64,000 nucleotides of DNA. It comes from Herbidospora yilanensis (GTDB taxonomy: Bacteria > Actinomycetota > Actinomycetes > Streptosporangiales > Streptosporangiaceae). The stretch is taken from NCBI RefSeq assembly GCF_001570565.1, contig NZ_BBXE01000021.1, forward strand, positions 124,001-188,000. The letters are read 5' to 3'. This document shows positions 1-64,000 of this stretch, piece after piece. The position numbers and the translations under genes were made by a program. The notes below the pieces were generated by a model. It saw only the letters and a list, made by a program, of their open reading frames with translations, made no database searches and was not told where the DNA came from. Numbering within the stretch: position 1 is the stretch's first letter; every line of letters starts with the position of its first letter.

Positions 1-203
1 CCCTCGCCCGCCGCGCTCACCTGGACGACGAGCGACTCGTCGGTCGAGGTCACCCCCTTCAGGGTGACGCCGCATCCGTCGGAGGCCACCACCTCGGCCC
101 GCGCCAGCGTCGCGATCCCGCCTTCGCCGTGCTGCCGGACGGGCAGCTCGGGCGGGTCGGCGACGAAGTACTCGCGCGCGATCAACGGGGGGCGATACGG
201 CAT
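1..203 (-). CDS. Partial hypothetical protein (N-terminus only)
   Basis: The first 67 codons of a leftward gene whose remainder lies beyond the left edge. The start is ATG at 203, preceded by a GGAG Shine-Dalgarno 7-8 nt upstream (TTGGAGTGCAGCG). The visible protein begins MPYRPPLIAREYF and is soluble, without a signal peptide or a recognisable motif. It is divergent from the GH42 beta-galactosidase at 282, with 78 bp between them, so the two could share control and this might also act in sugar use, but that is inference from position only. No function is assigned. Confidence 0.6.
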   Translation of the reverse strand, partial: MPYRPPLIAREYFVADPPELPVRQHGEGGIATLARAEVVASDGCGVTLKGVTSTDESLVVQVSAAGE

Positions 204-281
204 CGCTGCACTCCAACGGTATGGCGGGTTGTGTGATAATTAGTTTGCCGTCCATCCCAACAAAGGTCAACGAGGACGGCG

Positions 282-1964
282 ATGTACTACGGCGGCGACT
301 ACAACCCCGAACAGTGGCCCGAACACGTCTGGCACGACGACGTCGCCCTCATGCGGCGGGCCCGCGTCAACCTCGTCACGCTCGGCGTCTTCTCGTGGAG
401 CAGCCTGCAGCCAGGACCGGGCAGGTGGGAGTTCGGCTGGCTCGACCGCGTCTTCGACCTGCTGCACGACAACGGCATCCAGGTCGACCTGGCCACGCCG
501 ACCGCCTCGCCGCCTCCCTGGTTCGGCCGGACGCATCCGGACACGCTGACGGTCACCGCCGACGGCGCCCGGCTCGCCCACGGCAGCCGGGACACCTACT
601 GCGTGAGCGCGCCGGCGTACCGGAACGCCTCACGGGAACTGGCGTCGGCGCTGGCCGAGCGCTACGGCGGGCACCCGGCGCTGGCGATGTGGCACGTCCA
701 CAACGAATACGGCACCTGGTGCCACTGCGACCACGTGGCCACGGCCTTCCGGACGTGGTTGCGCGCCCGCCACGGCGACCTGGCCACCCTCAACGAGCGC
801 TGGACCACGGCGTTCTGGTCGCAGGGCTACTCCGACTGGGACGAGATCCAGCCGCCCAGGGCGACCCAGTGGCTGCCCAACCCGTCGCACCTGCTCGACT
901 TCCGCCGGTTCCTCTCCGACGAGATGCTCGCCCACTTCACCGAACAGCGCGACCTCCTGCGCCCGACGGGCAAGCCGATCACCACGAACTTCGCCTTCGG
1001 CTCGTGGGTGCCGGTCGACCACTGGAAGTGGGCCCGGGAGGTCGACCTGGTGGCGATCGACGACTACCCGACGGGCGACCTGGCCGAGGAGTCGGCCTTC
1101 GCGGCCGACCTGGCCCGCTCGTGGGCGGGCGGCAAGCCGTGGATGCTGATGGAACAGGCGGCCGCGGTCGAGTACACCCCGGGACGCACCCTCCCCCGCC
1201 CACCGGGCGACCTCGCCCGGACCACCCTGATCCACGTCGAACGCGGATCGATCGGCGCGATGTTCTTCCAGTGGCGCGCCTCCCGGGGCGGTGCCGAACA
1301 GTGGTACCACGGCATGGTCCCCCACGCGGGACCCGACACCCGGACCTTCCGCGAGATCGTCACCCTGGGCGAGACCCTCGCGGCCCTGCCCCCTCGCACG
1401 GCGTCCGAGCCGAAGGTCGCCGTCGTCTGGGACGACGAGGCGTGGTGGGCGCTCCAGAACCGGGGTCTCCCCTCCCAGGACCTCGACTACCTGGAAGCGG
1501 TCAAACAGCCGCACCGGCTCCTCTACCGGGCCGGGCACCACGTCGCCTTCGTCCACCCGGAACATGATCTGTCGCCCTATCGGCTGGTCGTCGTCCCGAG
1601 CCTGCTCCCGGTCACCGACACGGCGCTTGCCAATTTGGCCTCCCACCGGGGCGCCATCCTGATGTCCTACTTCTCCGCCGTCACCGACGAGCATCTCCGG
1701 GTGCGGCTCGGCGGCCGGCTGCCCGCGTTCGGGATCACGGTCAAGGAACTCCGCCCGCTCGCCGAACCGCTGACCCTCTCCGACGGCACGCAGGCCTCCC
1801 TCTGGAGCGAGGAGATCGCCCTCGACGGCGCCGAGGCCGTCGTCACCTACCCGGACGGAAGCCCCGCCGTCACCCGTTTCGGTAACGCGTGGTATTTGTC
1901 CACGCGATTGACCGACAAAGCCTATGAATACCTCCTGACCTGCCTTTTACGCCCTTCTTACTAG
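282..1964 (+). CDS. Beta-galactosidase, glycoside hydrolase family 42, short C-terminus
   Basis: A predicted retaining beta-D-galactosidase that would cleave terminal beta-galactosides in the cytoplasm; no signal peptide is seen. The N-terminus MYYGGDYNPEQWP is the classic GH42 opening. The acid/base glutamate is E142 in HVHNEYG and the nucleophile is E291 in WMLMEQ. The (beta/alpha)8 catalytic part covers about residues 1-380 and the trimerisation domain about 390-550. At 560 residues it is roughly 100 short of the usual 650-690 and stops after AWYLSTRLTDKAYEYLL, so the C-terminal beta domain is missing. Of the zinc-site cysteines known in Thermus GH42, C107, C147 and C149 are present but the fourth position is V152. 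ATG at 282 has only a weak GAGGAC upstream. Substrate range cannot be read from sequence. Confidence 0.9.
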   Translation: MYYGGDYNPEQWPEHVWHDDVALMRRARVNLVTLGVFSWSSLQPGPGRWEFGWLDRVFDLLHDNGIQVDLATPTASPPPWFGRTHPDTLTVTADGARLAHGSRDTYCVSAPAYRNASRELASALAERYGGHPALAMWHVHNEYGTWCHCDHVATAFRTWLRARHGDLATLNERWTTAFWSQGYSDWDEIQPPRATQWLPNPSHLLDFRRFLSDEMLAHFTEQRDLLRPTGKPITTNFAFGSWVPVDHWKWAREVDLVAIDDYPTGDLAEESAFAADLARSWAGGKPWMLMEQAAAVEYTPGRTLPRPPGDLARTTLIHVERGSIGAMFFQWRASRGGAEQWYHGMVPHAGPDTRTFREIVTLGETLAALPPRTASEPKVAVVWDDEAWWALQNRGLPSQDLDYLEAVKQPHRLLYRAGHHVAFVHPEHDLSPYRLVVVPSLLPVTDTALANLASHRGAILMSYFSAVTDEHLRVRLGGRLPAFGITVKELRPLAEPLTLSDGTQASLWSEEIALDGAEAVVTYPDGSPAVTRFGNAWYLSTRLTDKAYEYLLTCLLRPSY

Positions 1965-2017
1965 TCAACCGGTACACATGGTTAGAGGTAAGGGAACCAT
2001 CACGGCGGGGGAGAACG

Positions 2018-2191
2018 ATGCTCAAGGTGGTGCCATCGCTCGCGAAGGTCAGGGACATCACGTCGGCTCTACGCAGGCGTGCGTCCCACCGTGACAGCAG
2101 GGGCGATTCGACGGTCATCGACCTGCGAGCGTATCGCGACGCCAAGATCATCAGATTTCCCCGCACCGGTGGCCCGACCACGGTCGCCTGA
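2018..2191 (+). CDS. Small basic protein, 57 residues, unknown function
   Basis: A short gene that is easy to miss. ATG at 2018 sits 6-7 nt after a strong Shine-Dalgarno (GGGGGAG), and the frame runs 57 codons to TGA at 2189. The protein starts MLKVVPSLAKVRDITSALRR and includes VIDLRAYRDAKIIRFPR; it is basic and soluble, with no membrane segment. It ends about 60 bp before a strong terminator hairpin (2252-2303), so it has its own ribosome site and its own end. It lies 53 bp after the GH42 gene and could be cotranscribed with it. I do not recognise a family. Confidence 0.6.
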   Translation: MLKVVPSLAKVRDITSALRRRASHRDSRGDSTVIDLRAYRDAKIIRFPRTGGPTTVA

Positions 2192-2251
2192 ACGGCCGTA
2201 TCCACCCCTGAGGGCCGCGCGGCAATCGGCGCGCCGCGCGACAGCACAACG

Positions 2252-2303
2252 GTGACGGGGTGCCGGCCGTGCCTGAACACGGTCGCCACCCCGTCACATG
2301 CTT
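2252..2303. terminator. Bidirectional intrinsic terminator
   Basis: A perfect 11-bp stem (GTGACGGGGTG at 2252-2262 with CACCCCGTCAC at 2287-2297) continues inward with a near-perfect GGCCGTG/CACGGTC stem and is followed on the plus strand by a short T run (2302-2306). It separates the 57-residue gene from the leftward NmrA-like gene ending at 2305, so it can serve both strands. Confidence 0.75.
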
Positions 2304-2304
2304 T

Positions 2305-3069
2305 TTACGCCTTGTGGAAGTAGGACGAGGCCGGCACACCGCCCCTGAGGAACTCCTGGAAGGTGATCCGCCCGACGGCGCGCTCGGGCGTGAGCTGGTA
2401 GCCGGCCCGGAACGCCTTGCTAACCCGGCCCGGGACGAGCAACTCGACGATCGGCTTCCGCTTGCCCTCCGCCGCCAGGTAGAGCTCGGCCATCTCCCGG
2501 AAGCCGAGCACCTGCGGCCCGCCCATGTCGGCGACGCGGCCCGCCGGGTCGCCCATCGCCAACGTGGTGAGCTGCGAGGAGACCTCCGAGATGGCGATCG
2601 GCTGGGCCGCCCACCCCAGCGGGACCGGCACGACCGGCGACCTGGTGACCGTCCGGCACAGCGAGGCCATGAAGTCGTGGAACTGGGTGGTCCGCAGGAT
2701 CGTGTACGGCAGCCCGGAGGCCTCGACGAGCTGCTCCACCGCGTATTTGACCTGGTAGTACGAGTAGGGATGCCGGTCGACCCCCACGATCGAGATGTAG
2801 ACGACGTGGGTGCCGGGCGCCAGCGCCTTCAGCAGGTTGCGGGCCGCCTGGACGTCGGTCTTGCCGGGCGGCTTGCTGGCCAGGTGGACGACCGTGCCGA
2901 CGCCCTCGGCCGCCTGGGCGACCCCCTGGCCGGTGACCAGATCGCCTCGGTAGGGTCCGTCGGCGCTACGGGCCAGATTCCGGACCTCCCGGCCCGCCCG
3001 CCGAAGGTCCGCGATGACCTGACGGCCCAGGATTCCGGTGCCGCCGGTGACGAGAATCGTACCGTCCAT
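2305..3069 (-). CDS. NmrA-like NAD(P)-binding SDR-type reductase
   Basis: An atypical short-chain dehydrogenase/reductase of the NmrA/HSCARG type, 254 residues. The Rossmann fingerprint TGGTGILGRQ lies at the very N-terminus, and the rest follows the pattern of NAD(P)H-binding epimerase-like proteins that act as redox sensors or reductases. The start is ATG at 3069, which puts the Rossmann strand at residues 2-16 and has AGGTGG about 10 nt upstream. A longer frame to 3192 would add 41 residues unlike the family and overlap the next gene's start region. It is divergent from the YbjN gene at 3184. The substrate is unknown and its neighbours do not suggest one. Confidence 0.8.
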   Translation of the reverse strand: MDGTILVTGGTGILGRQVIADLRRAGREVRNLARSADGPYRGDLVTGQGVAQAAEGVGTVVHLASKPPGKTDVQAARNLLKALAPGTHVVYISIVGVDRHPYSYYQVKYAVEQLVEASGLPYTILRTTQFHDFMASLCRTVTRSPVVPVPLGWAAQPIAISEVSSQLTTLAMGDPAGRVADMGGPQVLGFREMAELYLAAEGKRKPIVELLVPGRVSKAFRAGYQLTPERAVGRITFQEFLRGGVPASSYFHKA

Positions 3070-3183
3070 GATGGTTTCCCACCTTTTGAGGCATTTTCCG
3101 GATCCATACCCCATCGCGACGCGCTGAACGAACTCACCCCACAGGCTCATGAATCCGGGGCCGAGGTCTGTCAGGATGGGGGG

Positions 3184-3627
3184 GTGAGCCATTCCCCGGC
3201 CGTCGTCCAGCCCGACCAGGAACTGATCATCGAGATCCTCAACGAACTCGACATCGACTTCACCTTCGACGCAGACGGCGACCTCGCGATCTCCACCGAG
3301 GCGCTCACGGTCTTCTTCCTGTTCGGATCAGAAGGCGACCTCTTCACGATCCGCACCTTCTACGACCGCCACTACTCCGTCGACGAGAAGCCGCTGCTGC
3401 TCACCGCGCTCAACGAGTGGAACGCCGACACGATGTGGCCCAAGGTCTACGCCTTCACACCCGACAACGGCGTGATACGGGTGATCGGCGACGCCCAGCT
3501 CTACATCGGCGCCGGGGTCACCTACGAACACCTGATGACGATCGTCGCCCACTGGGTGAGGTCGGCGATCAAGTTCCACCGCTGGCTCAGCGACCGTCTG
3601 GCCTTCGAAGAGGACGACGCCGGATAG
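3184..3627 (+). CDS. YbjN-domain (type III secretion chaperone-like fold) protein
   Basis: A 147-residue cytoplasmic protein resembling the YbjN family, which has the fold of type III secretion chaperones and is widespread in actinobacteria without secretion systems. Visible family features are ILNELDIDFTFDADGDL near the N-terminus, the central LNEWNADTMWPKVYAF and a C-terminal helix-rich tail. The chosen start is GTG at 3184, just after AGGATGGGGG; the frame stays open far upstream, but that part overlaps the opposite gene and lacks family similarity. The last 41 bp overlap tail to tail with the leftward metallo-hydrolase gene. The molecular role of the family is not established. Confidence 0.75.
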   Translation: MSHSPAVVQPDQELIIEILNELDIDFTFDADGDLAISTEALTVFFLFGSEGDLFTIRTFYDRHYSVDEKPLLLTALNEWNADTMWPKVYAFTPDNGVIRVIGDAQLYIGAGVTYEHLMTIVAHWVRSAIKFHRWLSDRLAFEEDDAG

Positions 3628-4363
3628 TCCTGGCCAGCGCGTCCTCAAGGGTCTTCCGCGGGTACGGCGATCGTGCCACGGCCCCTTCGAGGTCGATCTC
3701 CCCACGGTGCAGCCGCTCACAGAGTGTGACGATCTCGGTGATCTCCGCTCGCTGCCGCTCGACGAAGTCGGGCGTCACCGGGTCGCCGTGGCCCGGCACG
3801 ATCACGTCGGGCGCGGCCTCCAGCATCTTCTCCAGCGCCATGGGCCACGCGCCCGGGTAGGAGTCGCCGAACTGCGGCGGCGCCCCCTGCTCCACGAGGT
3901 CGCCCGCGAACAGCACCCCCACGTCGGGCACGTGGACGGTCAGGTCGTGGCCGGTGTGGCCGGGCCCGGGGTGGCCGAGCAGGACCTCCCTGCCGCCGAG
4001 GTCGACGCTGAACGGCGCGCGCAGCGGCAACACGATCGGGGCGGTCGCGACGCCGGGGAACTGCCCCGACCACTCGGCGACCTGCTTCTGGGCGGTGTCG
4101 ACGAGGGCCTCCCGGCAGCCCTCGGTGGCGAAGCAGCTCCCGAAGGCCGCCGTGCCGAAGGCGTGGTCGAAGTGGGCGTGGGTCAGCACGACCGTCCAGG
4201 GCAGGTCGGTGACCTCCCTGATCGCGTGGGCCCAGGCTTGGCCGAAGGCCTCGTCGATGCCGGTGTCGACGACCAGACAGCCGGTCTGGCCCACGACCAG
4301 CCCGAGGGTGAGGTCGAGCTCGGCGTGCCGGCGGATCCAGACCCCGTCCGCAACTTCGATCAT
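3587..4363 (-). CDS. MBL-fold metallo-hydrolase
   Basis: A 258-residue metallo-beta-lactamase-fold hydrolase. The metal-binding motif HAHFDH is at residues 62-67, followed by GHTGHD and GDLVE, and by PGHG in the C-terminal half, which together give the usual two-metal site. There is no signal peptide, so it should act in the cytoplasm on an unknown ester, thioester or lactone; the family also covers glyoxalase II-like and quinolone-response proteins. ATG at 4363 opens with MIEVADGVWI, the normal start for this group. A perfect 15-bp palindrome (4395-4409) lies 31 bp upstream and is a candidate operator. Its 3' end overlaps the YbjN gene by 41 bp. Confidence 0.85.
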   Translation of the reverse strand: MIEVADGVWIRRHAELDLTLGLVVGQTGCLVVDTGIDEAFGQAWAHAIREVTDLPWTVVLTHAHFDHAFGTAAFGSCFATEGCREALVDTAQKQVAEWSGQFPGVATAPIVLPLRAPFSVDLGGREVLLGHPGPGHTGHDLTVHVPDVGVLFAGDLVEQGAPPQFGDSYPGAWPMALEKMLEAAPDVIVPGHGDPVTPDFVERQRAEITEIVTLCERLHRGEIDLEGAVARSPYPRKTLEDALARTIRRRPLRRPDGR

Positions 4364-4394
4364 GGTCAGTGCTTACCACACCGACGACCGGTCT

Positions 4395-4409
4395 GACCGA
4401 ATTTCGGTC
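4395..4409. promoter_or_regulatory. Perfect 15-bp palindrome, candidate operator
   Basis: GACCGAA-T-TTCGGTC is a perfect 7+1+7 palindrome in the gap upstream of the metallo-hydrolase gene (start 4363). It is not followed by a T run, so a protein-binding site is more likely than a terminator. The cognate regulator is unknown. Confidence 0.4.
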
Positions 4410-4422
4410 CGTTGACACCCCG

Positions 4423-4451
4423 AAAAATCCGGATCGGACCGCAGAGGTCCG
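4423..4451 (-). terminator. Intrinsic terminator of the oxidoreductase gene
   Basis: Read on the minus strand, CGGACC-TCTGC-GGTCCG forms a 6-bp hairpin (4435-4451), followed by a second small repeat and a run of five T residues (4427-4423). It lies 16 bp after the stop of the gene at 4467-5093. Confidence 0.6.
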
Positions 4452-4466
4452 GAGCCGTCCGGCCGC

Positions 4467-5093
4467 TCAGGCCTTGGCGAGCGCCGCGCGCAGTTCCTCG
4501 GCGTTGAAGCGGGAGACGTAGGCGGGCCGGTCGCGGTCGTGCCGCCAGCCTTCGGACAGCGGGCCGACGTCCACGACGTCGAAGCCGAAGGAGTCGGTCA
4601 GGTCGGCGACGACCCGCTTCGCCTCGGGGTCGTCGCCCGCGATCGGCAGCGCCCGCCGGTTCGGCGTGCCCGGCGGGGTGCCGTCGGACAGCAGGTGGGC
4701 GGCCATGATGTTGTTGAAGCCCTTGACCACCCGCGAGGTCGGCAGGTGCTCCTGGAGCAGCCCCGACGGGGTCTTCGCGCCGGAGTCGATCTCCGGGAAC
4801 CGCCCGTCGCGCTCGAAGTAGTAGTTGTTCGTGTCGATCACGATCTTCCCGGCGAGCGGCTCGACCGGCACCCGCCGGTACGCGTGGAACGGCACCGTGA
4901 CCACCACGATGTCGCCCGCCTCGGCCGCCCCCTCCACGGTCGAGGCGGACGCGGCCGGTCCGAGCGACTCGACCAGGCCGACGAGGGTCTGCGGCCCGCG
5001 CGAGTTGCTCATCACGACCGAATGCCCCGCGCCGACGGCCAGCCGCGCCAGCGCCGACCCGATGTGCCCGCTGCCTATGAATCCGATGACCAT
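4467..5093 (-). CDS. NAD(P)-binding F420/NADP-oxidoreductase-like protein
   Basis: A 208-residue protein of the NADP oxidoreductase, coenzyme F420-dependent-like superfamily. The N-terminal Rossmann fingerprint GFIGSGHIGSALARL is at residues 4-18 and is followed by the MSNSRGP loop that usually contacts NADP phosphate. VVTVPFHAY and IDTNNYY match the central part of this fold. Relatives include NADPH:F420 reductase, but many are uncharacterised, so F420 use is not certain. The start is ATG at 5093. It is divergent from the helix-turn-helix gene at 5256 and has its own terminator. Confidence 0.75.
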   Translation of the reverse strand: MVIGFIGSGHIGSALARLAVGAGHSVVMSNSRGPQTLVGLVESLGPAASASTVEGAAEAGDIVVVTVPFHAYRRVPVEPLAGKIVIDTNNYYFERDGRFPEIDSGAKTPSGLLQEHLPTSRVVKGFNNIMAAHLLSDGTPPGTPNRRALPIAGDDPEAKRVVADLTDSFGFDVVDVGPLSEGWRHDRDRPAYVSRFNAEELRAALAKA

Positions 5094-5181
5094 ACCTGGG
5101 GGAACCGGGCGGCAGGTGGTGTCATTCCCGGCCGCAACATCGTCTCCATCGTTGACGACGTTACCGGCGAGGCTCTACGTT

Positions 5182-5196
5182 GTCTCTCGAAGAGAC
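5182..5196. repeat. Inverted repeat in a divergent promoter region
   Basis: GTCTCT-CGA-AGAGAC is a perfect 6-bp inverted repeat between the divergent genes at 5093 and 5256. It could bind the small helix-turn-helix protein encoded at 5256, but that is a guess from position. Confidence 0.3.
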
Positions 5197-5255
5197 CATG
5201 TTCGGTCGTGGTATGAAGTGACCCACCAGGAGGCGGACACACGAGTTGAGGCACC

Positions 5256-5633
5256 ATGACCGAGCGATACCTCGGCGTACTCGGCATCGGCGAGGCGCTG
5301 GGGGTGAGCCGGCACGCGGTGCACAAATGGCGGGCCCGCTACCCCGCAGGCTCCGCCCACCCCTTCCCCGACCCCGACGTCGAGATCGACGGCGCCCCCG
5401 GCTGGCGTCCCGGCCGTCTCGACGAGATCGTGCGCTGGCGCGAGGGCCTGCCCGGCCGCGGCGCCGGCGGCGGACGCCCGTCAGCGGCCCGCCAGGACTA
5501 CCTGAAGGCGGCCGTCGAGCGCGGCCTCGACCGCGACGAGGCGCTGCGCGCCCTCGCCACGTTCGGCGAGGAGTTCCCCGAGATGACCGAGCCGGAGATC
5601 TGCGCCTGGCTCATCGAGAGCTGGCGCCGCTGA
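5256..5633 (+). CDS. Small helix-turn-helix protein, unknown function
   Basis: A 125-residue protein. The first 30 residues (LGIGEALGVSRHAVHKWRAR) look like a MerR/excisionase-style winged helix, and residues 32-60 carry the PFPDPDVEIDGAPGWR segment typical of small actinobacterial HTH proteins that recognise a target with one domain. The C-terminal half (DYLKAAVERGLDRDEALRAL) is a helical extension. ATG at 5256 has a weak GAGG upstream. It lies 36 bp before the serine hydrolase gene on the same strand, so the two could be cotranscribed. DNA binding is inferred; no target is known. Confidence 0.6.
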   Translation: MTERYLGVLGIGEALGVSRHAVHKWRARYPAGSAHPFPDPDVEIDGAPGWRPGRLDEIVRWREGLPGRGAGGGRPSAARQDYLKAAVERGLDRDEALRALATFGEEFPEMTEPEICAWLIESWRR

Positions 5634-5669
5634 CCCATTCAGGCTGACCCGACCAGAAGGCGATGACGC

Positions 5670-6788
5670 ATGCCCGGAACCACCGCACCCGGATTCGAAC
5701 CCGTCCTGGACGCGTTCACCGACAACTTCGAGCACCACGACGAGATCGGCGCGGCCGTCTGCGTCTACGTCGGCAGCGAGAAGGTCGTGGACCTCTGGGG
5801 CGGCGTGGCCGACCCCGTGACCGGCCGCCCCTGGACCGAGGACACCCTCCAGGTGGTCTTCTCCACCACGAAGGCGATCACCGCCGCCTGCGCCCTGCAC
5901 CTCGTCGACCGCGGCCTGCTCGACCTGGACGCGCCCGTCTCCGCCTACTGGCCGGAGTTCGGCAAACCCGAGATCCCCGTACGCTGGCTGCTCACCCACC
6001 AGGCGGGCCTGGCCGCCCTCGACAAGCCGGTCACCCCCGCCGAGGCGGTGGCCTGGGAACCGGTGGTCACCGCCCTGGCGGCGCAGCGGCCCTTGTGGGA
6101 ACCCGGAACCGAGCCGGGCTACCACGCCCACACCTTCGGCTGGCTCGTCGGCGAGGTGGTGCGCCGGGTGTCGGGGCGGACGCTCGGGACGTACCTGCGG
6201 GAGGAGATCGCCACTCCGCTGGGGCTGGACTTCTGGATCGGGCTGCCGGAGCCGGAACACCAGCGTGTCGCCCGGATCGTGGCTCCGAAGCTCGACATGT
6301 CGGTCGATCCGGCGACCCTGCCCGAGGCGGTGCGCCCCTACTTCGACCCGACGTCGCTGACGATGCGGGCCTCGATGGCCGTGACCCCGTTCCTCGACCA
6401 CAACGACCCCGCCGAACTGGCGGCCGAGTTTCCCGCGACGAACGGCGCGGGCACCGCCCGGGGGCTCGCGGGCTTCTACGCGGCCCTGCTCGACGGCCGG
6501 ATCCTCAGCCCCGGGCTGCTGTCCACGGCGACGACCGAGCAGGTCAGCGGGGTCGACAAGGTGCTTCGGGTGCCGGTCAGGATCGGGCTGGGCTTCGGCC
6601 TGCCGAGCCCGGACGACTTCTGGCATGACCCGACGGCCTTCGGCTTCCCGGGTTACGGGGGTTCACTGGGGTTCGCGGACCCTTCCCGGGGGTTGGCCTT
6701 CGGCTATGTCATGAACCACGGCAAGCACGCCGCCGACGACAGGAGGGCCGCCAACCTCGTCCAGGCGGTGCGGGCCGCCCTCTCGTGA
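5670..6788 (+). CDS. Serine hydrolase of the class C beta-lactamase / EstB family
   Basis: A 372-residue penicillin-binding-protein-like hydrolase, most similar in layout to family VIII esterases. The S-x-x-K motif is S65-T-T-K68, with the tyrosine motif at Y151 (YHAHTFG). No signal peptide is present, so a cytoplasmic esterase is more likely than a secreted beta-lactamase or DD-peptidase. The length is usual for the family. The ATG at 5670 is preceded by an AGAAGG stretch. The end is followed by the repeated intergenic element (6808) and the nrdJ terminator. The natural ester is unknown. Confidence 0.85.
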   Translation: MPGTTAPGFEPVLDAFTDNFEHHDEIGAAVCVYVGSEKVVDLWGGVADPVTGRPWTEDTLQVVFSTTKAITAACALHLVDRGLLDLDAPVSAYWPEFGKPEIPVRWLLTHQAGLAALDKPVTPAEAVAWEPVVTALAAQRPLWEPGTEPGYHAHTFGWLVGEVVRRVSGRTLGTYLREEIATPLGLDFWIGLPEPEHQRVARIVAPKLDMSVDPATLPEAVRPYFDPTSLTMRASMAVTPFLDHNDPAELAAEFPATNGAGTARGLAGFYAALLDGRILSPGLLSTATTEQVSGVDKVLRVPVRIGLGFGLPSPDDFWHDPTAFGFPGYGGSLGFADPSRGLAFGYVMNHGKHAADDRRAANLVQAVRAALS

Positions 6789-6807
6789 CGGCGGGCCGCC
6801 GGCGGGC

Positions 6808-6838
6808 GGTGCCGGGGTGGGCGGGAGCCGTAACGGAA
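6808..6838. repeat. Intergenic repeated element, copy 1
   Basis: A 31-bp stretch beginning GGTGCCGGGG and ending GCCGTAACGGAA is found again at 37893-37922 with one single-base gap and one substitution. Both copies lie just beyond the 3' end of a leftward gene and have the same orientation. A 3'-end element or the remnant of a mobile miniature repeat is possible. Confidence 0.5.
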
Positions 6839-6847
6839 GAAAGGAAC

Positions 6848-6879
6848 TTCCCGGGCCGACCTGTCGATCGGCCCGGGAA
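6848..6879 (-). terminator. Intrinsic terminator of nrdJ
   Basis: A perfect 12-bp stem (TTCCCGGGCCGA at 6848-6859 with TCGGCCCGGGAA at 6868-6879) and an 8-nt loop. On the minus strand it is followed by a T-rich stretch (GTTCCTTTCTTCC), as expected for termination 9 bp after the nrdJ stop. Confidence 0.8.
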
Positions 6880-6887
6880 TCTCAAGG

Positions 6888-9710
6888 TCAGCTGCAGCCG
6901 CTGGTGCTGCCGCAGCCCTCGCACACGTAGCAGCTACCGGCCGGCCGCATCTTCGTGCCGCAGGTCATGCACAGCGGCGCGTCGGCCGTGAAGCCCTGGT
7001 GACCCTCCAGGTGACCCTGCTGCGAGGCCCTCACCGGCTCGGCGACCGGGACCGGCTTGCTCACCGGCGGCTCGATCGGGGCCGACTGGGCCAGCGCGGC
7101 GGTGTCGAGCTGGGCGGCCGGGTCTTCGCCGCGCTGCTGGGCGGCGCGCTCGGAGGCCGAGAAGATGCCCAGAGCGGCCCGGTCTTCGTAGGCCAGGTGG
7201 TCGAGGGCCAGGCGGCGGAAGATGTAGTCCATCACCGACTGCGCCATGCGGACGTCGGGGTCGTCGGTCATGCCGGCCGGCTCGAAGCGCATGTTGACGA
7301 ACTTCTGCACGTAGGTGTCGAGCGGCACGCCGTACTGGAGACCGATGGAGATCGCCACGGAGAAGGCGTCCATGACGCCCGCGAGGGTCGAGCCCTGCTT
7401 GGACATCTTCAGGAAGACCTCGCCGAGACCGTCGTCAGGGTAGGACGAGGCGGTCATGTAGCCCTTCGCGCCGCCGACCGTGAAGCGGGTCGTGATGCTC
7501 GGGCGGCTGTTCGGCATGCGGCGGCGGGTCGGGCGGGAGACCTCGATGACCCTGGTCTCGGGCTCGACGACGACCGCGGCCTCTTCGGTCTTCTTGTTGG
7601 TGCCGGCCGACAGCGGCTGGCCGACCTTGCAGTTGTCGCGGTAGACGGCCAGGGCCTTCAGGCCCAGACGCCAGCCTTCGAGGTAGACCTGCTCGATGTC
7701 GTCGATCGTCGCCGACTCGGGCAGGTTGACCGTCTTGGAGATCGCGCCCGACAGGAACGGCTGGGTCGCGGCCATCATCCGGACGTGGCCCATGGGCGCG
7801 ATCGCCCGCTCGCCCATCGCGCAGTCGAACACCTCGTAGTGGGCCTCCTTGAGGCCGGGGGCGCCGACCACGTGGGAGTGCTGGGCGATGTACTCGACGA
7901 TCGCCTCGACCTGCTCCTCCTGGTAGCCGAGCTGGCGCAGGGCACGCGGGATGGTCTGGTTGACGATCTGCATCGAGCCGCCGCCGACGAGCTTCTTGAA
8001 CTTGACCAGGGCCAGGTCGGGCTCGATGCCGGTGGTGTCGCAGTCCATCATCAGGCCGATGGTGCCGGTCGGGGCGAGCAGCGACGCCTGGGCGTTGCGC
8101 CAGCCGTTCTTCTCGCCCAGCTTGAGGCACTCCTGCCACTGCCTGGTCGCCTCGGCGTGGATCGCCTTGTCCATCGCGTCGATGGTGCGGACCGCGTCGT
8201 TGGCGGCGGCGTGCTTGCGCATGACCCGCTTGTGCGGTTCGGCGTTGCGCTCGTAGCCGTCGTAGGCCCCCACGACGCCCGCGAGCTCCGCGCTGCGGCG
8301 GTAGGACACCCCGGTCATCAGCGACGTGATCGCCGCGGCGATGGCCCGGCCGCCGTCGGAGTCGTAGGCGTGGCCCGTGGCCATCAGCAGCGCGCCCAGG
8401 TTGGCGTAGCCGATGCCGAGCTGCCGGTAGGCGCGGGTGGTCTCGCCGATCTTCTCGGTCGGGAAGTCGGCGAAGGTGATCGAGATGTCCATCGCGGTGA
8501 TGATCAGCTCGGTCAGCTTGACGAACCGGGCGACGTCGAACGTGTCGTCGTCGGTGAGGAACTTCAGCAGGTTGATCGACGCCAGGTTGCATGAGGAGTT
8601 GTCGAGGTGGACGTACTCCGAGCAGGGGTTGGACGCGGTGATCCGGCCCGTCTCCGGGCAGGTGTGCCAGTCGTTGATCGTGTCGTCGTACTGGACGCCC
8701 GGGTCGGCGCACTCCCACGCCGCCTTGGCCATCTTGCGGAACAGGTCTCGGGCGTCGATCTCCTCGATGACCTCGTGGGTGAGGCGGGCGCGCAGGCCGA
8801 ACCTGCCGCCGGTCTCGACCTGGCGCATGAACTCGTCGCTGACGCGGACCGAGTTGTTGGCGTTCTGGTATTGCACCGACACGATGTCCTTGCCGCCGAG
8901 GTCCATGTCGAACCCGGCGTCGCGGAGGGCGCGGATCTTGTCTTCCTCACGCGCCTTCGTCTCGATGAACTCCTCGATGTCGGGGTGGTCGACGTCGAGC
9001 ACGACCATCTTGGCCGCCCGGCGGGTGGCGCCGCCCGACTTGATGGTGCCGGCCGACGCGTCGGCGCCCCTCATGAAGGAGACGGGACCGCTGGCCGTGC
9101 CGCCCGAGGAGAGCAGTTCCTTCGAGGAGCGGATGCGGGACAGGTTCACCCCCGAACCCGAACCGCCCTTGAAGATCACGCCCTCTTCCTTGTACCAGTC
9201 GAGGATCGACTCCATGGTGTCGTCGACGGCCAGGATGAAACAGGCGCTGACCTGCTGCGGCGAGAGGGTGCCGACGTTGAACCACACGGGCGAGTTGAAC
9301 GCGAAGAGCTGGTGGACCAGGGCGTGCTTCAGCTCGTGGTCGAAGATCTCGGCGTCTTCGTCGGAGGCGAAGTAGCCGTTCTCGACGCCGGTGCGCGTGT
9401 AGACGCCGGTCACCCGGTCGACGAGCTGCTTCAGGCTCCACTCGCGCTGCGGCGTGCCGAGCGCGCCGCGGAAGTACTTGGTGGTCACGATGTTGGCCGC
9501 GTTGACCGACCACGACGCCGGGAACTCGACCCCGCGCTGCTCGAAGTTGACCGAGCCGTCGCGCCAGTTGGTCATGACGACGTCACGGCGCTCCCACTCG
9601 ACCGCGTCGTAGGGGTGGACGCCCTCGGTGGTGAAGATCCGCTTCACCTTCAGCCCCTTGGCCCGTCCACGCCGTGCGCGCGTGGATGTGCCGTTGACCG
9701 TCTCCGTCAT
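6888..9710 (-). CDS. nrdJ: Vitamin B12-dependent (class II) ribonucleotide reductase
   Basis: Reduces ribonucleotides to deoxyribonucleotides with adenosylcobalamin, supplying DNA precursors with or without oxygen. At 940 residues it matches the actinobacterial class II enzyme. Visible landmarks are NPVWFNVG and [10 protein letters not shown] (substrate-site cysteine region), [14 protein letters not shown], the NPCSE motif around residue 360, and a C-terminal redox tail with the pattern CMTCG...CYVCEGCG...C that re-reduces the active site. ATG at 9708-9710 overlaps the nrdR stop by 4 nt (ATGA), so the two are translationally coupled. Expression is expected to follow NrdR through the tandem boxes at 10233-10280. 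No cobalamin riboswitch is seen upstream. Confidence 0.97.
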
Positions 9711-10165
9711 GACTCCCCCTTGGCATGTGCCTTGAGTTGCTGGATCTCTGCCTCGAAGTCGGCGAGGGTCTCGAACCCCCGGTAGACCGAGGCGAAACGT
9801 AGATAAGCCACCTCATCGAGGTCGCGCAGCGGCCCGAGGACCGCGACGCCGACCTGGTGGGCCGGGATCTCGGCGACACCGGACGCGCGGATGCTCTCCT
9901 CGACCCTCTGCCCGAGCTGCGCGAGCGAGTCTTCGCTGACCGGCCGCCCCTGGCAGGCCCGCCGGACCCCGGCGATGACCTTCTCCCTGGAGAAGGCCTC
10001 GGTCACCCCGCTGCGTTTGCTCACCATCAGCAGGACCGTCTCCTGCGTGGTGAACCGTCTCCCGCATTCGGAACAGGTGCGCCGTCGGCGAATCGCCCCG
10101 CCGTCTTCCGTCGACCGGCTGTCGACGACCCGGGTGTCGGGATGACGGCAGAACGGGCAATGCAC
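9707..10165 (-). CDS. nrdR: Transcriptional repressor NrdR
   Basis: An ATP/dATP-sensing repressor of ribonucleotide reductase genes. The 152-residue protein has the N-terminal zinc ribbon (C3, C6, C31, C34, with [15 protein letters not shown]) and the following ATP-cone domain ([21 protein letters not shown]). The start is GTG at 10165 behind a strong AGGAGG. It is the first gene of the nrdR-nrdJ operon, and the two NrdR boxes 68-115 bp upstream indicate autoregulation. Confidence 0.96.
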
Positions 10166-10232
10166 GCCGTCGCCTCCTCACTGACCAGACGCTCGCGCAC
10201 GCCCCCACATGTGATGAGGTGCGGCAAAGGAA

Positions 10233-10280
10233 ACACAATCTATGGTTCGCTCAGTTGACCACGACCACTAGATGTTGTGG
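10233..10280. promoter_or_regulatory. Tandem NrdR boxes upstream of nrdR-nrdJ
   Basis: Two sites similar to the NrdR consensus: ACACAATCTATGGTTC (10233-10248, 12 of 16 by my count) and CCACTAGATGTTGTGG (10265-10280; 13 of 16 when read on the minus strand). Their starts are 32 bp apart, about three helical turns, which is the spacing known for NrdR box pairs. Confidence 0.75.
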
Positions 10281-10341
10281 TTCCCCAACCCTAGAAGTGA
10301 GTCCCCTAGATCGCAACTCAAACCCCACCGGTCCCGGAGGC

Positions 10342-10950
10342 CTACTGACCTGGGACGTCGCGGGGGAGATAGAGCGTCGTGCCTGGCCGGATGAGGGCGT
10401 CGGATAAACCGTTGAGATCCATGATCTCGCGAACCACGACCCCCGGATCGCCTCCGTCGCCGGCCGACACGGCGATCTCCCAGAGGGTGTCGCCCTCCTG
10501 GACCGTCACCCGGGGCGACCCCTCGACCGAACGTGTGGTGGACGCGGTCACGGCAGCCCGTGTGCCCAGCCAGAGCACGGCCAAACTCACGAGGGCGATG
10601 AGCACGACGAGCACGATCCGGCCCCTCCGGGTGAGCCGGAGCGGCGGTGCCGGCTTCCCGCCGGCGCGCCCGCCTTCGGGAGCCGCCTGGATCGAGGGGC
10701 GCGACGGGCCGACATCACCCCAGCGCCGCGCGGCGGACAGGGAGGAAGGCCGGGGAGCGGGCCGGACCGTGCGTTCCCCGCCAGGGCCGGAGTCTCCACC
10801 CGGAAGGGCCGGGACCAGAGTGAGGTGGCGTCGTCTTATGTGCGGGTTCATATGGGGGTGCTCCGCCGGGCGCGGACGCGCGGCCTTCGGCGGCCGGATG
10901 TTCGAGTGTGGGGGTGGAGTCGCAGGGGTGTCCTTCCGCGTGGGCTTCAT
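10342..10950 (-). CDS. LysM-domain membrane protein, probable SOS-linked division inhibitor
   Basis: A 202-residue protein with a proline/arginine-rich cytoplasmic N-terminus, one membrane segment (about residues 111-130, VLVVLIALVSLAVLWLG) and an external C-terminal LysM domain (VTVQEGDTLWEIA...PGTTLYLP). The start is ATG at 10950 behind AGGAGG; the frame extends to 11067, but that part crosses the promoter region. In mycobacteria and corynebacteria the gene between lexA and nrdR encodes a LysM protein (Rv2719c/ChiZ, DivS) that blocks division during SOS. The same order and the LexA sites at 11000-11083 support that role here. No separate hydrolase domain is visible. Confidence 0.85.
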   Translation of the reverse strand: MKPTRKDTPATPPPHSNIRPPKAARPRPAEHPHMNPHIRRRHLTLVPALPGGDSGPGGERTVRPAPRPSSLSAARRWGDVGPSRPSIQAAPEGGRAGGKPAPPLRLTRRGRIVLVVLIALVSLAVLWLGTRAAVTASTTRSVEGSPRVTVQEGDTLWEIAVSAGDGGDPGVVVREIMDLNGLSDALIRPGTTLYLPRDVPGQ

Positions 10951-10999
10951 CGTGAACCTCCTCGACTGCCCTGCAAGAAGGGAAGAAAGATCGCGCGAA

Positions 11000-11015
11000 T
11001 CGAACACGATGTCGA
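11000..11015. promoter_or_regulatory. Degenerate LexA-like box
   Basis: TCGAACACGATGTCGA keeps the TCGAAC half of the actinobacterial SOS box, but the other half is degenerate (TGTCGA for GTTCGA). It is 50 bp upstream of the LysM gene and may be a weaker second LexA site for that direction. Confidence 0.4.
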
Positions 11016-11067
11016 TCGAACTCCCGTACGATGTTGTACACCACGCCACCGACGTTTTCGAGGGCAA

Positions 11068-11083
11068 TCGAACAATTGTTTGA
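11068..11083. promoter_or_regulatory. LexA (SOS) box between lexA and the LysM gene
   Basis: TCGAACAATTGTTTGA matches the actinobacterial SOS box TCGAAC-N4-GTTCGA with a single mismatch. It lies 68 bp before the lexA start and 118 bp before the divergent LysM gene, so it can control both. Confidence 0.85.
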
Positions 11084-11150
11084 TATTGATCTTGAATCGC
11101 GGTAGCGTCGCTCTGTGCGACGTGAGGAACACGGATTGGGAGGTGCCCAG

Positions 11151-11870
11151 GTGAACAACGACGGGCTGGCCGGCCAGCGCGACGAGAGCGTGAGCGATCT
11201 GGCGGTTCGCCGCCGCGACTCGCTCGGGCTCACCCCCAGGCAGCGCAAGATCCTGGAGGTGATCCGCGACTCGGTCCAGCAGCGGGGCTACCCACCGTCG
11301 ATGCGCGAGATCGGTGAGGCGGTGCAGCTCACGAGCACGTCGAGTGTGTCCCACCAGCTCACCGCCCTTCAGCGCAAGGGCTACCTGCGTCGCGACCCCC
11401 ATCGCCCGCGCGCCCTTGAGGTGCGCCTGCCCGGCGAGCCGGTCCTCTGGGTCGATCCCGACGCCGCCGTGGAAGACTCCGCCTTCAACCGTCCGACGGC
11501 GGCCTATGTTCCCCTCGTCGGGCGCATCGCCGCGGGTGGGCCGATCCTGGCCGAGCAGAACCTCGAAGACGTCTTCGCCCTGCCCAAGCAGCTCGTCGGC
11601 GAGGGCACCCTGTTCCTCCTCCAGGTCTCCGGCGACTCGATGATCGAGGCCGCCATCGCCGACGGCGACTGGGTGGTCGTCCGCCAGCAGCCGGTCGCCG
11701 ACAACGGCGACATCGTCGCCGCGATGATCGACGGCGAGGCGACCGTGAAGACCTTCAAGCGCAAGGACGGCCACGTCTGGCTGGTCCCCCACAACCCCAA
11801 CTACGAGCCGATCCCCGGCGACGAGGCGACCGTCCTCGGCAAGGTCACGGCCGTCCTCCGCAAGCTGTAG
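11151..11870 (+). CDS. lexA: SOS repressor LexA
   Basis: Represses DNA-damage genes until RecA filaments trigger its self-cleavage. The 239-residue form starts at GTG 11151 behind GGGAGG; an in-frame GTG at 11115 would add 12 residues but has no better ribosome site. The N-terminal winged helix ([16 protein letters not shown]...REIGEAVQL) is followed by the S24 protease domain with the Ala-Gly cleavage site at about 128-129 (RIAAGGP), catalytic Ser163 (SGDSM) and Lys200 (TVKTFKR). An SOS box at 11068-11083 indicates autoregulation together with the divergent LysM gene. Confidence 0.97.
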
Positions 11871-11876
11871 GCATTC

Positions 11877-11908
11877 GAAGGCGTCTGCTCCCACGAGCGG
11901 GCGCCTTC
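11877..11908. terminator. Stem-loop after lexA
   Basis: GAAGGCG (11877-11883) pairs with CGCCTTC (11902-11908), and an inner GCTC/GAGC pair sits in the loop. It starts 6 bp after the lexA stop and is followed by a moderately T-rich stretch. Confidence 0.55.
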
Positions 11909-11975
11909 CGCTTGTCTGCGCTCTATGGGCGGTCTAGGGGCGGTAAACGCCGATGCGGTCTGCGATGTCCCGTCA

Positions 11976-11981
11976 TACGCT
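11976..11981 (+). promoter_or_regulatory. Candidate -10 of a leaderless C-S lyase transcript
   Basis: TACGCT ends 6 nt before the GTG start at 11988, which has no Shine-Dalgarno. Transcription would then begin at the start codon. Confidence 0.45.
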
Positions 11982-11987
11982 GTTTGC

Positions 11988-13091
11988 GTGGACTTTGATC
12001 AGTTGACGGTGGAGCAGGCCCGCAGGCGCGACGGCACCAAGTGGGCGCAGGCCGCTCCTGACCTGATCCCCGCCTGGGTCGCCGACATGGACTTCCCCGT
12101 GGCCGGCCCCATCCGCGACGCGATCATGCACCGGGTCGCCACCGACATGGGCTACCCCGACTGGCCGTGGGAGCAGCCCGGCCTCCCCCTGCCCGAGGTG
12201 TTCGCCGAGCGCATGGCCGCCCGCTACGGGTTCCGCCCCGATCCCGTCCACGTGCGGCCCTTCACCGATCTCAACCAGTCGCTGCAGGCCCTGCTCGACG
12301 TGCTGACCGAACCGGGCGAGGGGGTGCTCACCCACACGCCCACCTACAACGCCTTCCTGATGACGCTGGAGGCGATGAACCGGCCCCCGGTGCCGATTCC
12401 GCTGGTCCCCGACGGGGAGGGCTGGCGGGCCGAGCTTCCGGCCGATCCGCGGGGCGCGCGGGTGCTGCTCCTGGTCAACCCGCACAATCCGACGGGGCGG
12501 TGCTTCACCCGTACGGAACTGGAGGAGATCGCCGAATACGCCGACCGGCACGACCTCGTGGTCATCTCCGACGAGATCCACGCCGAGCTCGTGTACACGC
12601 CCAACGAGCACCTCCCCTTCGGCCTGCTCCGTCCCGAGCGCACGGTGACGATCACGTCGGCGAGCAAGGCGTTCAACATGGGCGGCCTGCACTGCGCCGT
12701 CGCCCACATCGGCTCGTCGCGGGCCCGGGAGGCGCTGGCGACCCGCCCGCCGGCCCTGTACGGCCAGCCGAGCGTCCTCGGCGTGGCGGCCACGGTGGCG
12801 GCCTGGCGGGAGTGCGACGCCTGGCTCGACGGGGTCGTCGCCGTCCTCGACCGCAACCGGAAGACCCTCGCTCAGCGGCTTCCGGCGGGGTGGACCTACC
12901 GGGTGCCGGAGGCGACCTACCTCGCCTGGATCGACACCGGCATTCCCGACGCCGCGACCGTTCTGGAGCGCGAGGCGCGGGTCAAGGTGGCGCCCGGCAC
13001 GATCTACGGCGCTCCCGACACGTGGATCAGGCTCAACTTCGGCACGTCGGGGCCCATCCTGGACGAGATTCTCGACAGAATACGAATGTGA
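11988..13091 (+). CDS. PLP-dependent C-S lyase (PatB/MalY family aminotransferase fold)
   Basis: A fold-type I pyridoxal-phosphate enzyme of 367 residues, closest in pattern to PatB/MalY cystathionine beta-lyases, which split C-S bonds of cystathionine or cysteine conjugates to thiol, pyruvate and ammonia. Diagnostic parts are WVADMDFPVAGPI near the N-terminus, VNPHNPTGRCF, VISDEIHAELVY and the Schiff-base lysine in SASKAFNMGGL. The start is placed at GTG 11988, where the protein begins VDFDQLTVEQARRRDGTKW as in the family; a -10-like TACGCT 6 nt upstream and the lack of a Shine-Dalgarno suggest a leaderless mRNA. The next gene overlaps by 4 nt. Confidence 0.88.
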   Translation: MDFDQLTVEQARRRDGTKWAQAAPDLIPAWVADMDFPVAGPIRDAIMHRVATDMGYPDWPWEQPGLPLPEVFAERMAARYGFRPDPVHVRPFTDLNQSLQALLDVLTEPGEGVLTHTPTYNAFLMTLEAMNRPPVPIPLVPDGEGWRAELPADPRGARVLLLVNPHNPTGRCFTRTELEEIAEYADRHDLVVISDEIHAELVYTPNEHLPFGLLRPERTVTITSASKAFNMGGLHCAVAHIGSSRAREALATRPPALYGQPSVLGVAATVAAWRECDAWLDGVVAVLDRNRKTLAQRLPAGWTYRVPEATYLAWIDTGIPDAATVLEREARVKVAPGTIYGAPDTWIRLNFGTSGPILDEILDRIRM

Positions 13092-13693
13092 CCGACGTTT
13101 CTCACTATCTCGGGCTGCTCGACGACAAATCCTCGTTGTCCCACTGGGGAACCATCACCTGGGTCTCCGGTCTGGAACCCGAGACGGCCCTCGATATTCT
13201 CGGCGGCAACGCCGATTCCGAGCTCTCGCTTTCGTTCGAGGACTGCCATTCCGCGGCCGCCAAGGATTTCCGGCTACGCGGCTACTTCGGCAGCGAGATC
13301 CTGCTCGACAAGGCGGGTCCGTGGCTCCTCTGCATCGAACCGTTCGGCGACGGCGGCTCCATGACCGACACGCTCCTGGCACTCTCCAAAAAAGGAACCG
13401 CCTTCTCGCTGCTGTCCCATCCTTCGGGCTTTCACACCTTCAGCTACGCCGCCGACGGGGAGGCCTTGGTGGTCATCCGCCGGATCGGCGAGCCCTGGGT
13501 CGAAGGGCCGATATCCCTGGAGGAGATCGTCGGGGACCTCCCGTTGCTCGATGGGGATTCGGAGCCCGTCACCTGGGCGGCGAACGCCCTGGCCCTCGCC
13601 GAGGGTCGCACCGGGTTCCGCCTCACCGCCGAATGGCTGGACGCCGAGCACCCGTGTTTCGTCGGCACACCGCGCCCCGGAGCTCCCGCCTGA
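13088..13693 (+). CDS. Conserved hypothetical protein (possibly DUF6461-like)
   Basis: A 201-residue soluble protein starting with GTG at 13088, which overlaps the stop of the C-S lyase gene (GTGA), so translation is probably coupled. Features include SHWGTITWVSGLEPETALDIL, GPWLLCIEPFGDGG, and alternating strands and helices typical of small actinobacterial recognition proteins annotated as DUF6461; I make that link from pattern memory only. There are no catalytic motifs or membrane segments. The coupling to the lyase is the only clue to function. Codon use in the first part is slightly less GC-biased than in its neighbours. Confidence 0.7.
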   Translation: MTDVSHYLGLLDDKSSLSHWGTITWVSGLEPETALDILGGNADSELSLSFEDCHSAAAKDFRLRGYFGSEILLDKAGPWLLCIEPFGDGGSMTDTLLALSKKGTAFSLLSHPSGFHTFSYAADGEALVVIRRIGEPWVEGPISLEEIVGDLPLLDGDSEPVTWAANALALAEGRTGFRLTAEWLDAEHPCFVGTPRPGAPA

Positions 13694-13703
13694 TGAGATG
13701 AAG

Positions 13704-13737
13704 CGGCCCGCCGCCCAGAAGACCGGGCGACGGGCCG
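13704..13737. terminator. Terminator hairpin between converging genes
   Basis: CGGCCCGCCGCCC (13704-13716) pairs with GGGCGACGGGCCG (13725-13737) with one mismatch and an 8-nt loop. It sits between the ends of the hypothetical gene (13693) and the cellulase gene (13745) and can serve both. Confidence 0.65.
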
Positions 13738-13744
13738 TTCATGG

Positions 13745-15496
<1,752 letters not shown>

Positions 15497-15508
15497 TCAA
15501 TGCTGCTC

Positions 15509-17962
<2,454 letters not shown>

Positions 17963-17995
17963 GTTTGATCTCCTGAATTATCGACACCTGCCCAT

Positions 17996-18025
17996 AAGAA
18001 AACCCCCCGGCTGAAGCACGAGGGG
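17996..18025 (-). terminator. Attenuator terminator upstream of leuS
   Basis: On the minus strand CCCCTCG pairs with CGGGGGG (7 bp with one T-G wobble) around the loop TGCTTCAGC, followed directly by TTTTCTT. It ends 34 bp before the leuS start, inside the presumed transcript, so it would cut transcription before the gene. Confidence 0.75.
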
Positions 18026-18026
18026 C

Positions 18027-18065
18027 GGCCGCGTCGAGGCTGCTGTCAGCTCGCTCGACGCGGCC
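18027..18065 (-). promoter_or_regulatory. Leader hairpin and alternative pairing segment of leuS
   Basis: GGCCGCGTCGAG and CTCGACGCGGCC form a perfect 12-bp stem (18054-18065 with 18027-18038). Its loop contains GCTGACAGCA (18050-18041 on the minus strand), which can pair with the terminator loop TGCTTCAGC (9 pairs and one bulge). The stop codon of the leader peptide lies inside this segment. This is a plausible switch between antiterminator and terminator. Confidence 0.6.
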
Positions 18066-18093
18066 CGGTAAGAAGCAGGTTCGCGGCACGCAT
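18046..18093 (-). CDS. leuS leader peptide, 15 residues with three Leu codons
   Basis: ATG at 18093 opens a 15-codon frame, MRAANLLLTGPRRAS, ending in TGA at 18046-18048. It has three consecutive leucine codons (CTG CTT CTT), two of them CTT, a codon rarely used in this genome. A -10-like TACCCT ends 6 nt before the ATG, so the peptide is probably made from a leaderless transcript. Its coding sequence includes the left arm of the leader hairpin, and the terminator follows immediately. A leader peptide that measures charged tRNA-Leu is the best reading; no protein function is expected. Confidence 0.7.
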   Translation of the reverse strand: MRAANLLLTGPRRAS

Positions 18094-18099
18094 AGAGCA

Positions 18100-18105
18100 A
18101 GGGTA
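18100..18105 (-). promoter_or_regulatory. Candidate -10 of the leuS leader transcript
   Basis: TACCCT on the minus strand, 6 nt before the leader peptide ATG (18093). No good -35 hexamer is visible at the usual distance. Confidence 0.55.
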
Positions 18106-18231
18106 GCGCAGAACGCAAGCGGGAATGGGGGCGGCCGAAGGACGACGAACAGCGGCGGATCTTACACCGAGAGTAAAGTGGCGATATCGGATGGTGATAG
18201 ATCCATTGTGACCTCGGTTGTCCCTTTCGTT

Positions 18232-18237
18232 TACCCT
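18232..18237 (+). promoter_or_regulatory. Candidate -10 of the proline-rich membrane protein gene
   Basis: TACCCT ends 6 nt before GTG at 18244, the same arrangement as for the leuS leader on the other strand, suggesting a leaderless transcript. A TTGTGA at 18206-18211 is a possible but distant -35. Confidence 0.4.
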
Positions 18238-18243
18238 CATCTC

Positions 18244-20226
18244 GTGAACCCTGTCGACCCGAGGCGCGGCCCGGACCTCCCGCAGGCGGACCTTCCGATG
18301 CAGGATCCGCCCACCGACCCCACGGGCGAGACGTTCAGAGGGGGCTTTTCCAGTTTCGCCGCCCCGGCCCCCAGCCCGCATGAGATCATGCCAAGCACGT
18401 CTAATTCGGGCATGATCTCGGGAGGTTCCATGCCCTCGGAGCACAGTGATCCACGGCGCGGCCCGGCCTGGCCGGAAGTCCCGCCAGCCTGGCCCGAGGT
18501 GCCGCCGCCCGCCGCCTCGTACCCGCCCAATCCGGTCGCCGCACCCCACGGCCGGCCGGAGCCCGCGCCCTTCGGCGGCCCGCAGGCCCCTTCACCCGGC
18601 GGCTCGTTCCCTCCGAGCCCGGTCGCCGCGTGGCACGACGCCCGGCCTGAGAACCGGCCTGAGAACCGGCCCGAGAACCAGACCGGCCCGCAGAGCCCGC
18701 CGATCCCCCAGGCCCCGTTCCAGGAGCATCCGCCGTTCCCGGTGCCGCCACCGCCGCCGCCTCCGATGAGCCCGTTCGGGCCGGCCGACGACTATCCGGC
18801 CTTCGGCGCGGCGTCCGCCCCGGCCCGCCCCGCGTCCCCCGGCCCGGAGTTCCCGCCCGTCAGGGCCGGCAGCGGACCGGTGTTCCCGCCTCCGATGAAC
18901 CCGCCGGGTTTCCCGGAGCCGCAGGCCGCGCGGCAGCCCGCCCGGACCAACACGGGCCCCGGCTTCCCCGAACTGCCGCCCGAGGAGGGACCCTGGGCCT
19001 CGGCGCCCAACGTGTTCCCCCGCGCCGAGGAGCGGAACCCGTCGTTCCCGCCCCGGCCGGTCGAGCCGGCCCCGCAGCAGTCGTTCTCCTACCAGGAGCC
19101 GGCCACCACGTTCGGCACCCCGCGCGGCCCGTTCGACCCGCGTGTGCCCCAGCCGCCGATGGACCAGCAGCCGTTCCCGCCCGTCCAGGCCGCCGCGCCC
19201 GCCACCGACCGCACGGTCACGATGGGCCCGCCCGGCCAGCCCGCGCCGCCGCCGGCGGCACCGCAGGCCGCACCGCAGGCCCCGCAGCAACCGGCTCCGC
19301 CGATGAACGCGCCGCAGCAGCCGCACGGCTACGGCGGCCCGACCACGGGCGAGCACCTGGTGCAGCAGCTCCCCGGCGACGACCCCTACAAGCCGTTCGT
19401 CACCGCGGGCCAGATCAGCGGCCCGAAGACGCCCCCGGCCGCCCGGCAGCAGGAGTTGTGGGAGACCGTGTGGGGCGACGGCCAGCACACGACCGACGAT
19501 GACGACGACGAGAAGGGCAAGCCGGTCTGGCTGTTCGCGCTCGTCGGCTCGGTGCTGGTCGCGCTGATCGTGGCGCTGCTGTGGGCGTTCCTGGCCGGGC
19601 CGCTCAGTTCGGCCGCCGAGACGACCGCCCAGCCCGCCCCCTCGGCCAAGCCGTCGGCCACCAAGCCGGCGGCGCCCGCGGCGTCGGGCGGCATCCCCGA
19701 GTACGACGGCGAGAAGTCGGCCGTCAAGGGGACCCTCACCGACGAGACCGCCGGGATCTCGATCTCGCAGCTCGGCGGCCAGTGGAAGACCGACGCCGAC
19801 ACCCAGACGGTCATGTCGACCTACGGCTACTCGACCCGCCAGTACGTCAGCGCCGGGCTCACTTCCAAGGGCAAGCCGTGGTTCGCGACGGTCATGACGG
19901 GCCGGCTCCCCGCCGACCTCGCCTCGCAGTACAAGTCGCCGACCGACATGCGGCCGGTGCTGAACGGCGTGGTGTTCAAGGCCCGGCAGACGATCTTCCC
20001 GAGGCCCAACAAGGTCGCCAGGGTCGGCTCGCAGAAGCTGCCCGGCGGCCTGGGCCAGGCCGCCGCCTACAAGGTGACCGACGACGGCGGCGGGACCCTG
20101 GTCGTGGTGGCCGCGGTCAACACCGGCGCCGAGGTCCCGTCGATCGTCTACATGATGGTGCCGGACCTGCGCGACGACCTGCTGCCCGACGTCAACACGA
20201 TTCTCAAGTCGATCAAGAAGTCCTAG
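18244..20226 (+). CDS. Proline-rich single-pass membrane protein with a C-terminal external domain
   Basis: A predicted 660-residue protein: a very long cytoplasmic Pro/Gly/Gln-rich N-terminal region (to about residue 420), one membrane segment (LFALVGSVLVALIVALLWAF), an Ala/Pro-rich stalk, and an external domain of about 175 residues ending PDVNTILKSIKKS. That domain is homologous to the end of the protein at 52753-53679. The start is uncertain: GTG 18244 has a leaderless-type -10, while ATG 18430 has GGGAGG just upstream and follows an 11-bp inverted repeat; the 62 residues between are less codon-biased. The 3' end overlaps the P450 gene by 4 bp. Function unknown. Confidence 0.75.
   Translation: MNPVDPRRGPDLPQADLPMQDPPTDPTGETFRGGFSSFAAPAPSPHEIMPSTSNSGMISGGSMPSEHSDPRRGPAWPEVPPAWPEVPPPAASYPPNPVAAPHGRPEPAPFGGPQAPSPGGSFPPSPVAAWHDARPENRPENRPENQTGPQSPPIPQAPFQEHPPFPVPPPPPPPMSPFGPADDYPAFGAASAPARPASPGPEFPPVRAGSGPVFPPPMNPPGFPEPQAARQPARTNTGPGFPELPPEEGPWASAPNVFPRAEERNPSFPPRPVEPAPQQSFSYQEPATTFGTPRGPFDPRVPQPPMDQQPFPPVQAAAPATDRTVTMGPPGQPAPPPAAPQAAPQAPQQPAPPMNAPQQPHGYGGPTTGEHLVQQLPGDDPYKPFVTAGQISGPKTPPAARQQELWETVWGDGQHTTDDDDDEKGKPVWLFALVGSVLVALIVALLWAFLAGPLSSAAETTAQPAPSAKPSATKPAAPAASGGIPEYDGEKSAVKGTLTDETAGISISQLGGQWKTDADTQTVMSTYGYSTRQYVSAGLTSKGKPWFATVMTGRLPADLASQYKSPTDMRPVLNGVVFKARQTIFPRPNKVARVGSQKLPGGLGQAAAYKVTDDGGGTLVVVAAVNTGAEVPSIVYMMVPDLRDDLLPDVNTILKSIKKS
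18382..18419. repeat. Perfect 11-bp inverted repeat before the internal start site
   Basis: GAGATCATGCC (18382-18392) and GGCATGATCTC (18409-18419) are perfect inverted copies with 16 bp between them, immediately followed by GGGAGG and ATG 18430. The stretch is AT-richer than its surroundings. It could be an operator of an internal promoter or an mRNA hairpin near the ribosome site. Confidence 0.5.
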
Positions 20227-21479
20227 AACTCGCAGGTCATGTGCTTCGTCCCGTTGATGAAGCTGGAGAACAGCCGCTCGGGTGAGCCGCCTTCGATGGC
20301 GGGCACCCGGGTGAGCAGTTCCCGGAACATGACGGTGATCTCGCGCCGGGCCAGGTGGGCCCCGAGGCAGAAGTGGGGCCCGGGGCCGCCGAACCCGACG
20401 TGGGGGTTGGGGTTGCGGCCGATGTCGAACCGCAGCGGGTCGTCGAAGACCGCGGCGTCGCGGTTGGCCGACCAGTAGTAGAGGACGACCTTCTCGCCCT
20501 TCTTGTACTCGTTGCCGTTCATCACGTGGTCGCGGGTGACCTTGCGGCGCATGTAGTTGACCGGGCTGGCCAGCCGCACGATCTCCTCGACCGCGCCGGG
20601 CGCGAGGCCGTCGACGTCGGTGAGCCAGCGCGCCTTCTGGTCGGGGTTGACGGTGAGCAGGCGCAGGCCGTACGAGATGGCGTTCCTCGTGGTCTCGTTG
20701 CCGGCCACCACGAGCAGGATGAAGAACGAGCCGAGCTCCTGCAGCGTGAGGCGTTCGCCGTCGATGTTGGCGTTGACCAGCGACGAGATGAGGTCGTTGG
20801 TGGGGTTCTTCTCGCGGTGGGCGGCCAGGTCCTGGACGAGCTGCTGCAACTCCAGGCCGGCGGTGAGCAGCGCGGTGGCGATGGCCTCGGGGTCGCTGAC
20901 GTATTCGGGGTCCTGCGCGCCGAGGATCATGTTCGAGCGGTCGAAGACGAACCGGTAGTCCTTCTCCGGGATGCCCATCATGTCGCAGATGATCTTCAGA
21001 GGCAGGCGGGCCGCGACCTCCTCGACGAAGTCGCACCCGGGGCCCTTCTCCAGCAGGTCGTCGACGATCCCGGTGGCGGCGACCGAGACGTCGTCCTCGA
21101 ACTGCTTGATCATCTTCGGGGTGAACGCCCGGGACACGATCCGGCGCAGGCGGGCGTGCCGGGGGTCGTCCATGCTGATCATCGAGCCGAAGTACTCGAC
21201 GAACTCCGGCGGCATGTCGACGATGTTGGTCGCCCCGCCGTCACCGGAGCAGAAGACCTCGGGCGTCCGGCTGGCCTCCAGGATGTCCGCGTGCTTCACC
21301 AGGGCGTGGTAGCCGAGGCCCTGGGCGGCGAAGGAGACCGTGGGTTCCGCGTAGAAGGCGGGCTTGTCGAGGTCGCGGAGCAACTGGAAGGAGTGTTCCC
21401 GGTCGGCCATCGGCCGCTTCCAGAACTCCCAGTCCGACAGGTCGACATCGGCGGCCGAGGTGATCGGCGGCATCGTCAT
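20223..21479 (-). CDS. Cytochrome P450 (CYP124/125/142-like)
   Basis: A soluble bacterial P450 of 418 residues that inserts oxygen into a lipophilic substrate with electrons from ferredoxin partners not encoded nearby. Hallmarks are the I-helix oxygen-binding motif AGNETT (259-264), ExxR (E299-R302) and the haem loop FGGPGPHFCLG with ligand C371. Overall wording recalls the steroid and branched-lipid hydroxylases CYP124/125/142 of mycobacteria, but I cannot place it precisely. The start is ATG at 21479 behind GGAGGC. It lies 43 bp after the GMC oxidoreductase gene on the same strand, likely one operon, divergent from an acyl-CoA ligase. Confidence 0.93.
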   Translation of the reverse strand: MTMPPITSAADVDLSDWEFWKRPMADREHSFQLLRDLDKPAFYAEPTVSFAAQGLGYHALVKHADILEASRTPEVFCSGDGGATNIVDMPPEFVEYFGSMISMDDPRHARLRRIVSRAFTPKMIKQFEDDVSVAATGIVDDLLEKGPGCDFVEEVAARLPLKIICDMMGIPEKDYRFVFDRSNMILGAQDPEYVSDPEAIATALLTAGLELQQLVQDLAAHREKNPTNDLISSLVNANIDGERLTLQELGSFFILLVVAGNETTRNAISYGLRLLTVNPDQKARWLTDVDGLAPGAVEEIVRLASPVNYMRRKVTRDHVMNGNEYKKGEKVVLYYWSANRDAAVFDDPLRFDIGRNPNPHVGFGGPGPHFCLGAHLARREITVMFRELLTRVPAIEGGSPERLFSSFINGTKHMTCEF

Positions 21480-21522
21480 GAGTGGAGCCTCCGGGGGAGG
21501 GAAACCAGAACGACATTCGGTA

Positions 21523-23064
21523 TTAATGCTGCCATACCAACTCTGCCGCGCGCTCGGCGATCATCACAACGGGCGCGTGGGTGTGCCCCCGGTTCAGCGT
21601 CGGCATGACCGACGCGTCGACCACCCGCAGCCCCTCGACGCCGCGCACCCGCAACTCGGGGTCGACGACCGACTCCTCGTCGGCGCCCATGCGGCAGGTG
21701 CCGACCGGGTGGTAGAGCGTCTCGGACCGGTCGCGCACCCACTTCGCCATCTCGTCGTCGGTCTTCGGATCGGTGTACGGCTCGATCGCGCCGTCGACGT
21801 AGGGCCGCAACGCCCCGGCCCCGCCGACGCGCAGGCAGGCCTTGAGCCCGTCGACGAGTCTGCGCAGGTCGGCGGGTTCGGTCAGGTAGCCGGGGTCGAT
21901 GACGGGGTCGCGGCCGTCGAGCGTCACCCGGCCCCGCGACTCGGGCTGGAGCAACACCGCCGCGACGGTCAGGCCGTGCCCGGCGGGCGGGGTGCGGCCG
22001 TGGTCGACGAACACGGCGGGGGCGAAGATGAGCTCGACGTCGGGGGCCGGTTCGGCGTCGGAGGTCCGGATGAAGGCGACCGCCTCGGCGACGTTCGAGG
22101 TCAGCATGCCCTTGCGGCCGACCAGGTAGCTGAGCAGGTTCGGCACGCTCTCCGCGCCGCTCATCGTGATGGGCTTCGGGCAGCGGAAGTAGGCGCCGGT
22201 GGCCAGGTGGTCCATCAGGTTCGCGCCGACGCTGGGCGAGGCGCGCACCACCGGGACGCCGTTCGACGCCAGCACGTCGGGGTCGCCGATGCCCGACAAC
22301 ATCAGCAGGTGCGGCGAGCCGATCGCGCCGGCCGACAGGATGACCTCCTTCCTGGCGACGACACGCGCCCCGTCGCCGTATTCGACCGCGACCGCGCGGC
22401 CGTCGTCGACCACGACGCGGTGGACCTGCGCGGCGGTCAGCACGGTCAGGTTGGGGCGCGACATGGCCGGGCGCAGATAGGCGTCGGCGCAGCTCCAGCG
22501 GTGGCCCCGGTCCTGGGTGACGGGGGTCGGGCCGTAACCCTCGTTCGACGGGCCGTTGAGCTCGTCGAGCCGCGTCATGCCGAGTTCGGCGCACGCCCGC
22601 AGGAACGCGCCGGTCGCCTCGTTGGGCGAGCGCAGCTCCGAGACGTGGACCGGGCCGCTGGTGCCGTAGACGCCGCCGGCGTTGGAGCCGACGCGGTGTT
22701 CGGCGCGGCGGAAGTAGGGCTCGACCTCGGCGTACGACCAGCCCGGGAGGTCCCACTGGTCGTAGTCGAGGGGGTGGCCGCGGAGCCACATCATGGCGTT
22801 CATCGACGAGCTGCCGCCGAGCATGCGGCCTCTCGGCCAGTAGATCTCCCGGCCCGACAGGCCCGGTTGCGGGGTGGTGGTGAAGTTCCAGTCGTAGCTG
22901 GTGCCGAACAGTTTGCTGAAGCCCGCCGGCATGCGGACCTCCAGCTTGCGGTCGCTGCCGCCGGCCTCGATGAGGGCCACGGTCGCCGACGCGTGCTCCG
23001 ACAACCGGGCGGCCAGCACGCAGCCGGCCGAACCCGCTCCGACGATGACATAGTCGAACTCCAT
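21523..23064 (-). CDS. GMC-family FAD-dependent alcohol oxidoreductase
   Basis: A choline-dehydrogenase-like flavoprotein of 513 residues that oxidises an alcohol to an aldehyde. The FAD-binding fingerprint GAGSAGCVLAARL is at residues 9-21, followed by the family signature region GRMLGGSSSMNAMMWLRGH and the active-site histidine stretch YHPVGTCRMG plus NRGHTHAP near the end. ATG at 23064 is the normal family start. It is probably the first gene of an operon with the P450 and is divergent from the acyl-CoA ligase. A hydroxylation, alcohol oxidation and CoA activation sequence for a lipid is inferred from this grouping. Confidence 0.9.
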   Translation of the reverse strand: MEFDYVIVGAGSAGCVLAARLSEHASATVALIEAGGSDRKLEVRMPAGFSKLFGTSYDWNFTTTPQPGLSGREIYWPRGRMLGGSSSMNAMMWLRGHPLDYDQWDLPGWSYAEVEPYFRRAEHRVGSNAGGVYGTSGPVHVSELRSPNEATGAFLRACAELGMTRLDELNGPSNEGYGPTPVTQDRGHRWSCADAYLRPAMSRPNLTVLTAAQVHRVVVDDGRAVAVEYGDGARVVARKEVILSAGAIGSPHLLMLSGIGDPDVLASNGVPVVRASPSVGANLMDHLATGAYFRCPKPITMSGAESVPNLLSYLVGRKGMLTSNVAEAVAFIRTSDAEPAPDVELIFAPAVFVDHGRTPPAGHGLTVAAVLLQPESRGRVTLDGRDPVIDPGYLTEPADLRRLVDGLKACLRVGGAGALRPYVDGAIEPYTDPKTDDEMAKWVRDRSETLYHPVGTCRMGADEESVVDPELRVRGVEGLRVVDASVMPTLNRGHTHAPVVMIAERAAELVWQH

Positions 23065-23111
23065 CCCTCGTACTTACTCCTCCCATTCCGGCCCGTCCAG
23101 GTTTTAAGGTG

Positions 23112-23129
23112 ACCTACGTACCGGTAGGT
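23112..23129. promoter_or_regulatory. 18-bp inverted repeat, candidate TetR-type operator
   Basis: ACCTAC-GTACCG-GTAGGT is a perfect 6-6-6 inverted repeat in the 92-bp gap between the divergent GMC oxidoreductase and acyl-CoA ligase genes. Its size and form suit a TetR-family repressor of lipid genes. No such regulator is encoded next to it. Confidence 0.55.
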
Positions 23130-23156
23130 ATGTCGACCCCCTGGAGGATGCAGGCC

Positions 23157-24680
23157 ATGCTCAACCTGTCGATCGTGCTGGAGGACAGCGCCCGGGAGGC
23201 GCCCGACCGCACCGCCGTCGTCTTCGGTGATCTGCGGTTGTCCTACTCGTTCGTGAACACCGTGGCCAACCAGGTGGCCAACCTGCTGGTGTCACGGGGC
23301 GTCGGGCGGGGTGACAAGGTCGCCCTGGCGTGCCCGAACTCGCCCTACTTCCCGTTCGTCTACTTCGGCATCCTGAAGGCGGGGGCGACGGTCGTACCGC
23401 TGAACGTGCTGCTGCAGGGGCGCGAGATCGCCTACCACCTCGACGACTCCGAGGCCAAGGCGTTCTTCTGCTTCGAGGGCACCCCCGAGCTGCCCCTCGG
23501 CGAGCGCGGTAAGGCCGGGTTCGAGGCGTCGGGCGCCGAGGTGTTCATCGTGCTGCCCGCGACGCCGCTGGCCACCGAGTCGGAGTTCGGCGAGACCATC
23601 TGGGCCGCCCTCGGCGGGATGAGCGGCGAGTTCGAGCCCGTGCAGACCGACCCGTCCGACACCGCGGTCATCCTCTACACGAGCGGCACCACCGGGCAGC
23701 CCAAGGGCGCCGAGCTCAGCCACCAGAACATGCTGCTCAACGCCATGGTGGCCGACACGATGTTCCCGTCGGCGGGCGACGACGTCTATCTGGCGACGCT
23801 GCCGCTGTTCCACTCGTTCGGCCAGACCGTCGTCATGAACGGCGGCTTCCGGCGGCGGGCCACGCTGGTGCTGCTGCCCCGGTTCGAGCCGGTCGAGGCG
23901 CTGCGGCTGATGAACGCCGAGGGCGTCACCCTGTTCGCGGGGGTGCCCACCATGTACTGGGCGCTGCTGACGACCGTCCACGCCGGCGGCGGGCAGGTGC
24001 CCACCACGCTGAAGACCGCCTGCTCGGGCGGCGCGGCGCTGCCGGTCGAGGTGCTGAAGGACTTCGAGACCACCTTCGCGGTGCCGATCCTGGAGGGGTA
24101 CGGGCTCTCGGAGACCTCGCCCGTCGCCTCGTTCAACCAGCCGGGCAGGGTGGCGAAGGCCGGCTCGATCGGCACCCCGATCTGGGGCGTCGAGATGAAG
24201 CTCATCGACGCCGCCTGGAACACCGCCGAGGAGATCGGCGAGATCGCCATCCGCGGCCACAACGTCATGAAGGGCTACTACAACCGGCCCGAGGCGACCG
24301 CCGAGGTGATGAACGACGGCTGGTTCCGCACCGGCGACATCGCCACCCGCGACGAAGACGGCTACTACTTCATCGTCGACCGCGCCAAGGACATGATCAT
24401 CCGCGGTGGCTTCAACGTCTATCCGCGGGAGATCGAGGAGGTGCTGATGACCCACGAGGCCGTCTCGCTGGCCGCCGTCGTCGGCGTCGCCCACGAGTCG
24501 CACGGCGAGGAGATCAAGGCCTACGTCATCGTCAAGCCCGATGCGACCGTCACCGAGGAGGCGCTGGTGGAGTGGGGGAAGGAGATGATGGCGCAGTACA
24601 AGTACCCGCGCATCGTCGAGTTCCGCGACACGCTCCCGATGACCGCGACGGGCAAGATCCTGAAGCGCGAACTGCGCTGA
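23157..24680 (+). CDS. Long-chain acyl-CoA ligase (FadD-like)
   Basis: An adenylate-forming enzyme of 507 residues that activates a fatty or branched carboxylic acid with ATP and CoA. Motifs are the P-loop YTSGTTGQPKGAE, GYGLSETSP, the D-x6-KD hinge DRAKDMIIRGGFNVYPREIE, and the C-terminal catalytic lysine in TATGKILKREL. The start is ATG at 23157 with GGAGG 9 nt upstream; the frame extends to 23109, but that part crosses the operator. It is divergent from the GMC/P450 operon. The acid activated is unknown. Confidence 0.92.
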   Translation: MLNLSIVLEDSAREAPDRTAVVFGDLRLSYSFVNTVANQVANLLVSRGVGRGDKVALACPNSPYFPFVYFGILKAGATVVPLNVLLQGREIAYHLDDSEAKAFFCFEGTPELPLGERGKAGFEASGAEVFIVLPATPLATESEFGETIWAALGGMSGEFEPVQTDPSDTAVILYTSGTTGQPKGAELSHQNMLLNAMVADTMFPSAGDDVYLATLPLFHSFGQTVVMNGGFRRRATLVLLPRFEPVEALRLMNAEGVTLFAGVPTMYWALLTTVHAGGGQVPTTLKTACSGGAALPVEVLKDFETTFAVPILEGYGLSETSPVASFNQPGRVAKAGSIGTPIWGVEMKLIDAAWNTAEEIGEIAIRGHNVMKGYYNRPEATAEVMNDGWFRTGDIATRDEDGYYFIVDRAKDMIIRGGFNVYPREIEEVLMTHEAVSLAAVVGVAHESHGEEIKAYVIVKPDATVTEEALVEWGKEMMAQYKYPRIVEFRDTLPMTATGKILKRELR

Positions 24681-24691
24681 GACGCAGCCGG

Positions 24692-24720
24692 GGCCGCGCC
24701 GGTTCCGTTCCGGCGCGGCC
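24692..24720 (+). terminator. Terminator after the acyl-CoA ligase
   Basis: A perfect 11-bp stem, GGCCGCGCCGG (24692-24702) with CCGGCGCGGCC (24710-24720), and a 7-nt loop, 11 bp after the stop. It is followed by GTTCAG rather than a real T run, as is common in high-GC genomes. Confidence 0.7.
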
Positions 24721-24812
24721 GTTCAGTGCCCGAAATTAGATGATTCCGCTCTGGCGAAGCGGGTAGGGAGGCGCGCGTGCCGCCGTAGTCGATGTCGGGG
24801 AGAGACAACTCC

Positions 24813-27290
<2,478 letters not shown>

Positions 27291-27296
27291 GAAGGA

Positions 27297-27332
27297 AGAA
27301 GACCCCCGGGCGTCGCGGCCCGGGGGTCTTCT
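27297..27332. terminator. Strong bidirectional terminator
   Basis: A perfect 15-bp stem (27297-27311 with 27318-27332) and a 6-nt loop GTCGCG, with CTTC/TTCC-rich flanks, between the converging ends of the sugar dehydrogenase (27290) and tmsB (27343) genes. Confidence 0.85.
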
Positions 27333-27342
27333 CTTCGTACGG

Positions 27343-28602
27343 TCAGGGCCAGTCCAGCGCCGGCCGGAGCGGCACGTGGGACCTGCGGTCGTCGTCGAGC
27401 TTGACGCCGAGCACCTGGTGGAGCTGGACCTTGTTGCGCTCGAAGCCGACGATGCAGCCCGCCATGTAGAGGCGCCACACGCGGGCGGTGCCCTGGCCGA
27501 CTTCGGCCACGGCCTCGTCCCAGTGGTCGTCGAGGTTCCGGCACCAGTCGCGGAGGGTCAGCGCGTAGTGCTCGCGCAGGTTCTCCTCGTGGCGGATCTC
27601 GTAGCCGAGGTCCTCCATCTCGCGGACCAGCGTGCCGACCGATTCGAGTTCCCCGTCGGGGAAGACGTAGCGGTTGATGAAGCCGGTGCGGTTGATGGAG
27701 CGTTCTTTTCCGGACGGGCGGGTGATGCAGTGGTTGAGCAGCCTGCCGCCCGGCTTGAGTTTGCCGTACAGGAATGAGAAGTAGCTCTTCAGCTGGTTGG
27801 CGCCGATGTGCTCCGTGAGACCGATGGAGCTGACCACATCGAAGTCGCCTTCCGGTACGTCGCGGTAGTCGGAGAATCGCACCTCAGCGAGGTCTCCGAG
27901 GCCTTCCTCCGCGATGGCCTTCTGCGCCCACTCGGCCTGCTGCTTGGACAGCGTCACGCCGAGCGCCTTCACTCCGTACTCCTTGGCCGCGTGGCGGACC
28001 ATGCTGCCCCAGCCGCAGCCCACGTCGAGCAGCCGCATGCCGGGCTTCAGGTCGAGCTTCTTGGCGACCAGGTCGAACTTGGCGAACTGGGCCTCCTCCA
28101 GCGTGCTGTCCTGCCGCGGGTAGACCGCGCAGGTGTACGCCATCGAGGGCCCGAGCACCCACTCGTAGAACCTGTTGGACACGTCGTAGTGATGGTGGAT
28201 GGCCTCGGCGTCGCGCTGTTTGGCGTGCCGGCTGCCGAGTTTGGCCATCGCCGACTTCCGCACCTCCTGCGGGGGCAGCGGCACCCGCATGAGCAGCGGC
28301 TTGGGCCCGAGGGCCCGGATGGCGGCGACCTTCTCCGAAAGCGGCAGATCGTTGATCGTGAGCGACCACATCCGGTCGAGCAGCGTATACATGTCGCCGT
28401 GCACGTCGAGGTGCCCGGACACGTATGCCCTGGCCAGTCCCATTTCGCCGGGGGCCTGCGCGAGGTAGGCCACCGCGACCGGCGACTTCACCTCGATTCT
28501 GATGTCGGCCATCGACGGGCCCGCTTTGCTCCCGTCGTAGGCGTGGAACTCGATGCCGGCTCCCGTGCCGACGACCTTCTCGAAGATCTCGGCGAGTGTC
28601 AT
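27343..28602 (-). CDS. tmsB: SAM-dependent fatty acid methyltransferase TmsB (CFA synthase-like)
   Basis: A cyclopropane-fatty-acyl-phospholipid synthase-like enzyme of 419 residues that adds a methylene from SAM to the double bond of phospholipid oleate. The SAM motif DVGCGWG is at 193-199; IHHHYDVSNRFYEWVLG and VVSSIGLTEHIG are family signatures. The adjacent upstream FAD protein identifies the pair as tmsA-tmsB, which makes 10-methyl fatty acids such as tuberculostearate: TmsB makes the 10-methylene intermediate. The start is ATG at 28602, 7 bp after the tmsA stop; the frame extends further, but that part would lie in tmsA. A plain cyclopropane synthase is the alternative if the pairing is misleading. 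Confidence 0.88.
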   Translation of the reverse strand: MTLAEIFEKVVGTGAGIEFHAYDGSKAGPSMADIRIEVKSPVAVAYLAQAPGEMGLARAYVSGHLDVHGDMYTLLDRMWSLTINDLPLSEKVAAIRALGPKPLLMRVPLPPQEVRKSAMAKLGSRHAKQRDAEAIHHHYDVSNRFYEWVLGPSMAYTCAVYPRQDSTLEEAQFAKFDLVAKKLDLKPGMRLLDVGCGWGSMVRHAAKEYGVKALGVTLSKQQAEWAQKAIAEEGLGDLAEVRFSDYRDVPEGDFDVVSSIGLTEHIGANQLKSYFSFLYGKLKPGGRLLNHCITRPSGKERSINRTGFINRYVFPDGELESVGTLVREMEDLGYEIRHEENLREHYALTLRDWCRNLDDHWDEAVAEVGQGTARVWRLYMAGCIVGFERNKVQLHQVLGVKLDDDRRSHVPLRPALDWP

Positions 28603-28609
28603 GCGTGCA

Positions 28610-29980
28610 TCACCTTCCCCGTACGCACTTCTCATACAGGTCAAGCAGCCGACCTCCGGGGTCGTACGCCCGCTTGACCGGCCAGTAGGCCTCCCCGTTG
28701 TAGAACTCCCAGAACTCCTCGCGTTCGTAGTAGGACGACGAGTAGAGGGATTTGTGTCCTTCGAGCTGGTGGACGGCCTGCTCGATCGCGCGGTTGTAGT
28801 AGCCGTCCTGCTGGCCCCGGGGCAGGGCCACCATGCCCCAGAATCCGAAGTTCACGTAGAGGCGACCGGTCTCCAGTGGATAGAGCGACCAGTCGCGTGT
28901 CGCCCTGAGGGGGCACATCCACACGGGGGTCATCCCGACGTGGTTGACATAGAAGTCCAGGAACTCGGCGCCGCGATCGATCGGCACCTCGATGTCCTGG
29001 ATCACCGACTCCTGCGGGGGGTTGCCCCGCCAGCGGTCGATTCGGGCGGTGATGCCGTGCCGCTGGTCGAGCCCGACCAGCTTGCGGTACACGTCGGACC
29101 GCATCCAGCGCTTGGGCATCAGGGAACGTACCAGCGGCTGCTGGACGCCGAACGCGCGGGAGCACCAGAACCAGTCGGTGTCCCAGCGCCAGAGGTAGTC
29201 GCGGACGGTCAGCCAGTCGCGGCTGCGGCTGCGCATCGACTGCCAGTAGATGCGCATCCCGGTGTAGTCGGAGGCGTACGGCGCCCGGTCGGCGAAGGTG
29301 CCGATGGTGATGTACATCTCGTCGGGCGAGTGGTAGGTGCCGTCGACGAAGTCGACCTTCTCGCCCTCGCGCTCCCGCCGGTCGCAGATCTCCTGCATGG
29401 CCAGCATGCACTTGGCCGCGTCGGCGAAGCGCAGGTGGGTGAGTTTCACGTACGGCTTGACCGGCGCGAGCTTGATCTTGATGCGCAGGGCGTAGCCGAG
29501 CGTTCCGTAGGAGTTCGGGAAGGCGTTGAAGAGGTCCGCGTACTCGTTGTCCGCACGCGCGACGAGGATGCGCCCGTCACCCGTGAGGATCTCCAGCTCC
29601 TCCACGGATTCGTGGGGCAGGCCGTCCTTGAAGCTCGTGGACTCGATGCCGAGGCCGGTGACCGCGCCGCCCAGCGTGATCGTCTTGAGCTGCGGCACCA
29701 CGTAGGGCATCAGGCCGTGGGGCAGCGTGGCGTCGACGAGGTGCTCGTACGTCGTCATGCCCTGGACCTCGGCGGTCATCGTTTCGGGATCGACGCTGAT
29801 GACCTGGTCGAGGTCACGCGCCGAGAGCTTGGCGCCGTTGGCCGGCTCACGGAAACGGAAGAGGTTCGTGGTGGCTTTGGCCAGTCGTGGGGCCGAGCCG
29901 TCGGGAATCGCCGCGTAGGAGTCGCGAATCTGCTCGACCGCTCTCCTATGGGTGGTCATACTGGTCATGCGCTCGGGCAT
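28610..29980 (-). CDS. tmsA: FAD-dependent 10-methylene fatty acid reductase TmsA
   Basis: A 456-residue FAD-binding (PCMH/VAO-type) oxidoreductase. The flavin domain shows TTNLFRFREPANGAKLSARD, GGAVTGLGIESTSFKDG and NSYGTLGYALRI; the C-terminal part carries substrate-domain sequence such as YSSSYYEREEFWEFYNG. In actinobacteria this protein next to a CFA-like methyltransferase reduces the 10-methylene acyl chain to 10-methyl. The start is ATG at 29980 after GGGGGTGG; further in-frame ATGs follow at residues 5 and 8. It is the first gene of the tmsA-tmsB operon. The assignment rests on family memory and the pairing. Confidence 0.88.
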   Translation of the reverse strand: MPERMTSMTTHRRAVEQIRDSYAAIPDGSAPRLAKATTNLFRFREPANGAKLSARDLDQVISVDPETMTAEVQGMTTYEHLVDATLPHGLMPYVVPQLKTITLGGAVTGLGIESTSFKDGLPHESVEELEILTGDGRILVARADNEYADLFNAFPNSYGTLGYALRIKIKLAPVKPYVKLTHLRFADAAKCMLAMQEICDRREREGEKVDFVDGTYHSPDEMYITIGTFADRAPYASDYTGMRIYWQSMRSRSRDWLTVRDYLWRWDTDWFWCSRAFGVQQPLVRSLMPKRWMRSDVYRKLVGLDQRHGITARIDRWRGNPPQESVIQDIEVPIDRGAEFLDFYVNHVGMTPVWMCPLRATRDWSLYPLETGRLYVNFGFWGMVALPRGQQDGYYNRAIEQAVHQLEGHKSLYSSSYYEREEFWEFYNGEAYWPVKRAYDPGGRLLDLYEKCVRGR

Positions 29981-30094
29981 GACGCCACCCCCATATGTAG
30001 TCGTGATAGAGATCTTCCCAAGCGCACCATATCCCCCTAAACCCCCGCATACCAGACTCGACACGTTAAGCACCGGAAAACTGTCCACAGCTGG

Positions 30095-31078
30095 TCAACG
30101 GCGTTTTACGACGGGATTCACCCCGTTCACCACGTTGATGACGGGCGCCCCTCCGACGGCCGCCGCGAGGTTCCCGACCACACACTGGACGAGCCTCGTG
30201 GTCGACTGCGGGGTCACCCCGGCGGCGTGCGGCGACAGCAGGATCCGGTCGTCCGACCGCAGCGGGTCGTCGAGCGGCAGCGGCTCCGTGGTGAACACGT
30301 CGAGCGCCACCCCGGCCAGGTTGCCCGCCTCGATCAGCGCCTTCTCGTCGACGATCCCGCCCCGGGCCGCGTTGACCAGGAACGAACCGGGCTTCATCAT
30401 CGCCAGCCGGTCGGCGTCGAACAGGCCCCGCGTCTCCTCGGCCAGCGCGACGACGATCACCACGATGTCGCTGGTGGCGACGAGCCGGTCGAGGTCCTGG
30501 CGGGCGGCGCCGTAGGTCTCCTTCTTGGGAGATCGCGACCAGTAGGCCACCTCGCAGCCCATCGCCCCGAACATCCGGGCGCAGGCCGCGCCTATCGGCC
30601 CGAACCCGACCAGGCCGACCTTGCACGACGAGAGCTCCCTCGGCTGGAGGGTGAGCTGCGGCCAGTCGCCCGCACGCACCGCGGCGTCGCCCTGGACGAG
30701 CCGCCGGACCAGCGCGAACGCCGCCGCGACGCACCATTCGGCGACCGCGATGGCGTTCACCCCGGCCGTGTTGGCCAGCGGCACCCCGGCGTCGGCGAGC
30801 GCGGCGAGGTCGTGCCCGTCGACCCCGACGGCGGGCTGCTGGACGAACGCCAGCCTCGGCGCGCGCGCCACCGCCTCGGCGTCGAGCACGAGCTGGGAAC
30901 TCCAGTCGCCGACGACGATCTCGGCCTCGGGCAGCAGGTCGAGCACGGCGGCCCGGTCTCTGGTCTCGGGGGTGACGACGTCGATCCGGTCCCCCAGACC
31001 GGACAGGAGCCCGCGAACCGCGTCGGCGGGCAGCGGCGGCAGCGCCAGCAACCGCCAGGGACGCCCTAAGTCGGTCAT
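30095..31078 (-). CDS. D-2-hydroxyacid dehydrogenase family protein
   Basis: An NAD(P)-dependent dehydrogenase of 327 residues that interconverts a D-2-hydroxyacid and its 2-oxoacid. The nucleotide motif GFGPIG is at 158-163, and the catalytic triad is R239 (AARGG), E265 (FTTEP) and H284 (SPHAAG). The start is ATG at 31078; the open frame continues upstream but into the divergent racemase gene. Substrate unknown. It is divergent from the alpha-methylacyl-CoA racemase with an 80-bp gap, so a shared role in branched or 2-hydroxy acid metabolism is possible but not shown. Confidence 0.88.
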   Translation of the reverse strand: MTDLGRPWRLLALPPLPADAVRGLLSGLGDRIDVVTPETRDRAAVLDLLPEAEIVVGDWSSQLVLDAEAVARAPRLAFVQQPAVGVDGHDLAALADAGVPLANTAGVNAIAVAEWCVAAAFALVRRLVQGDAAVRAGDWPQLTLQPRELSSCKVGLVGFGPIGAACARMFGAMGCEVAYWSRSPKKETYGAARQDLDRLVATSDIVVIVVALAEETRGLFDADRLAMMKPGSFLVNAARGGIVDEKALIEAGNLAGVALDVFTTEPLPLDDPLRSDDRILLSPHAAGVTPQSTTRLVQCVVGNLAAAVGGAPVINVVNGVNPVVKRR

Positions 31079-31157
31079 GCGCTCAGCCTGCCATGCCGCG
31101 CCCGACACGCCACGACCGGGTTGCGAGTCGTTGCCGAATGTTGTTCTACTGAGCCTC

Positions 31158-32276
31158 GTGACCATGGAAACGGGCGGCCCGCTGGCCGGGATCAGGGTGC
31201 TGGAACTGGCCGGGCTCGCCCCGGGCCCGTTCGCCGGGATGATGCTGGCCGACCACGGCGCCTCCGTGTTGCGGATCGACCGGGTGCCGGCCGTGACCGA
31301 CAGGCCCCGGCGTGAAGTGATGGACCGGGGGAAACGCACGATCGGGCTCGACCTGAAGTCGCCCGAGGGCGTGACGGCCTTCCTCGACCTGGCCCGGCAC
31401 GCCGACGCGGTGATCGAGGTCTTCCGCCCCGGCGTGGCCGAACGCCTCGGCATCGGCCCCGCCGACCTGCACGCCGTCAACGAGCGCCTGGTCTACGGAC
31501 GGCTGACCGGGTGGGGGCAGGACGGCCCGCTGGCCCCCCGCGCCGGGCACGACATCGACTACGTCGCGATCTCCGGGGTGCTCTCCCAGCTCGGCCGGGC
31601 CGGGGAGAGGCCCACGCCGCCGATCAACATCCTGGGCGACTTCGCGGGCGGGGGGCTGATGCTGGCGTACGGCATCCTGCTCGCCCTGATCGAACGCGAG
31701 CGCACCGGCCGGGGCCGGGTGGTCGACGCCGCCATGGTCGACGGGGCGGCCGTCCTGTTCTCCATGTTCTACTCCCTCACCCAGTCGGGCTTCTGGGGAC
31801 CGAGGGGCACGAACCTGCTCGACGGCGGGGCGCCGATGTACGACACGTACGAGACCGAGGACGGCGGATACATGGCCGTCGGCGCCCTGGAACCCCAGTT
31901 CTGGGGCGAGCTGGTGGCCCGTCTCGGCGTGCCCGACATGCCCGACCAGGACGAGCGGAACTGGCCGGCGATCAGGGAGCGGCTCACCGAGGCGTTCAAG
32001 ACGCGCACCCGCGCCGAGTGGGAGGCCGTCTTCGCCGACTCCGACGCGTGCGTCTTTCCCGTCCTGGACCTGGCCGAGGCGCCCGACCATCCCCACAACG
32101 TCGCGCGCGGCACCTTCGTCGAGGTCGGCGGCCTGGCCCAGGCGGCCCCCGCGCCCCGCCTGCTGGGCGCCGCGACCGGCGACCTGGCCCCCGCCACCCG
32201 CCTCGACGACCTGACCGCGTGGGGCCTGCCCGACGAGACGGCGACCCGCCTGCGAGCACAAGGAGTACTGGCCTGA
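31158..32276 (+). CDS. Alpha-methylacyl-CoA racemase (CaiB/BaiF family)
   Basis: A family III CoA-transferase-fold protein of 372 residues, closest to alpha-methylacyl-CoA racemase, which flips the 2-methyl centre of branched acyl-CoAs so that beta-oxidation can proceed. The catalytic set of the mycobacterial enzyme (His126, Asp156, Glu241) is matched by H131 (GHDIDY), D161 (NILGDFAGG) and E245 (GALEPQFW). GTG at 31158 is chosen as the start (TCTACT lies 7 nt before it, no Shine-Dalgarno); ATG 31164 is an alternative. The nitroreductase gene overlaps its stop by one base. Confidence 0.9.
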   Translation: MTMETGGPLAGIRVLELAGLAPGPFAGMMLADHGASVLRIDRVPAVTDRPRREVMDRGKRTIGLDLKSPEGVTAFLDLARHADAVIEVFRPGVAERLGIGPADLHAVNERLVYGRLTGWGQDGPLAPRAGHDIDYVAISGVLSQLGRAGERPTPPINILGDFAGGGLMLAYGILLALIERERTGRGRVVDAAMVDGAAVLFSMFYSLTQSGFWGPRGTNLLDGGAPMYDTYETEDGGYMAVGALEPQFWGELVARLGVPDMPDQDERNWPAIRERLTEAFKTRTRAEWEAVFADSDACVFPVLDLAEAPDHPHNVARGTFVEVGGLAQAAPAPRLLGAATGDLAPATRLDDLTAWGLPDETATRLRAQGVLA

Positions 32277-32916
32277 TGGACCTGCTGGAGGCCCTCTACA
32301 CGACCCGCGCGATGCGCCGGGTCACAACCGACCCCATCCCCCTCGACGTCCAGAAGCAGATCATGGACGCCGCCGTCCGCGCCCCCAGCGGGGGCAACGC
32401 GCAGGGCTGGCGCTTCCTGCTGGTCGACGACCAGCAGGTCAAAGACCGGCTCGCGCCCCTCTACCAGGACGCGCTGGCCCGTCTCTACGCCGGCCACTAC
32501 AAGCGCCAGCGCGAGATCGCCGAGGCCGACGGCGACCAGCGCACGCTCAACGTCATGAAGTCGTCCCAGCACCTGGCCGACCACTTCGCCGACTATCCGC
32601 TGCTGCTGTTCGCCTTCACCCGCAACGACCCCAGCGGCGGCTCGATCTTCCCGTCGGTCTGGAGCGCCCAGCTCGCGGCCCGGGGCCACGGCGTCGGCAC
32701 CGCCCTCACCACGGTGCTGGGCCTGTTCCACGGCGCGGAGGCGATGAAGATCCTCGCCGTGCCGGAGGGGAAGGGCTGGGAACTCGCCTGTACGGTCACC
32801 TTCGGCTACCCGACGGGCAGGTGGGGCGTGGCCCCCCGGCGTCCGGTCCACGAGGTGAGCTACCGCAACCAGTGGGGCGAGCCGGTCGGCTTCGAGGCCG
32901 ACGAACCCCTGTGGGG

Positions 32917-32935
<19 letters not shown>
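32276..32935 (+). CDS. Nitroreductase-family FMN oxidoreductase
   Basis: A 219-residue flavoprotein of the nitroreductase superfamily. The N-terminal FMN-phosphate region is TTRAMRRVTTDPIP followed by VRAPSGGNAQGWRFLLVDD, and the second flavin contact is near GHGVGTALTTVLG. The start ATG 32276 overlaps the racemase stop (TGATG), so they are coupled. Family members reduce nitro compounds, enoates or quinones, or remove iodine; the substrate cannot be told. Its last 19 bp overlap the leftward effector-binding gene. Confidence 0.85.
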
Positions 32936-34883
<1,948 letters not shown>

Positions 34884-34959
34884 CCCCGTTCGTGTGATTG
34901 GCCGGGCCGTGCGGGTAGAGGGCGGGTCTTCCACCACGAACTCTGAGGAGAAGGCCCTG

Positions 34960-35610
34960 ATGTACGAAACGCCCACGCACGGCCCGGCCATGCCTCTGGC
35001 GGACCGGCGCCTGCTCGTCAGCTACGACCGCTACACCGCCGCGCAGAAGACCGTCGACACGCTCTCGGACGCCGGCTTCCCGGTCCAGGAACTCGCCATC
35101 GTCGGCACCGACCTCCGCATGGAGGAGAAGGTCACCGGCCGTCTCACCAACGGCCGCGCGGCCTTAACCGGGGCCGTCAGCGGCGGGGTCTTCGGCCTCG
35201 TCGTCGGCCTCTTCCTGGGCCTGTTCACCACCACGTCCACCTCGTTCGTCGCGCTGGTCCTGTGGTCGATCCTGTGGGGCGCGATCGCCGGGGCGGCGTT
35301 CGGCTTCACCAGTCACATGTTCCAGGGCGGCGTCCGCGACTTCACCTCCCGCAACTCGATCGTGGCCGGACGCTACGACGTCCTGGTGACCTCCGGCGTC
35401 TGGGAGCGGGCGCAGACCATCCTCCAGGGCGGTCTCGCGCCGGCCGACACGGTCGTCGTCGAGCGCCCGCCGAGCGCCGGCCCGGTGCCGCCCGCGACCA
35501 CCGACGGCACGACGGCCGAGCACGAGATCCCGGCCCAGCGCCGCGCCGAGGACGCCGGTGCGGAGAGGGGCGCGGACCGGGAGGCGGACGCGGGCGCCAA
35601 ACGCCGGTGA
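34960..35610 (+). CDS. General stress protein 17M-like membrane protein
   Basis: A 216-residue protein with an N-terminal GSP17M/YflT-type domain (LLVSYDRYTAAQKTVDTLSDAGF, ELAIVGTDLRMEEKVTG) and two membrane segments (about 72-125, GGVFGLVVGLFLGLF and LWSILWGAIAGAAFGF), then a charged disordered tail. The start is ATG at 34960 with GAGGAG 9 nt upstream. Members are usually stress-induced, but their function is not known. It stands alone between guaB1 and FKBP on the same strand. Confidence 0.8.
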   Translation: MYETPTHGPAMPLADRRLLVSYDRYTAAQKTVDTLSDAGFPVQELAIVGTDLRMEEKVTGRLTNGRAALTGAVSGGVFGLVVGLFLGLFTTTSTSFVALVLWSILWGAIAGAAFGFTSHMFQGGVRDFTSRNSIVAGRYDVLVTSGVWERAQTILQGGLAPADTVVVERPPSAGPVPPATTDGTTAEHEIPAQRRAEDAGAERGADREADAGAKRR

Positions 35611-35768
35611 CCCGGACGGGCGACACGCCCGGCGGGGTGCTCGGAGGTGCCGGTAGAGTCGTGCGGTCCGGCCCGCAGAGCGGTCGGCGGCCGGTCGGGG
35701 GCGGCGCGTCACTCCGGCCGGCGTGTCCGGGCGAACCGAACGGCGCGCCATGAACCAAGGAGACCCAC

Positions 35769-36143
35769 GTGGCACTCGAGAAGCCCGAGATCGACTTTCC
35801 GGAGGGCCAGGCGCCCGCCGACCTGGAGATCGTCGACCTGGTGGTCGGCGACGGTCCTGAGGCCAAGCCGGGGCACACCGTGAGCGTGCACTACGTCGGC
35901 GTCGCGTTCTCCACCGGCGAGGAGTTCGACGCCTCGTGGAACCGCGGCGACACCTTCCAGTTCCCCCTCGGCGGCGGCCGGGTCATCGCCGGCTGGGACC
36001 AGGGCGTGGCCGGCATGAAGGTCGGCGGACGCCGCCGCCTCACCATCCCGCCGCACCTGGGCTACGGCAACCGGGGCGCCGGACGGGCCATCAAGCCCGG
36101 AGAGACCCTGATCTTCGTCGTCGACCTGCTCGGCGTGAGCTGA
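35769..36143 (+). CDS. FKBP-type peptidyl-prolyl cis-trans isomerase
   Basis: A 124-residue single-domain FKBP that speeds prolyl isomerisation in the cytoplasm. The fold is complete: [58 protein letters not shown] and [13 protein letters not shown], with the usual aromatic pocket residues (Y42, F52-like, W75, Y98 region). The start is GTG at 35769 behind AAGGAG. There is no signal peptide. A terminator hairpin follows before ligB. Confidence 0.95.
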
Positions 36144-36158
36144 CGTTCGCCCGTTCGT

Positions 36159-36192
36159 CACGGCCCGGTCCCCGAGAGGGCGCCGGGCCGTG
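36159..36192 (+). terminator. Terminator between FKBP and ligB
   Basis: CACGGCCCGG (36159-36168) pairs perfectly with CCGGGCCGTG (36183-36192), 16 bp after the FKBP stop. There is no T run. Confidence 0.6.
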
Positions 36193-36213
36193 GCATTGGA
36201 AGGGCCGGTACGG

Positions 36214-36219
36214 CAGGAT
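36214..36219 (+). promoter_or_regulatory. Candidate -10 of leaderless ligB
   Basis: CAGGAT, close to the TAGGAT actinobacterial -10, ends 6 nt before the GTG at 36226. Confidence 0.4.
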
Positions 36220-36225
36220 TACGGT

Positions 36226-37746
36226 GTGTTGCTGATCGATCTTGCCAGGACCTCCGCCGCCGTCGCGGCCGACTCGGCCCGGCTGGCGAAGATCCGCCAC
36301 CTGGCCGAACTGCTCGCCCGGGTGGGCCCGGAGGAGGCCGAGATCGCCATCGCCTACCTGTCGGGCGAGCTCCCCCAGCGGCAGATCGGCGTCGGCTGGC
36401 GCTCCCTCCAGGACCTCCCGGAACCGCGCCTGGCCGCGACCGCCACCCTCACCCAGATCGACGCCTTCCTCGAACGCATCAAGGCCCAGTCGGGCGCCGG
36501 TTCGCAGGCCGCCCGCCGCGCCCTGGTCGCCGAGTTGTTCGGCGCCGCGACCCGCCAGGAGCAGACCTTCCTGAGCCGCCTGCTGACGGGCGAGCTCCGC
36601 CAGGGCGCGCTCGACGGGGTCATGATCGAGGCCATCGCCAAGGCCGCCGACGTCCCGTCGGCCGAGGTGCGCCGCGCGCTGATGCTCCGCGGCTGGTTGC
36701 CCGCCGTGGGGGCGGCCGCGCTGGCCGGCGGGGTGACGGCGCTGCGCGACTTCCACCTGGAGGTCGGCCGCCCGGTCGCCCCGATGCTGGCCCAGAGCGC
36801 GCCCACCGTGACCGCGGCCCTGGAGAAGATCGGCGGCCCGGCGGCGATCGAGTGGAAGCTCGACGGCATCCGCGTCCAGGCCCACCGGTCGGGCGACGAG
36901 GTGCGCGTGTTCACCCGCACCCTCGACGACATCACCGAGCAGGTCCCCGAACTGGTCGAGGCGGTCCGCGGCCTCACGGCGACCGACATCGTGCTCGACG
37001 GCGAGGTCCTCGCCCTGCGCGACGACGCCACCCCGCTGCCCTTCCAGGTGACCTCCAGCCGGGTGGCGACCAAGGTCGGGCCGCGCGAGGTGCCCCTGAG
37101 CGTCTTCTTCTTCGACGCCCTGCGCGTCGACGGCGCCGACCTGCTCGACCTGCCCGACACCGACCGCCACGCGGCCCTCACCGCCGCCGTCCCGCCGTCG
37201 CTCATCACGCCCCGGCTGGTCACCGCCGACGCCGAGGAGGGCGAGGAGTTCTTCGCCGAGGCGGTCCGCAGAGGCCACGAGGGCGTGGTGGTCAAGTCCC
37301 CCGCGACGGTGTACGCGGCCGGGCGGCGCGGCGCCGGTTGGATCAAGGTCAAGCCCCGGCACACCCTCGACCTGGTCGTGCTGGCGGCCGAATGGGGTCA
37401 CGGGCGGCGCGAGGGGAGGTTGTCGAACCTGCACCTGGGCGCCTACGACCCCGACACGGGCGGGTTCGTGATGCTCGGCAAGACCTTCAAGGGCCTGACC
37501 GACGAACTGCTCGCGTGGCAGACCGAACGTTTCCTCGAACTCGCCGACGGGCCCACCACGGAGTGGACGGTTCCCCTGAAGCCGGAACAGGTCGTCGAGA
37601 TCGCCTTCGACGGAGTGCAGCGGTCGACGCGTTACGAGGGCGGCATGGCGCTGCGGTTCGCCCGGGTGCTGCGCTACCGGCCCGACAAGCGCGCCGAGGA
37701 CGCCGACACGGTGTCAGCGGTCCGCGCGCTGCTGCCCCCGGCCTGA
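36226..37746 (+). CDS. ligB: ATP-dependent DNA ligase (LigB type)
   Basis: An archaeal/eukaryal-type DNA ligase that seals nicks with ATP. With the start at GTG 36226 it has 506 residues, practically the length of mycobacterial LigB (507). Domains: N-terminal DNA-binding domain (1-195), nucleotidyltransferase with adenylated K211 in EWKLDGIR (195-400; also [16 protein letters not shown] and GWIKVKP), and an OB-fold (400-506). An upstream in-frame ATG-like start at 36190 would include the terminator region. No Ku or Pol-type partners are nearby, so this is not an NHEJ operon. Likely an accessory repair ligase beside an NAD-dependent LigA elsewhere. Confidence 0.93.
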
Positions 37747-37892
37747 CGCGCCGAGGGTCCCGCGAGCGCGGCCCTGCGGCTCGTGACCCGTCGCCGGGAG
37801 GCCGTGCGCGTTCTGGCGGGACTTGCCCGTCGCGGCGCGACGCGGGCGCGGCCGGTCGGCGTCTCGGGCGGCGCGGGGCGGAGGCGGCGAGG

Positions 37893-37922
37893 GGTGCCGG
37901 GTGGGCGAGAGCCGTAACGGAA
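37893..37922. repeat. Intergenic repeated element, copy 2
   Basis: A 30-bp copy of the element at 6808-6838 (GGTGCCGGG... to GCCGTAACGGAA), 10 bp after the end of the leftward DUF1707 gene. Orientation is the same as in copy 1 relative to the neighbouring leftward gene. Confidence 0.5.
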
Positions 37923-37931
37923 CGGAGACTC

Positions 37932-38519
37932 TTACTTGATGAGCCGGACCGTCAGCGGGTAGCGGAACTCGCCGTCGGCCAGGGCCGAGACGCCGCCGAC
38001 GATCGACAACACGAGGCCGAGCACCCAGAAGATCGGCACCAGGACGACGCCGACGATCGTGAACGGCAGCAGGATCGTGGCGCCGAAGACCGTCAGGTGG
38101 AAGTTGAGCGCCTCCATGGCGTGCCGCCTGACGTAGGGCGAGGTGCGGCCGGCGGTCAGCAGCATGATGAGCGGGCCGACGACGAAAAGGCCGGTCAGGG
38201 TGATGAGATGGGCGGCGGCGCCCACCACCCGGTCGGCCGCGTCGGCGGCGTGGGCCGGTTCGTCGTGGGGCTTCGGGTAGGCCGTGAGGGTGGGCGCGCG
38301 GTTGTAGAGGTCGGCCATGACGGGCACCAGGTCGGCGTGGGTCTGCGCGGTCATGGCGTGGTCGAGCCGCAGGTCCATCTCGTCCTTGTCGAGGCGCCCC
38401 TCGGCGAAGGCCAGCTTGACGTGTTCGACCACCTGCTCACGGTCGGCGTCGCTGACGCGGAGGTGGGCGGGTGGCACAGGTCCGCGCCCCGTCGCCGCGG
38501 GTGAGAACGACGTCGCCAT
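37932..38519 (-). CDS. DUF1707 + DUF4870 membrane protein
   Basis: A 195-residue protein. The N-terminal DUF1707 (LRVSDADREQVVEHVKLAFAEGRL) is an actinobacterial cytoplasmic domain; the C-terminal half is a DUF4870/Tic20-like membrane domain with two to three helices (LITLTGLFVVGPLIMLL, ILLPFTIVGVVLVPIFWVLG). The start is ATG at 38519, giving MATSFSPAATG. It stands alone in its orientation between ligB and the next rightward gene. Function unknown; DUF1707 proteins are often linked to envelope and development proteins in actinomycetes. Confidence 0.85.
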   Translation of the reverse strand: MATSFSPAATGRGPVPPAHLRVSDADREQVVEHVKLAFAEGRLDKDEMDLRLDHAMTAQTHADLVPVMADLYNRAPTLTAYPKPHDEPAHAADAADRVVGAAAHLITLTGLFVVGPLIMLLTAGRTSPYVRRHAMEALNFHLTVFGATILLPFTIVGVVLVPIFWVLGLVLSIVGGVSALADGEFRYPLTVRLIK

Positions 38520-38664
38520 GAAACCCTGCCTTTCTCCGATGAAACGTGTCTTTTCGAGTCTGCCTCTTCCCATCGTGGCCGAGACCGTCACGCCGAAGTA
38601 TCGGGGATGACCCCGACGCGCCCCGGAGATCCGCCAGAGGGGCGCGCGCCGCCCGATCGGACGG

Positions 38665-38670
38665 TATACA
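38665..38670 (+). promoter_or_regulatory. Candidate -10 of a leaderless gene
   Basis: TATACA ends 6 nt before ATG 38677. The AAGGGG between them is too close to the ATG to be a normal Shine-Dalgarno, so a leaderless mRNA is likely. Confidence 0.5.
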
Positions 38671-38676
38671 AGGGGT

Positions 38677-39018
38677 ATGAGATGGCGTGACCGCTACGGA
38701 CTACGGCGTAACCGAGGTCCGAAAGTGCAGCGTTTCGACCGGGAGGCCACCGATCAGGACATCGAGTCGCTGATCGAGTTCGCCAAGTCCCGCATCGGCG
38801 TGGAGTTCTACGTCGAACCGGAAACCTTCGCCACCGACACCACCGCCGTCGCGGTCGCCCACGACGGCGAATGGACACGCCGCCGCGTGGGCTCCCCCGC
38901 CGTCATCCGGAAGGTCGCCCGCGATCTGCGGCTGCCCGTCTACGACGTGCAGCTCACCGGCTATCCGGCCCGGATGAGGGCGTACAACGAACGCCGCCGC
39001 CAGGCCGACGGGGTCTGA
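38677..39018 (+). CDS. Conserved hypothetical protein, 113 residues
   Basis: A small soluble basic protein, MRWRDRYGLRRNRG..., with IESLIEFAKSRIGVEFYVEPE and a basic C-terminal half (RRRVGSPAVIRKVARDLRL). It is found widely in actinomycetes, sometimes mislabelled oxidoreductase, but no cofactor motif is visible. ATG at 38677 follows a TATACA -10 by 6 nt. It converges on the DUF4192 gene with a 16-bp gap. No function is proposed. Confidence 0.7.
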   Translation: MRWRDRYGLRRNRGPKVQRFDREATDQDIESLIEFAKSRIGVEFYVEPETFATDTTAVAVAHDGEWTRRRVGSPAVIRKVARDLRLPVYDVQLTGYPARMRAYNERRRQADGV

Positions 39019-39034
39019 GCCGCGCCGCCACCGT

Positions 39035-40066
39035 TCACGCGGGCGGCTCGGCGATCCTGCGCAGGAGCGGAGTGAACCAGCTCATCAGCGGCGGTCCCAT
39101 CTCACGGTCGAGTTGTTCGGGTGTCGGCATGCGTTCGCCGACGTCGTCGGGGGTCAGCAGGCGGGCGATGGCCTCGGTGAGGATGAGCGCCATCGTGTAG
39201 CGCGGCTCCGCCGCCAGCGCCCGGTCGAGCGCCATCGAGGCCAGGGCGCAGTCGCCCGTCCGCCAGGCCGCGGCCGCCAGCAGCGCCGCCGAAGGGGTGA
39301 CCAGGCCGGGTGACAACCGGCGGGTCAGGTCACGCCACAACGTCAGGTGGGCGGGCCGGTCGTCGATGAGAGTCCAGGCCTCGTCGCGGACCCGGACCAG
39401 CCACAACGCCAGGCCGAGCCGCGCGGCGTCGTCGTCGGACAACCGGCCGCCGCGTTCGTAACACTCGACGGCCGACCGCACCCGGGCGATGCCGTCGGCC
39501 AGGTAGGCGGCCGGATCGGCCTTCTCCACCCAGCCCCACACCTCGTGTTCGGCCTGCTCGGTCGCGCGGTCCATCGCCGTGCGGGCGGCGCCGGTCACGG
39601 GCGCGACCGTGCGCTCCAGCGCGGCCCGGTCGGGCAGGGCGACCATGCCGCGCACCACCGCCTCGGCCGCGACGGGATGGGCCGCGGCGTCGTAGTGGAC
39701 GCCCTCGGGCGGGCACGGGCGCAGATGGGACCAGTAGCGGCCCTCATGGGTGCGTAACGCGTCGTGGACGGCGACGCCGGCCGCCGCCAGGAAGCGCACG
39801 GCGTCGTCGAGTGCGGGCGCGGTCAGGGCCGCCTCGCCGTAGGCGGCGAGCACGGTCGCGTCGGCCTTCTCCCGGGCGAGCAACGGCCGCAGGTCGTCGA
39901 GCGCGCCGGGGAGCAGCGGCAGGTCCCAGCGGGTCGCGACGCGGACGGCGGTGTGTTCGAGGCCGATGACGACGAGACTGTCGGCGGGGTGAAAGCCGAG
40001 CAGGTAGGGGATGGCCGCCAGGATGTCGGCCGGGGACGACAGGCGGAGCCGGTGGGCGATGGGCAT
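39035..40066 (-). CDS. DUF4192-domain protein
   Basis: A 343-residue actinobacterial DUF4192 protein. The family opening LRLSSPADILAAIPYLLGFHPADSLVVIGL is present at residues 7-36 and covers the standard length. No catalytic motif is known. ATG at 40066 gives a start typical for the family; an ATG 42 nt upstream (40108) is possible. It is divergent from the DUF4326 gene at 40209. Confidence 0.88.
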   Translation of the reverse strand: MPIAHRLRLSSPADILAAIPYLLGFHPADSLVVIGLEHTAVRVATRWDLPLLPGALDDLRPLLAREKADATVLAAYGEAALTAPALDDAVRFLAAAGVAVHDALRTHEGRYWSHLRPCPPEGVHYDAAAHPVAAEAVVRGMVALPDRAALERTVAPVTGAARTAMDRATEQAEHEVWGWVEKADPAAYLADGIARVRSAVECYERGGRLSDDDAARLGLALWLVRVRDEAWTLIDDRPAHLTLWRDLTRRLSPGLVTPSAALLAAAAWRTGDCALASMALDRALAAEPRYTMALILTEAIARLLTPDDVGERMPTPEQLDREMGPPLMSWFTPLLRRIAEPPA

Positions 40067-40208
40067 GGGGCCGATCGTGCCGGTGTGCCGGAGACGGGAA
40101 ACGGACATGGTTCCGGCTGTGGAAAACCGTGTTCGCTGTGGGCATAGCTCTGGAAACCGCAAAACGAACCGCGCGGCATGGGACGGTTGTGCGTCGAGGG
40201 GAGCAGCG

Positions 40209-40991
40209 TTGACGGGCATGCGAGATGTTCCGGTCACCGACGGATGGTCCGGCCACGAGCGGGCCCGGCTGGAGAGCCTGCTGGCCGGGGAGACGGTCAT
40301 CGTCAGCATGAACCGCCGGCGCGGGCATCCGAACCTGATCGCGTGGGCGAGAACCGCCGGCCTGTACGTCCGCATCGACACCCGCAGCGAGTGGGCCAAC
40401 CCCCACGAGAAGGACGACGTGCTGCGCGGCGAGCAGTTGCGGCGCTTCGAGTCCTACCTGACCGAGCGGCCCGAACTGCTGGCCCGCGTCCCCGAGCTGC
40501 GCGGCAAGGCCCTCGGGTGCTGGTGCGTCCCCGGGCCGTGCCACGGGCAGGTGCTCAAACGGCTCGCCGGGGGCGTGGTGGCCAGGCCGTCGCTCTCCCC
40601 GGCCGAACGGGCCGCCCTGGCCGAGGCCGAGGCCGAGATCGAGGCGGCCGGGGTCGGCGGGCTCGGACGGGTCGGCCAGGCCCTCACCCGCATCCGCGAC
40701 CTGAAGCTTTACCGGGCCGGCCACGCGGGCTTCGAGGACTACTGCCGGCAGCGCTGGGGCTTCACCCGCCACCACGCCAACCGCCAGATCGCCACCGCCG
40801 GTCTGATGGCCAACCTGGGCCGCGCGCCGGAGCCCCGTCTGACGGCCGTCCGCGACCTGATGGGCCAGCTCGACGGCGAGCCCACTCCCGAGGCGATCCG
40901 CAGGTGGATCGGCCTGATCGACGAGGGGATCGCGGAACTACAGGCGGCGCGGCGGCGGCTGGAAGGCCGGCTGCCCCGGCCCCTGAACTAG
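40209..40991 (+). CDS. DUF4326 protein with a C-terminal helix-turn-helix-like region
   Basis: A 260-residue protein. The N-terminal half is DUF4326, shown by ERPELLARVPELRGKALGCW and the Cys motif CWC...PCHG. The C-terminal half has DYCRQRWGFTRHHANRQIA, a helix-turn-helix-like segment common in proteins of actinobacterial plasmids and phages. The start is TTG at 40209, 5 nt after GAGGGGAG; ATG 40218 is too far from that site. Its final 54 bp overlap the leftward EI24 gene. The fusion suggests a nucleic-acid-related role; mobile origin is possible but codon use is not obviously foreign. Confidence 0.75.
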   Translation: MTGMRDVPVTDGWSGHERARLESLLAGETVIVSMNRRRGHPNLIAWARTAGLYVRIDTRSEWANPHEKDDVLRGEQLRRFESYLTERPELLARVPELRGKALGCWCVPGPCHGQVLKRLAGGVVARPSLSPAERAALAEAEAEIEAAGVGGLGRVGQALTRIRDLKLYRAGHAGFEDYCRQRWGFTRHHANRQIATAGLMANLGRAPEPRLTAVRDLMGQLDGEPTPEAIRRWIGLIDEGIAELQAARRRLEGRLPRPLN

Positions 40992-41744
40992 CATCCGGTC
41001 GCGCACCATCATCGCCGCCCCCGCGACCGCGCACGGCATCGCGGCGATGGCGAGGAACGGGACGAGGAACGTGACGAAGACGCCGGTCCCGAACCCGAGT
41101 GACATGCCCCGGTTCGCCTTCAGCACGGCGAACCGGTGTTTGCGGCGCACCCCGCGGCGCTCCATGGCGAGCGCGGTGAGCTCGACGGTCAGGAAATATC
41201 CGGACACGAGCGCGCCGATCACCGGCACGACGGTCTGCCCGACGACCGGCACGAACCCCAGCACGAACAGCGGGATCGTGAACATCAGGACGTAGCACAG
41301 GGTGACCAGGCTGTCTTTGATCGACCGCAGGATCCCGAGCACGAGCGGGGTGTCGTCGTGGTGGACGGGCCCGCCGAGGCTCTCCTCCACCTGCTCGGAG
41401 ATCTTCTCGTAGAACGGCTCGCCGATCGCCAGCGAGGCGGCCGTGAACAACACGATCGACAACACGGCCCCGACGATGACCAGCAGGACCCCGACGAGGG
41501 TGCGGAAGAGGTCCCGCCATCCCCAGTCGTCGGCGAACGGCGTCATCCAGGCGGCAACGTCGCCGGCGTTGACGGCCAGCAGCACGAGCAGCCCCGCGAA
41601 GACCGCGAACGCGATCAACGCCGGGATCAACCCGAACAACCACCAGCGGGGATGCCGGGCCATCCACCCGATCCCCCGCAGATAGAAACCGACCCCATCG
41701 AAGAACCCACCGGCCTGCCTGCGCACCGGCCCACCACCGACCAT
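40938..41744 (-). CDS. EI24/CysZ-like integral membrane protein
   Basis: A 268-residue membrane protein of the EI24 (CysZ-like) family with about six hydrophobic segments (for example WWLFGLIPALIAFAVFAGLLVLL, LLVIVGAVLSIVLFTAASLAI and PLFVLGFVPVVGQTVVPVIGA) and the family sequence IGEPFYEKISEQVEESLGG. In proteobacteria CysZ takes up sulfate; in actinobacteria the role is unproven. The start is ATG at 41744 with TAGCCT 7 nt upstream on the minus strand (possible leaderless start). It overlaps the DUF4326 gene at its end. Confidence 0.85.
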   Translation of the reverse strand: MVGGGPVRRQAGGFFDGVGFYLRGIGWMARHPRWWLFGLIPALIAFAVFAGLLVLLAVNAGDVAAWMTPFADDWGWRDLFRTLVGVLLVIVGAVLSIVLFTAASLAIGEPFYEKISEQVEESLGGPVHHDDTPLVLGILRSIKDSLVTLCYVLMFTIPLFVLGFVPVVGQTVVPVIGALVSGYFLTVELTALAMERRGVRRKHRFAVLKANRGMSLGFGTGVFVTFLVPFLAIAAMPCAVAGAAMMVRDRMLVQGPGQPAFQPPPRRL

Positions 41745-41851
41745 GATGGCGAGGCTAGCGAATCCGCGCTCCGACCGCGATCTACCGACTTGTACGGTTG
41801 CGCCGACACCGATTCGCAATCGATCCACTACGTTGAGTAAAGTCGCGGTCC

Positions 41852-41995
41852 GTGTACGGGTTCGAGATCGAAGCCGAAGTCCGGGCCTGGCTCACGGCGC
41901 TCACGGCCGCGCCGTCGAGATCTTCGAGAGGCAGGTGTGATGACCGGCTTCCACACCCGCTGGGTCCGTCCCAAGGAGCAGCCCGAGGACCCTGA
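41852..41995 (+). pseudogene. Remnant of a HigB/Gp49-type (RelE/ParE fold) toxin gene
   Basis: GTG at 41852 begins VYGFEIEAEVRAWLTALTA, which is the usual opening of the DUF891/HigB toxins that precede XRE antitoxins. The frame then goes astray. HGRAVEIFERQV, which would fit next in such toxins, is present in another frame (up to TGA at 41938-41940) and implies a frameshift near 41895-41905. The remaining roughly 70 residues of a toxin are absent, and the antitoxin ATG (41940) comes directly after. The active-site part is missing, so no toxic RNase is expected. This is based on remembered family wording. Confidence 0.6.
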
Positions 41996-42248
41996 GCGGA
42001 TCGCCATCAGAGAGGCCCTGGCCTTCGGCAAGGCCCTCTACGACCGCCGCACCGAACTCGGCCTGTCAGTGCCGGAACTGGCCGAACGGGCCGGCATCGC
42101 GGCCGACGAGATCGAATGCATCGAAGAGGGCGGTACCACCCCGACGGTGGCGCTGCTACGGCTTCTCGCGGCGGCGCTCGACGCGGACGTGCGTCTCACG
42201 GCCGGGCACGACCTGGGTTCGGTCTGGTTCGAGGCCCATGCCGCCTGA
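41940..42248 (+). CDS. XRE-family antitoxin-like helix-turn-helix protein
   Basis: A 102-residue protein: MTGFHTRWVRPKEQPED, a linker helix (IAIREALAFGKALYDRRTELG) and an XRE helix-turn-helix (LSVPELAERAGIAADEIECIEEGGTTPTVALLRLLAAAL). This is the form of a HigA antitoxin or autoregulator. ATG at 41940 overlaps the end of the toxin remnant upstream (TGATG), which is the usual toxin-first HigBA order. The antitoxin is intact although its toxin is not. It may still act as a DNA-binding regulator. It is followed by maf in the opposite direction. Confidence 0.8.
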   Translation: MTGFHTRWVRPKEQPEDPERIAIREALAFGKALYDRRTELGLSVPELAERAGIAADEIECIEEGGTTPTVALLRLLAAALDADVRLTAGHDLGSVWFEAHAA

Positions 42249-42256
42249 CGGCCGCG

Positions 42257-42853
42257 CTACCCGCGCGTCCACAACGAGGTGACCTCGACGCCCAGTTCGG
42301 CCAGCAGGCGGCGCACGAGAGGAAGCGAGATGCCCAGCACGTTGCCGTGGTCTCCCTCGATCCCCTCGACGAACCAGCCTCCGAGCCCGTCGAGGGTGAA
42401 GGCGCCCGCGACCCGCAGCGGCTCGCCGCTCGCCACGTAGGCCGTGATCTCGGCCTCCGACGGGGTGCCGAAGCGCACGGTCGTCGCGCACGTCTCGGCG
42501 GCCTCGCGGCCCGAGGGCAGGTCGATCACGCTGTGGCCGGTCAGCAGGCGTCCGGTTCGTCCTCGCATGGAGAGCCACCGTTCCGTAGCCTCGCCGGTCG
42601 ACGCGGGTTTCCCGTAGGCCACCCCGTCGAGCTCCAGCACGGAGTCGCAGCCGATCACCAGCGCCGGGCCCGAAATCGTCTCGGCGACCGCTCTGGCCTT
42701 GGCTTTCGCCAGTACCAAGGCGAGGTCGGACGGGGTCGGAGCGGTGATCGCCGACTCGTCGACGCCGCTGACGACGACTTTGGGCTCCAGCCCGGCGGCG
42801 CGCAGAACGCCGAGGCGGGCCGGGGAGGCGGAGGCGAGAATGAGCTCGGTCAC
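42257..42853 (-). CDS. maf: Maf-family nucleotide pyrophosphatase
   Basis: A 198-residue Maf/HAM1-like nucleoside triphosphate pyrophosphatase that removes modified or non-canonical pyrimidine nucleotides. Family signatures are [18 protein letters not shown] at the start, [21 protein letters not shown] and [25 protein letters not shown]. The start is GTG at 42853, as the family begins near [10 protein letters not shown]; the upstream ATG would add 11 residues overlapping the promoter. In actinomycetes maf often lies near acyl-CoA carboxylase genes; here it does not. Confidence 0.93.
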
Positions 42854-42961
42854 GTCAGCCCACCTTAGTCCCGAAGTCCTTTTCATCGTTTGTCAACCGA
42901 TATGCGGGCTGATGGTCATGAGGAGTACCTTGTCCGGGTTGATCGGCGGCGGGGAGGCCAC

Positions 42962-44815
42962 GTGGCGAAGGCGAGTGTGCGCGAGAGGGCGCGGTACTGG
43001 TTCGACAACACCATGTCGCGGGGGACCGGGGCGCTGATCGGCTGGCTGGCCGCGTTCTGCGCCGCCCTGGTCGTCGGGGCGGCGATGCTGGCCGTCTGGC
43101 TGACGCCGGGCGAGATCGAGAACGGGGTGCCGGGCGCGCTCTGGGCCTCGCTGATGCGCACGCTCAGCCCCGGGAAGATCGCCTCCGACCAGGGCACCGC
43201 GCCCTATCTGGCCATCATGCTCACCGCCTCGCTCGGCGGCCTGTTCTTCGTCTCGCTGTTCGTCGGCCTGCTCTCGGCCGGCCTCAAGACCAAGGTCGAA
43301 GACCTGCGCAAGGGCCGGTCGCGGATCATCGAGTCGCAGCACACCGTCGTCCTGGGCTGGTCCGACCAGGTCTTCACGATCGTCGCCGAGCTCGTGAAGG
43401 CCCGGGAGCAGAAGTCGGTGATCGCGATCCTCGCCGACAAGGACAAGGTCTCGATGGAGGACGACCTCCGCGCCCGCATCCCCGACACCGGACGGGTCCG
43501 CGTCGTCTGCCGGACCGGCCGTCCGACCGAGTCGGCCGACCTCGACCTGATGAACCTCGGCGCGGCCCGGTCGATCGTCGTGTTGTCGCCTTCGGGGGAC
43601 GATCCCGACGCCCACGTCATCAAGACCCTGCTCGCGCTGGCCAAGCGCCGGGGCGACCATCCGCCGGTCGTGGCCGCCATCGCCGACTCGGGCAACATGG
43701 CGGCGGCGCGGCTGGCGGGCGGGCCGGGCGTGCACCTGGTCGACTCCGACGACACGGCCGCGCGGCTCATCGTGCAGTCGTCGCGTCAGTCGGGCATGTC
43801 GGTCGTCTGCATGGACCTGCTCAACTTCGACGACGGCGAGATCTATCTGCGCAGGGTGCCCTCGCTCACGGGAAGGACCTACGGCCAGGCGCTCGGCGCG
43901 TTCGAGAACGCGACGCTCATCGGCCTGAAGAGGGCGACGGGCGTCGAGCTCAACCCGTCCACCGAGACGGTCATCGCCGAAGGCGACGACGTCATCGTCA
44001 TCGCCCAGGACGACTCCACGATCGACCTCGCGGCGCGACCGGCCGCCGTCGACGAGACGGCGATCGTGCAGGCGGGCCGTACCAGGCTGGAACCCGAGCG
44101 CACACTGGTGCTCGGGTGGAACGGCCGCGCGAGCACGATCGTGCGTTACCTCGACGGCTATGTCGCACCGGGGTCGGTGCTCGACGTGGCGGCGGGACAT
44201 CCCGACGCGGGCTCCGGCCTGGGCGGGCTGCGCAACCTCACGCTGAACGTGAAGGAGTGCGAGACCACCGACCGCTACGCCCTCGAATCGCTCAGCGTCG
44301 GCCTCTACCAGCACGTCATCGTCCTGTCGGACGACCGCTTCGAGCCCCACCACGCCGACACGCGCACGCTGATGTCGCTGCTGCAACTGCGCGACATGCA
44401 GACCGTCATGCACGAGCGATACTCGATCGTCAGCGAGATGCACGACGAGAACAACCGCGAACTCGCCGAGGTCACCGAGGCCGACGACATCGTCATCAGC
44501 GACACCGTCATCGGCCTGCTGCTCGCGCAACTGGCCGAGAACCGGCACCTGTCGGAGGTGTTCGGCTACCTCTTCGACTCGCGCGGCTCGGAGATCTACC
44601 CGAGACCCGCGAGCGACTACGTCACCGAGGGCCGTCCCGTCACGTTCGCGACGGTGATCGAGTCGGCCCGCCGCAGAGGCGAGACGGCCATCGGCTACCG
44701 GAGGGCGGCCCGCGTCAGCGAGGCGCCCCACTTCGGCGTCGTGCTCAACCCTGCCAAGTCGGCCGAGCTCGTGTTCGAGGCCGGTGACAAGGTGATAGTG
44801 CTGGCGGAGCGTTAG
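42962..44815 (+). CDS. CASTOR/POLLUX-type putative ion channel with two RCK-like domains
   Basis: A 617-residue membrane protein of the CASTOR/POLLUX/SYM8 ion-channel family. The N-terminus has one membrane helix (GALIGWLAAFCAALVVGAAM), a pore-loop region (LWASLMRTLSPGKIASDQG) and a second helix (LAIMLTASLGGLFFVSLFVGL). Then come two Rossmann-like RCK domains (about 105-360 and 370-617, with HTVVLGWSDQVFTI and RTLVLGWNGRASTI). Start GTG 42962 has GGGGAGG upstream. It should gate cations by cytoplasmic ligands. The 3' end overlaps the DUF937 gene by 4 bp. Confidence 0.88.
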   Translation: MAKASVRERARYWFDNTMSRGTGALIGWLAAFCAALVVGAAMLAVWLTPGEIENGVPGALWASLMRTLSPGKIASDQGTAPYLAIMLTASLGGLFFVSLFVGLLSAGLKTKVEDLRKGRSRIIESQHTVVLGWSDQVFTIVAELVKAREQKSVIAILADKDKVSMEDDLRARIPDTGRVRVVCRTGRPTESADLDLMNLGAARSIVVLSPSGDDPDAHVIKTLLALAKRRGDHPPVVAAIADSGNMAAARLAGGPGVHLVDSDDTAARLIVQSSRQSGMSVVCMDLLNFDDGEIYLRRVPSLTGRTYGQALGAFENATLIGLKRATGVELNPSTETVIAEGDDVIVIAQDDSTIDLAARPAAVDETAIVQAGRTRLEPERTLVLGWNGRASTIVRYLDGYVAPGSVLDVAAGHPDAGSGLGGLRNLTLNVKECETTDRYALESLSVGLYQHVIVLSDDRFEPHHADTRTLMSLLQLRDMQTVMHERYSIVSEMHDENNRELAEVTEADDIVISDTVIGLLLAQLAENRHLSEVFGYLFDSRGSEIYPRPASDYVTEGRPVTFATVIESARRRGETAIGYRRAARVSEAPHFGVVLNPAKSAELVFEAGDKVIVLAER

Positions 44816-45405
44816 ACGCGCTGGCCCCGCTGCGGCTTGTTCTTCGGCTTGGCACCACCCTGCGCCTGAGCGCCACCGAAGATCTTGCCGAGGACACCGC
44901 TGAGCATGTCGCCGAAGCTGCTCGTGCTCATCGCCGACTCCTGGCGGCGGAGCTCACGGGCCATCGCCGTGGCGTCCATGTGGTTGGCGTCGATCCGCTG
45001 GGCCATCATGGCCATCGCCATCGGCGCGACCATGGCCATCATCTTCATGATGGCGCCCGAGTTCATGCCCATGAACTGGGCGATGCCCTCGGCGGCCTGA
45101 CGGCTGCCGGGGACCCCGAGGACGTGGGCCAGGATGCGCTGGCCGTCCTGGTCGTTCGCCAGGGCGGCGATGTCCCGGAAGGGCTCGGCGGCCGAGTGGT
45201 CGTCCATGGCGGCACGCAGCGACTGGGCCCCCTTGGGCTCGCCGCAGTTGCGGGCCATGCCGCAGATGACGGTGGCCAGACAGGCCTGGATGGCCGGCTT
45301 GGCGGACTCGGCGTCGGTCCCCAGCAGGGACGCCATCTGCTGGATCCCCTGCGGGCCCAGCTTGGAGATGATCTCTTCGTGCATCGACTGACTCGACTGA
45401 CTCAC
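44812..45405 (-). CDS. DUF937-family protein
   Basis: A 197-residue protein of the DUF937 type, with LAHVLGVPGSRQAAEGIAQF and a Met/Ala-rich centre (IMKMMAMVAPMAMAMMAQR) that might contact membranes or pack as helices. The C-terminal end is a basic disordered tail (KPKNKPQRGQRV). The start is GTG at 45405 behind GGGGGAG. No enzymatic motif is seen. It converges on the channel gene. Confidence 0.8.
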   Translation of the reverse strand: MSQSSQSMHEEIISKLGPQGIQQMASLLGTDAESAKPAIQACLATVICGMARNCGEPKGAQSLRAAMDDHSAAEPFRDIAALANDQDGQRILAHVLGVPGSRQAAEGIAQFMGMNSGAIMKMMAMVAPMAMAMMAQRIDANHMDATAMARELRRQESAMSTSSFGDMLSGVLGKIFGGAQAQGGAKPKNKPQRGQRV

Positions 45406-45522
45406 GGTCGGTTCTCCCCCGTTTCAGAAGTGTTCCGCGAGTGATCTGCCCCGCCCGATTTAGGGGTAATGCCTGCTTTGCACCAAATCAACGCTTTCGC
45501 CGCCGAGCGAGGGGACGCCCCC

Positions 45523-46652
45523 ATGAACTGGCCTGAGCACGCACGCCGTCTCGCCGACCAGGTGACCCATCCCGGCTCCCGGTGGCGGGAGGCGGTCGCC
45601 GGACGCCGCGCCACCTGCTGGTGCCCGCCTGGTGGCGGCCGGACGCCGAAGGGTGGGCCGCCGTGCGAGGGTCGTCCGACGAGGACGCCTGGCTCCGGCA
45701 CGCCTACGCCGACCAGACCCTGGTCACCCGGATCGGGGAACTGCACGCCGACGACGCCGCCGAGGGGCGGACGGCGCGCGGCCGGCCCACGTCGTCGTCG
45801 ACGCTGCCGGGACTGGTGCTGAACATGTTCCGGCACGCCCGCATCGGCGCGGGCGACCGCGTGCTCGACGTCGGCACGGGCAGCGGATACGGCACCGCGC
45901 TGCTCTGCCGGCTGCTGGGCCACGGCCGCGTCACCTCGATCGACGTCGAACGCCGTCTGGTCGACGTGGCGACGGCCCGCCTCGCCGAGCTGGGCCACCG
46001 GCCCCAGATGGTGAACGGCGACGCCACGACGCCGCTGCCCGGCGAGTACGACCGGATCGTGGCCACCGTCGCGGTCCGGCCGATCCCGGCGGCGTGGCTG
46101 GCGGCGCTGCCGACCGGCGGCCGGTTCGCCACGACGATCACGAACACCAGCCTGATCGTCACCGGCGTCAAGACCCCCGACGGTGGCGCGGCCGGCCGGG
46201 TCGAGCGCGACTGGGCGATGTTCATGACCACGCGTACCGGCACCGACTACCCGCCCCGCCTGGCCGGGCGGGTGGCGGCGGCCCGGGTGGCCGAGGGCGA
46301 TGAGGTGACGACCGCCCGGTTCCCGATCCTGAACCTCATGGACGCGTGGGAGATCCGCAGCATGCTGGAGGTCGGCGTCCCGGACATCGAACACGTCCAC
46401 ACCGAGGACGGCGGCGTCCGGACGGCCCTCATGGTGCACGAGGACGGATCGTGGGCCCGCGCCGAGTCCGCCGGAGGCGAGCCGGCCACGGTCCACCAGG
46501 GCGGGCCGCGGCGCCTGTGGGACGAACTCGACCGGGTGCGCGATTACTGGCTCCAGCACGGAGCCCTGCCCCTCTACGGCGCCGAGGCCGCGGTCTCCCC
46601 CGACGGGACGATCCACCTGAGGCGGGGACGGTGGTCGGCCACCATCGGGTGA
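45523..46652 (+). pseudogene. Isoaspartate-methyltransferase-like gene with a frameshift
   Basis: A SAM methyltransferase of the protein-L-isoaspartate O-methyltransferase type. ATG 45523 (GAGGGG upstream) encodes MNWPEHARRLADQVTHPGSRWREAVAG in one frame, while TPRHLLVPAWW and everything after it are in another. The break is at about 45601-45603, where one base appears to be lacking. Downstream everything looks intact: RPTSSSTLPGLVLNMF, VLDVGTGSGYGTALL and YDRIVATVAVRPIPAAWL, to TGA at 46652. Either a real pseudogene or a sequencing error. If translation starts at an internal GTG (45582), the protein would lack about 20 conserved residues. Similar methyltransferases accompany ATP-grasp RiPP genes; none are seen here. 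Confidence 0.75.
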
Positions 46653-47282
46653 TCAGGTGCCGAGTCCGGCCTGCCTGGCCCTGACCACCGCCTGGGCGCG
46701 GTCGGCCACCTGGAGCTTGGCGAAGACGCTCGTCAGGTGGTTCTTCACGGTCTTCAGGCTGAGGAACAGCGCCCTGGCGATCTCGGCGTTGGTCTTGCCG
46801 TTGGCCAGCAGGTCGAGGATCTCGCGCTCCCGCTGGGTCAGCTCGGGGAAGGGACCGGTGCCGGGGCCGGTCGTCAGGAAACGACGGATGCGCCTGGCCA
46901 CGGCGGGGCCGTAGACGGCCTCGCCCCTGGCGACCGCGCTGACGGCGGCGAGGAAGTCCTCGCCGCCCGTTCCCTTCAGCACGTAGCCCCGGGCGCCGGC
47001 GCGGAGCGCGGCGAAGACCGACGCGTCGTCCTCGGACATGGTCAGCACCAATACGCCCAGGTCGGGGCGCTGGTCGACGAGGCGCCTCGTGGCCTCCAGG
47101 CCGCCCACGCCGGGCATCACGAGGTCCATGACGACGACGTCCGGGTTCAGGGACAGCGCGAGCTCGACGGCCTCCTCGCCGTCGGAGGCCTCCCCGACGA
47201 CCTCTGCGCCGCCCACCTGCTCCAGGAGGGCACGCAGGCCGTGTCTGAGGAGGGGGTGGTCGTCGGCGAGGAGTACTTTCAC
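46653..47282 (-). CDS. NarL/LuxR-type response regulator
   Basis: A 209-residue response regulator: an N-terminal receiver (VKVLLADDHPLLRHG, phosphoacceptor D53 in VVVMDLVMPG, TMSEDDASVFAALRAGARGYVLK) and a C-terminal LuxR helix-turn-helix (LTQREREILDLLANGKTNAEIARALFLS). The start is GTG at 47282, overlapping the stop of the kinase gene (GTGA), so the pair is translationally coupled. Its last base abuts the methyltransferase stop. A palindromic dyad upstream of the kinase gene (49225-49251) is a candidate target. Confidence 0.93.
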   Translation of the reverse strand: MKVLLADDHPLLRHGLRALLEQVGGAEVVGEASDGEEAVELALSLNPDVVVMDLVMPGVGGLEATRRLVDQRPDLGVLVLTMSEDDASVFAALRAGARGYVLKGTGGEDFLAAVSAVARGEAVYGPAVARRIRRFLTTGPGTGPFPELTQREREILDLLANGKTNAEIARALFLSLKTVKNHLTSVFAKLQVADRAQAVVRARQAGLGT

Positions 47283-49183
47283 AGCGGGAGCACCGCCTTC
47301 ACTGTCGTGCCGTTCGTCGAGGTCCGGCGCAGGGTGCCGCCGAGTTCGGCCGCCCGCTCGCGCATGCTGCCGCTGCCGACTCCCTCGACGAGGGGGTCGG
47401 GCAGGCCGCAGCCGTCGTCGGTGACGGTCACCGTCAATTGTCCGTCCTCGGCGGTCGCGCTGATGTCGATGTGGTCGGCCCGCGCGTGCTTCAGGGAATT
47501 GGCCAGCGCCTCCTGGACGATCCGGTAGGCCGCCACCTCCACCGCCGCCGAGAGTTCCGGCAGGTCGCACACGGTGACGGTGACCTGGGGGCCGATCGTG
47601 TCCAACGCCAGGTCTTCCAGCGCGCCGGCCAGTCCGAGTTCGTCCAGAGCCGGTGGACGCAGGCCCTGGACGATCCTCCGGACGTCCGCGACCAGCGTCT
47701 GGGTCAGCTCGCGCACGTTCCTGACCTCCTCGCCGGGGGTCGCCGCCTCGATGAGGTACAGGCCGATGCCGATCGCGGCCAGCCCGGGGCCGAGGCCGTC
47801 GTGCAGGTCGCGGCGCAGGCGGCGGCGCTCCTCCTCGCGGGCCTTGACCAGGTCGGCGCGTGACTCGCGCACCTCGCGCGCCAGCCGGGCCGCCGCCAGC
47901 GCGACCGCCAGGTGCCGGGCCAGGTCGGTGAGCACGGCCAGGTCGGCACGGGACAGCGGCTCCCCCGGCGAGCGCGGGGCCGCTCTCAACTCGCCCTCGT
48001 GGCGCCCGCTCGCCGTCAGGGGGAGCTGTACGGCTCCGCCCACCCTCCGGCCGGTCTCGGACACGGTCACCCCGTCGGCCGACACCACCGCCACCCACGG
48101 CAACCGCAGGGTCGAGGCGACCGTTTCGGCCGCGTCGTCGAGGAGACGGGTGGGGTCGGCGGCGGCCTCAAGGCGTACACCCAACTGGTTGAGCGCGGTG
48201 ACCGGGTCGCCGCGGTGGCCGAACAACCACCGGCCCACCGCCTTCTGCAGCGCGGCCCGCAGCGGCGCGAACGCGACCGCGACCACGGCGGTGGCGACGA
48301 GGGTCTCGGTCGAGGCCACGAGCGCGTGGGCGGTGGCGACGACGCCGAGGTAGACAGCCAGCAGCAGGCCGGTGAGAAGGGTGTAGACGACGGTCCGGCG
48401 CAGCAGGACCTCGATGTCGAACAGCCGGTAGCGGAAGATCGAGACGGCCGTGGCGACGGGGACGAGCGGCAGCGCCACGGCCAGCAGCGCCACCCCGATC
48501 TGCGGCTCGGCGGCCAGCAGGGAGTCGGCGATCACCGCCGCCACGAGGGTCACCACGGCCGCGAAGACGGGCAGCAGCCGCCGCAGGTCCCGCCGCAGCC
48601 GGGTGGCCAGCGCCGCCGCGCCGCCGATGCCCAGGACCGTCACGACGACGGCGAAGGCGGTGCTGACGTAGGGATCGGTCGCGACGAGGCCGACGGGGTT
48701 CGGGCGCTCGCTGCCCCAGACCCAGATGTGGTCGCGCAGCATGAGCACGGCGTGCAGCCCCACGAGCGCGGCGATCATGAGGCCGGCCGGGAGGCGCCAG
48801 CGCCTCGACGGGAGGCGGCCGTCGGGCAGGTAGAGCGGAAGCAGCAGCAACGACCCGAACCCGGTCAGGAACACCCAGTTCGTGATCCAGCCCGCGACGA
48901 GGGTGCCGGGCCAGCCGTGCGCCTCCCCGAAGGCGGCGTAACCACCGGCCAGCGCCTGGAGCGCGAGCCCGGCGCCGCCGAGGCAGAAGAGCCAGCCGAC
49001 CGGGTGGCGGGGGCGGGCGGTGACGATGAGCGCGCCGGTCAGGGGGTAGGTGAGACCGACGATGGCGTCCAGGACGAGGTAGTCGGTGTCGGCGTGCTCG
49101 ACGCCGGCGGTCAGGACGACACCGACGACGACGGCGGCCGCGCAGAGCACGGGCACGATCCAGGGCCATCGGACGGTCGGCAT
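47279..49183 (-). CDS. Membrane sensor histidine kinase (HisKA_3/DesK type)
   Basis: A 634-residue kinase with about eight N-terminal membrane helices (residues 1-330; for example WIVPVLCAAAVVVGVVL and LLPLYLPDGRL), a GAF-like middle region (DPTRLLDDAAETVASTLRLPW), the HisKA_3 dimerisation box with phosphohistidine in [20 protein letters not shown] and a C-terminal HATPase (IVQEALANSLKHARA, VTDDGCGLPD, MRERAAELGG). The start is ATG at 49183; GACAAT lies 6 nt upstream, suggesting a leaderless mRNA. It is cotranscribed with the response regulator. The signal is unknown. Confidence 0.92.
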   Translation of the reverse strand: MPTVRWPWIVPVLCAAAVVVGVVLTAGVEHADTDYLVLDAIVGLTYPLTGALIVTARPRHPVGWLFCLGGAGLALQALAGGYAAFGEAHGWPGTLVAGWITNWVFLTGFGSLLLLPLYLPDGRLPSRRWRLPAGLMIAALVGLHAVLMLRDHIWVWGSERPNPVGLVATDPYVSTAFAVVVTVLGIGGAAALATRLRRDLRRLLPVFAAVVTLVAAVIADSLLAAEPQIGVALLAVALPLVPVATAVSIFRYRLFDIEVLLRRTVVYTLLTGLLLAVYLGVVATAHALVASTETLVATAVVAVAFAPLRAALQKAVGRWLFGHRGDPVTALNQLGVRLEAAADPTRLLDDAAETVASTLRLPWVAVVSADGVTVSETGRRVGGAVQLPLTASGRHEGELRAAPRSPGEPLSRADLAVLTDLARHLAVALAAARLAREVRESRADLVKAREEERRRLRRDLHDGLGPGLAAIGIGLYLIEAATPGEEVRNVRELTQTLVADVRRIVQGLRPPALDELGLAGALEDLALDTIGPQVTVTVCDLPELSAAVEVAAYRIVQEALANSLKHARADHIDISATAEDGQLTVTVTDDGCGLPDPLVEGVGSGSMRERAAELGGTLRRTSTNGTTVKAVLPL

Positions 49184-49224
49184 GCGCCAATTGTCAGGGA
49201 TATCCGCAGGTGAGGGAATGGGAC

Positions 49225-49251
49225 CAGGGTCCCGTGGACCCCGGGACCCTG
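49225..49251. promoter_or_regulatory. 27-bp dyad in the divergent kinase / CPBP promoter region
   Basis: CAGGGTCCC (49225-49233) and GGGACCCTG (49243-49251) are perfect inverted copies. The site lies 42 bp upstream of the kinase start and 177 bp before the CPBP gene, and is a good operator candidate for the response regulator or another factor. There is no T run. Confidence 0.5.
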
Positions 49252-50230
49252 GGCGCTCCGAGGTGCGCTCGGCTGGGGAGTGCCGCGGATTCAATGCGCG
49301 GCCGGCTGCGGACTTCTCCGAACCTGAAGGTGCGGCCCGACCCACGCCGATCCGACCGCATGTCCGGGACTCTGACGGGACCGTGCGTTCAGGCGGCCGG
49401 GACCGGCGGCCGCGTCTGCTTGCTTCCGTGAAAACCGATGTATCCCGGCAGCTCACCACGTTCGCCGTCGTCCTGCCCGTCCTCGTGCTCCCCGCCGTCG
49501 CCTTCGCCGTCTCCCAGGGGGTCGACCTCGACCACATCGGGGAGGCGCCGATTCTCGTCCAGCTCGCCCTCTACGGTCAGGCGCTCGCCCCGGCGATCGC
49601 CGCCGCCGTCGCCTTCCGGGGGCGCGGGTTTCCGTGGGGGTTCGTCAAGGTCCCGCCGAGGACACTGCTGGCGGCCTGGGCGATCCCCGTCATCGGGGTC
49701 GGCCTCGCCTACGGCACGGGATGGCTCACCGGGCTGGCCTCGTTCGGCGCCGACGGGCTGCCGATGCCGCCCCTGCTCCTCGTGGTCGTGGGGCTCGTTC
49801 CCGGGCTGGTCCCGTATCTGGTGCTGGCGCTGGGCGAACAACTCGGGTGGAGTTCGTTCCTCGTCACGCGGCTCGGGGAGCGCCACTCCGCCGACGTCGT
49901 CGCGGTCGTCGTCGGGGTCGCGTGGGCGCTGTTCCACGTGCCGCTGATGCTGTTCGTGCCGGGGGCCGTGGAGCCGGGCGTGCCGCTGGCCTACGCGCTG
50001 CTCTGGTTCACCGTGCAGACGATCGTGCTGGCGTTTCCGCTGGTCTGGTTCCGGCTCCGGACCGGGTCGATCTGGCCGGTGCTGGTCGTGCACGCCACGC
50101 TCAACGCCGCGACCTACTTCGTCGGGCAGGCCATGACCCAGCCGCGGTCTCCCTGGCTGCTGGGCGAGGGCGGGGTGCTGACGACCGCCGGGCTCGCCGT
50201 GGGGGTGGCGGTGACCGCGCGGTGGTGGCG

Positions 50231-52174
<1,944 letters not shown>

Positions 52175-52201
52175 GTCGGCTCCTCGGCTCGATGGCAGGC
52201 G

Positions 52202-52696
52202 TCAGTGGTGGCGGGCCGCCTCGATGGCCTCCTTGAGCTGGTTCTCGGCCTCCTGCGTCAGGGACGTGTGGATGATGCGGCCGCCCATGGGCGCGACCTG
52301 GGGCAGCACCTTGTCGCGGGTGCTGTCCTCGACGAGCAGGAACAGGGCGGCGCCGCCCGGCTTGAGGCCTTCGGCGACGTCCTTCATGAACTTGTCGTCG
52401 ACGCCGATGTCGGTCTTCGCGCCGACCAGGGCGCCGGTGGCGGCGCCGACGGCCGCGCCGACCAGCGGCATGAAGAAGATGAGGCCGATCAGGCCGCCCC
52501 ACAACGCGCCGCCGGCCGCGCCGGTCGCGGCCATGTTGACGGCGGGTTTCATCTTGATCTTGCCCTCGGCCGTGTGCTCGACGATGGCGGCGTCGGTGAG
52601 CGTGATCAGGTGCTCCTGCTGCAACTGGAACAGCTTGTCCCTGACCTTGACGGCGGTACCGAGGTCGTCATACGCGATGGCGATCAACGTGGCCAT
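52202..52696 (-). CDS. DUF1269 membrane protein
   Basis: A 164-residue protein of the DUF1269 type: a ferredoxin-like N-terminal part (MATLIAIAYDDLGTAVKVRD), a glycine-rich membrane hairpin (GAAGGALWGGLIGLIFFMPLVGAAVGAATGALVG) and a C-terminal cytoplasmic part. ATG 52696 follows GGGGGGAG. It precedes ftsH by 27 bp and may be an adaptor or substrate of it (inference from position). The 14-bp dyad at 52725-52738 lies upstream. Confidence 0.85.
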   Translation of the reverse strand: MATLIAIAYDDLGTAVKVRDKLFQLQQEHLITLTDAAIVEHTAEGKIKMKPAVNMAATGAAGGALWGGLIGLIFFMPLVGAAVGAATGALVGAKTDIGVDDKFMKDVAEGLKPGGAALFLLVEDSTRDKVLPQVAPMGGRIIHTSLTQEAENQLKEAIEAARHH

Positions 52697-52724
52697 GATG
52701 GAACTCCCCCCGAAGTCCGGATAG

Positions 52725-52738
52725 GGGGATATTTCCCC
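52725..52738. repeat. Small dyad upstream of the DUF1269-ftsH operon
   Basis: GGGGA-TATT-TCCCC is a perfect 5-bp inverted repeat in the 56-bp gap before DUF1269. It may end the upstream leftward gene (52753) or be an operator. Confidence 0.3.
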
Positions 52739-52752
52739 AGATGGGACCCCGT

Positions 52753-53679
52753 CTAAAGCACCTTGATCTTGCTCATCACCGTATTGATGTCGCGGTAGCT
52801 CTTCTTCTGGCTGTCCGGGACGCTGATGAAGACCAGCGCGGGCTTGGCGCCGGGCACGTCCACGAGGGCGATCGCGGCGGTCGACTTCCGCTTGTCACCC
52901 TTGATCGTGTAGTTGACGTCGTAGCCGAGCACCCAGGCCGGGCGGTCGTCGATCTCGGTCAGGTCGGCGGACGTCCACTTGATGGTGGCGCCGGCCGGGT
53001 GGTGGTTGAGCGTCCACCGGGCGGCCAGGAAGGCGGTGTCCTTCAGGTCGTCCTGCACCTCGATCGGCACCGGGCAGGAGACCAGCAGGCCCCGGTAGGC
53101 CGAGCCCTTGACCTTGGGCAACTGCTGGCGGGACGCGAACGGCGAGGCCGAGGCCAGATCCCAGTCGCCGGCGAACCGGGGGAAGGCCACGCCCGAGCGC
53201 TCGTCCTTGATCGAGCCACGGATCTTGCTCGCCTTGCCCGCGAAGGTCCGCAGCTTCTCTTGGCCGTCGGGGAGTTCGGGGACGCGGGGGTCGTCGAGCG
53301 CGTCGGTCATCGCGGTCGACAGCGGGCTGACCGAGGGGGACGGCGACGGGCTCGGGAGCACCGGCGAGGGCGAGGGCGGGGGCGGGGCCGCGGTCGTCGC
53401 GGCGACCGTGACGGGGTCGGCCTTGGGGGCGGGCGCGGCGGCGGCCTCACCGGGCTCGTCGCGGGTGACGACCACCGCGGCGGTCACCACGCCCACGGCG
53501 GCCACGACCGTGACGACGGCGGCGGTCCGGTAGACGAGCCGCATGGGCAGATCGCCCAGACCTTTGGTCGACGGCGGCGGTGGAGGGTCCGGGATCGTGA
53601 TCTTCGGTAACGGGCTGGTCTCCGCTTCCGCCGCAACGTACGAAGGAGTGGCCTTCGTCCCATAGTCCCCAGGTGGCAC
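52753..53679 (-). CDS. Proline-rich single-pass membrane protein, paralogue of the 18-20 kb protein
   Basis: A 308-residue protein: a short cytoplasmic Pro-rich N-terminus, one membrane segment (about 50-70, VVTVVAAVGVVTAAVVV), a Pro/Ser stalk ([18 protein letters not shown]) and an external domain ending YRDINTVMSKIKVL. This domain aligns with the end of the protein at 18244-20226: IRGSIKDERSGVAF against VKGTLTDETAGISI, and VFISVPD...DINTVMSKIK against VYMMVPD...DVNTILKSIK. GTG 53679 is chosen (TACGCT lies 7 nt upstream, no Shine-Dalgarno); 53703 is an alternative. Same strand as DUF1269-ftsH. Function unknown. Confidence 0.75.
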   Translation of the reverse strand: MPPGDYGTKATPSYVAAEAETSPLPKITIPDPPPPPSTKGLGDLPMRLVYRTAAVVTVVAAVGVVTAAVVVTRDEPGEAAAAPAPKADPVTVAATTAAPPPPSPSPVLPSPSPSPSVSPLSTAMTDALDDPRVPELPDGQEKLRTFAGKASKIRGSIKDERSGVAFPRFAGDWDLASASPFASRQQLPKVKGSAYRGLLVSCPVPIEVQDDLKDTAFLAARWTLNHHPAGATIKWTSADLTEIDDRPAWVLGYDVNYTIKGDKRKSTAAIALVDVPGAKPALVFISVPDSQKKSYRDINTVMSKIKVL

Positions 53680-53753
53680 GTCGGCGAGCGTACGGCAAAT
53701 CACGGCAATTGGGGTGCGATAGCCATCACACTTCGGGAACGAGGTTTGCGGCT

Positions 53754-53759
53754 CATAAT
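53754..53759 (+). promoter_or_regulatory. Candidate -10 of the leaderless DUF3616 gene
   Basis: CATAAT ends 6 nt before the GTG at 53766; TTCGGG at 53732-53737 is a possible -35. Confidence 0.45.
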
Positions 53760-53765
53760 GACTGG

Positions 53766-54758
53766 GTGCAGGTAGAGCTCCGGTTCGCCCCGGGATCGGC
53801 GATCCATCACGATCTTTCCGCCGTGCGACAGGACGGCCGGTGTCTCTGGGTCGCCGGAGACGAGTGGGCGGGGGTCGAACGCCTCACGTGGCGCGACGGC
53901 GCCTTCCAGGATCACCGGACGTTCCGGCTGGCCGAGTTCGTCGACCTGCCCGCCGGTCCCGACGAGGAAGCCGACATCGAGGGCCTGGCCCGCGCCGACG
54001 GCTGGCTCTGGGCCGTCGGCTCCCACAGCCTCAAGCGCAAGCGGGTGAAACCCGGCCAGAACGGCGACAAGGCCCGCAAGCGGCTGGCCACGGTCGTGCG
54101 CGAGGAGAACCGCTTCGTCCTGGTACGCCTCCCTCTCGTCGACCGCGACGGCCTGCCCGTACCGGTGCTGAGAGACGGCACACGGCGAGCCGCCATCCTG
54201 AGCGGGCCGGGACGCAACCTGGCCGACATGCTCGAACACGACCCCCACCTCGCGCCGTTCCTGCGGCTGCCGGGCAAGGACAACGGCGTCGACATCGAGG
54301 GCATCGCGGTCATCGGCGAGCGCGTGTTCGTCGGCCTGCGCGGGCCGGTCCTGCGCGGCTGGGCGGTCATCCTGGAGATCCGCCCCGAACCCGACCCCCA
54401 CGACGGGAGCCGGTTGCGCTTCGCGCCGGTCGGCGACGCCCGTTACCGCACCCACTTCGTCGACCTCGACGGCCTGGGCATCCGCGACCTGTGCCCGATC
54501 GGCGAGGAGATCCTGATCCTGGCCGGGCCCACCATGACCCACGACGGCCCGGTGAAGATCGTGCGCTGGACGCCCGGCAACGGCTTCGCCGACCCGCCGA
54601 TCCACGTCGCCGACCTCACGACGGGGGTCGGCGACGACCGTCCCGAGGGTCTGGCGCTGCTGGGCAACGGGCAACTGATGATCGTCCACGACAGCCCGTC
54701 GCCCCTGCGGCTGACGCCGGAAGGGGTCTGGGCCGACGTGCTGACCGTTCAGGGGTGA
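53766..54758 (+). CDS. DUF3616-domain protein (probable beta-propeller)
   Basis: A 330-residue DUF3616 protein with repeated blades. Typical sequences are IHHDLSAVRQDGRCLWVAGDEW, EADIEGLARADGWLWAVGSHS, VDIEGIAVIGERVFVGLRGPVL and GIRDLCPIGEEILILAGPT. It is predicted cytoplasmic. The start is GTG at 53766 with a CATAAT -10 6 nt upstream. Function not known; the fold suggests ligand or nucleotide sensing. The end overlaps the Pth2-like gene by 10 bp. Confidence 0.82.
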   Translation: MQVELRFAPGSAIHHDLSAVRQDGRCLWVAGDEWAGVERLTWRDGAFQDHRTFRLAEFVDLPAGPDEEADIEGLARADGWLWAVGSHSLKRKRVKPGQNGDKARKRLATVVREENRFVLVRLPLVDRDGLPVPVLRDGTRRAAILSGPGRNLADMLEHDPHLAPFLRLPGKDNGVDIEGIAVIGERVFVGLRGPVLRGWAVILEIRPEPDPHDGSRLRFAPVGDARYRTHFVDLDGLGIRDLCPIGEEILILAGPTMTHDGPVKIVRWTPGNGFADPPIHVADLTTGVGDDRPEGLALLGNGQLMIVHDSPSPLRLTPEGVWADVLTVQG

Positions 54759-55441
54759 CGCAGCGGGCCCCGGCCCGCCGGGCGGAAGCCGCCCTCGCGC
54801 AGCCACGGCGCGGTGGCGACGACCGTCACCGAGCCCGGCGCGATCTCGGTGAACCCGGCGTCGCGGACGGCCGGCAGGTCGGCCTCGGCCAGCTTGGCCC
54901 AGTCGTAGGGGCTGGCGGTCCGGACCGAAACCGCGAACCCGATCTCCCGCCAGGCCGCCCGGTCGGACGGCCCGGTCGCCCACCACGCGAGCTGGGCGGC
55001 GTGCCCGGCCTGGGCCATCGCCTTGCCTGCGGTCATCTCCAGGTGGGGGTTGATCCACAACACGCACGGCGCGCCGGGAGGCCCCGGCGGCTCGGGGTCG
55101 TCGAGGTCGGTGCCGGACACCTGCAGCCGCGACAGGTCTTTGGGCCAGCCGTCGAGCGGGATGGGCGGGTGGACGCGGACGAGAGCGGTTCCGGCGGTCA
55201 CCGTCTCGCCGGGGAGCTGGAGCACCCGCGTCCATTCGGCGCCGCGGGCCCGGCGGACCACCTTGCGGATGCCCTGGCTCTCCCAGCCCCTGACGGCCTG
55301 GGCCCATTCGCCCTCGCCGCCCGATCGGTGGTCGTCGACCATGCGAAGCACGGCCAGCGCGGCGGCTTCAAGCGCGTCGGTACGCCGTGGCGGGGTCGCC
55401 CGTTCGATCCGGACCACCAGCGGCAGCACGTATTGGCTCAC
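54749..55441 (-). CDS. Peptidyl-tRNA hydrolase 2-like protein
   Basis: A 230-residue protein whose C-terminal half (about 125-225) matches the Pth2/Bit1 fold: VLWINPHLEMTAGKAMAQAGHAAQLAWW, and near the end SVTVVATAPWLREGG. The N-terminal half (APPR-type, WAQAVRGWESQGIRKVVRRARG) is specific to actinobacterial members. GTG 55441 overlaps the stop of the MFS gene (GTGA). Activity on peptidyl-tRNA is likely for the family but unproven for this fused form; the main bacterial Pth is a different fold. Confidence 0.78.
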   Translation of the reverse strand: MSQYVLPLVVRIERATPPRRTDALEAAALAVLRMVDDHRSGGEGEWAQAVRGWESQGIRKVVRRARGAEWTRVLQLPGETVTAGTALVRVHPPIPLDGWPKDLSRLQVSGTDLDDPEPPGPPGAPCVLWINPHLEMTAGKAMAQAGHAAQLAWWATGPSDRAAWREIGFAVSVRTASPYDWAKLAEADLPAVRDAGFTEIAPGSVTVVATAPWLREGGFRPAGRGPLRHP

Positions 55442-56712
55442 CTGCCAATACTGCCAGCCCCGCGCGCGATCCGTATCGACATGACGGCGGCGAGCGCGCA
55501 GAGCCCGCCCGACACGTACCAGGCGAGGTCGTAGGTGCCGAGGTGGTCGCGGGTCACCCCGGCCAGGGTCGCCGCGAAGGCCGCGCCGATCTGGTGGGAG
55601 GCGAAGACCCAGCCGAACACGATCGGCCCGTCGTCGCCGTAGATCTTGCGGCAGAGCGCCACCGTCGGGGGGACCGTGGCCACCCAGTCGAGGCCGTAGA
55701 AGACGATGAACACGATCATGCTCGGGTGGGCGGAGTCGCTGAACAACTGGGGCAGGACCAGCAGCGACGCGCCCCGCAGGGCGTAGTAGACGCCCAGCAG
55801 CACCCGCGCGTCGACGCGGTCGCTCAGCCAGCCCGACAGGATCGTCCCGGCGATGTCGAAGATCCCGATGACGGCCAGCAGCGACGCCGCGACCGGTTCG
55901 GCCATGCCGTGGTCGTGGGCGGCCGGGATGAAGTGGGTGCCGACCAGCCCGTTGGTCGACGCGCCGCAGATGGCGAACCCGCCGGCCAGATACCAGAACG
56001 ACCGGGTCCGGGCGGCCTCGCGCAGGGTCCGCAGCGCCCGCGTGGCCGGTCCGACCGTGGCGGGGACGGGGGGCGGCGGGGGCTCGGTGGCGCCGTACGG
56101 AAGCAGCCCGACGTCGGCGGGGTGGTCGCGCAGCAGGAAGAAGACCAGCGGCACCACCGCCAGCGCCGAAGCCGCCACGACCAGCGCGGCGGTCCGCCAG
56201 CCGCTTCCCTCGACGAGCAGCGCGAGCACCGGCAGGAAGACGAGCTGCCCGGTCGCGCCGCCGGCGGTCAGGATGCCGGTCACCAGGCCCCGGCTGCGCA
56301 CGAACCACCGCTGGGTCAGCGTCGCGGCGAAGACCAGCGCCATCGAACCGGTGCCCAGCCCGACGAGCACGCCCCAGCAGAGCACGAGCTGCCAGCTCGC
56401 GGTCATGAAGACGGTCACGCCGCTGCCGAGGGCGACCAGCGCGAGGGCGTAGGTGACGACCCTGCGCATGCCGAAGCGGTCCATCAGGGCGGCGGCGAAG
56501 GGGGCGGTCAGGCCGTAGAACATCAGGTTGATCGACACGGCGAACCCGATGGTGCCGCGCGACCAGCCGAACTCGTCCTGCAGCGGCGTGATGAGGACGC
56601 CGGGCGTGGCCCGGAACCCGGCCGCGCCGATGATCGCGATCAGGGCGATGCCGCCCACGATCCAGGCCCGGTGCACGCGTGCGGGCCGGGTCTGCCCCCG
56701 AGTGATGGTCAT
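55438..56712 (-). CDS. MFS transporter (oxalate/formate or monocarboxylate type)
   Basis: A 424-residue major facilitator with 12 predicted helices. It resembles monocarboxylate/oxalate transporters (RATPGVLITPLQDEFGWSRGTIG near helix 1, DRFGMRRVV between helices 2 and 3). The start is ATG at 56712 with GCAGGA 8 nt upstream. The regulator gene at 56785 is divergent with a 72-bp gap holding a perfect 12-bp palindrome, so GlxA-type control is plausible. Substrate unknown. Confidence 0.85.
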   Translation of the reverse strand: MTITRGQTRPARVHRAWIVGGIALIAIIGAAGFRATPGVLITPLQDEFGWSRGTIGFAVSINLMFYGLTAPFAAALMDRFGMRRVVTYALALVALGSGVTVFMTASWQLVLCWGVLVGLGTGSMALVFAATLTQRWFVRSRGLVTGILTAGGATGQLVFLPVLALLVEGSGWRTAALVVAASALAVVPLVFFLLRDHPADVGLLPYGATEPPPPPVPATVGPATRALRTLREAARTRSFWYLAGGFAICGASTNGLVGTHFIPAAHDHGMAEPVAASLLAVIGIFDIAGTILSGWLSDRVDARVLLGVYYALRGASLLVLPQLFSDSAHPSMIVFIVFYGLDWVATVPPTVALCRKIYGDDGPIVFGWVFASHQIGAAFAATLAGVTRDHLGTYDLAWYVSGGLCALAAVMSIRIARGAGSIGR

Positions 56713-56742
56713 GCCGGACATCCTGCCGAGCGGGCCTCGAAC

Positions 56743-56754
56743 GCCACTAGTGGC
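56743..56754. promoter_or_regulatory. 12-bp palindrome between the MFS and GlxA-type genes
   Basis: GCCACTAGTGGC is a perfect palindrome in the 72-bp divergent promoter gap. A TGGC-N6-GCCA inverted repeat overlaps it slightly to the right. It is a likely operator for the adjacent AraC-type regulator. Confidence 0.45.
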
Positions 56755-56784
56755 CGATAAGCCAATATGTGAAAGAATCGGGCC

Positions 56785-57780
56785 ATGCCTCATCGTGTGG
56801 CCATGCTGGTGCTCGACGACTTCGCGACCATGGACGTCGGCGTCCCCGGGCAGTTCTTCGGCATCGCCGAAGACGCCGACCGCCGGCGACTCTACGACGT
56901 CAAGACGTGCACGCCCGACGGCGGGCCGGTCCGCTGCGCCGCCGGGTACGCCATCGTGCCCGACCACGACCTGTCGCTCCTCGACGACGCCGACACGGTG
57001 ATCGTCCCGGGTATCCACGGCGGGCCCCCCTTCGAGGGCTCCCTCGACCCCGGCGTGGCCGAGGCGCTCAGGGCGGTGGCCGGGCGCAAGCGCATCGTGT
57101 CGATCTGCACCGGCGCGTTCGTGCTGGCGGCGGCCGGGCTGCTCGACGGGCGCGCGGCGACCACCCACTGGCGCAACGCCGGCCGCTTCCGGCGGCTCCA
57201 CCCCCGCGTGCTGCTCAACCCCGAGGTGCTGTTCGTCGACGACGGCGACATCCTCACCTCGGCGGGCGTGGCGGCCGGCACCGACCTGGCCCTGCACATC
57301 ATCCGGTCCGACTTCGGCACCGAGGTCGCCAACCGGGTGGCCCGCCGCTGCGTGACCGCGCCGTTCCGCGAGGGCGGCCAGGCCCAGTTCATCGAACGCC
57401 CGCTGCCGCCCGCCCAGGGGGCCTCGACCGAGTCGACCCGGGCCTGGATGTTGTCGCGCCTGGCCGAACCGCTCGACCTCAACGCGCTGGCCGCGCACGC
57501 CCGGATGAGCGTGCGCACCTTCACCCGCCGGTTCCGCGAGGAGACCGGCCTGTCCCCGGCCCGCTGGCTCAACCGGCAGCGTGTCGAACACGCCCGCCAG
57601 CTCCTGGAGACGACCGGGCTGCCGGTCGACGAGGTGGCCCGGCAGGCCGGGTTCGGCACGGCGGTGTCGCTGCGCCAGCACCTGCACGCGGCGGTCGGGG
57701 TCTCCCCCATCGCCTACCGCCAGACCTTCCGGCCTCAGGCCGCCCTGCGCAGCACCACCAGCGCGACGTCGTCTTCGTGA
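56785..57780 (+). CDS. GlxA-family transcriptional regulator (DJ-1/PfpI + AraC)
   Basis: A 331-residue regulator with an N-terminal DJ-1/PfpI-like sensing domain (MLVLDDFATMDVGVPGQFFG, ICTGAFVLAAAGLLDG with the nucleophile-elbow Cys) and a C-terminal AraC pair of helix-turn-helix motifs (ARMSVRTFTRRFREETG, PVDEVARQAGFGTAVSLRQH). ATG 56785 is the natural start. It is divergent from the MFS transporter gene. Its 3' end overlaps the stressosome phosphatase gene by 46 bp. Confidence 0.9.
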   Translation: MPHRVAMLVLDDFATMDVGVPGQFFGIAEDADRRRLYDVKTCTPDGGPVRCAAGYAIVPDHDLSLLDDADTVIVPGIHGGPPFEGSLDPGVAEALRAVAGRKRIVSICTGAFVLAAAGLLDGRAATTHWRNAGRFRRLHPRVLLNPEVLFVDDGDILTSAGVAAGTDLALHIIRSDFGTEVANRVARRCVTAPFREGGQAQFIERPLPPAQGASTESTRAWMLSRLAEPLDLNALAAHARMSVRTFTRRFREETGLSPARWLNRQRVEHARQLLETTGLPVDEVARQAGFGTAVSLRQHLHAAVGVSPIAYRQTFRPQAALRSTTSATSSS

Positions 57781-59276
57781 TCGGGGCGCATCATCGCGTC
57801 GATCACCCGGTCGCAGTAGGCCTCCAGGTCGTCTTCGACGGTGCCCGACAACTCCTGGAGACGGGCCATGCCGTCTTGGATGGTCAGGTCACGGCGCTCC
57901 ACCAGCCCGTCGGTGACGAGCACCAGCGCCTCCCCCGGTTCGAGGGTGAACCGCCCCTCGCCGGGCCGGTGCAGGCGGGCGCCGAGCAGCGGTCCGGGCA
58001 TGCTCAGATAGTCGGTACGCCGCTTCGAGACCAGCAGCGGCGGCAGGTGCCCCGCGTTGCACATCACGATCTCGCCGGTCGACGGGGTGAGCAGCAGCAG
58101 CGCCACGGTGGCCAGCTCACGCGGCAGGAACCGGAGCATCAGCAGGTTGACCTGCCGCAGGATCTCGTCGAGCGGGTGGCCCTCGCTGGCGTAGGCGCGC
58201 ACGGCGTGCCGGATCTCGGCCATCACGGTCGCGGCGTGCAGTGAGTGGCCCATCACGTCGCCGATCGCGACCATGAGCTTGCCGCCGATCTCGATGACCT
58301 CGTAGAAGTCACCGCCGATCTCGGCCTTGGCGCTGGCCGGGACGTATCGGGCGGCCAGCTCGACCCCCTCGACCTCGGGCAGCGATCGGGGCAGCAGGGC
58401 CCGTTGCAGGGTGAGCGCGATGCGCCGCTCCTCGTCGATCGAGCGCAGCGCCTCGACCGCCAGCGCCACCCCCATCGAGAACTGGCTGAGCACATGGGCG
58501 TCGTCGTCGCCGAAGGCGAGCGCCGCCTCGACGAGCACCCCGACCGGCGGCCGTCCCTGGACCCGGGCCAGCGCCACCTTGACCTCCTCCGCCGCGACCG
58601 ACGGCGCCAGCACCCCGGCCCAGTCGGACCCGGGGGTGGTGCGCATCGTCGGGCCGCGCGGCACCCCGCCCGGGTCGAGCAGCGGCGAGTCGGCCGCGAC
58701 CATCCCGTCGTGGTCGCGGATGACGTAGCGGCTCCCCGTCTCGGTCGGCGCGAAGACGGTGGCGGGCCCGCCGAACATCCGGAACGCGCCCTCGGCCGCC
58801 GCGCGGAGCAGTTCGTCGAGGGTGCCGGCCATGTTGATGGCCAGAGTGGTGTCGGAGAGCCCGGCCAGCCGCCCGGCCAGGCGCTCGGCCTGGCGGCGGG
58901 CGCGGGCGTACCGGAGGGTCGCGTTGACCGTCGCCAGCAGCACCTCGGGTTCGACCGGTTCGACGAGGTAGCCGTCGGCGCCGCGCGCGAGGCCCTGGGT
59001 CCGGTCGCCGACCTCGACCGCCGAGGCGGTCAGGTGGATCACCGGCACGGCCGCGCTGACCGGATCGGCCTTGATCCGCTCACACACCTCGAACCCCGAC
59101 ATGTCGGGCATGCGGACGTCGAGCAGCACCAGGTCGGGCAGCGACTCCTTGACCAGCCTGAGCGCCTCACCCCCGGAGGCGGCCTCGACGACCGCGTATC
59201 CCGAGTGCTGGAGCCAGGTCGAGATGACGTAGCGGTTGGCGCTGATGTCGTCGACCACGAGGATTCGTTCAGGCAT
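57735..59276 (-). CDS. Response regulator with GAF and PP2C (SpoIIE-like) phosphatase
   Basis: A 513-residue phosphatase: a receiver (1-120; D53 in LLDVRMPD), a linker/GAF-like part (150-275) and a SpoIIE/RsbU-type PP2C domain (290-513; IGGDFYEVIEI, VAIGDVMGHSLHAATVMAEIR and EDDVALVVLR). It should dephosphorylate a STAS antagonist after phosphorylation by the hybrid kinase encoded just upstream, whose stop overlaps it by 8 bp. It is the last gene of the stressosome operon and overlaps the GlxA-type gene tail to tail. Confidence 0.9.
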   Translation of the reverse strand: MPERILVVDDISANRYVISTWLQHSGYAVVEAASGGEALRLVKESLPDLVLLDVRMPDMSGFEVCERIKADPVSAAVPVIHLTASAVEVGDRTQGLARGADGYLVEPVEPEVLLATVNATLRYARARRQAERLAGRLAGLSDTTLAINMAGTLDELLRAAAEGAFRMFGGPATVFAPTETGSRYVIRDHDGMVAADSPLLDPGGVPRGPTMRTTPGSDWAGVLAPSVAAEEVKVALARVQGRPPVGVLVEAALAFGDDDAHVLSQFSMGVALAVEALRSIDEERRIALTLQRALLPRSLPEVEGVELAARYVPASAKAEIGGDFYEVIEIGGKLMVAIGDVMGHSLHAATVMAEIRHAVRAYASEGHPLDEILRQVNLLMLRFLPRELATVALLLLTPSTGEIVMCNAGHLPPLLVSKRRTDYLSMPGPLLGARLHRPGEGRFTLEPGEALVLVTDGLVERRDLTIQDGMARLQELSGTVEDDLEAYCDRVIDAMMRPDHEDDVALVVLRRAA

Positions 59277-60909
59277 CGCGTCTTCCGATCTCGCCGACCG
59301 CCCGGAGCAACTCCCCCCGGGTCAGGCGCGACTTGTCCAGGGCCACGCCGTCGATCCCGCCCGTGTCGGCCGAGGTGACCACGATGACGGGCGTGGCGGC
59401 CAGGCCGGGGTCGGCGCGCAGCTCCCCGATGACCTCCTCGCCGCTCAGGCCGGGCATGCGCAGGTCGAGCAGGAGCAGGTCGGGACGGGCCCGCCGCACG
59501 GCCGCCAGGGCGGCGTAACCGTCGGCGGCGTCCTCGATCTCCTCGGCGACCCCGTGGAGGAGGCCGCGCAACATGGTGCGGAAGGCGGCGTCGTCGTCGG
59601 CGACGACCACCCGGCCCAGCCGGACGCGGTCGAGGCGCGGGAGGCGTACCTCGAAGACCGTGCCCTCCCCCACCACGCTGTGGACCGACATCTCGCCCCC
59701 GAGGACGGCGACCAGGCTCCGGGCGTAGGGCAGGCCCAGGCCGGTGCCCGTGACCGAGGTCTGCATGGGGCCTCTGACCTGGTGGAACTCCTCGAAGATG
59801 CGCTCGATCTCCTCGGCCGGGATGCCGATGCCGGTGTCGGAGACCCGCAGCAGCACGTGGTCGCCGTCGGCGTGGGCGCCGACCCTGACCTCGCCGCGCT
59901 CGGTGAACTTCAGCCCGTTGGTGAGCAGGTTGCGCAGCACGTGGGTGAGCATCAGCTCGTCGGTCTGCAGGATCTCCACGCCGTCGGGGTCGTCGACGAC
60001 CAGCGTGACCCCCTCGCGCGCCATCGGCCGCAGCGTCTCCCTGAGGCGGCGCAACACGCCGCGCAGCGACACGTCGACGACCTCGGGTTCGAGGCGGCCC
60101 GACTCGGCCTTGGCCAGGTCGAGCAGCTCGTTGACGAGGTTGAGCAGGTCGCGGCCCGACTCGCGGATCAGCTCGGCCTGGCGGCGCTTCTCGTCGTCGA
60201 GGGGTTCGCCGAGGTCGAGCAGCATGCGGGCCAGGCCCAGGATCGAGCTGGCCGGGGCGCGCAGCTCGTGGCTGACGTTGGCCAGGAACCGGGTCTTGGC
60301 CTCGCTGGCCTCCCGCAGCCGGGCCGACTTGTCCTCCAGCTCGGCGTAGAGGGCCACCACACCCTGGTTGGTGCGTTCGAGCTCCTCGGAGAGCTGGGTG
60401 TAGAGGGCCATCACGCCCCGGTTGGTCTCCTCCAGCTCGTCGCGCTGCGACTGGACGTCCTCCAGCGCCGCCATGAGGTCGTGGTTCTGGGCGCGCAGCT
60501 CGTCGAGCGGGCTCGTCTTGGCCAGCCCGGCCAGCCGGGCGCGCAGGTCGCGCAGCCACTCGCCGGTGTAGCGGCCGGGGGGCAACCCCTTGCTCAGGAT
60601 GACGTCCTCCCCCTCGCGCGAGACTTCGTCGACCAGCCGGGCCGCCGCGGCGAAGCCCGGGGCGGAGGGGCTGAGCGGACCATAGCCCCGGACCCGCACC
60701 CGCAGGGGACCGTCGATGGAGAAGGCTATTCTCGCGCCCCCCGCATGGGTGAGCACCTCCCGGCCGACCTCGCTGAGCGCGGTCGCCAGGCGCACCTGGT
60801 CCTGCTGGTCGAGTCCGGCCGCGTCGGCCACCACGCGGGCGCGCTGCCGCAGCGTGAACACGTCGCCCTCGCCCCTGACCTCGATCGACAACAGCTCGCC
60901 GGATGTCAT
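59269..60909 (-). CDS. Hybrid histidine kinase of the stressosome operon
   Basis: A 546-residue soluble kinase with an RsbT-like N-terminal HATPase remnant (about 1-125, ATALSEVGREVLTHAGG), a coiled coil (135-205), HisKA with H214 (NVSHELRAPAS), a HATPase (330-440; LRNLLTNGLKFTERG, GTGLGLPYARS) and a C-terminal receiver (430-546; LLLDLRMPGLSGEE). ATG 60909 overlaps the preceding stop (ATGA). It probably passes phosphate to the REC-PP2C protein. A usual component of rsbRST modules in many bacteria. Confidence 0.88.
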   Translation of the reverse strand: MTSGELLSIEVRGEGDVFTLRQRARVVADAAGLDQQDQVRLATALSEVGREVLTHAGGARIAFSIDGPLRVRVRGYGPLSPSAPGFAAAARLVDEVSREGEDVILSKGLPPGRYTGEWLRDLRARLAGLAKTSPLDELRAQNHDLMAALEDVQSQRDELEETNRGVMALYTQLSEELERTNQGVVALYAELEDKSARLREASEAKTRFLANVSHELRAPASSILGLARMLLDLGEPLDDEKRRQAELIRESGRDLLNLVNELLDLAKAESGRLEPEVVDVSLRGVLRRLRETLRPMAREGVTLVVDDPDGVEILQTDELMLTHVLRNLLTNGLKFTERGEVRVGAHADGDHVLLRVSDTGIGIPAEEIERIFEEFHQVRGPMQTSVTGTGLGLPYARSLVAVLGGEMSVHSVVGEGTVFEVRLPRLDRVRLGRVVVADDDAAFRTMLRGLLHGVAEEIEDAADGYAALAAVRRARPDLLLLDLRMPGLSGEEVIGELRADPGLAATPVIVVTSADTGGIDGVALDKSRLTRGELLRAVGEIGRRDA

Positions 60910-61868
60910 GACGGCATCCTGGCGACCAGCACACCGGCGTCGTCGCGGCGGACCCCGAGATCACGCAGAAGGGTGCCGGCGATCACCAGGGGCCGGCGGG
61001 TGACCAGGCCCGGGTATTCGCCGAAGGTCCAGCGCTGCCGCAGTCCGTCGGTGTGCATGACGATCAGTGCCCCGGGAGGAAGGGGGTAGTCGTACTGTCT
61101 GACGGCCGCCGCGCGGTGCCCGGCGATGCCCGGCAGGGAGGTCAGTCCGCGGTGGTCGCCCCGGTGGACGAGCGTCGCCGCGATGTTCCCCAGCCCGGCG
61201 AAGGTCAGCGTGCCGCCCCTGGCCTGCGCGACGGCCACGGCCACCCCCCGGGTGTGCGAGATCTCGCCGTGGACGTGCTTCACGAGCTGGGCGGGCGGCC
61301 CGGCGGGGGCGTCCTCGAAGGCCCGGACCGCCGCGACCGCCGCCGAGGCGGCCAGCGGCCCGTGCCCGAGCCCGTCGCAGACCATGAGGGTGAACGCGTC
61401 GTCGTCGGCACGCCAGGCATAGGCGTCGCCGCCCGCGTCCTCACCCGGCATCGGCCGGGTCAGGCCCGCCACCTCGAAGGGGCCGTCCTCCCCGATCCTG
61501 ACCGCGAAGACGGTGCCGGACCCCGGCCGCGAGTAGACGTCGGACCAGTCGGAAAGGCGCCTGATGGCCCCCAGCCCGATGCCCAGCCCGCCCCGGCTCG
61601 ACAGCCCCTCGACCGGCGGCGGGTCGAAGCCCGGCCCGGAGTCGACGGCCACGATCTCGACGTGCCCCGTGCCCCGGCGGACCAGGACGGTCCCGCTGCC
61701 CGCGTGCCGCCACACGTTGGCGGCCAGCTCGGCCGCCACGATGGCGACCTCGGCGACCCGCTGCTCCGGCAGCCCGGCCGCCGCCGCCCGGTCGACGGCC
61801 GCGCGGCGGACCGCGCCGACCGCGCTCTCCTCGGTGACGTCGATCCAGACGTCGGTCAGCGGGCCCAC
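60906..61868 (-). CDS. HATPase - SpoIIE phosphatase fusion (RsbX-like)
   Basis: A 320-residue fusion of an anti-sigma-type HATPase (about 1-130; AAELAANVWRHAGSG, GGLGIGLGAIRRL) and a SpoIIE-like PP2C phosphatase (135-320; GEDAGGDAY, VCDGLGHGPLAA). In stressosome operons this position is filled by RsbX, which resets RsbR/RsbS by dephosphorylation. The start is GTG at 61868, overlapping rsbT by 13 bp. The fused HATPase could also be a partner-switch kinase. Confidence 0.85.
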   Translation of the reverse strand: MGPLTDVWIDVTEESAVGAVRRAAVDRAAAAGLPEQRVAEVAIVAAELAANVWRHAGSGTVLVRRGTGHVEIVAVDSGPGFDPPPVEGLSSRGGLGIGLGAIRRLSDWSDVYSRPGSGTVFAVRIGEDGPFEVAGLTRPMPGEDAGGDAYAWRADDDAFTLMVCDGLGHGPLAASAAVAAVRAFEDAPAGPPAQLVKHVHGEISHTRGVAVAVAQARGGTLTFAGLGNIAATLVHRGDHRGLTSLPGIAGHRAAAVRQYDYPLPPGALIVMHTDGLRQRWTFGEYPGLVTRRPLVIAGTLLRDLGVRRDDAGVLVARMPS

Positions 61869-62254
61869 TTGACCACCGTCACGGTGGTCCCGTCACCGGG
61901 CGCCGTCTCGATGGCGAACTCGTCGACGAGCCGGCGGGCCCCGCCGAGCCCGAGCCCCATGCCCGAGCCGCTCGTGAAGCCGTCGGTCAGCGCCTGCGCG
62001 ACGTCGGCGATCCCGGGGCCCTTGTCGCGGAAGACCGCCTTCACGCCCTTGCGCAGACCGTTGTCGACCTGCTCCACGAGGGCGCCGCCGCCCCCGCCGT
62101 AGGTCAGGGTGTTGCGGGCCAGCTCGCTGGCCGCCGTCACCAGCTTGGTCTGGTCGACCAGCGACAGCTTGGCCTGGACGGCCGCCGCCCGCACCGCCTG
62201 ACGGACCCGGACGACGTCGGCGTCGCCGGAGATCGGAAGTTCCTGCGCGGTCAT
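61856..62254 (-). CDS. rsbT: Serine kinase / switch protein RsbT
   Basis: A 132-residue HATPase-fold anti-sigma regulator, RsbT-type: ASELARNTLTYGGGG, KGPGIADVAQALTDGFTSG, GLGGARRLVDEFAI. RsbT phosphorylates RsbR and RsbS and, when released, activates the downstream phosphatase. ATG 62254 overlaps the rsbS stop by 4 nt (ATGA). Confidence 0.92.
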   Translation of the reverse strand: MTAQELPISGDADVVRVRQAVRAAAVQAKLSLVDQTKLVTAASELARNTLTYGGGGGALVEQVDNGLRKGVKAVFRDKGPGIADVAQALTDGFTSGSGMGLGLGGARRLVDEFAIETAPGDGTTVTVVKWAR

Positions 62255-62616
62255 CTCGCCGTTCCGCGGGCCGAGCTCAGCAGCCGCATGCCACGCTCCA
62301 CGTCGAGCGCCGTCTTGATCCCGTCGAGGGAGAGCCCCAGCTCCACCAGGGTGATCGCGACCGCCGGGCGCATGCCCACGACGACCGTCTCGGCGTCGAG
62401 CACCCGCGACAGGGCCGCGATCGTGGCCAGCATCCGGCCGGTGAACGAGTCGACGATGTCGAGCGCGGTGATGTCGATCACGACGCCCCGCGCCCCGGTC
62501 TCGACGATCCGGTCGGCCAGGTCCTCCTGGAGCGCGATGACCATGTCGTCGCGCAGGTCGACCTGGATGGAGACCAGCAGCATCTGCCCGATCTTCAGGA
62601 TCGGAAGGCGTTCCAT
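62251..62616 (-). CDS. rsbS: STAS-domain stressosome protein RsbS
   Basis: A 121-residue single STAS-domain protein that forms the stressosome core. MERLPILKIGQMLLVSIQVDL is the typical opening; DITALDIVDSFTGRMLATI carries the phospho-Ser site (DSF). ATG 62616 overlaps the rsbR stop by one base, so it is coupled. Confidence 0.93.
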   Translation of the reverse strand: MERLPILKIGQMLLVSIQVDLRDDMVIALQEDLADRIVETGARGVVIDITALDIVDSFTGRMLATIAALSRVLDAETVVVGMRPAVAITLVELGLSLDGIKTALDVERGMRLLSSARGTAR

Positions 62617-63455
62617 CACAGGCCGCGCTTGGACATCTCGGCGGTGACGTCGACCCCGATGCGGCCGAGGGCCAGCAGCAGCGCGTCGGCCAGCGTGGCC
62701 TTGGTGGCGATGTCGCCGAACTCGATGCCGAGCGCCACGATCGTCTGCGCGATCTGCGGGCGGATGCCCGAGATGATGCACTCGGCGCCCATCAGCCGGG
62801 CCGCCACGATCGTCTTCAGCAGGTGCTGCGCGACCTGCGTGTCGACCGCGGGGACGCCGGTGATGTCGATGATCGCGTACTCGCTGCCGGTGTCGACCAG
62901 CGTCTGCAGCAGCTTCTCCATGACGACCTGGGCGCGCGCCGAGTCGAGCGTGCCGACCAGCGGCAGCGCGACGACGCCCTGCCACAGCTTGACCACCGGG
63001 GTGGCCAGTTCGAGCAGTTGCTCGGCCTGGTTGGAGATCACCTCTTCACGGGTCTTCGCGTAGCTCTCGAAGGTGAACAGCCCGAGCTCGTCGATCACGT
63101 CGGAGAAGGCCGTGAACTCCGGTCCGGTCCCGACCGAGTCACGCACCGCCTTCTTCAGCGCGAACACGCTGATCGCCGTCTCACGCGGACTGAACCCCTG
63201 CAGGGCCCGCCCCCGGGACAGGTCGACAAGCAGCGCCCGCACCTCGCCGTAGGCAGCCGAGCGGGTGTCGGCCCCGTCGGCCGACGCCACCGCCGACAAC
63301 ACGGCGTCGAGGATCTCCCGCAGCTCCTTGTCGAGCTCGATCTCCGAGATCCGCCCGCGCAACGACGCCGCCACGTCGGCCCGCCAACGGCGGACGAGAT
63401 CGTCCTCCGCCGCCCGGCACCTATCGATAAGGTCACCGAAGGGTTCCGAGGTCAT
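62616..63455 (-). CDS. rsbR: Stressosome sensor RsbR
   Basis: A 279-residue protein with an N-terminal RsbRD-N, globin-like sensor domain (1-150, RAAEDDLVRRWRADVAASLRG) and a C-terminal STAS domain (160-279, QGVVALPLVGTLDSARAQ, DITGVPAVDTQVAQHL with the phospho-Thr). The first gene of the operon rsbR-rsbS-rsbT-rsbX-like-hybrid kinase-REC/PP2C. The start is ATG at 63455 behind GGAGGG. TAGGGT on the minus strand (63504-63499) is a possible -10. No sigma factor gene is in the operon. Confidence 0.92.
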   Translation of the reverse strand: MTSEPFGDLIDRCRAAEDDLVRRWRADVAASLRGRISEIELDKELREILDAVLSAVASADGADTRSAAYGEVRALLVDLSRGRALQGFSPRETAISVFALKKAVRDSVGTGPEFTAFSDVIDELGLFTFESYAKTREEVISNQAEQLLELATPVVKLWQGVVALPLVGTLDSARAQVVMEKLLQTLVDTGSEYAIIDITGVPAVDTQVAQHLLKTIVAARLMGAECIISGIRPQIAQTIVALGIEFGDIATKATLADALLLALGRIGVDVTAEMSKRGL

Positions 63456-63587
63456 GTGCCCTCCAAGTCGTACCGGATTCGCATTATTCGCGACCCCCAC
63501 CCTAGAGAAGTCGCCGGTACTGCGACATGTTTCAGATTAGAGGCCTCCCTGTGGTAGGTCTTATGCGGTTACGAACAGAGGGAGATC

Positions 63588-63932
63588 ATGGACAACCTCC
63601 GGGTTCACGTGGCTCCGTCGGGGGCCTATGCCGTGATCACCGTGGCCGGGGACGTCGACGCCACCACCACAGGACAACTGCAGCAGGCCGTCACCCGTGC
63701 CCGGGAGATCTCGGCCCACCTGGTGCTCGACCTGGCCGAGATGACCTTCATGGACAGCGCCGGCATCCGCGTGCTCCTCGACGCCTTCCACCACACCCAG
63801 ACCCAGGGCGGCAGCGTCGCGCTGACCGGCCCCCGGCCCTCACCCCGGAAGGTGATGGAACTGGTCGGCCTGGCCGACCACATCCCTATCTACGACTCGC
63901 CCGCTGAGGCTGTCGCCGCCGGCCCGGTCTGA
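63588..63932 (+). CDS. STAS-domain anti-sigma factor antagonist (BldG/RsbV-type)
   Basis: A 114-residue STAS protein. The phospho-serine is S57 in MTFMDSAGIRVLL, and VTVAGDVDATTTGQL is typical of anti-anti-sigma factors that bind the anti-sigma kinase when unphosphorylated. ATG 63588 follows GAGGGAG. It is divergent from rsbR and is a likely partner of the phosphatases of that operon. The C-terminal end overlaps the next leftward gene. Confidence 0.9.
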   Translation: MDNLRVHVAPSGAYAVITVAGDVDATTTGQLQQAVTRAREISAHLVLDLAEMTFMDSAGIRVLLDAFHHTQTQGGSVALTGPRPSPRKVMELVGLADHIPIYDSPAEAVAAGPV

Positions 63933-64000
63933 ACCGGGCGTTCTCCTCGGCCTCCCGGGCCTTCCGGCGACGCCGGCCGAGGAACCAGCCGGCTCCGAGA
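63886..64000 (-). CDS. Partial leftward gene, C-terminus of a membrane-type protein
   Basis: The last 37 codons of a leftward gene whose remainder lies beyond the right edge. It reads LGAGWFLGRRRRKAREAEEN and then a very basic tail, ending in TAG at 63886. A hydrophobic segment end followed by positive charges suggests a membrane protein. It overlaps the STAS gene by 47 bp tail to tail. The family is not identifiable. Confidence 0.5.
   Translation of the reverse strand, partial: LGAGWFLGRRRRKAREAEENARFRPGRRRQPQRASRR

Follow-up and report, generated by a model that had tools for sequence, protein, structure and literature searches.

The leucyl-tRNA synthetase gene leuS of Herbidospora yilanensis is preceded by a short leucine-rich reading frame, a hairpin and a terminator, which raises the question of how a ribosome on such a frame might control transcription of the gene. 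The window, the whole 64,000-nt stretch that was analyzed, carries these elements on its minus strand from 18105 to 17963, in the order (5′ to 3′) -10 element, ATG, leader frame, hairpin and T-tailed terminator, followed by the GTG of leuS. The -10 element TACCCT (18105-18100) lies 6 nt before the leader ATG (18093-18091). The leader peptide gene leuL (18046-18093) encodes MRAANLLLTGPRRAS and ends in TGA (18048-18046), with CTG CTT CTT (Leu 6-8; 18078-18070) as regulatory codons. Hairpin 1 begins 4 nt past the last Leu codon with the 5′ arm GGCCGCGTCGAG (18065-18054), all 12 bp of which are paired with the 3′ arm CTCGACGCGGCC (18038-18027), and the gap to the terminator is 0. The intrinsic terminator (17996-18026), assigned from sequence and covariation, consists of GCCCCTCG, the loop TGCTTCAGC and CGGGGGGT with a T-rich tail; its stem (18026-18019/18009-18002) contains 8 pairs, G.U and U.G wobbles included, and TTTTCTT occupies 18002-17996. 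Following a Shine-Dalgarno sequence AGGAG identified by eye (17970-17974), leuS (15509-17962, minus strand, start codon 17962-17960) encodes a leucyl-tRNA synthetase of 817 aa (NCBIfam TIGR00396, 944 bits, E 7e-284). A sequence-only reading of this DNA had named the -10 element, the frame, the Leu codons, the 12-bp hairpin and the terminator, and all were found where it placed them; the distance from terminator to leuS, which it gave as 34 nt, is 33 nt.

Both strands of the window were scanned for the full signature, in which TANNNT is followed by a short frame carrying adjacent Leu codons and then by a terminator; it matched once. Folding of the 143-nt leader gave -64.6 kcal/mol, a stability matched by none of 200 dinucleotide shuffles (z -3.46). 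Rfam, searched for T-box elements and riboswitches, contained nothing that reached its gathering score anywhere in the window, and the leader itself had only a chance-level match (E 4). The leader frame stays open far upstream as a 167-aa GTG ORF (18046-18549, minus strand), which an automatic annotator could pick over leuL. A tiny frame, ATGGGCAGGTGTCGATAA (MGRCR), lies between terminator and leuS (17995-17978, minus strand) and was also seen by eye in L005 and, differing in one residue, in L032.

Conservation was surveyed by a LeuS search, which matched all seven genomes of the genus and 144 of 150 family genomes. From the latter, 143 family upstream regions were obtained by omitting G098 (match cut at the gene start) and G017 (a 48% relative) and adding G006 from the genus. 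The strict scan asked for TANNNT 4-9 nt before a start codon, a frame of 7-40 codons with two adjacent Leu codons within the first eleven, and a terminator whose stem has 5 or more pairs, including 4 G-C, and is followed by at least 5 T in 8. This signature was present in 84 of the 143 regions and in 7/7 genus genomes, and in none of 2860 dinucleotide shuffles. The leuL peptide is the same in six of the seven genus genomes, the source genome included, and carries A14T in the seventh. In the 84 family leaders, TANNNT precedes the start by 6 nt (81) or 7 nt (3). Such spacing fits leaderless transcripts; because of it, the leader ATG here would lie where transcription should begin.

Outside the family, 196 genomes of the class were searched, of which 106 matched at E 1e-60. 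The class set comprised 80 regions, namely 79 of the 87 non-family matches and one family genome, two stretches being shortened by contig ends; a leader was found in 25 of them, belonging to nine further GTDB families. For 18 genomes without a match to that query, a TIGR00396 search found leuS in every case (long LeuS type); six of these carry a leader by a looser pattern, three with the Streptomyces-type peptides MRAVRLLLSEPR or MRAVRLLLSGPR. The first of these, the S. lividans peptide, is encoded exactly by two class genomes. In L257, L258, L263 and other long-LeuS loci the TIGR00396 match falls into two parts around position 142, as an insertion would cause, and the genomes with Streptomyces-type leaders carry such a split-match LeuS yet have the same leader. 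Named loci with enough upstream sequence gave 8 matches in 78, one probably by chance, among them Thermoactinospora rubra, Streptosporangium saharense and Arthrobacter sp. Soil762. The resulting set of 119 leaders (84 family, 25 class, 6 long-LeuS and 4 named) leaves out L103, a Desulfuromonadales MAG that passed the scan and looks like chance, as well as the named family members L056, L057 and L059, which also passed. The strict scan undercounts, missing leaders recognized by eye (e.g. L168, L171, L176, L181, L216, L218 and L223), which were not added. Since the scan demanded adjacent Leu codons and a terminator, their presence in all 119 is not independent evidence. Related leuS 5′ regions, which the sequence-only reading had proposed as a check, thus held the Leu frame, hairpin and terminator in 7/7 genus genomes and far beyond, and a conserved leucine leader in front of leuS is confirmed.

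The stems themselves, also proposed for checking, covary, hairpin 1 strongly and the terminator in its arms. In the family, the arms of hairpin 1 occur in 41 distinct combinations with 95.4% of cells paired; whole arms swapped between leaders gave at most 89.4%, and changes on both sides were counted in 47 cells against at most 26 in 500 shuffles. RNAalifold applied to 31 diverse leaders (alignment A1) returned only hairpin 1 and the terminator, with compensatory change at 10 of 13 consensus pairs. In a swap test, segments from the same leader were compared with segments exchanged between species, long-spacer leaders being excluded (first run: 78 of 84 used, 75 distinct; larger run: 114 of 119 used, 111 distinct). 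For the 111 distinct leaders, own arms were far superior to swapped arms in hairpin 1 (z -17.5) and in the terminator (z -19.1). This covariation marks hairpin 1 as a genuine RNA structure.

Of the 119 leaders, 103 end their Leu run with CUU and the other 16 with CUC. CTT is rare in the window, as the sequence-only reading had remarked, making up 2 of 188 Leu codons in four long ORFs, leuS among them. The tRNA-Leu(GAG) is expected to decode both CUU and CUC. In 112 of the 119 leaders, hairpin 1 begins 4-5 nt past the last Leu codon, a rule not limited by the length of the Leu run, which is three (94), two (22) or four codons (3). The gap between hairpin 1 and terminator is 0-2 nt in 119/119; taken by themselves, gaps this short are also common in shuffled spacers (664 of 1190). 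Both spacings jointly were found in 111 of 119 leaders versus 60 of 1190 shuffled spacers, with up to three Leu codons counted; recounting the full run for the three leaders with four Leu codons (L256, L262 and L363) gives 112 rather than 111 at 4-5 nt and 103 rather than 102 for CUU. Loop length and stop position vary freely among the 119 leaders. Measured against the first 10 nt of the hairpin 1 5′ arm, 25 stop codons fall just ahead of this stretch, 45 within it and 49 past it.

These features suggest that leuL is likely a ribosome-mediated transcription attenuator of leuS sensing charged tRNA-Leu, with the rare last Leu codon as its most probable sensor, and that it would probably provide more leucyl-tRNA synthetase when charged leucine tRNA is short. 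A conserved leader might instead not respond to leucine and set the basal leuS level by constitutive partial termination. In line with this, the strict leader was found in none of the examined genomes of g65 (4), g23 (5) and g34 (2), all of which keep leuS. Codon changes in the S. coelicolor ilvB leader are reported to have left regulation unaffected (PMC1262725), so that actinobacterial leaders can mislead. Constitutive termination leaves both the choice of CUU (103) or CUC (16) and the fixed distance between codon and hairpin unexplained, and we regard it as very unlikely. By eye, the start codon of the leader has been lost in L033, L035, L036 and L038 (g65), in L043-L045, L136 and L142 (g23), in L040, and in L047 and L049 (g34); in g23 and L040 the terminator remains, its 5′ arm seemingly overlapped by a hairpin GGCAGC/GCTGCC.

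If leuL is an attenuator, its switch could be of the classical trp type, in which stalling of the ribosome exposes a segment able to pair with the terminator. The sequence-only reading proposed one such pairing, between the leader-loop segment GCTGACAGCA and the terminator loop. This pairing exists here (-13.0 kcal/mol) and is also strong in L003 and L005; as an antiterminator it is not conserved, ranging from -13.3 to -7.2 kcal/mol in the seven genus genomes, and own loops paired no better than species-swapped loops (z -0.5, 92 of 300 swaps as low; larger set z -1.1, 36 of 300). Other pairings fared similarly in the 111 leaders: z was +1.5 for the loop with the terminator 3′ arm and -0.7 for the Leu codons with that arm, and the hairpin 1 3′ arm with the terminator 5′ side was worse than swapped (z +2.5; +3.4 in the 75 leaders). 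The start region with the terminator 3′ arm had a slight advantage over swapped segments (z -1.9; 7 of 300 as low) and could serve a classical switch; it was the lowest of the remaining leader segments matched with the terminator 5′ arm, loop or 3′ arm, none of which was trusted in the pairing direction. Partners in the 30 nt past the terminator gave z -2.0 for the Leu codons (11/300) and -1.9 for the start region (12/300) in the 75 leaders. In the window, ACCTGCTT (18080-18073, minus strand), over the Leu codons, is complementary to GGGCAGGT (17993-17986, minus strand), just past the terminator, a pairing with a slight edge over swapped sequences.

An antiterminator was also sought by folding. 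End-point folding with ribosome masks told nothing about leuS and, of five E. coli controls, separated only pheL; it was therefore replaced by a cotranscriptional test. In short, the folded RNA ran from the ribosome front, set 13 nt downstream of the first A-site nucleotide, as far as the terminator loop, a stage at which the terminator 3′ arm is still to emerge, and the share of the terminator 5′ arm paired upstream was read out; the test is thermodynamic and its ribosome front crude. For E. coli thrL, trpL, leuL, hisL and pheL, upstream pairing was 0.60-0.84 at most regulatory codons, with stop-codon values of 0.00, 0.17, 0.00, 0.71 and 0.00, respectively; hisL was not separated (His codons 0.74 vs. 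stop 0.71). Two Streptomyces trpE leaders gave 0.67-0.77 at Trp and 0.08-0.26 at the stop; these came from a looser pattern, which matched in two of six genomes among other matches, after a first pattern had given none.

For the 119 leuS leaders, mean upstream pairing was 0.02 at the first Leu codon, 0.22 at the best Leu codon and 0.29 at the stop. Only 4 of the 119 reached 0.6 at a Leu codon, the other 115 showing no sign of an antiterminator there, and the Leu-codon value exceeded the stop value by at least 0.3 in 3/119. An antiterminator formed on stalling at the regulatory codons, by which trp-type attenuation is recognized, was therefore not found in these leaders, and no clear conserved alternative antiterminator emerged from their sequences. 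Classical attenuation has in its favour, besides the pairings named above, that it was predicted with antiterminator hairpins in two Streptomyces (PMC1262725) and that a loop/terminator antiterminator was proposed for Corynebacterium ilvB-II (PMC10272879). Set against this, the loop, both hairpin 1 arms and the Leu codons show no preference for their own terminator over that of another species (z -1.1 to +3.4), upstream pairing of the terminator 5′ arm is lowest with the ribosome on the first Leu codons, and the consensus fold holds hairpin 1 and the terminator only, which makes it rather unlikely.

The same values allow the reverse reading, with the terminator 5′ arm paired upstream while the ribosome is at the stop codon rather than at the Leu codons. 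The stop value was at least 0.3 higher in 15/119 leaders, and three Streptomyces-type genomes gave 0.32-0.59 at the stop versus 0.00-0.03 at the Leu codons. Such pairing is not conserved, the combination of hairpin 1 3′ arm and terminator 5′ side being worse than swapped in both sets, and it would be biologically odd for a synthetase gene; we consider it highly improbable.

The reading we prefer needs no second fold and assigns hairpin 1 the role of a ruler. Transcription would begin at the leader ATG. As long as charged tRNA-Leu is plentiful, the ribosome would reach the stop codon in or beside hairpin 1, melt the hairpin and depart, whereupon the terminator would fold and transcription end. 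When charged tRNA-Leu is short, the ribosome would stall at the Leu codons and hairpin 1 would form at its mRNA entrance; because hairpin 1 touches the terminator, the stalled ribosome would come to rest only a few nucleotides short of the terminator base, which would keep the terminator from closing and let leuS be transcribed. That a Leu-stalled ribosome set in place by hairpin 1 blocks the terminator is quite possible, if somewhat short of probable, and the leader probably does not work in the textbook way.

The distances bear on this step. With hairpin 1 folded, the first Leu codon lies at most 14 nt from the terminator in the 119 leaders; with hairpin 1 unfolded, 31 nt or more separate the third or last Leu codon from it. 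For the stop codon the distance is never below 16 nt (0/119 at 15 nt or less) and is within 27 nt in 77/119. For E. coli, Li et al. argued that 10-15 nt of free RNA from the A site to the terminator are necessary, and fitted a limit of 27 nt below which the ribosome represses a terminator (PMC4824070). Under the 10-15 nt limit, a stalled ribosome would therefore block whereas one at the stop would not. Under the 27-nt limit, 77 of the 119 stop codons are also too close, so that a ribosome at the stop could block as well, a weakness of this mechanism unless release is fast. The stalled and stop states separate only under the 10-15 nt limit.

The abutting helices could also act without a ribosome. 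If hairpin 1 and the terminator cannot both fit the RNA exit of the polymerase, hairpin 1 alone would be the antiterminator, ribosome or not, and the gap of 0-2 nt in every leader agrees with this. An untranslated or released leader would then read through, leaving little regulation, and a search of the literature, available in part, for such a case yielded none that we recognized; this explanation is quite unlikely.

Positioning by a hairpin ruler would predict the same layout before other genes. A covariance model built from 31 leuS leaders found leuS in 7/7 genus genomes (E 2e-12 or better) and, at 27.5-27.6 bits, one second site in each of the seven, of which the site of the source genome was read. 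This site (G000:C23:152812-152908; L382 1501-1597) carries a leader MFNGLLIIGRRAG with Ile codons, a hairpin beginning 5 nt past the last of them and an abutting terminator, and the gene that follows is citramalate synthase (cimA; TIGR00977, 607 bits). Another 21 class genomes, selected for a weak best match to the model, gave 24 sites: two before leuS, one before a likely acetolactate synthase and 21 others. Of these others, 19 are followed by the start of a citramalate synthase (by eye), while L391 and L400 show another frame. The layout set comprised 23 leaders, 22 of cimA type, the source genome's included, and one of ilvB type. The hairpin lies 4-5 nt past the last Ile codon in 19/23, and the hairpin-terminator gap is 0-1 nt in 21/23; the two larger gaps we attribute to the scan having picked an inner stem. 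Upstream pairing at the Ile codons averaged 0.17, and none of the 23 reached 0.6. For the last Ile codon, 12 leaders use ATT and 11 use ATC, so no rare-codon rule applies. In L407 (1501-1592), the leader VHSILVVIEHVA precedes an acetolactate-synthase-like gene (named by eye), its hairpin adjoining the terminator and lying 2 nt past the last Ile codon. The four g65 genomes in which the leuS leader has lost its start codon retain a cimA-type leader (L390, L391, L393 and L394). No paper on a cimA leader was found in a search of the literature, available in part.

We put at roughly one in three the probability that the leuS and cimA leaders of Actinomycetes form one class of attenuators free of antiterminators, in which a covarying hairpin, 4-5 nt from the last Leu codon (usually the rare CUU) or Ile codon and flush with the terminator, places the stalled ribosome so as to block it. 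Attenuation is taught as a choice between two folds; in 115 of 119 leaders from many actinomycete families no second fold was seen, and the distance from codon through hairpin to terminator is fixed. If the proposal is true, a stalled ribosome switches a terminator by position alone, a rule that could be tested by shifting a few nucleotides and that predicts further leaders, the cimA Ile leader having been found in this way.

The leuS leader as such is not a discovery. The sequence-only reading did not recall leucine attenuation for an actinobacterial leuS, and in this it was mistaken: Seliverstov et al. (2005) predicted what they called "classical candidate attenuators" in front of the leuS genes of S. 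avermitilis and S. coelicolor (PMC1262725), and the 2021 reannotation of S. lividans TK24 reported leuL2, encoding MRAVRLLLSEPR, upstream of leuS, leaderless by RNA-seq and followed by a hairpin and then a uridine stretch (PMC8079986). Because of this prediction and this report, the leader is of a kind already known, and that of H. yilanensis is an orthologue of the Streptomyces element; what would matter is the layout. Like the Streptomyces leaders, it combines the same gene and peptide type (MRAVRLLLSEPR vs. MRAANLLLTGPRRAS) with a leaderless start, judged here from the spacing, and a hairpin followed by a T-tailed terminator, so that the marks of a leuL, a leaderless LLL peptide with hairpin and T-tailed terminator directly before leuS, are all present. 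It differs in its longer peptide and in the stop codon lying in the hairpin loop. The Streptomyces leaders were called classical, with an antiterminator (PMC1262725), whereas the folding test showed none at the Leu codons of three Streptomyces-type genomes. No mention of leuS is made in the available part of PMC3896937.

With the E. coli thr, trp, leu, his and phe leaders it shares a leader of regulatory codons and an intrinsic terminator before the regulated gene; as expected of an attenuator, a predicted short frame with Leu codons precedes leucyl-tRNA synthetase here, with the terminator in between. Those leaders show an antiterminator in the folding test, unlike 115 of the 119 leuS leaders, and their last helix ends 4-11 nt from the terminator, whereas hairpin 1 abuts it. 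The LEU element was described for leuA as a pseudoknot in which Leu codons pair with the Shine-Dalgarno box (PMC1262725); the leader studied here carries a T-tailed terminator. The Corynebacterium ilvB-II leader has stems P1 and P2, a leader frame over P1 and uridines after P2, as here, and a C. ulcerans ilvB-II reporter in B. subtilis was high in minimal and low in rich medium (PMC10272879). It serves another gene and other amino acids, and its authors propose an antiterminator between the P1 loop and P2. In E. coli pyrBI (pyrL), the known precedent for a ribosome acting against a terminator, the terminator hairpin fails to form when a ribosome follows closely on the polymerase (PMC10135430), and the same final step is proposed here. 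Where pyrBI senses UTP through polymerase pausing, with no spacer hairpin mentioned in the available part of that source, a codon-specific stall together with hairpin 1 would set the distance in the leuS leader.
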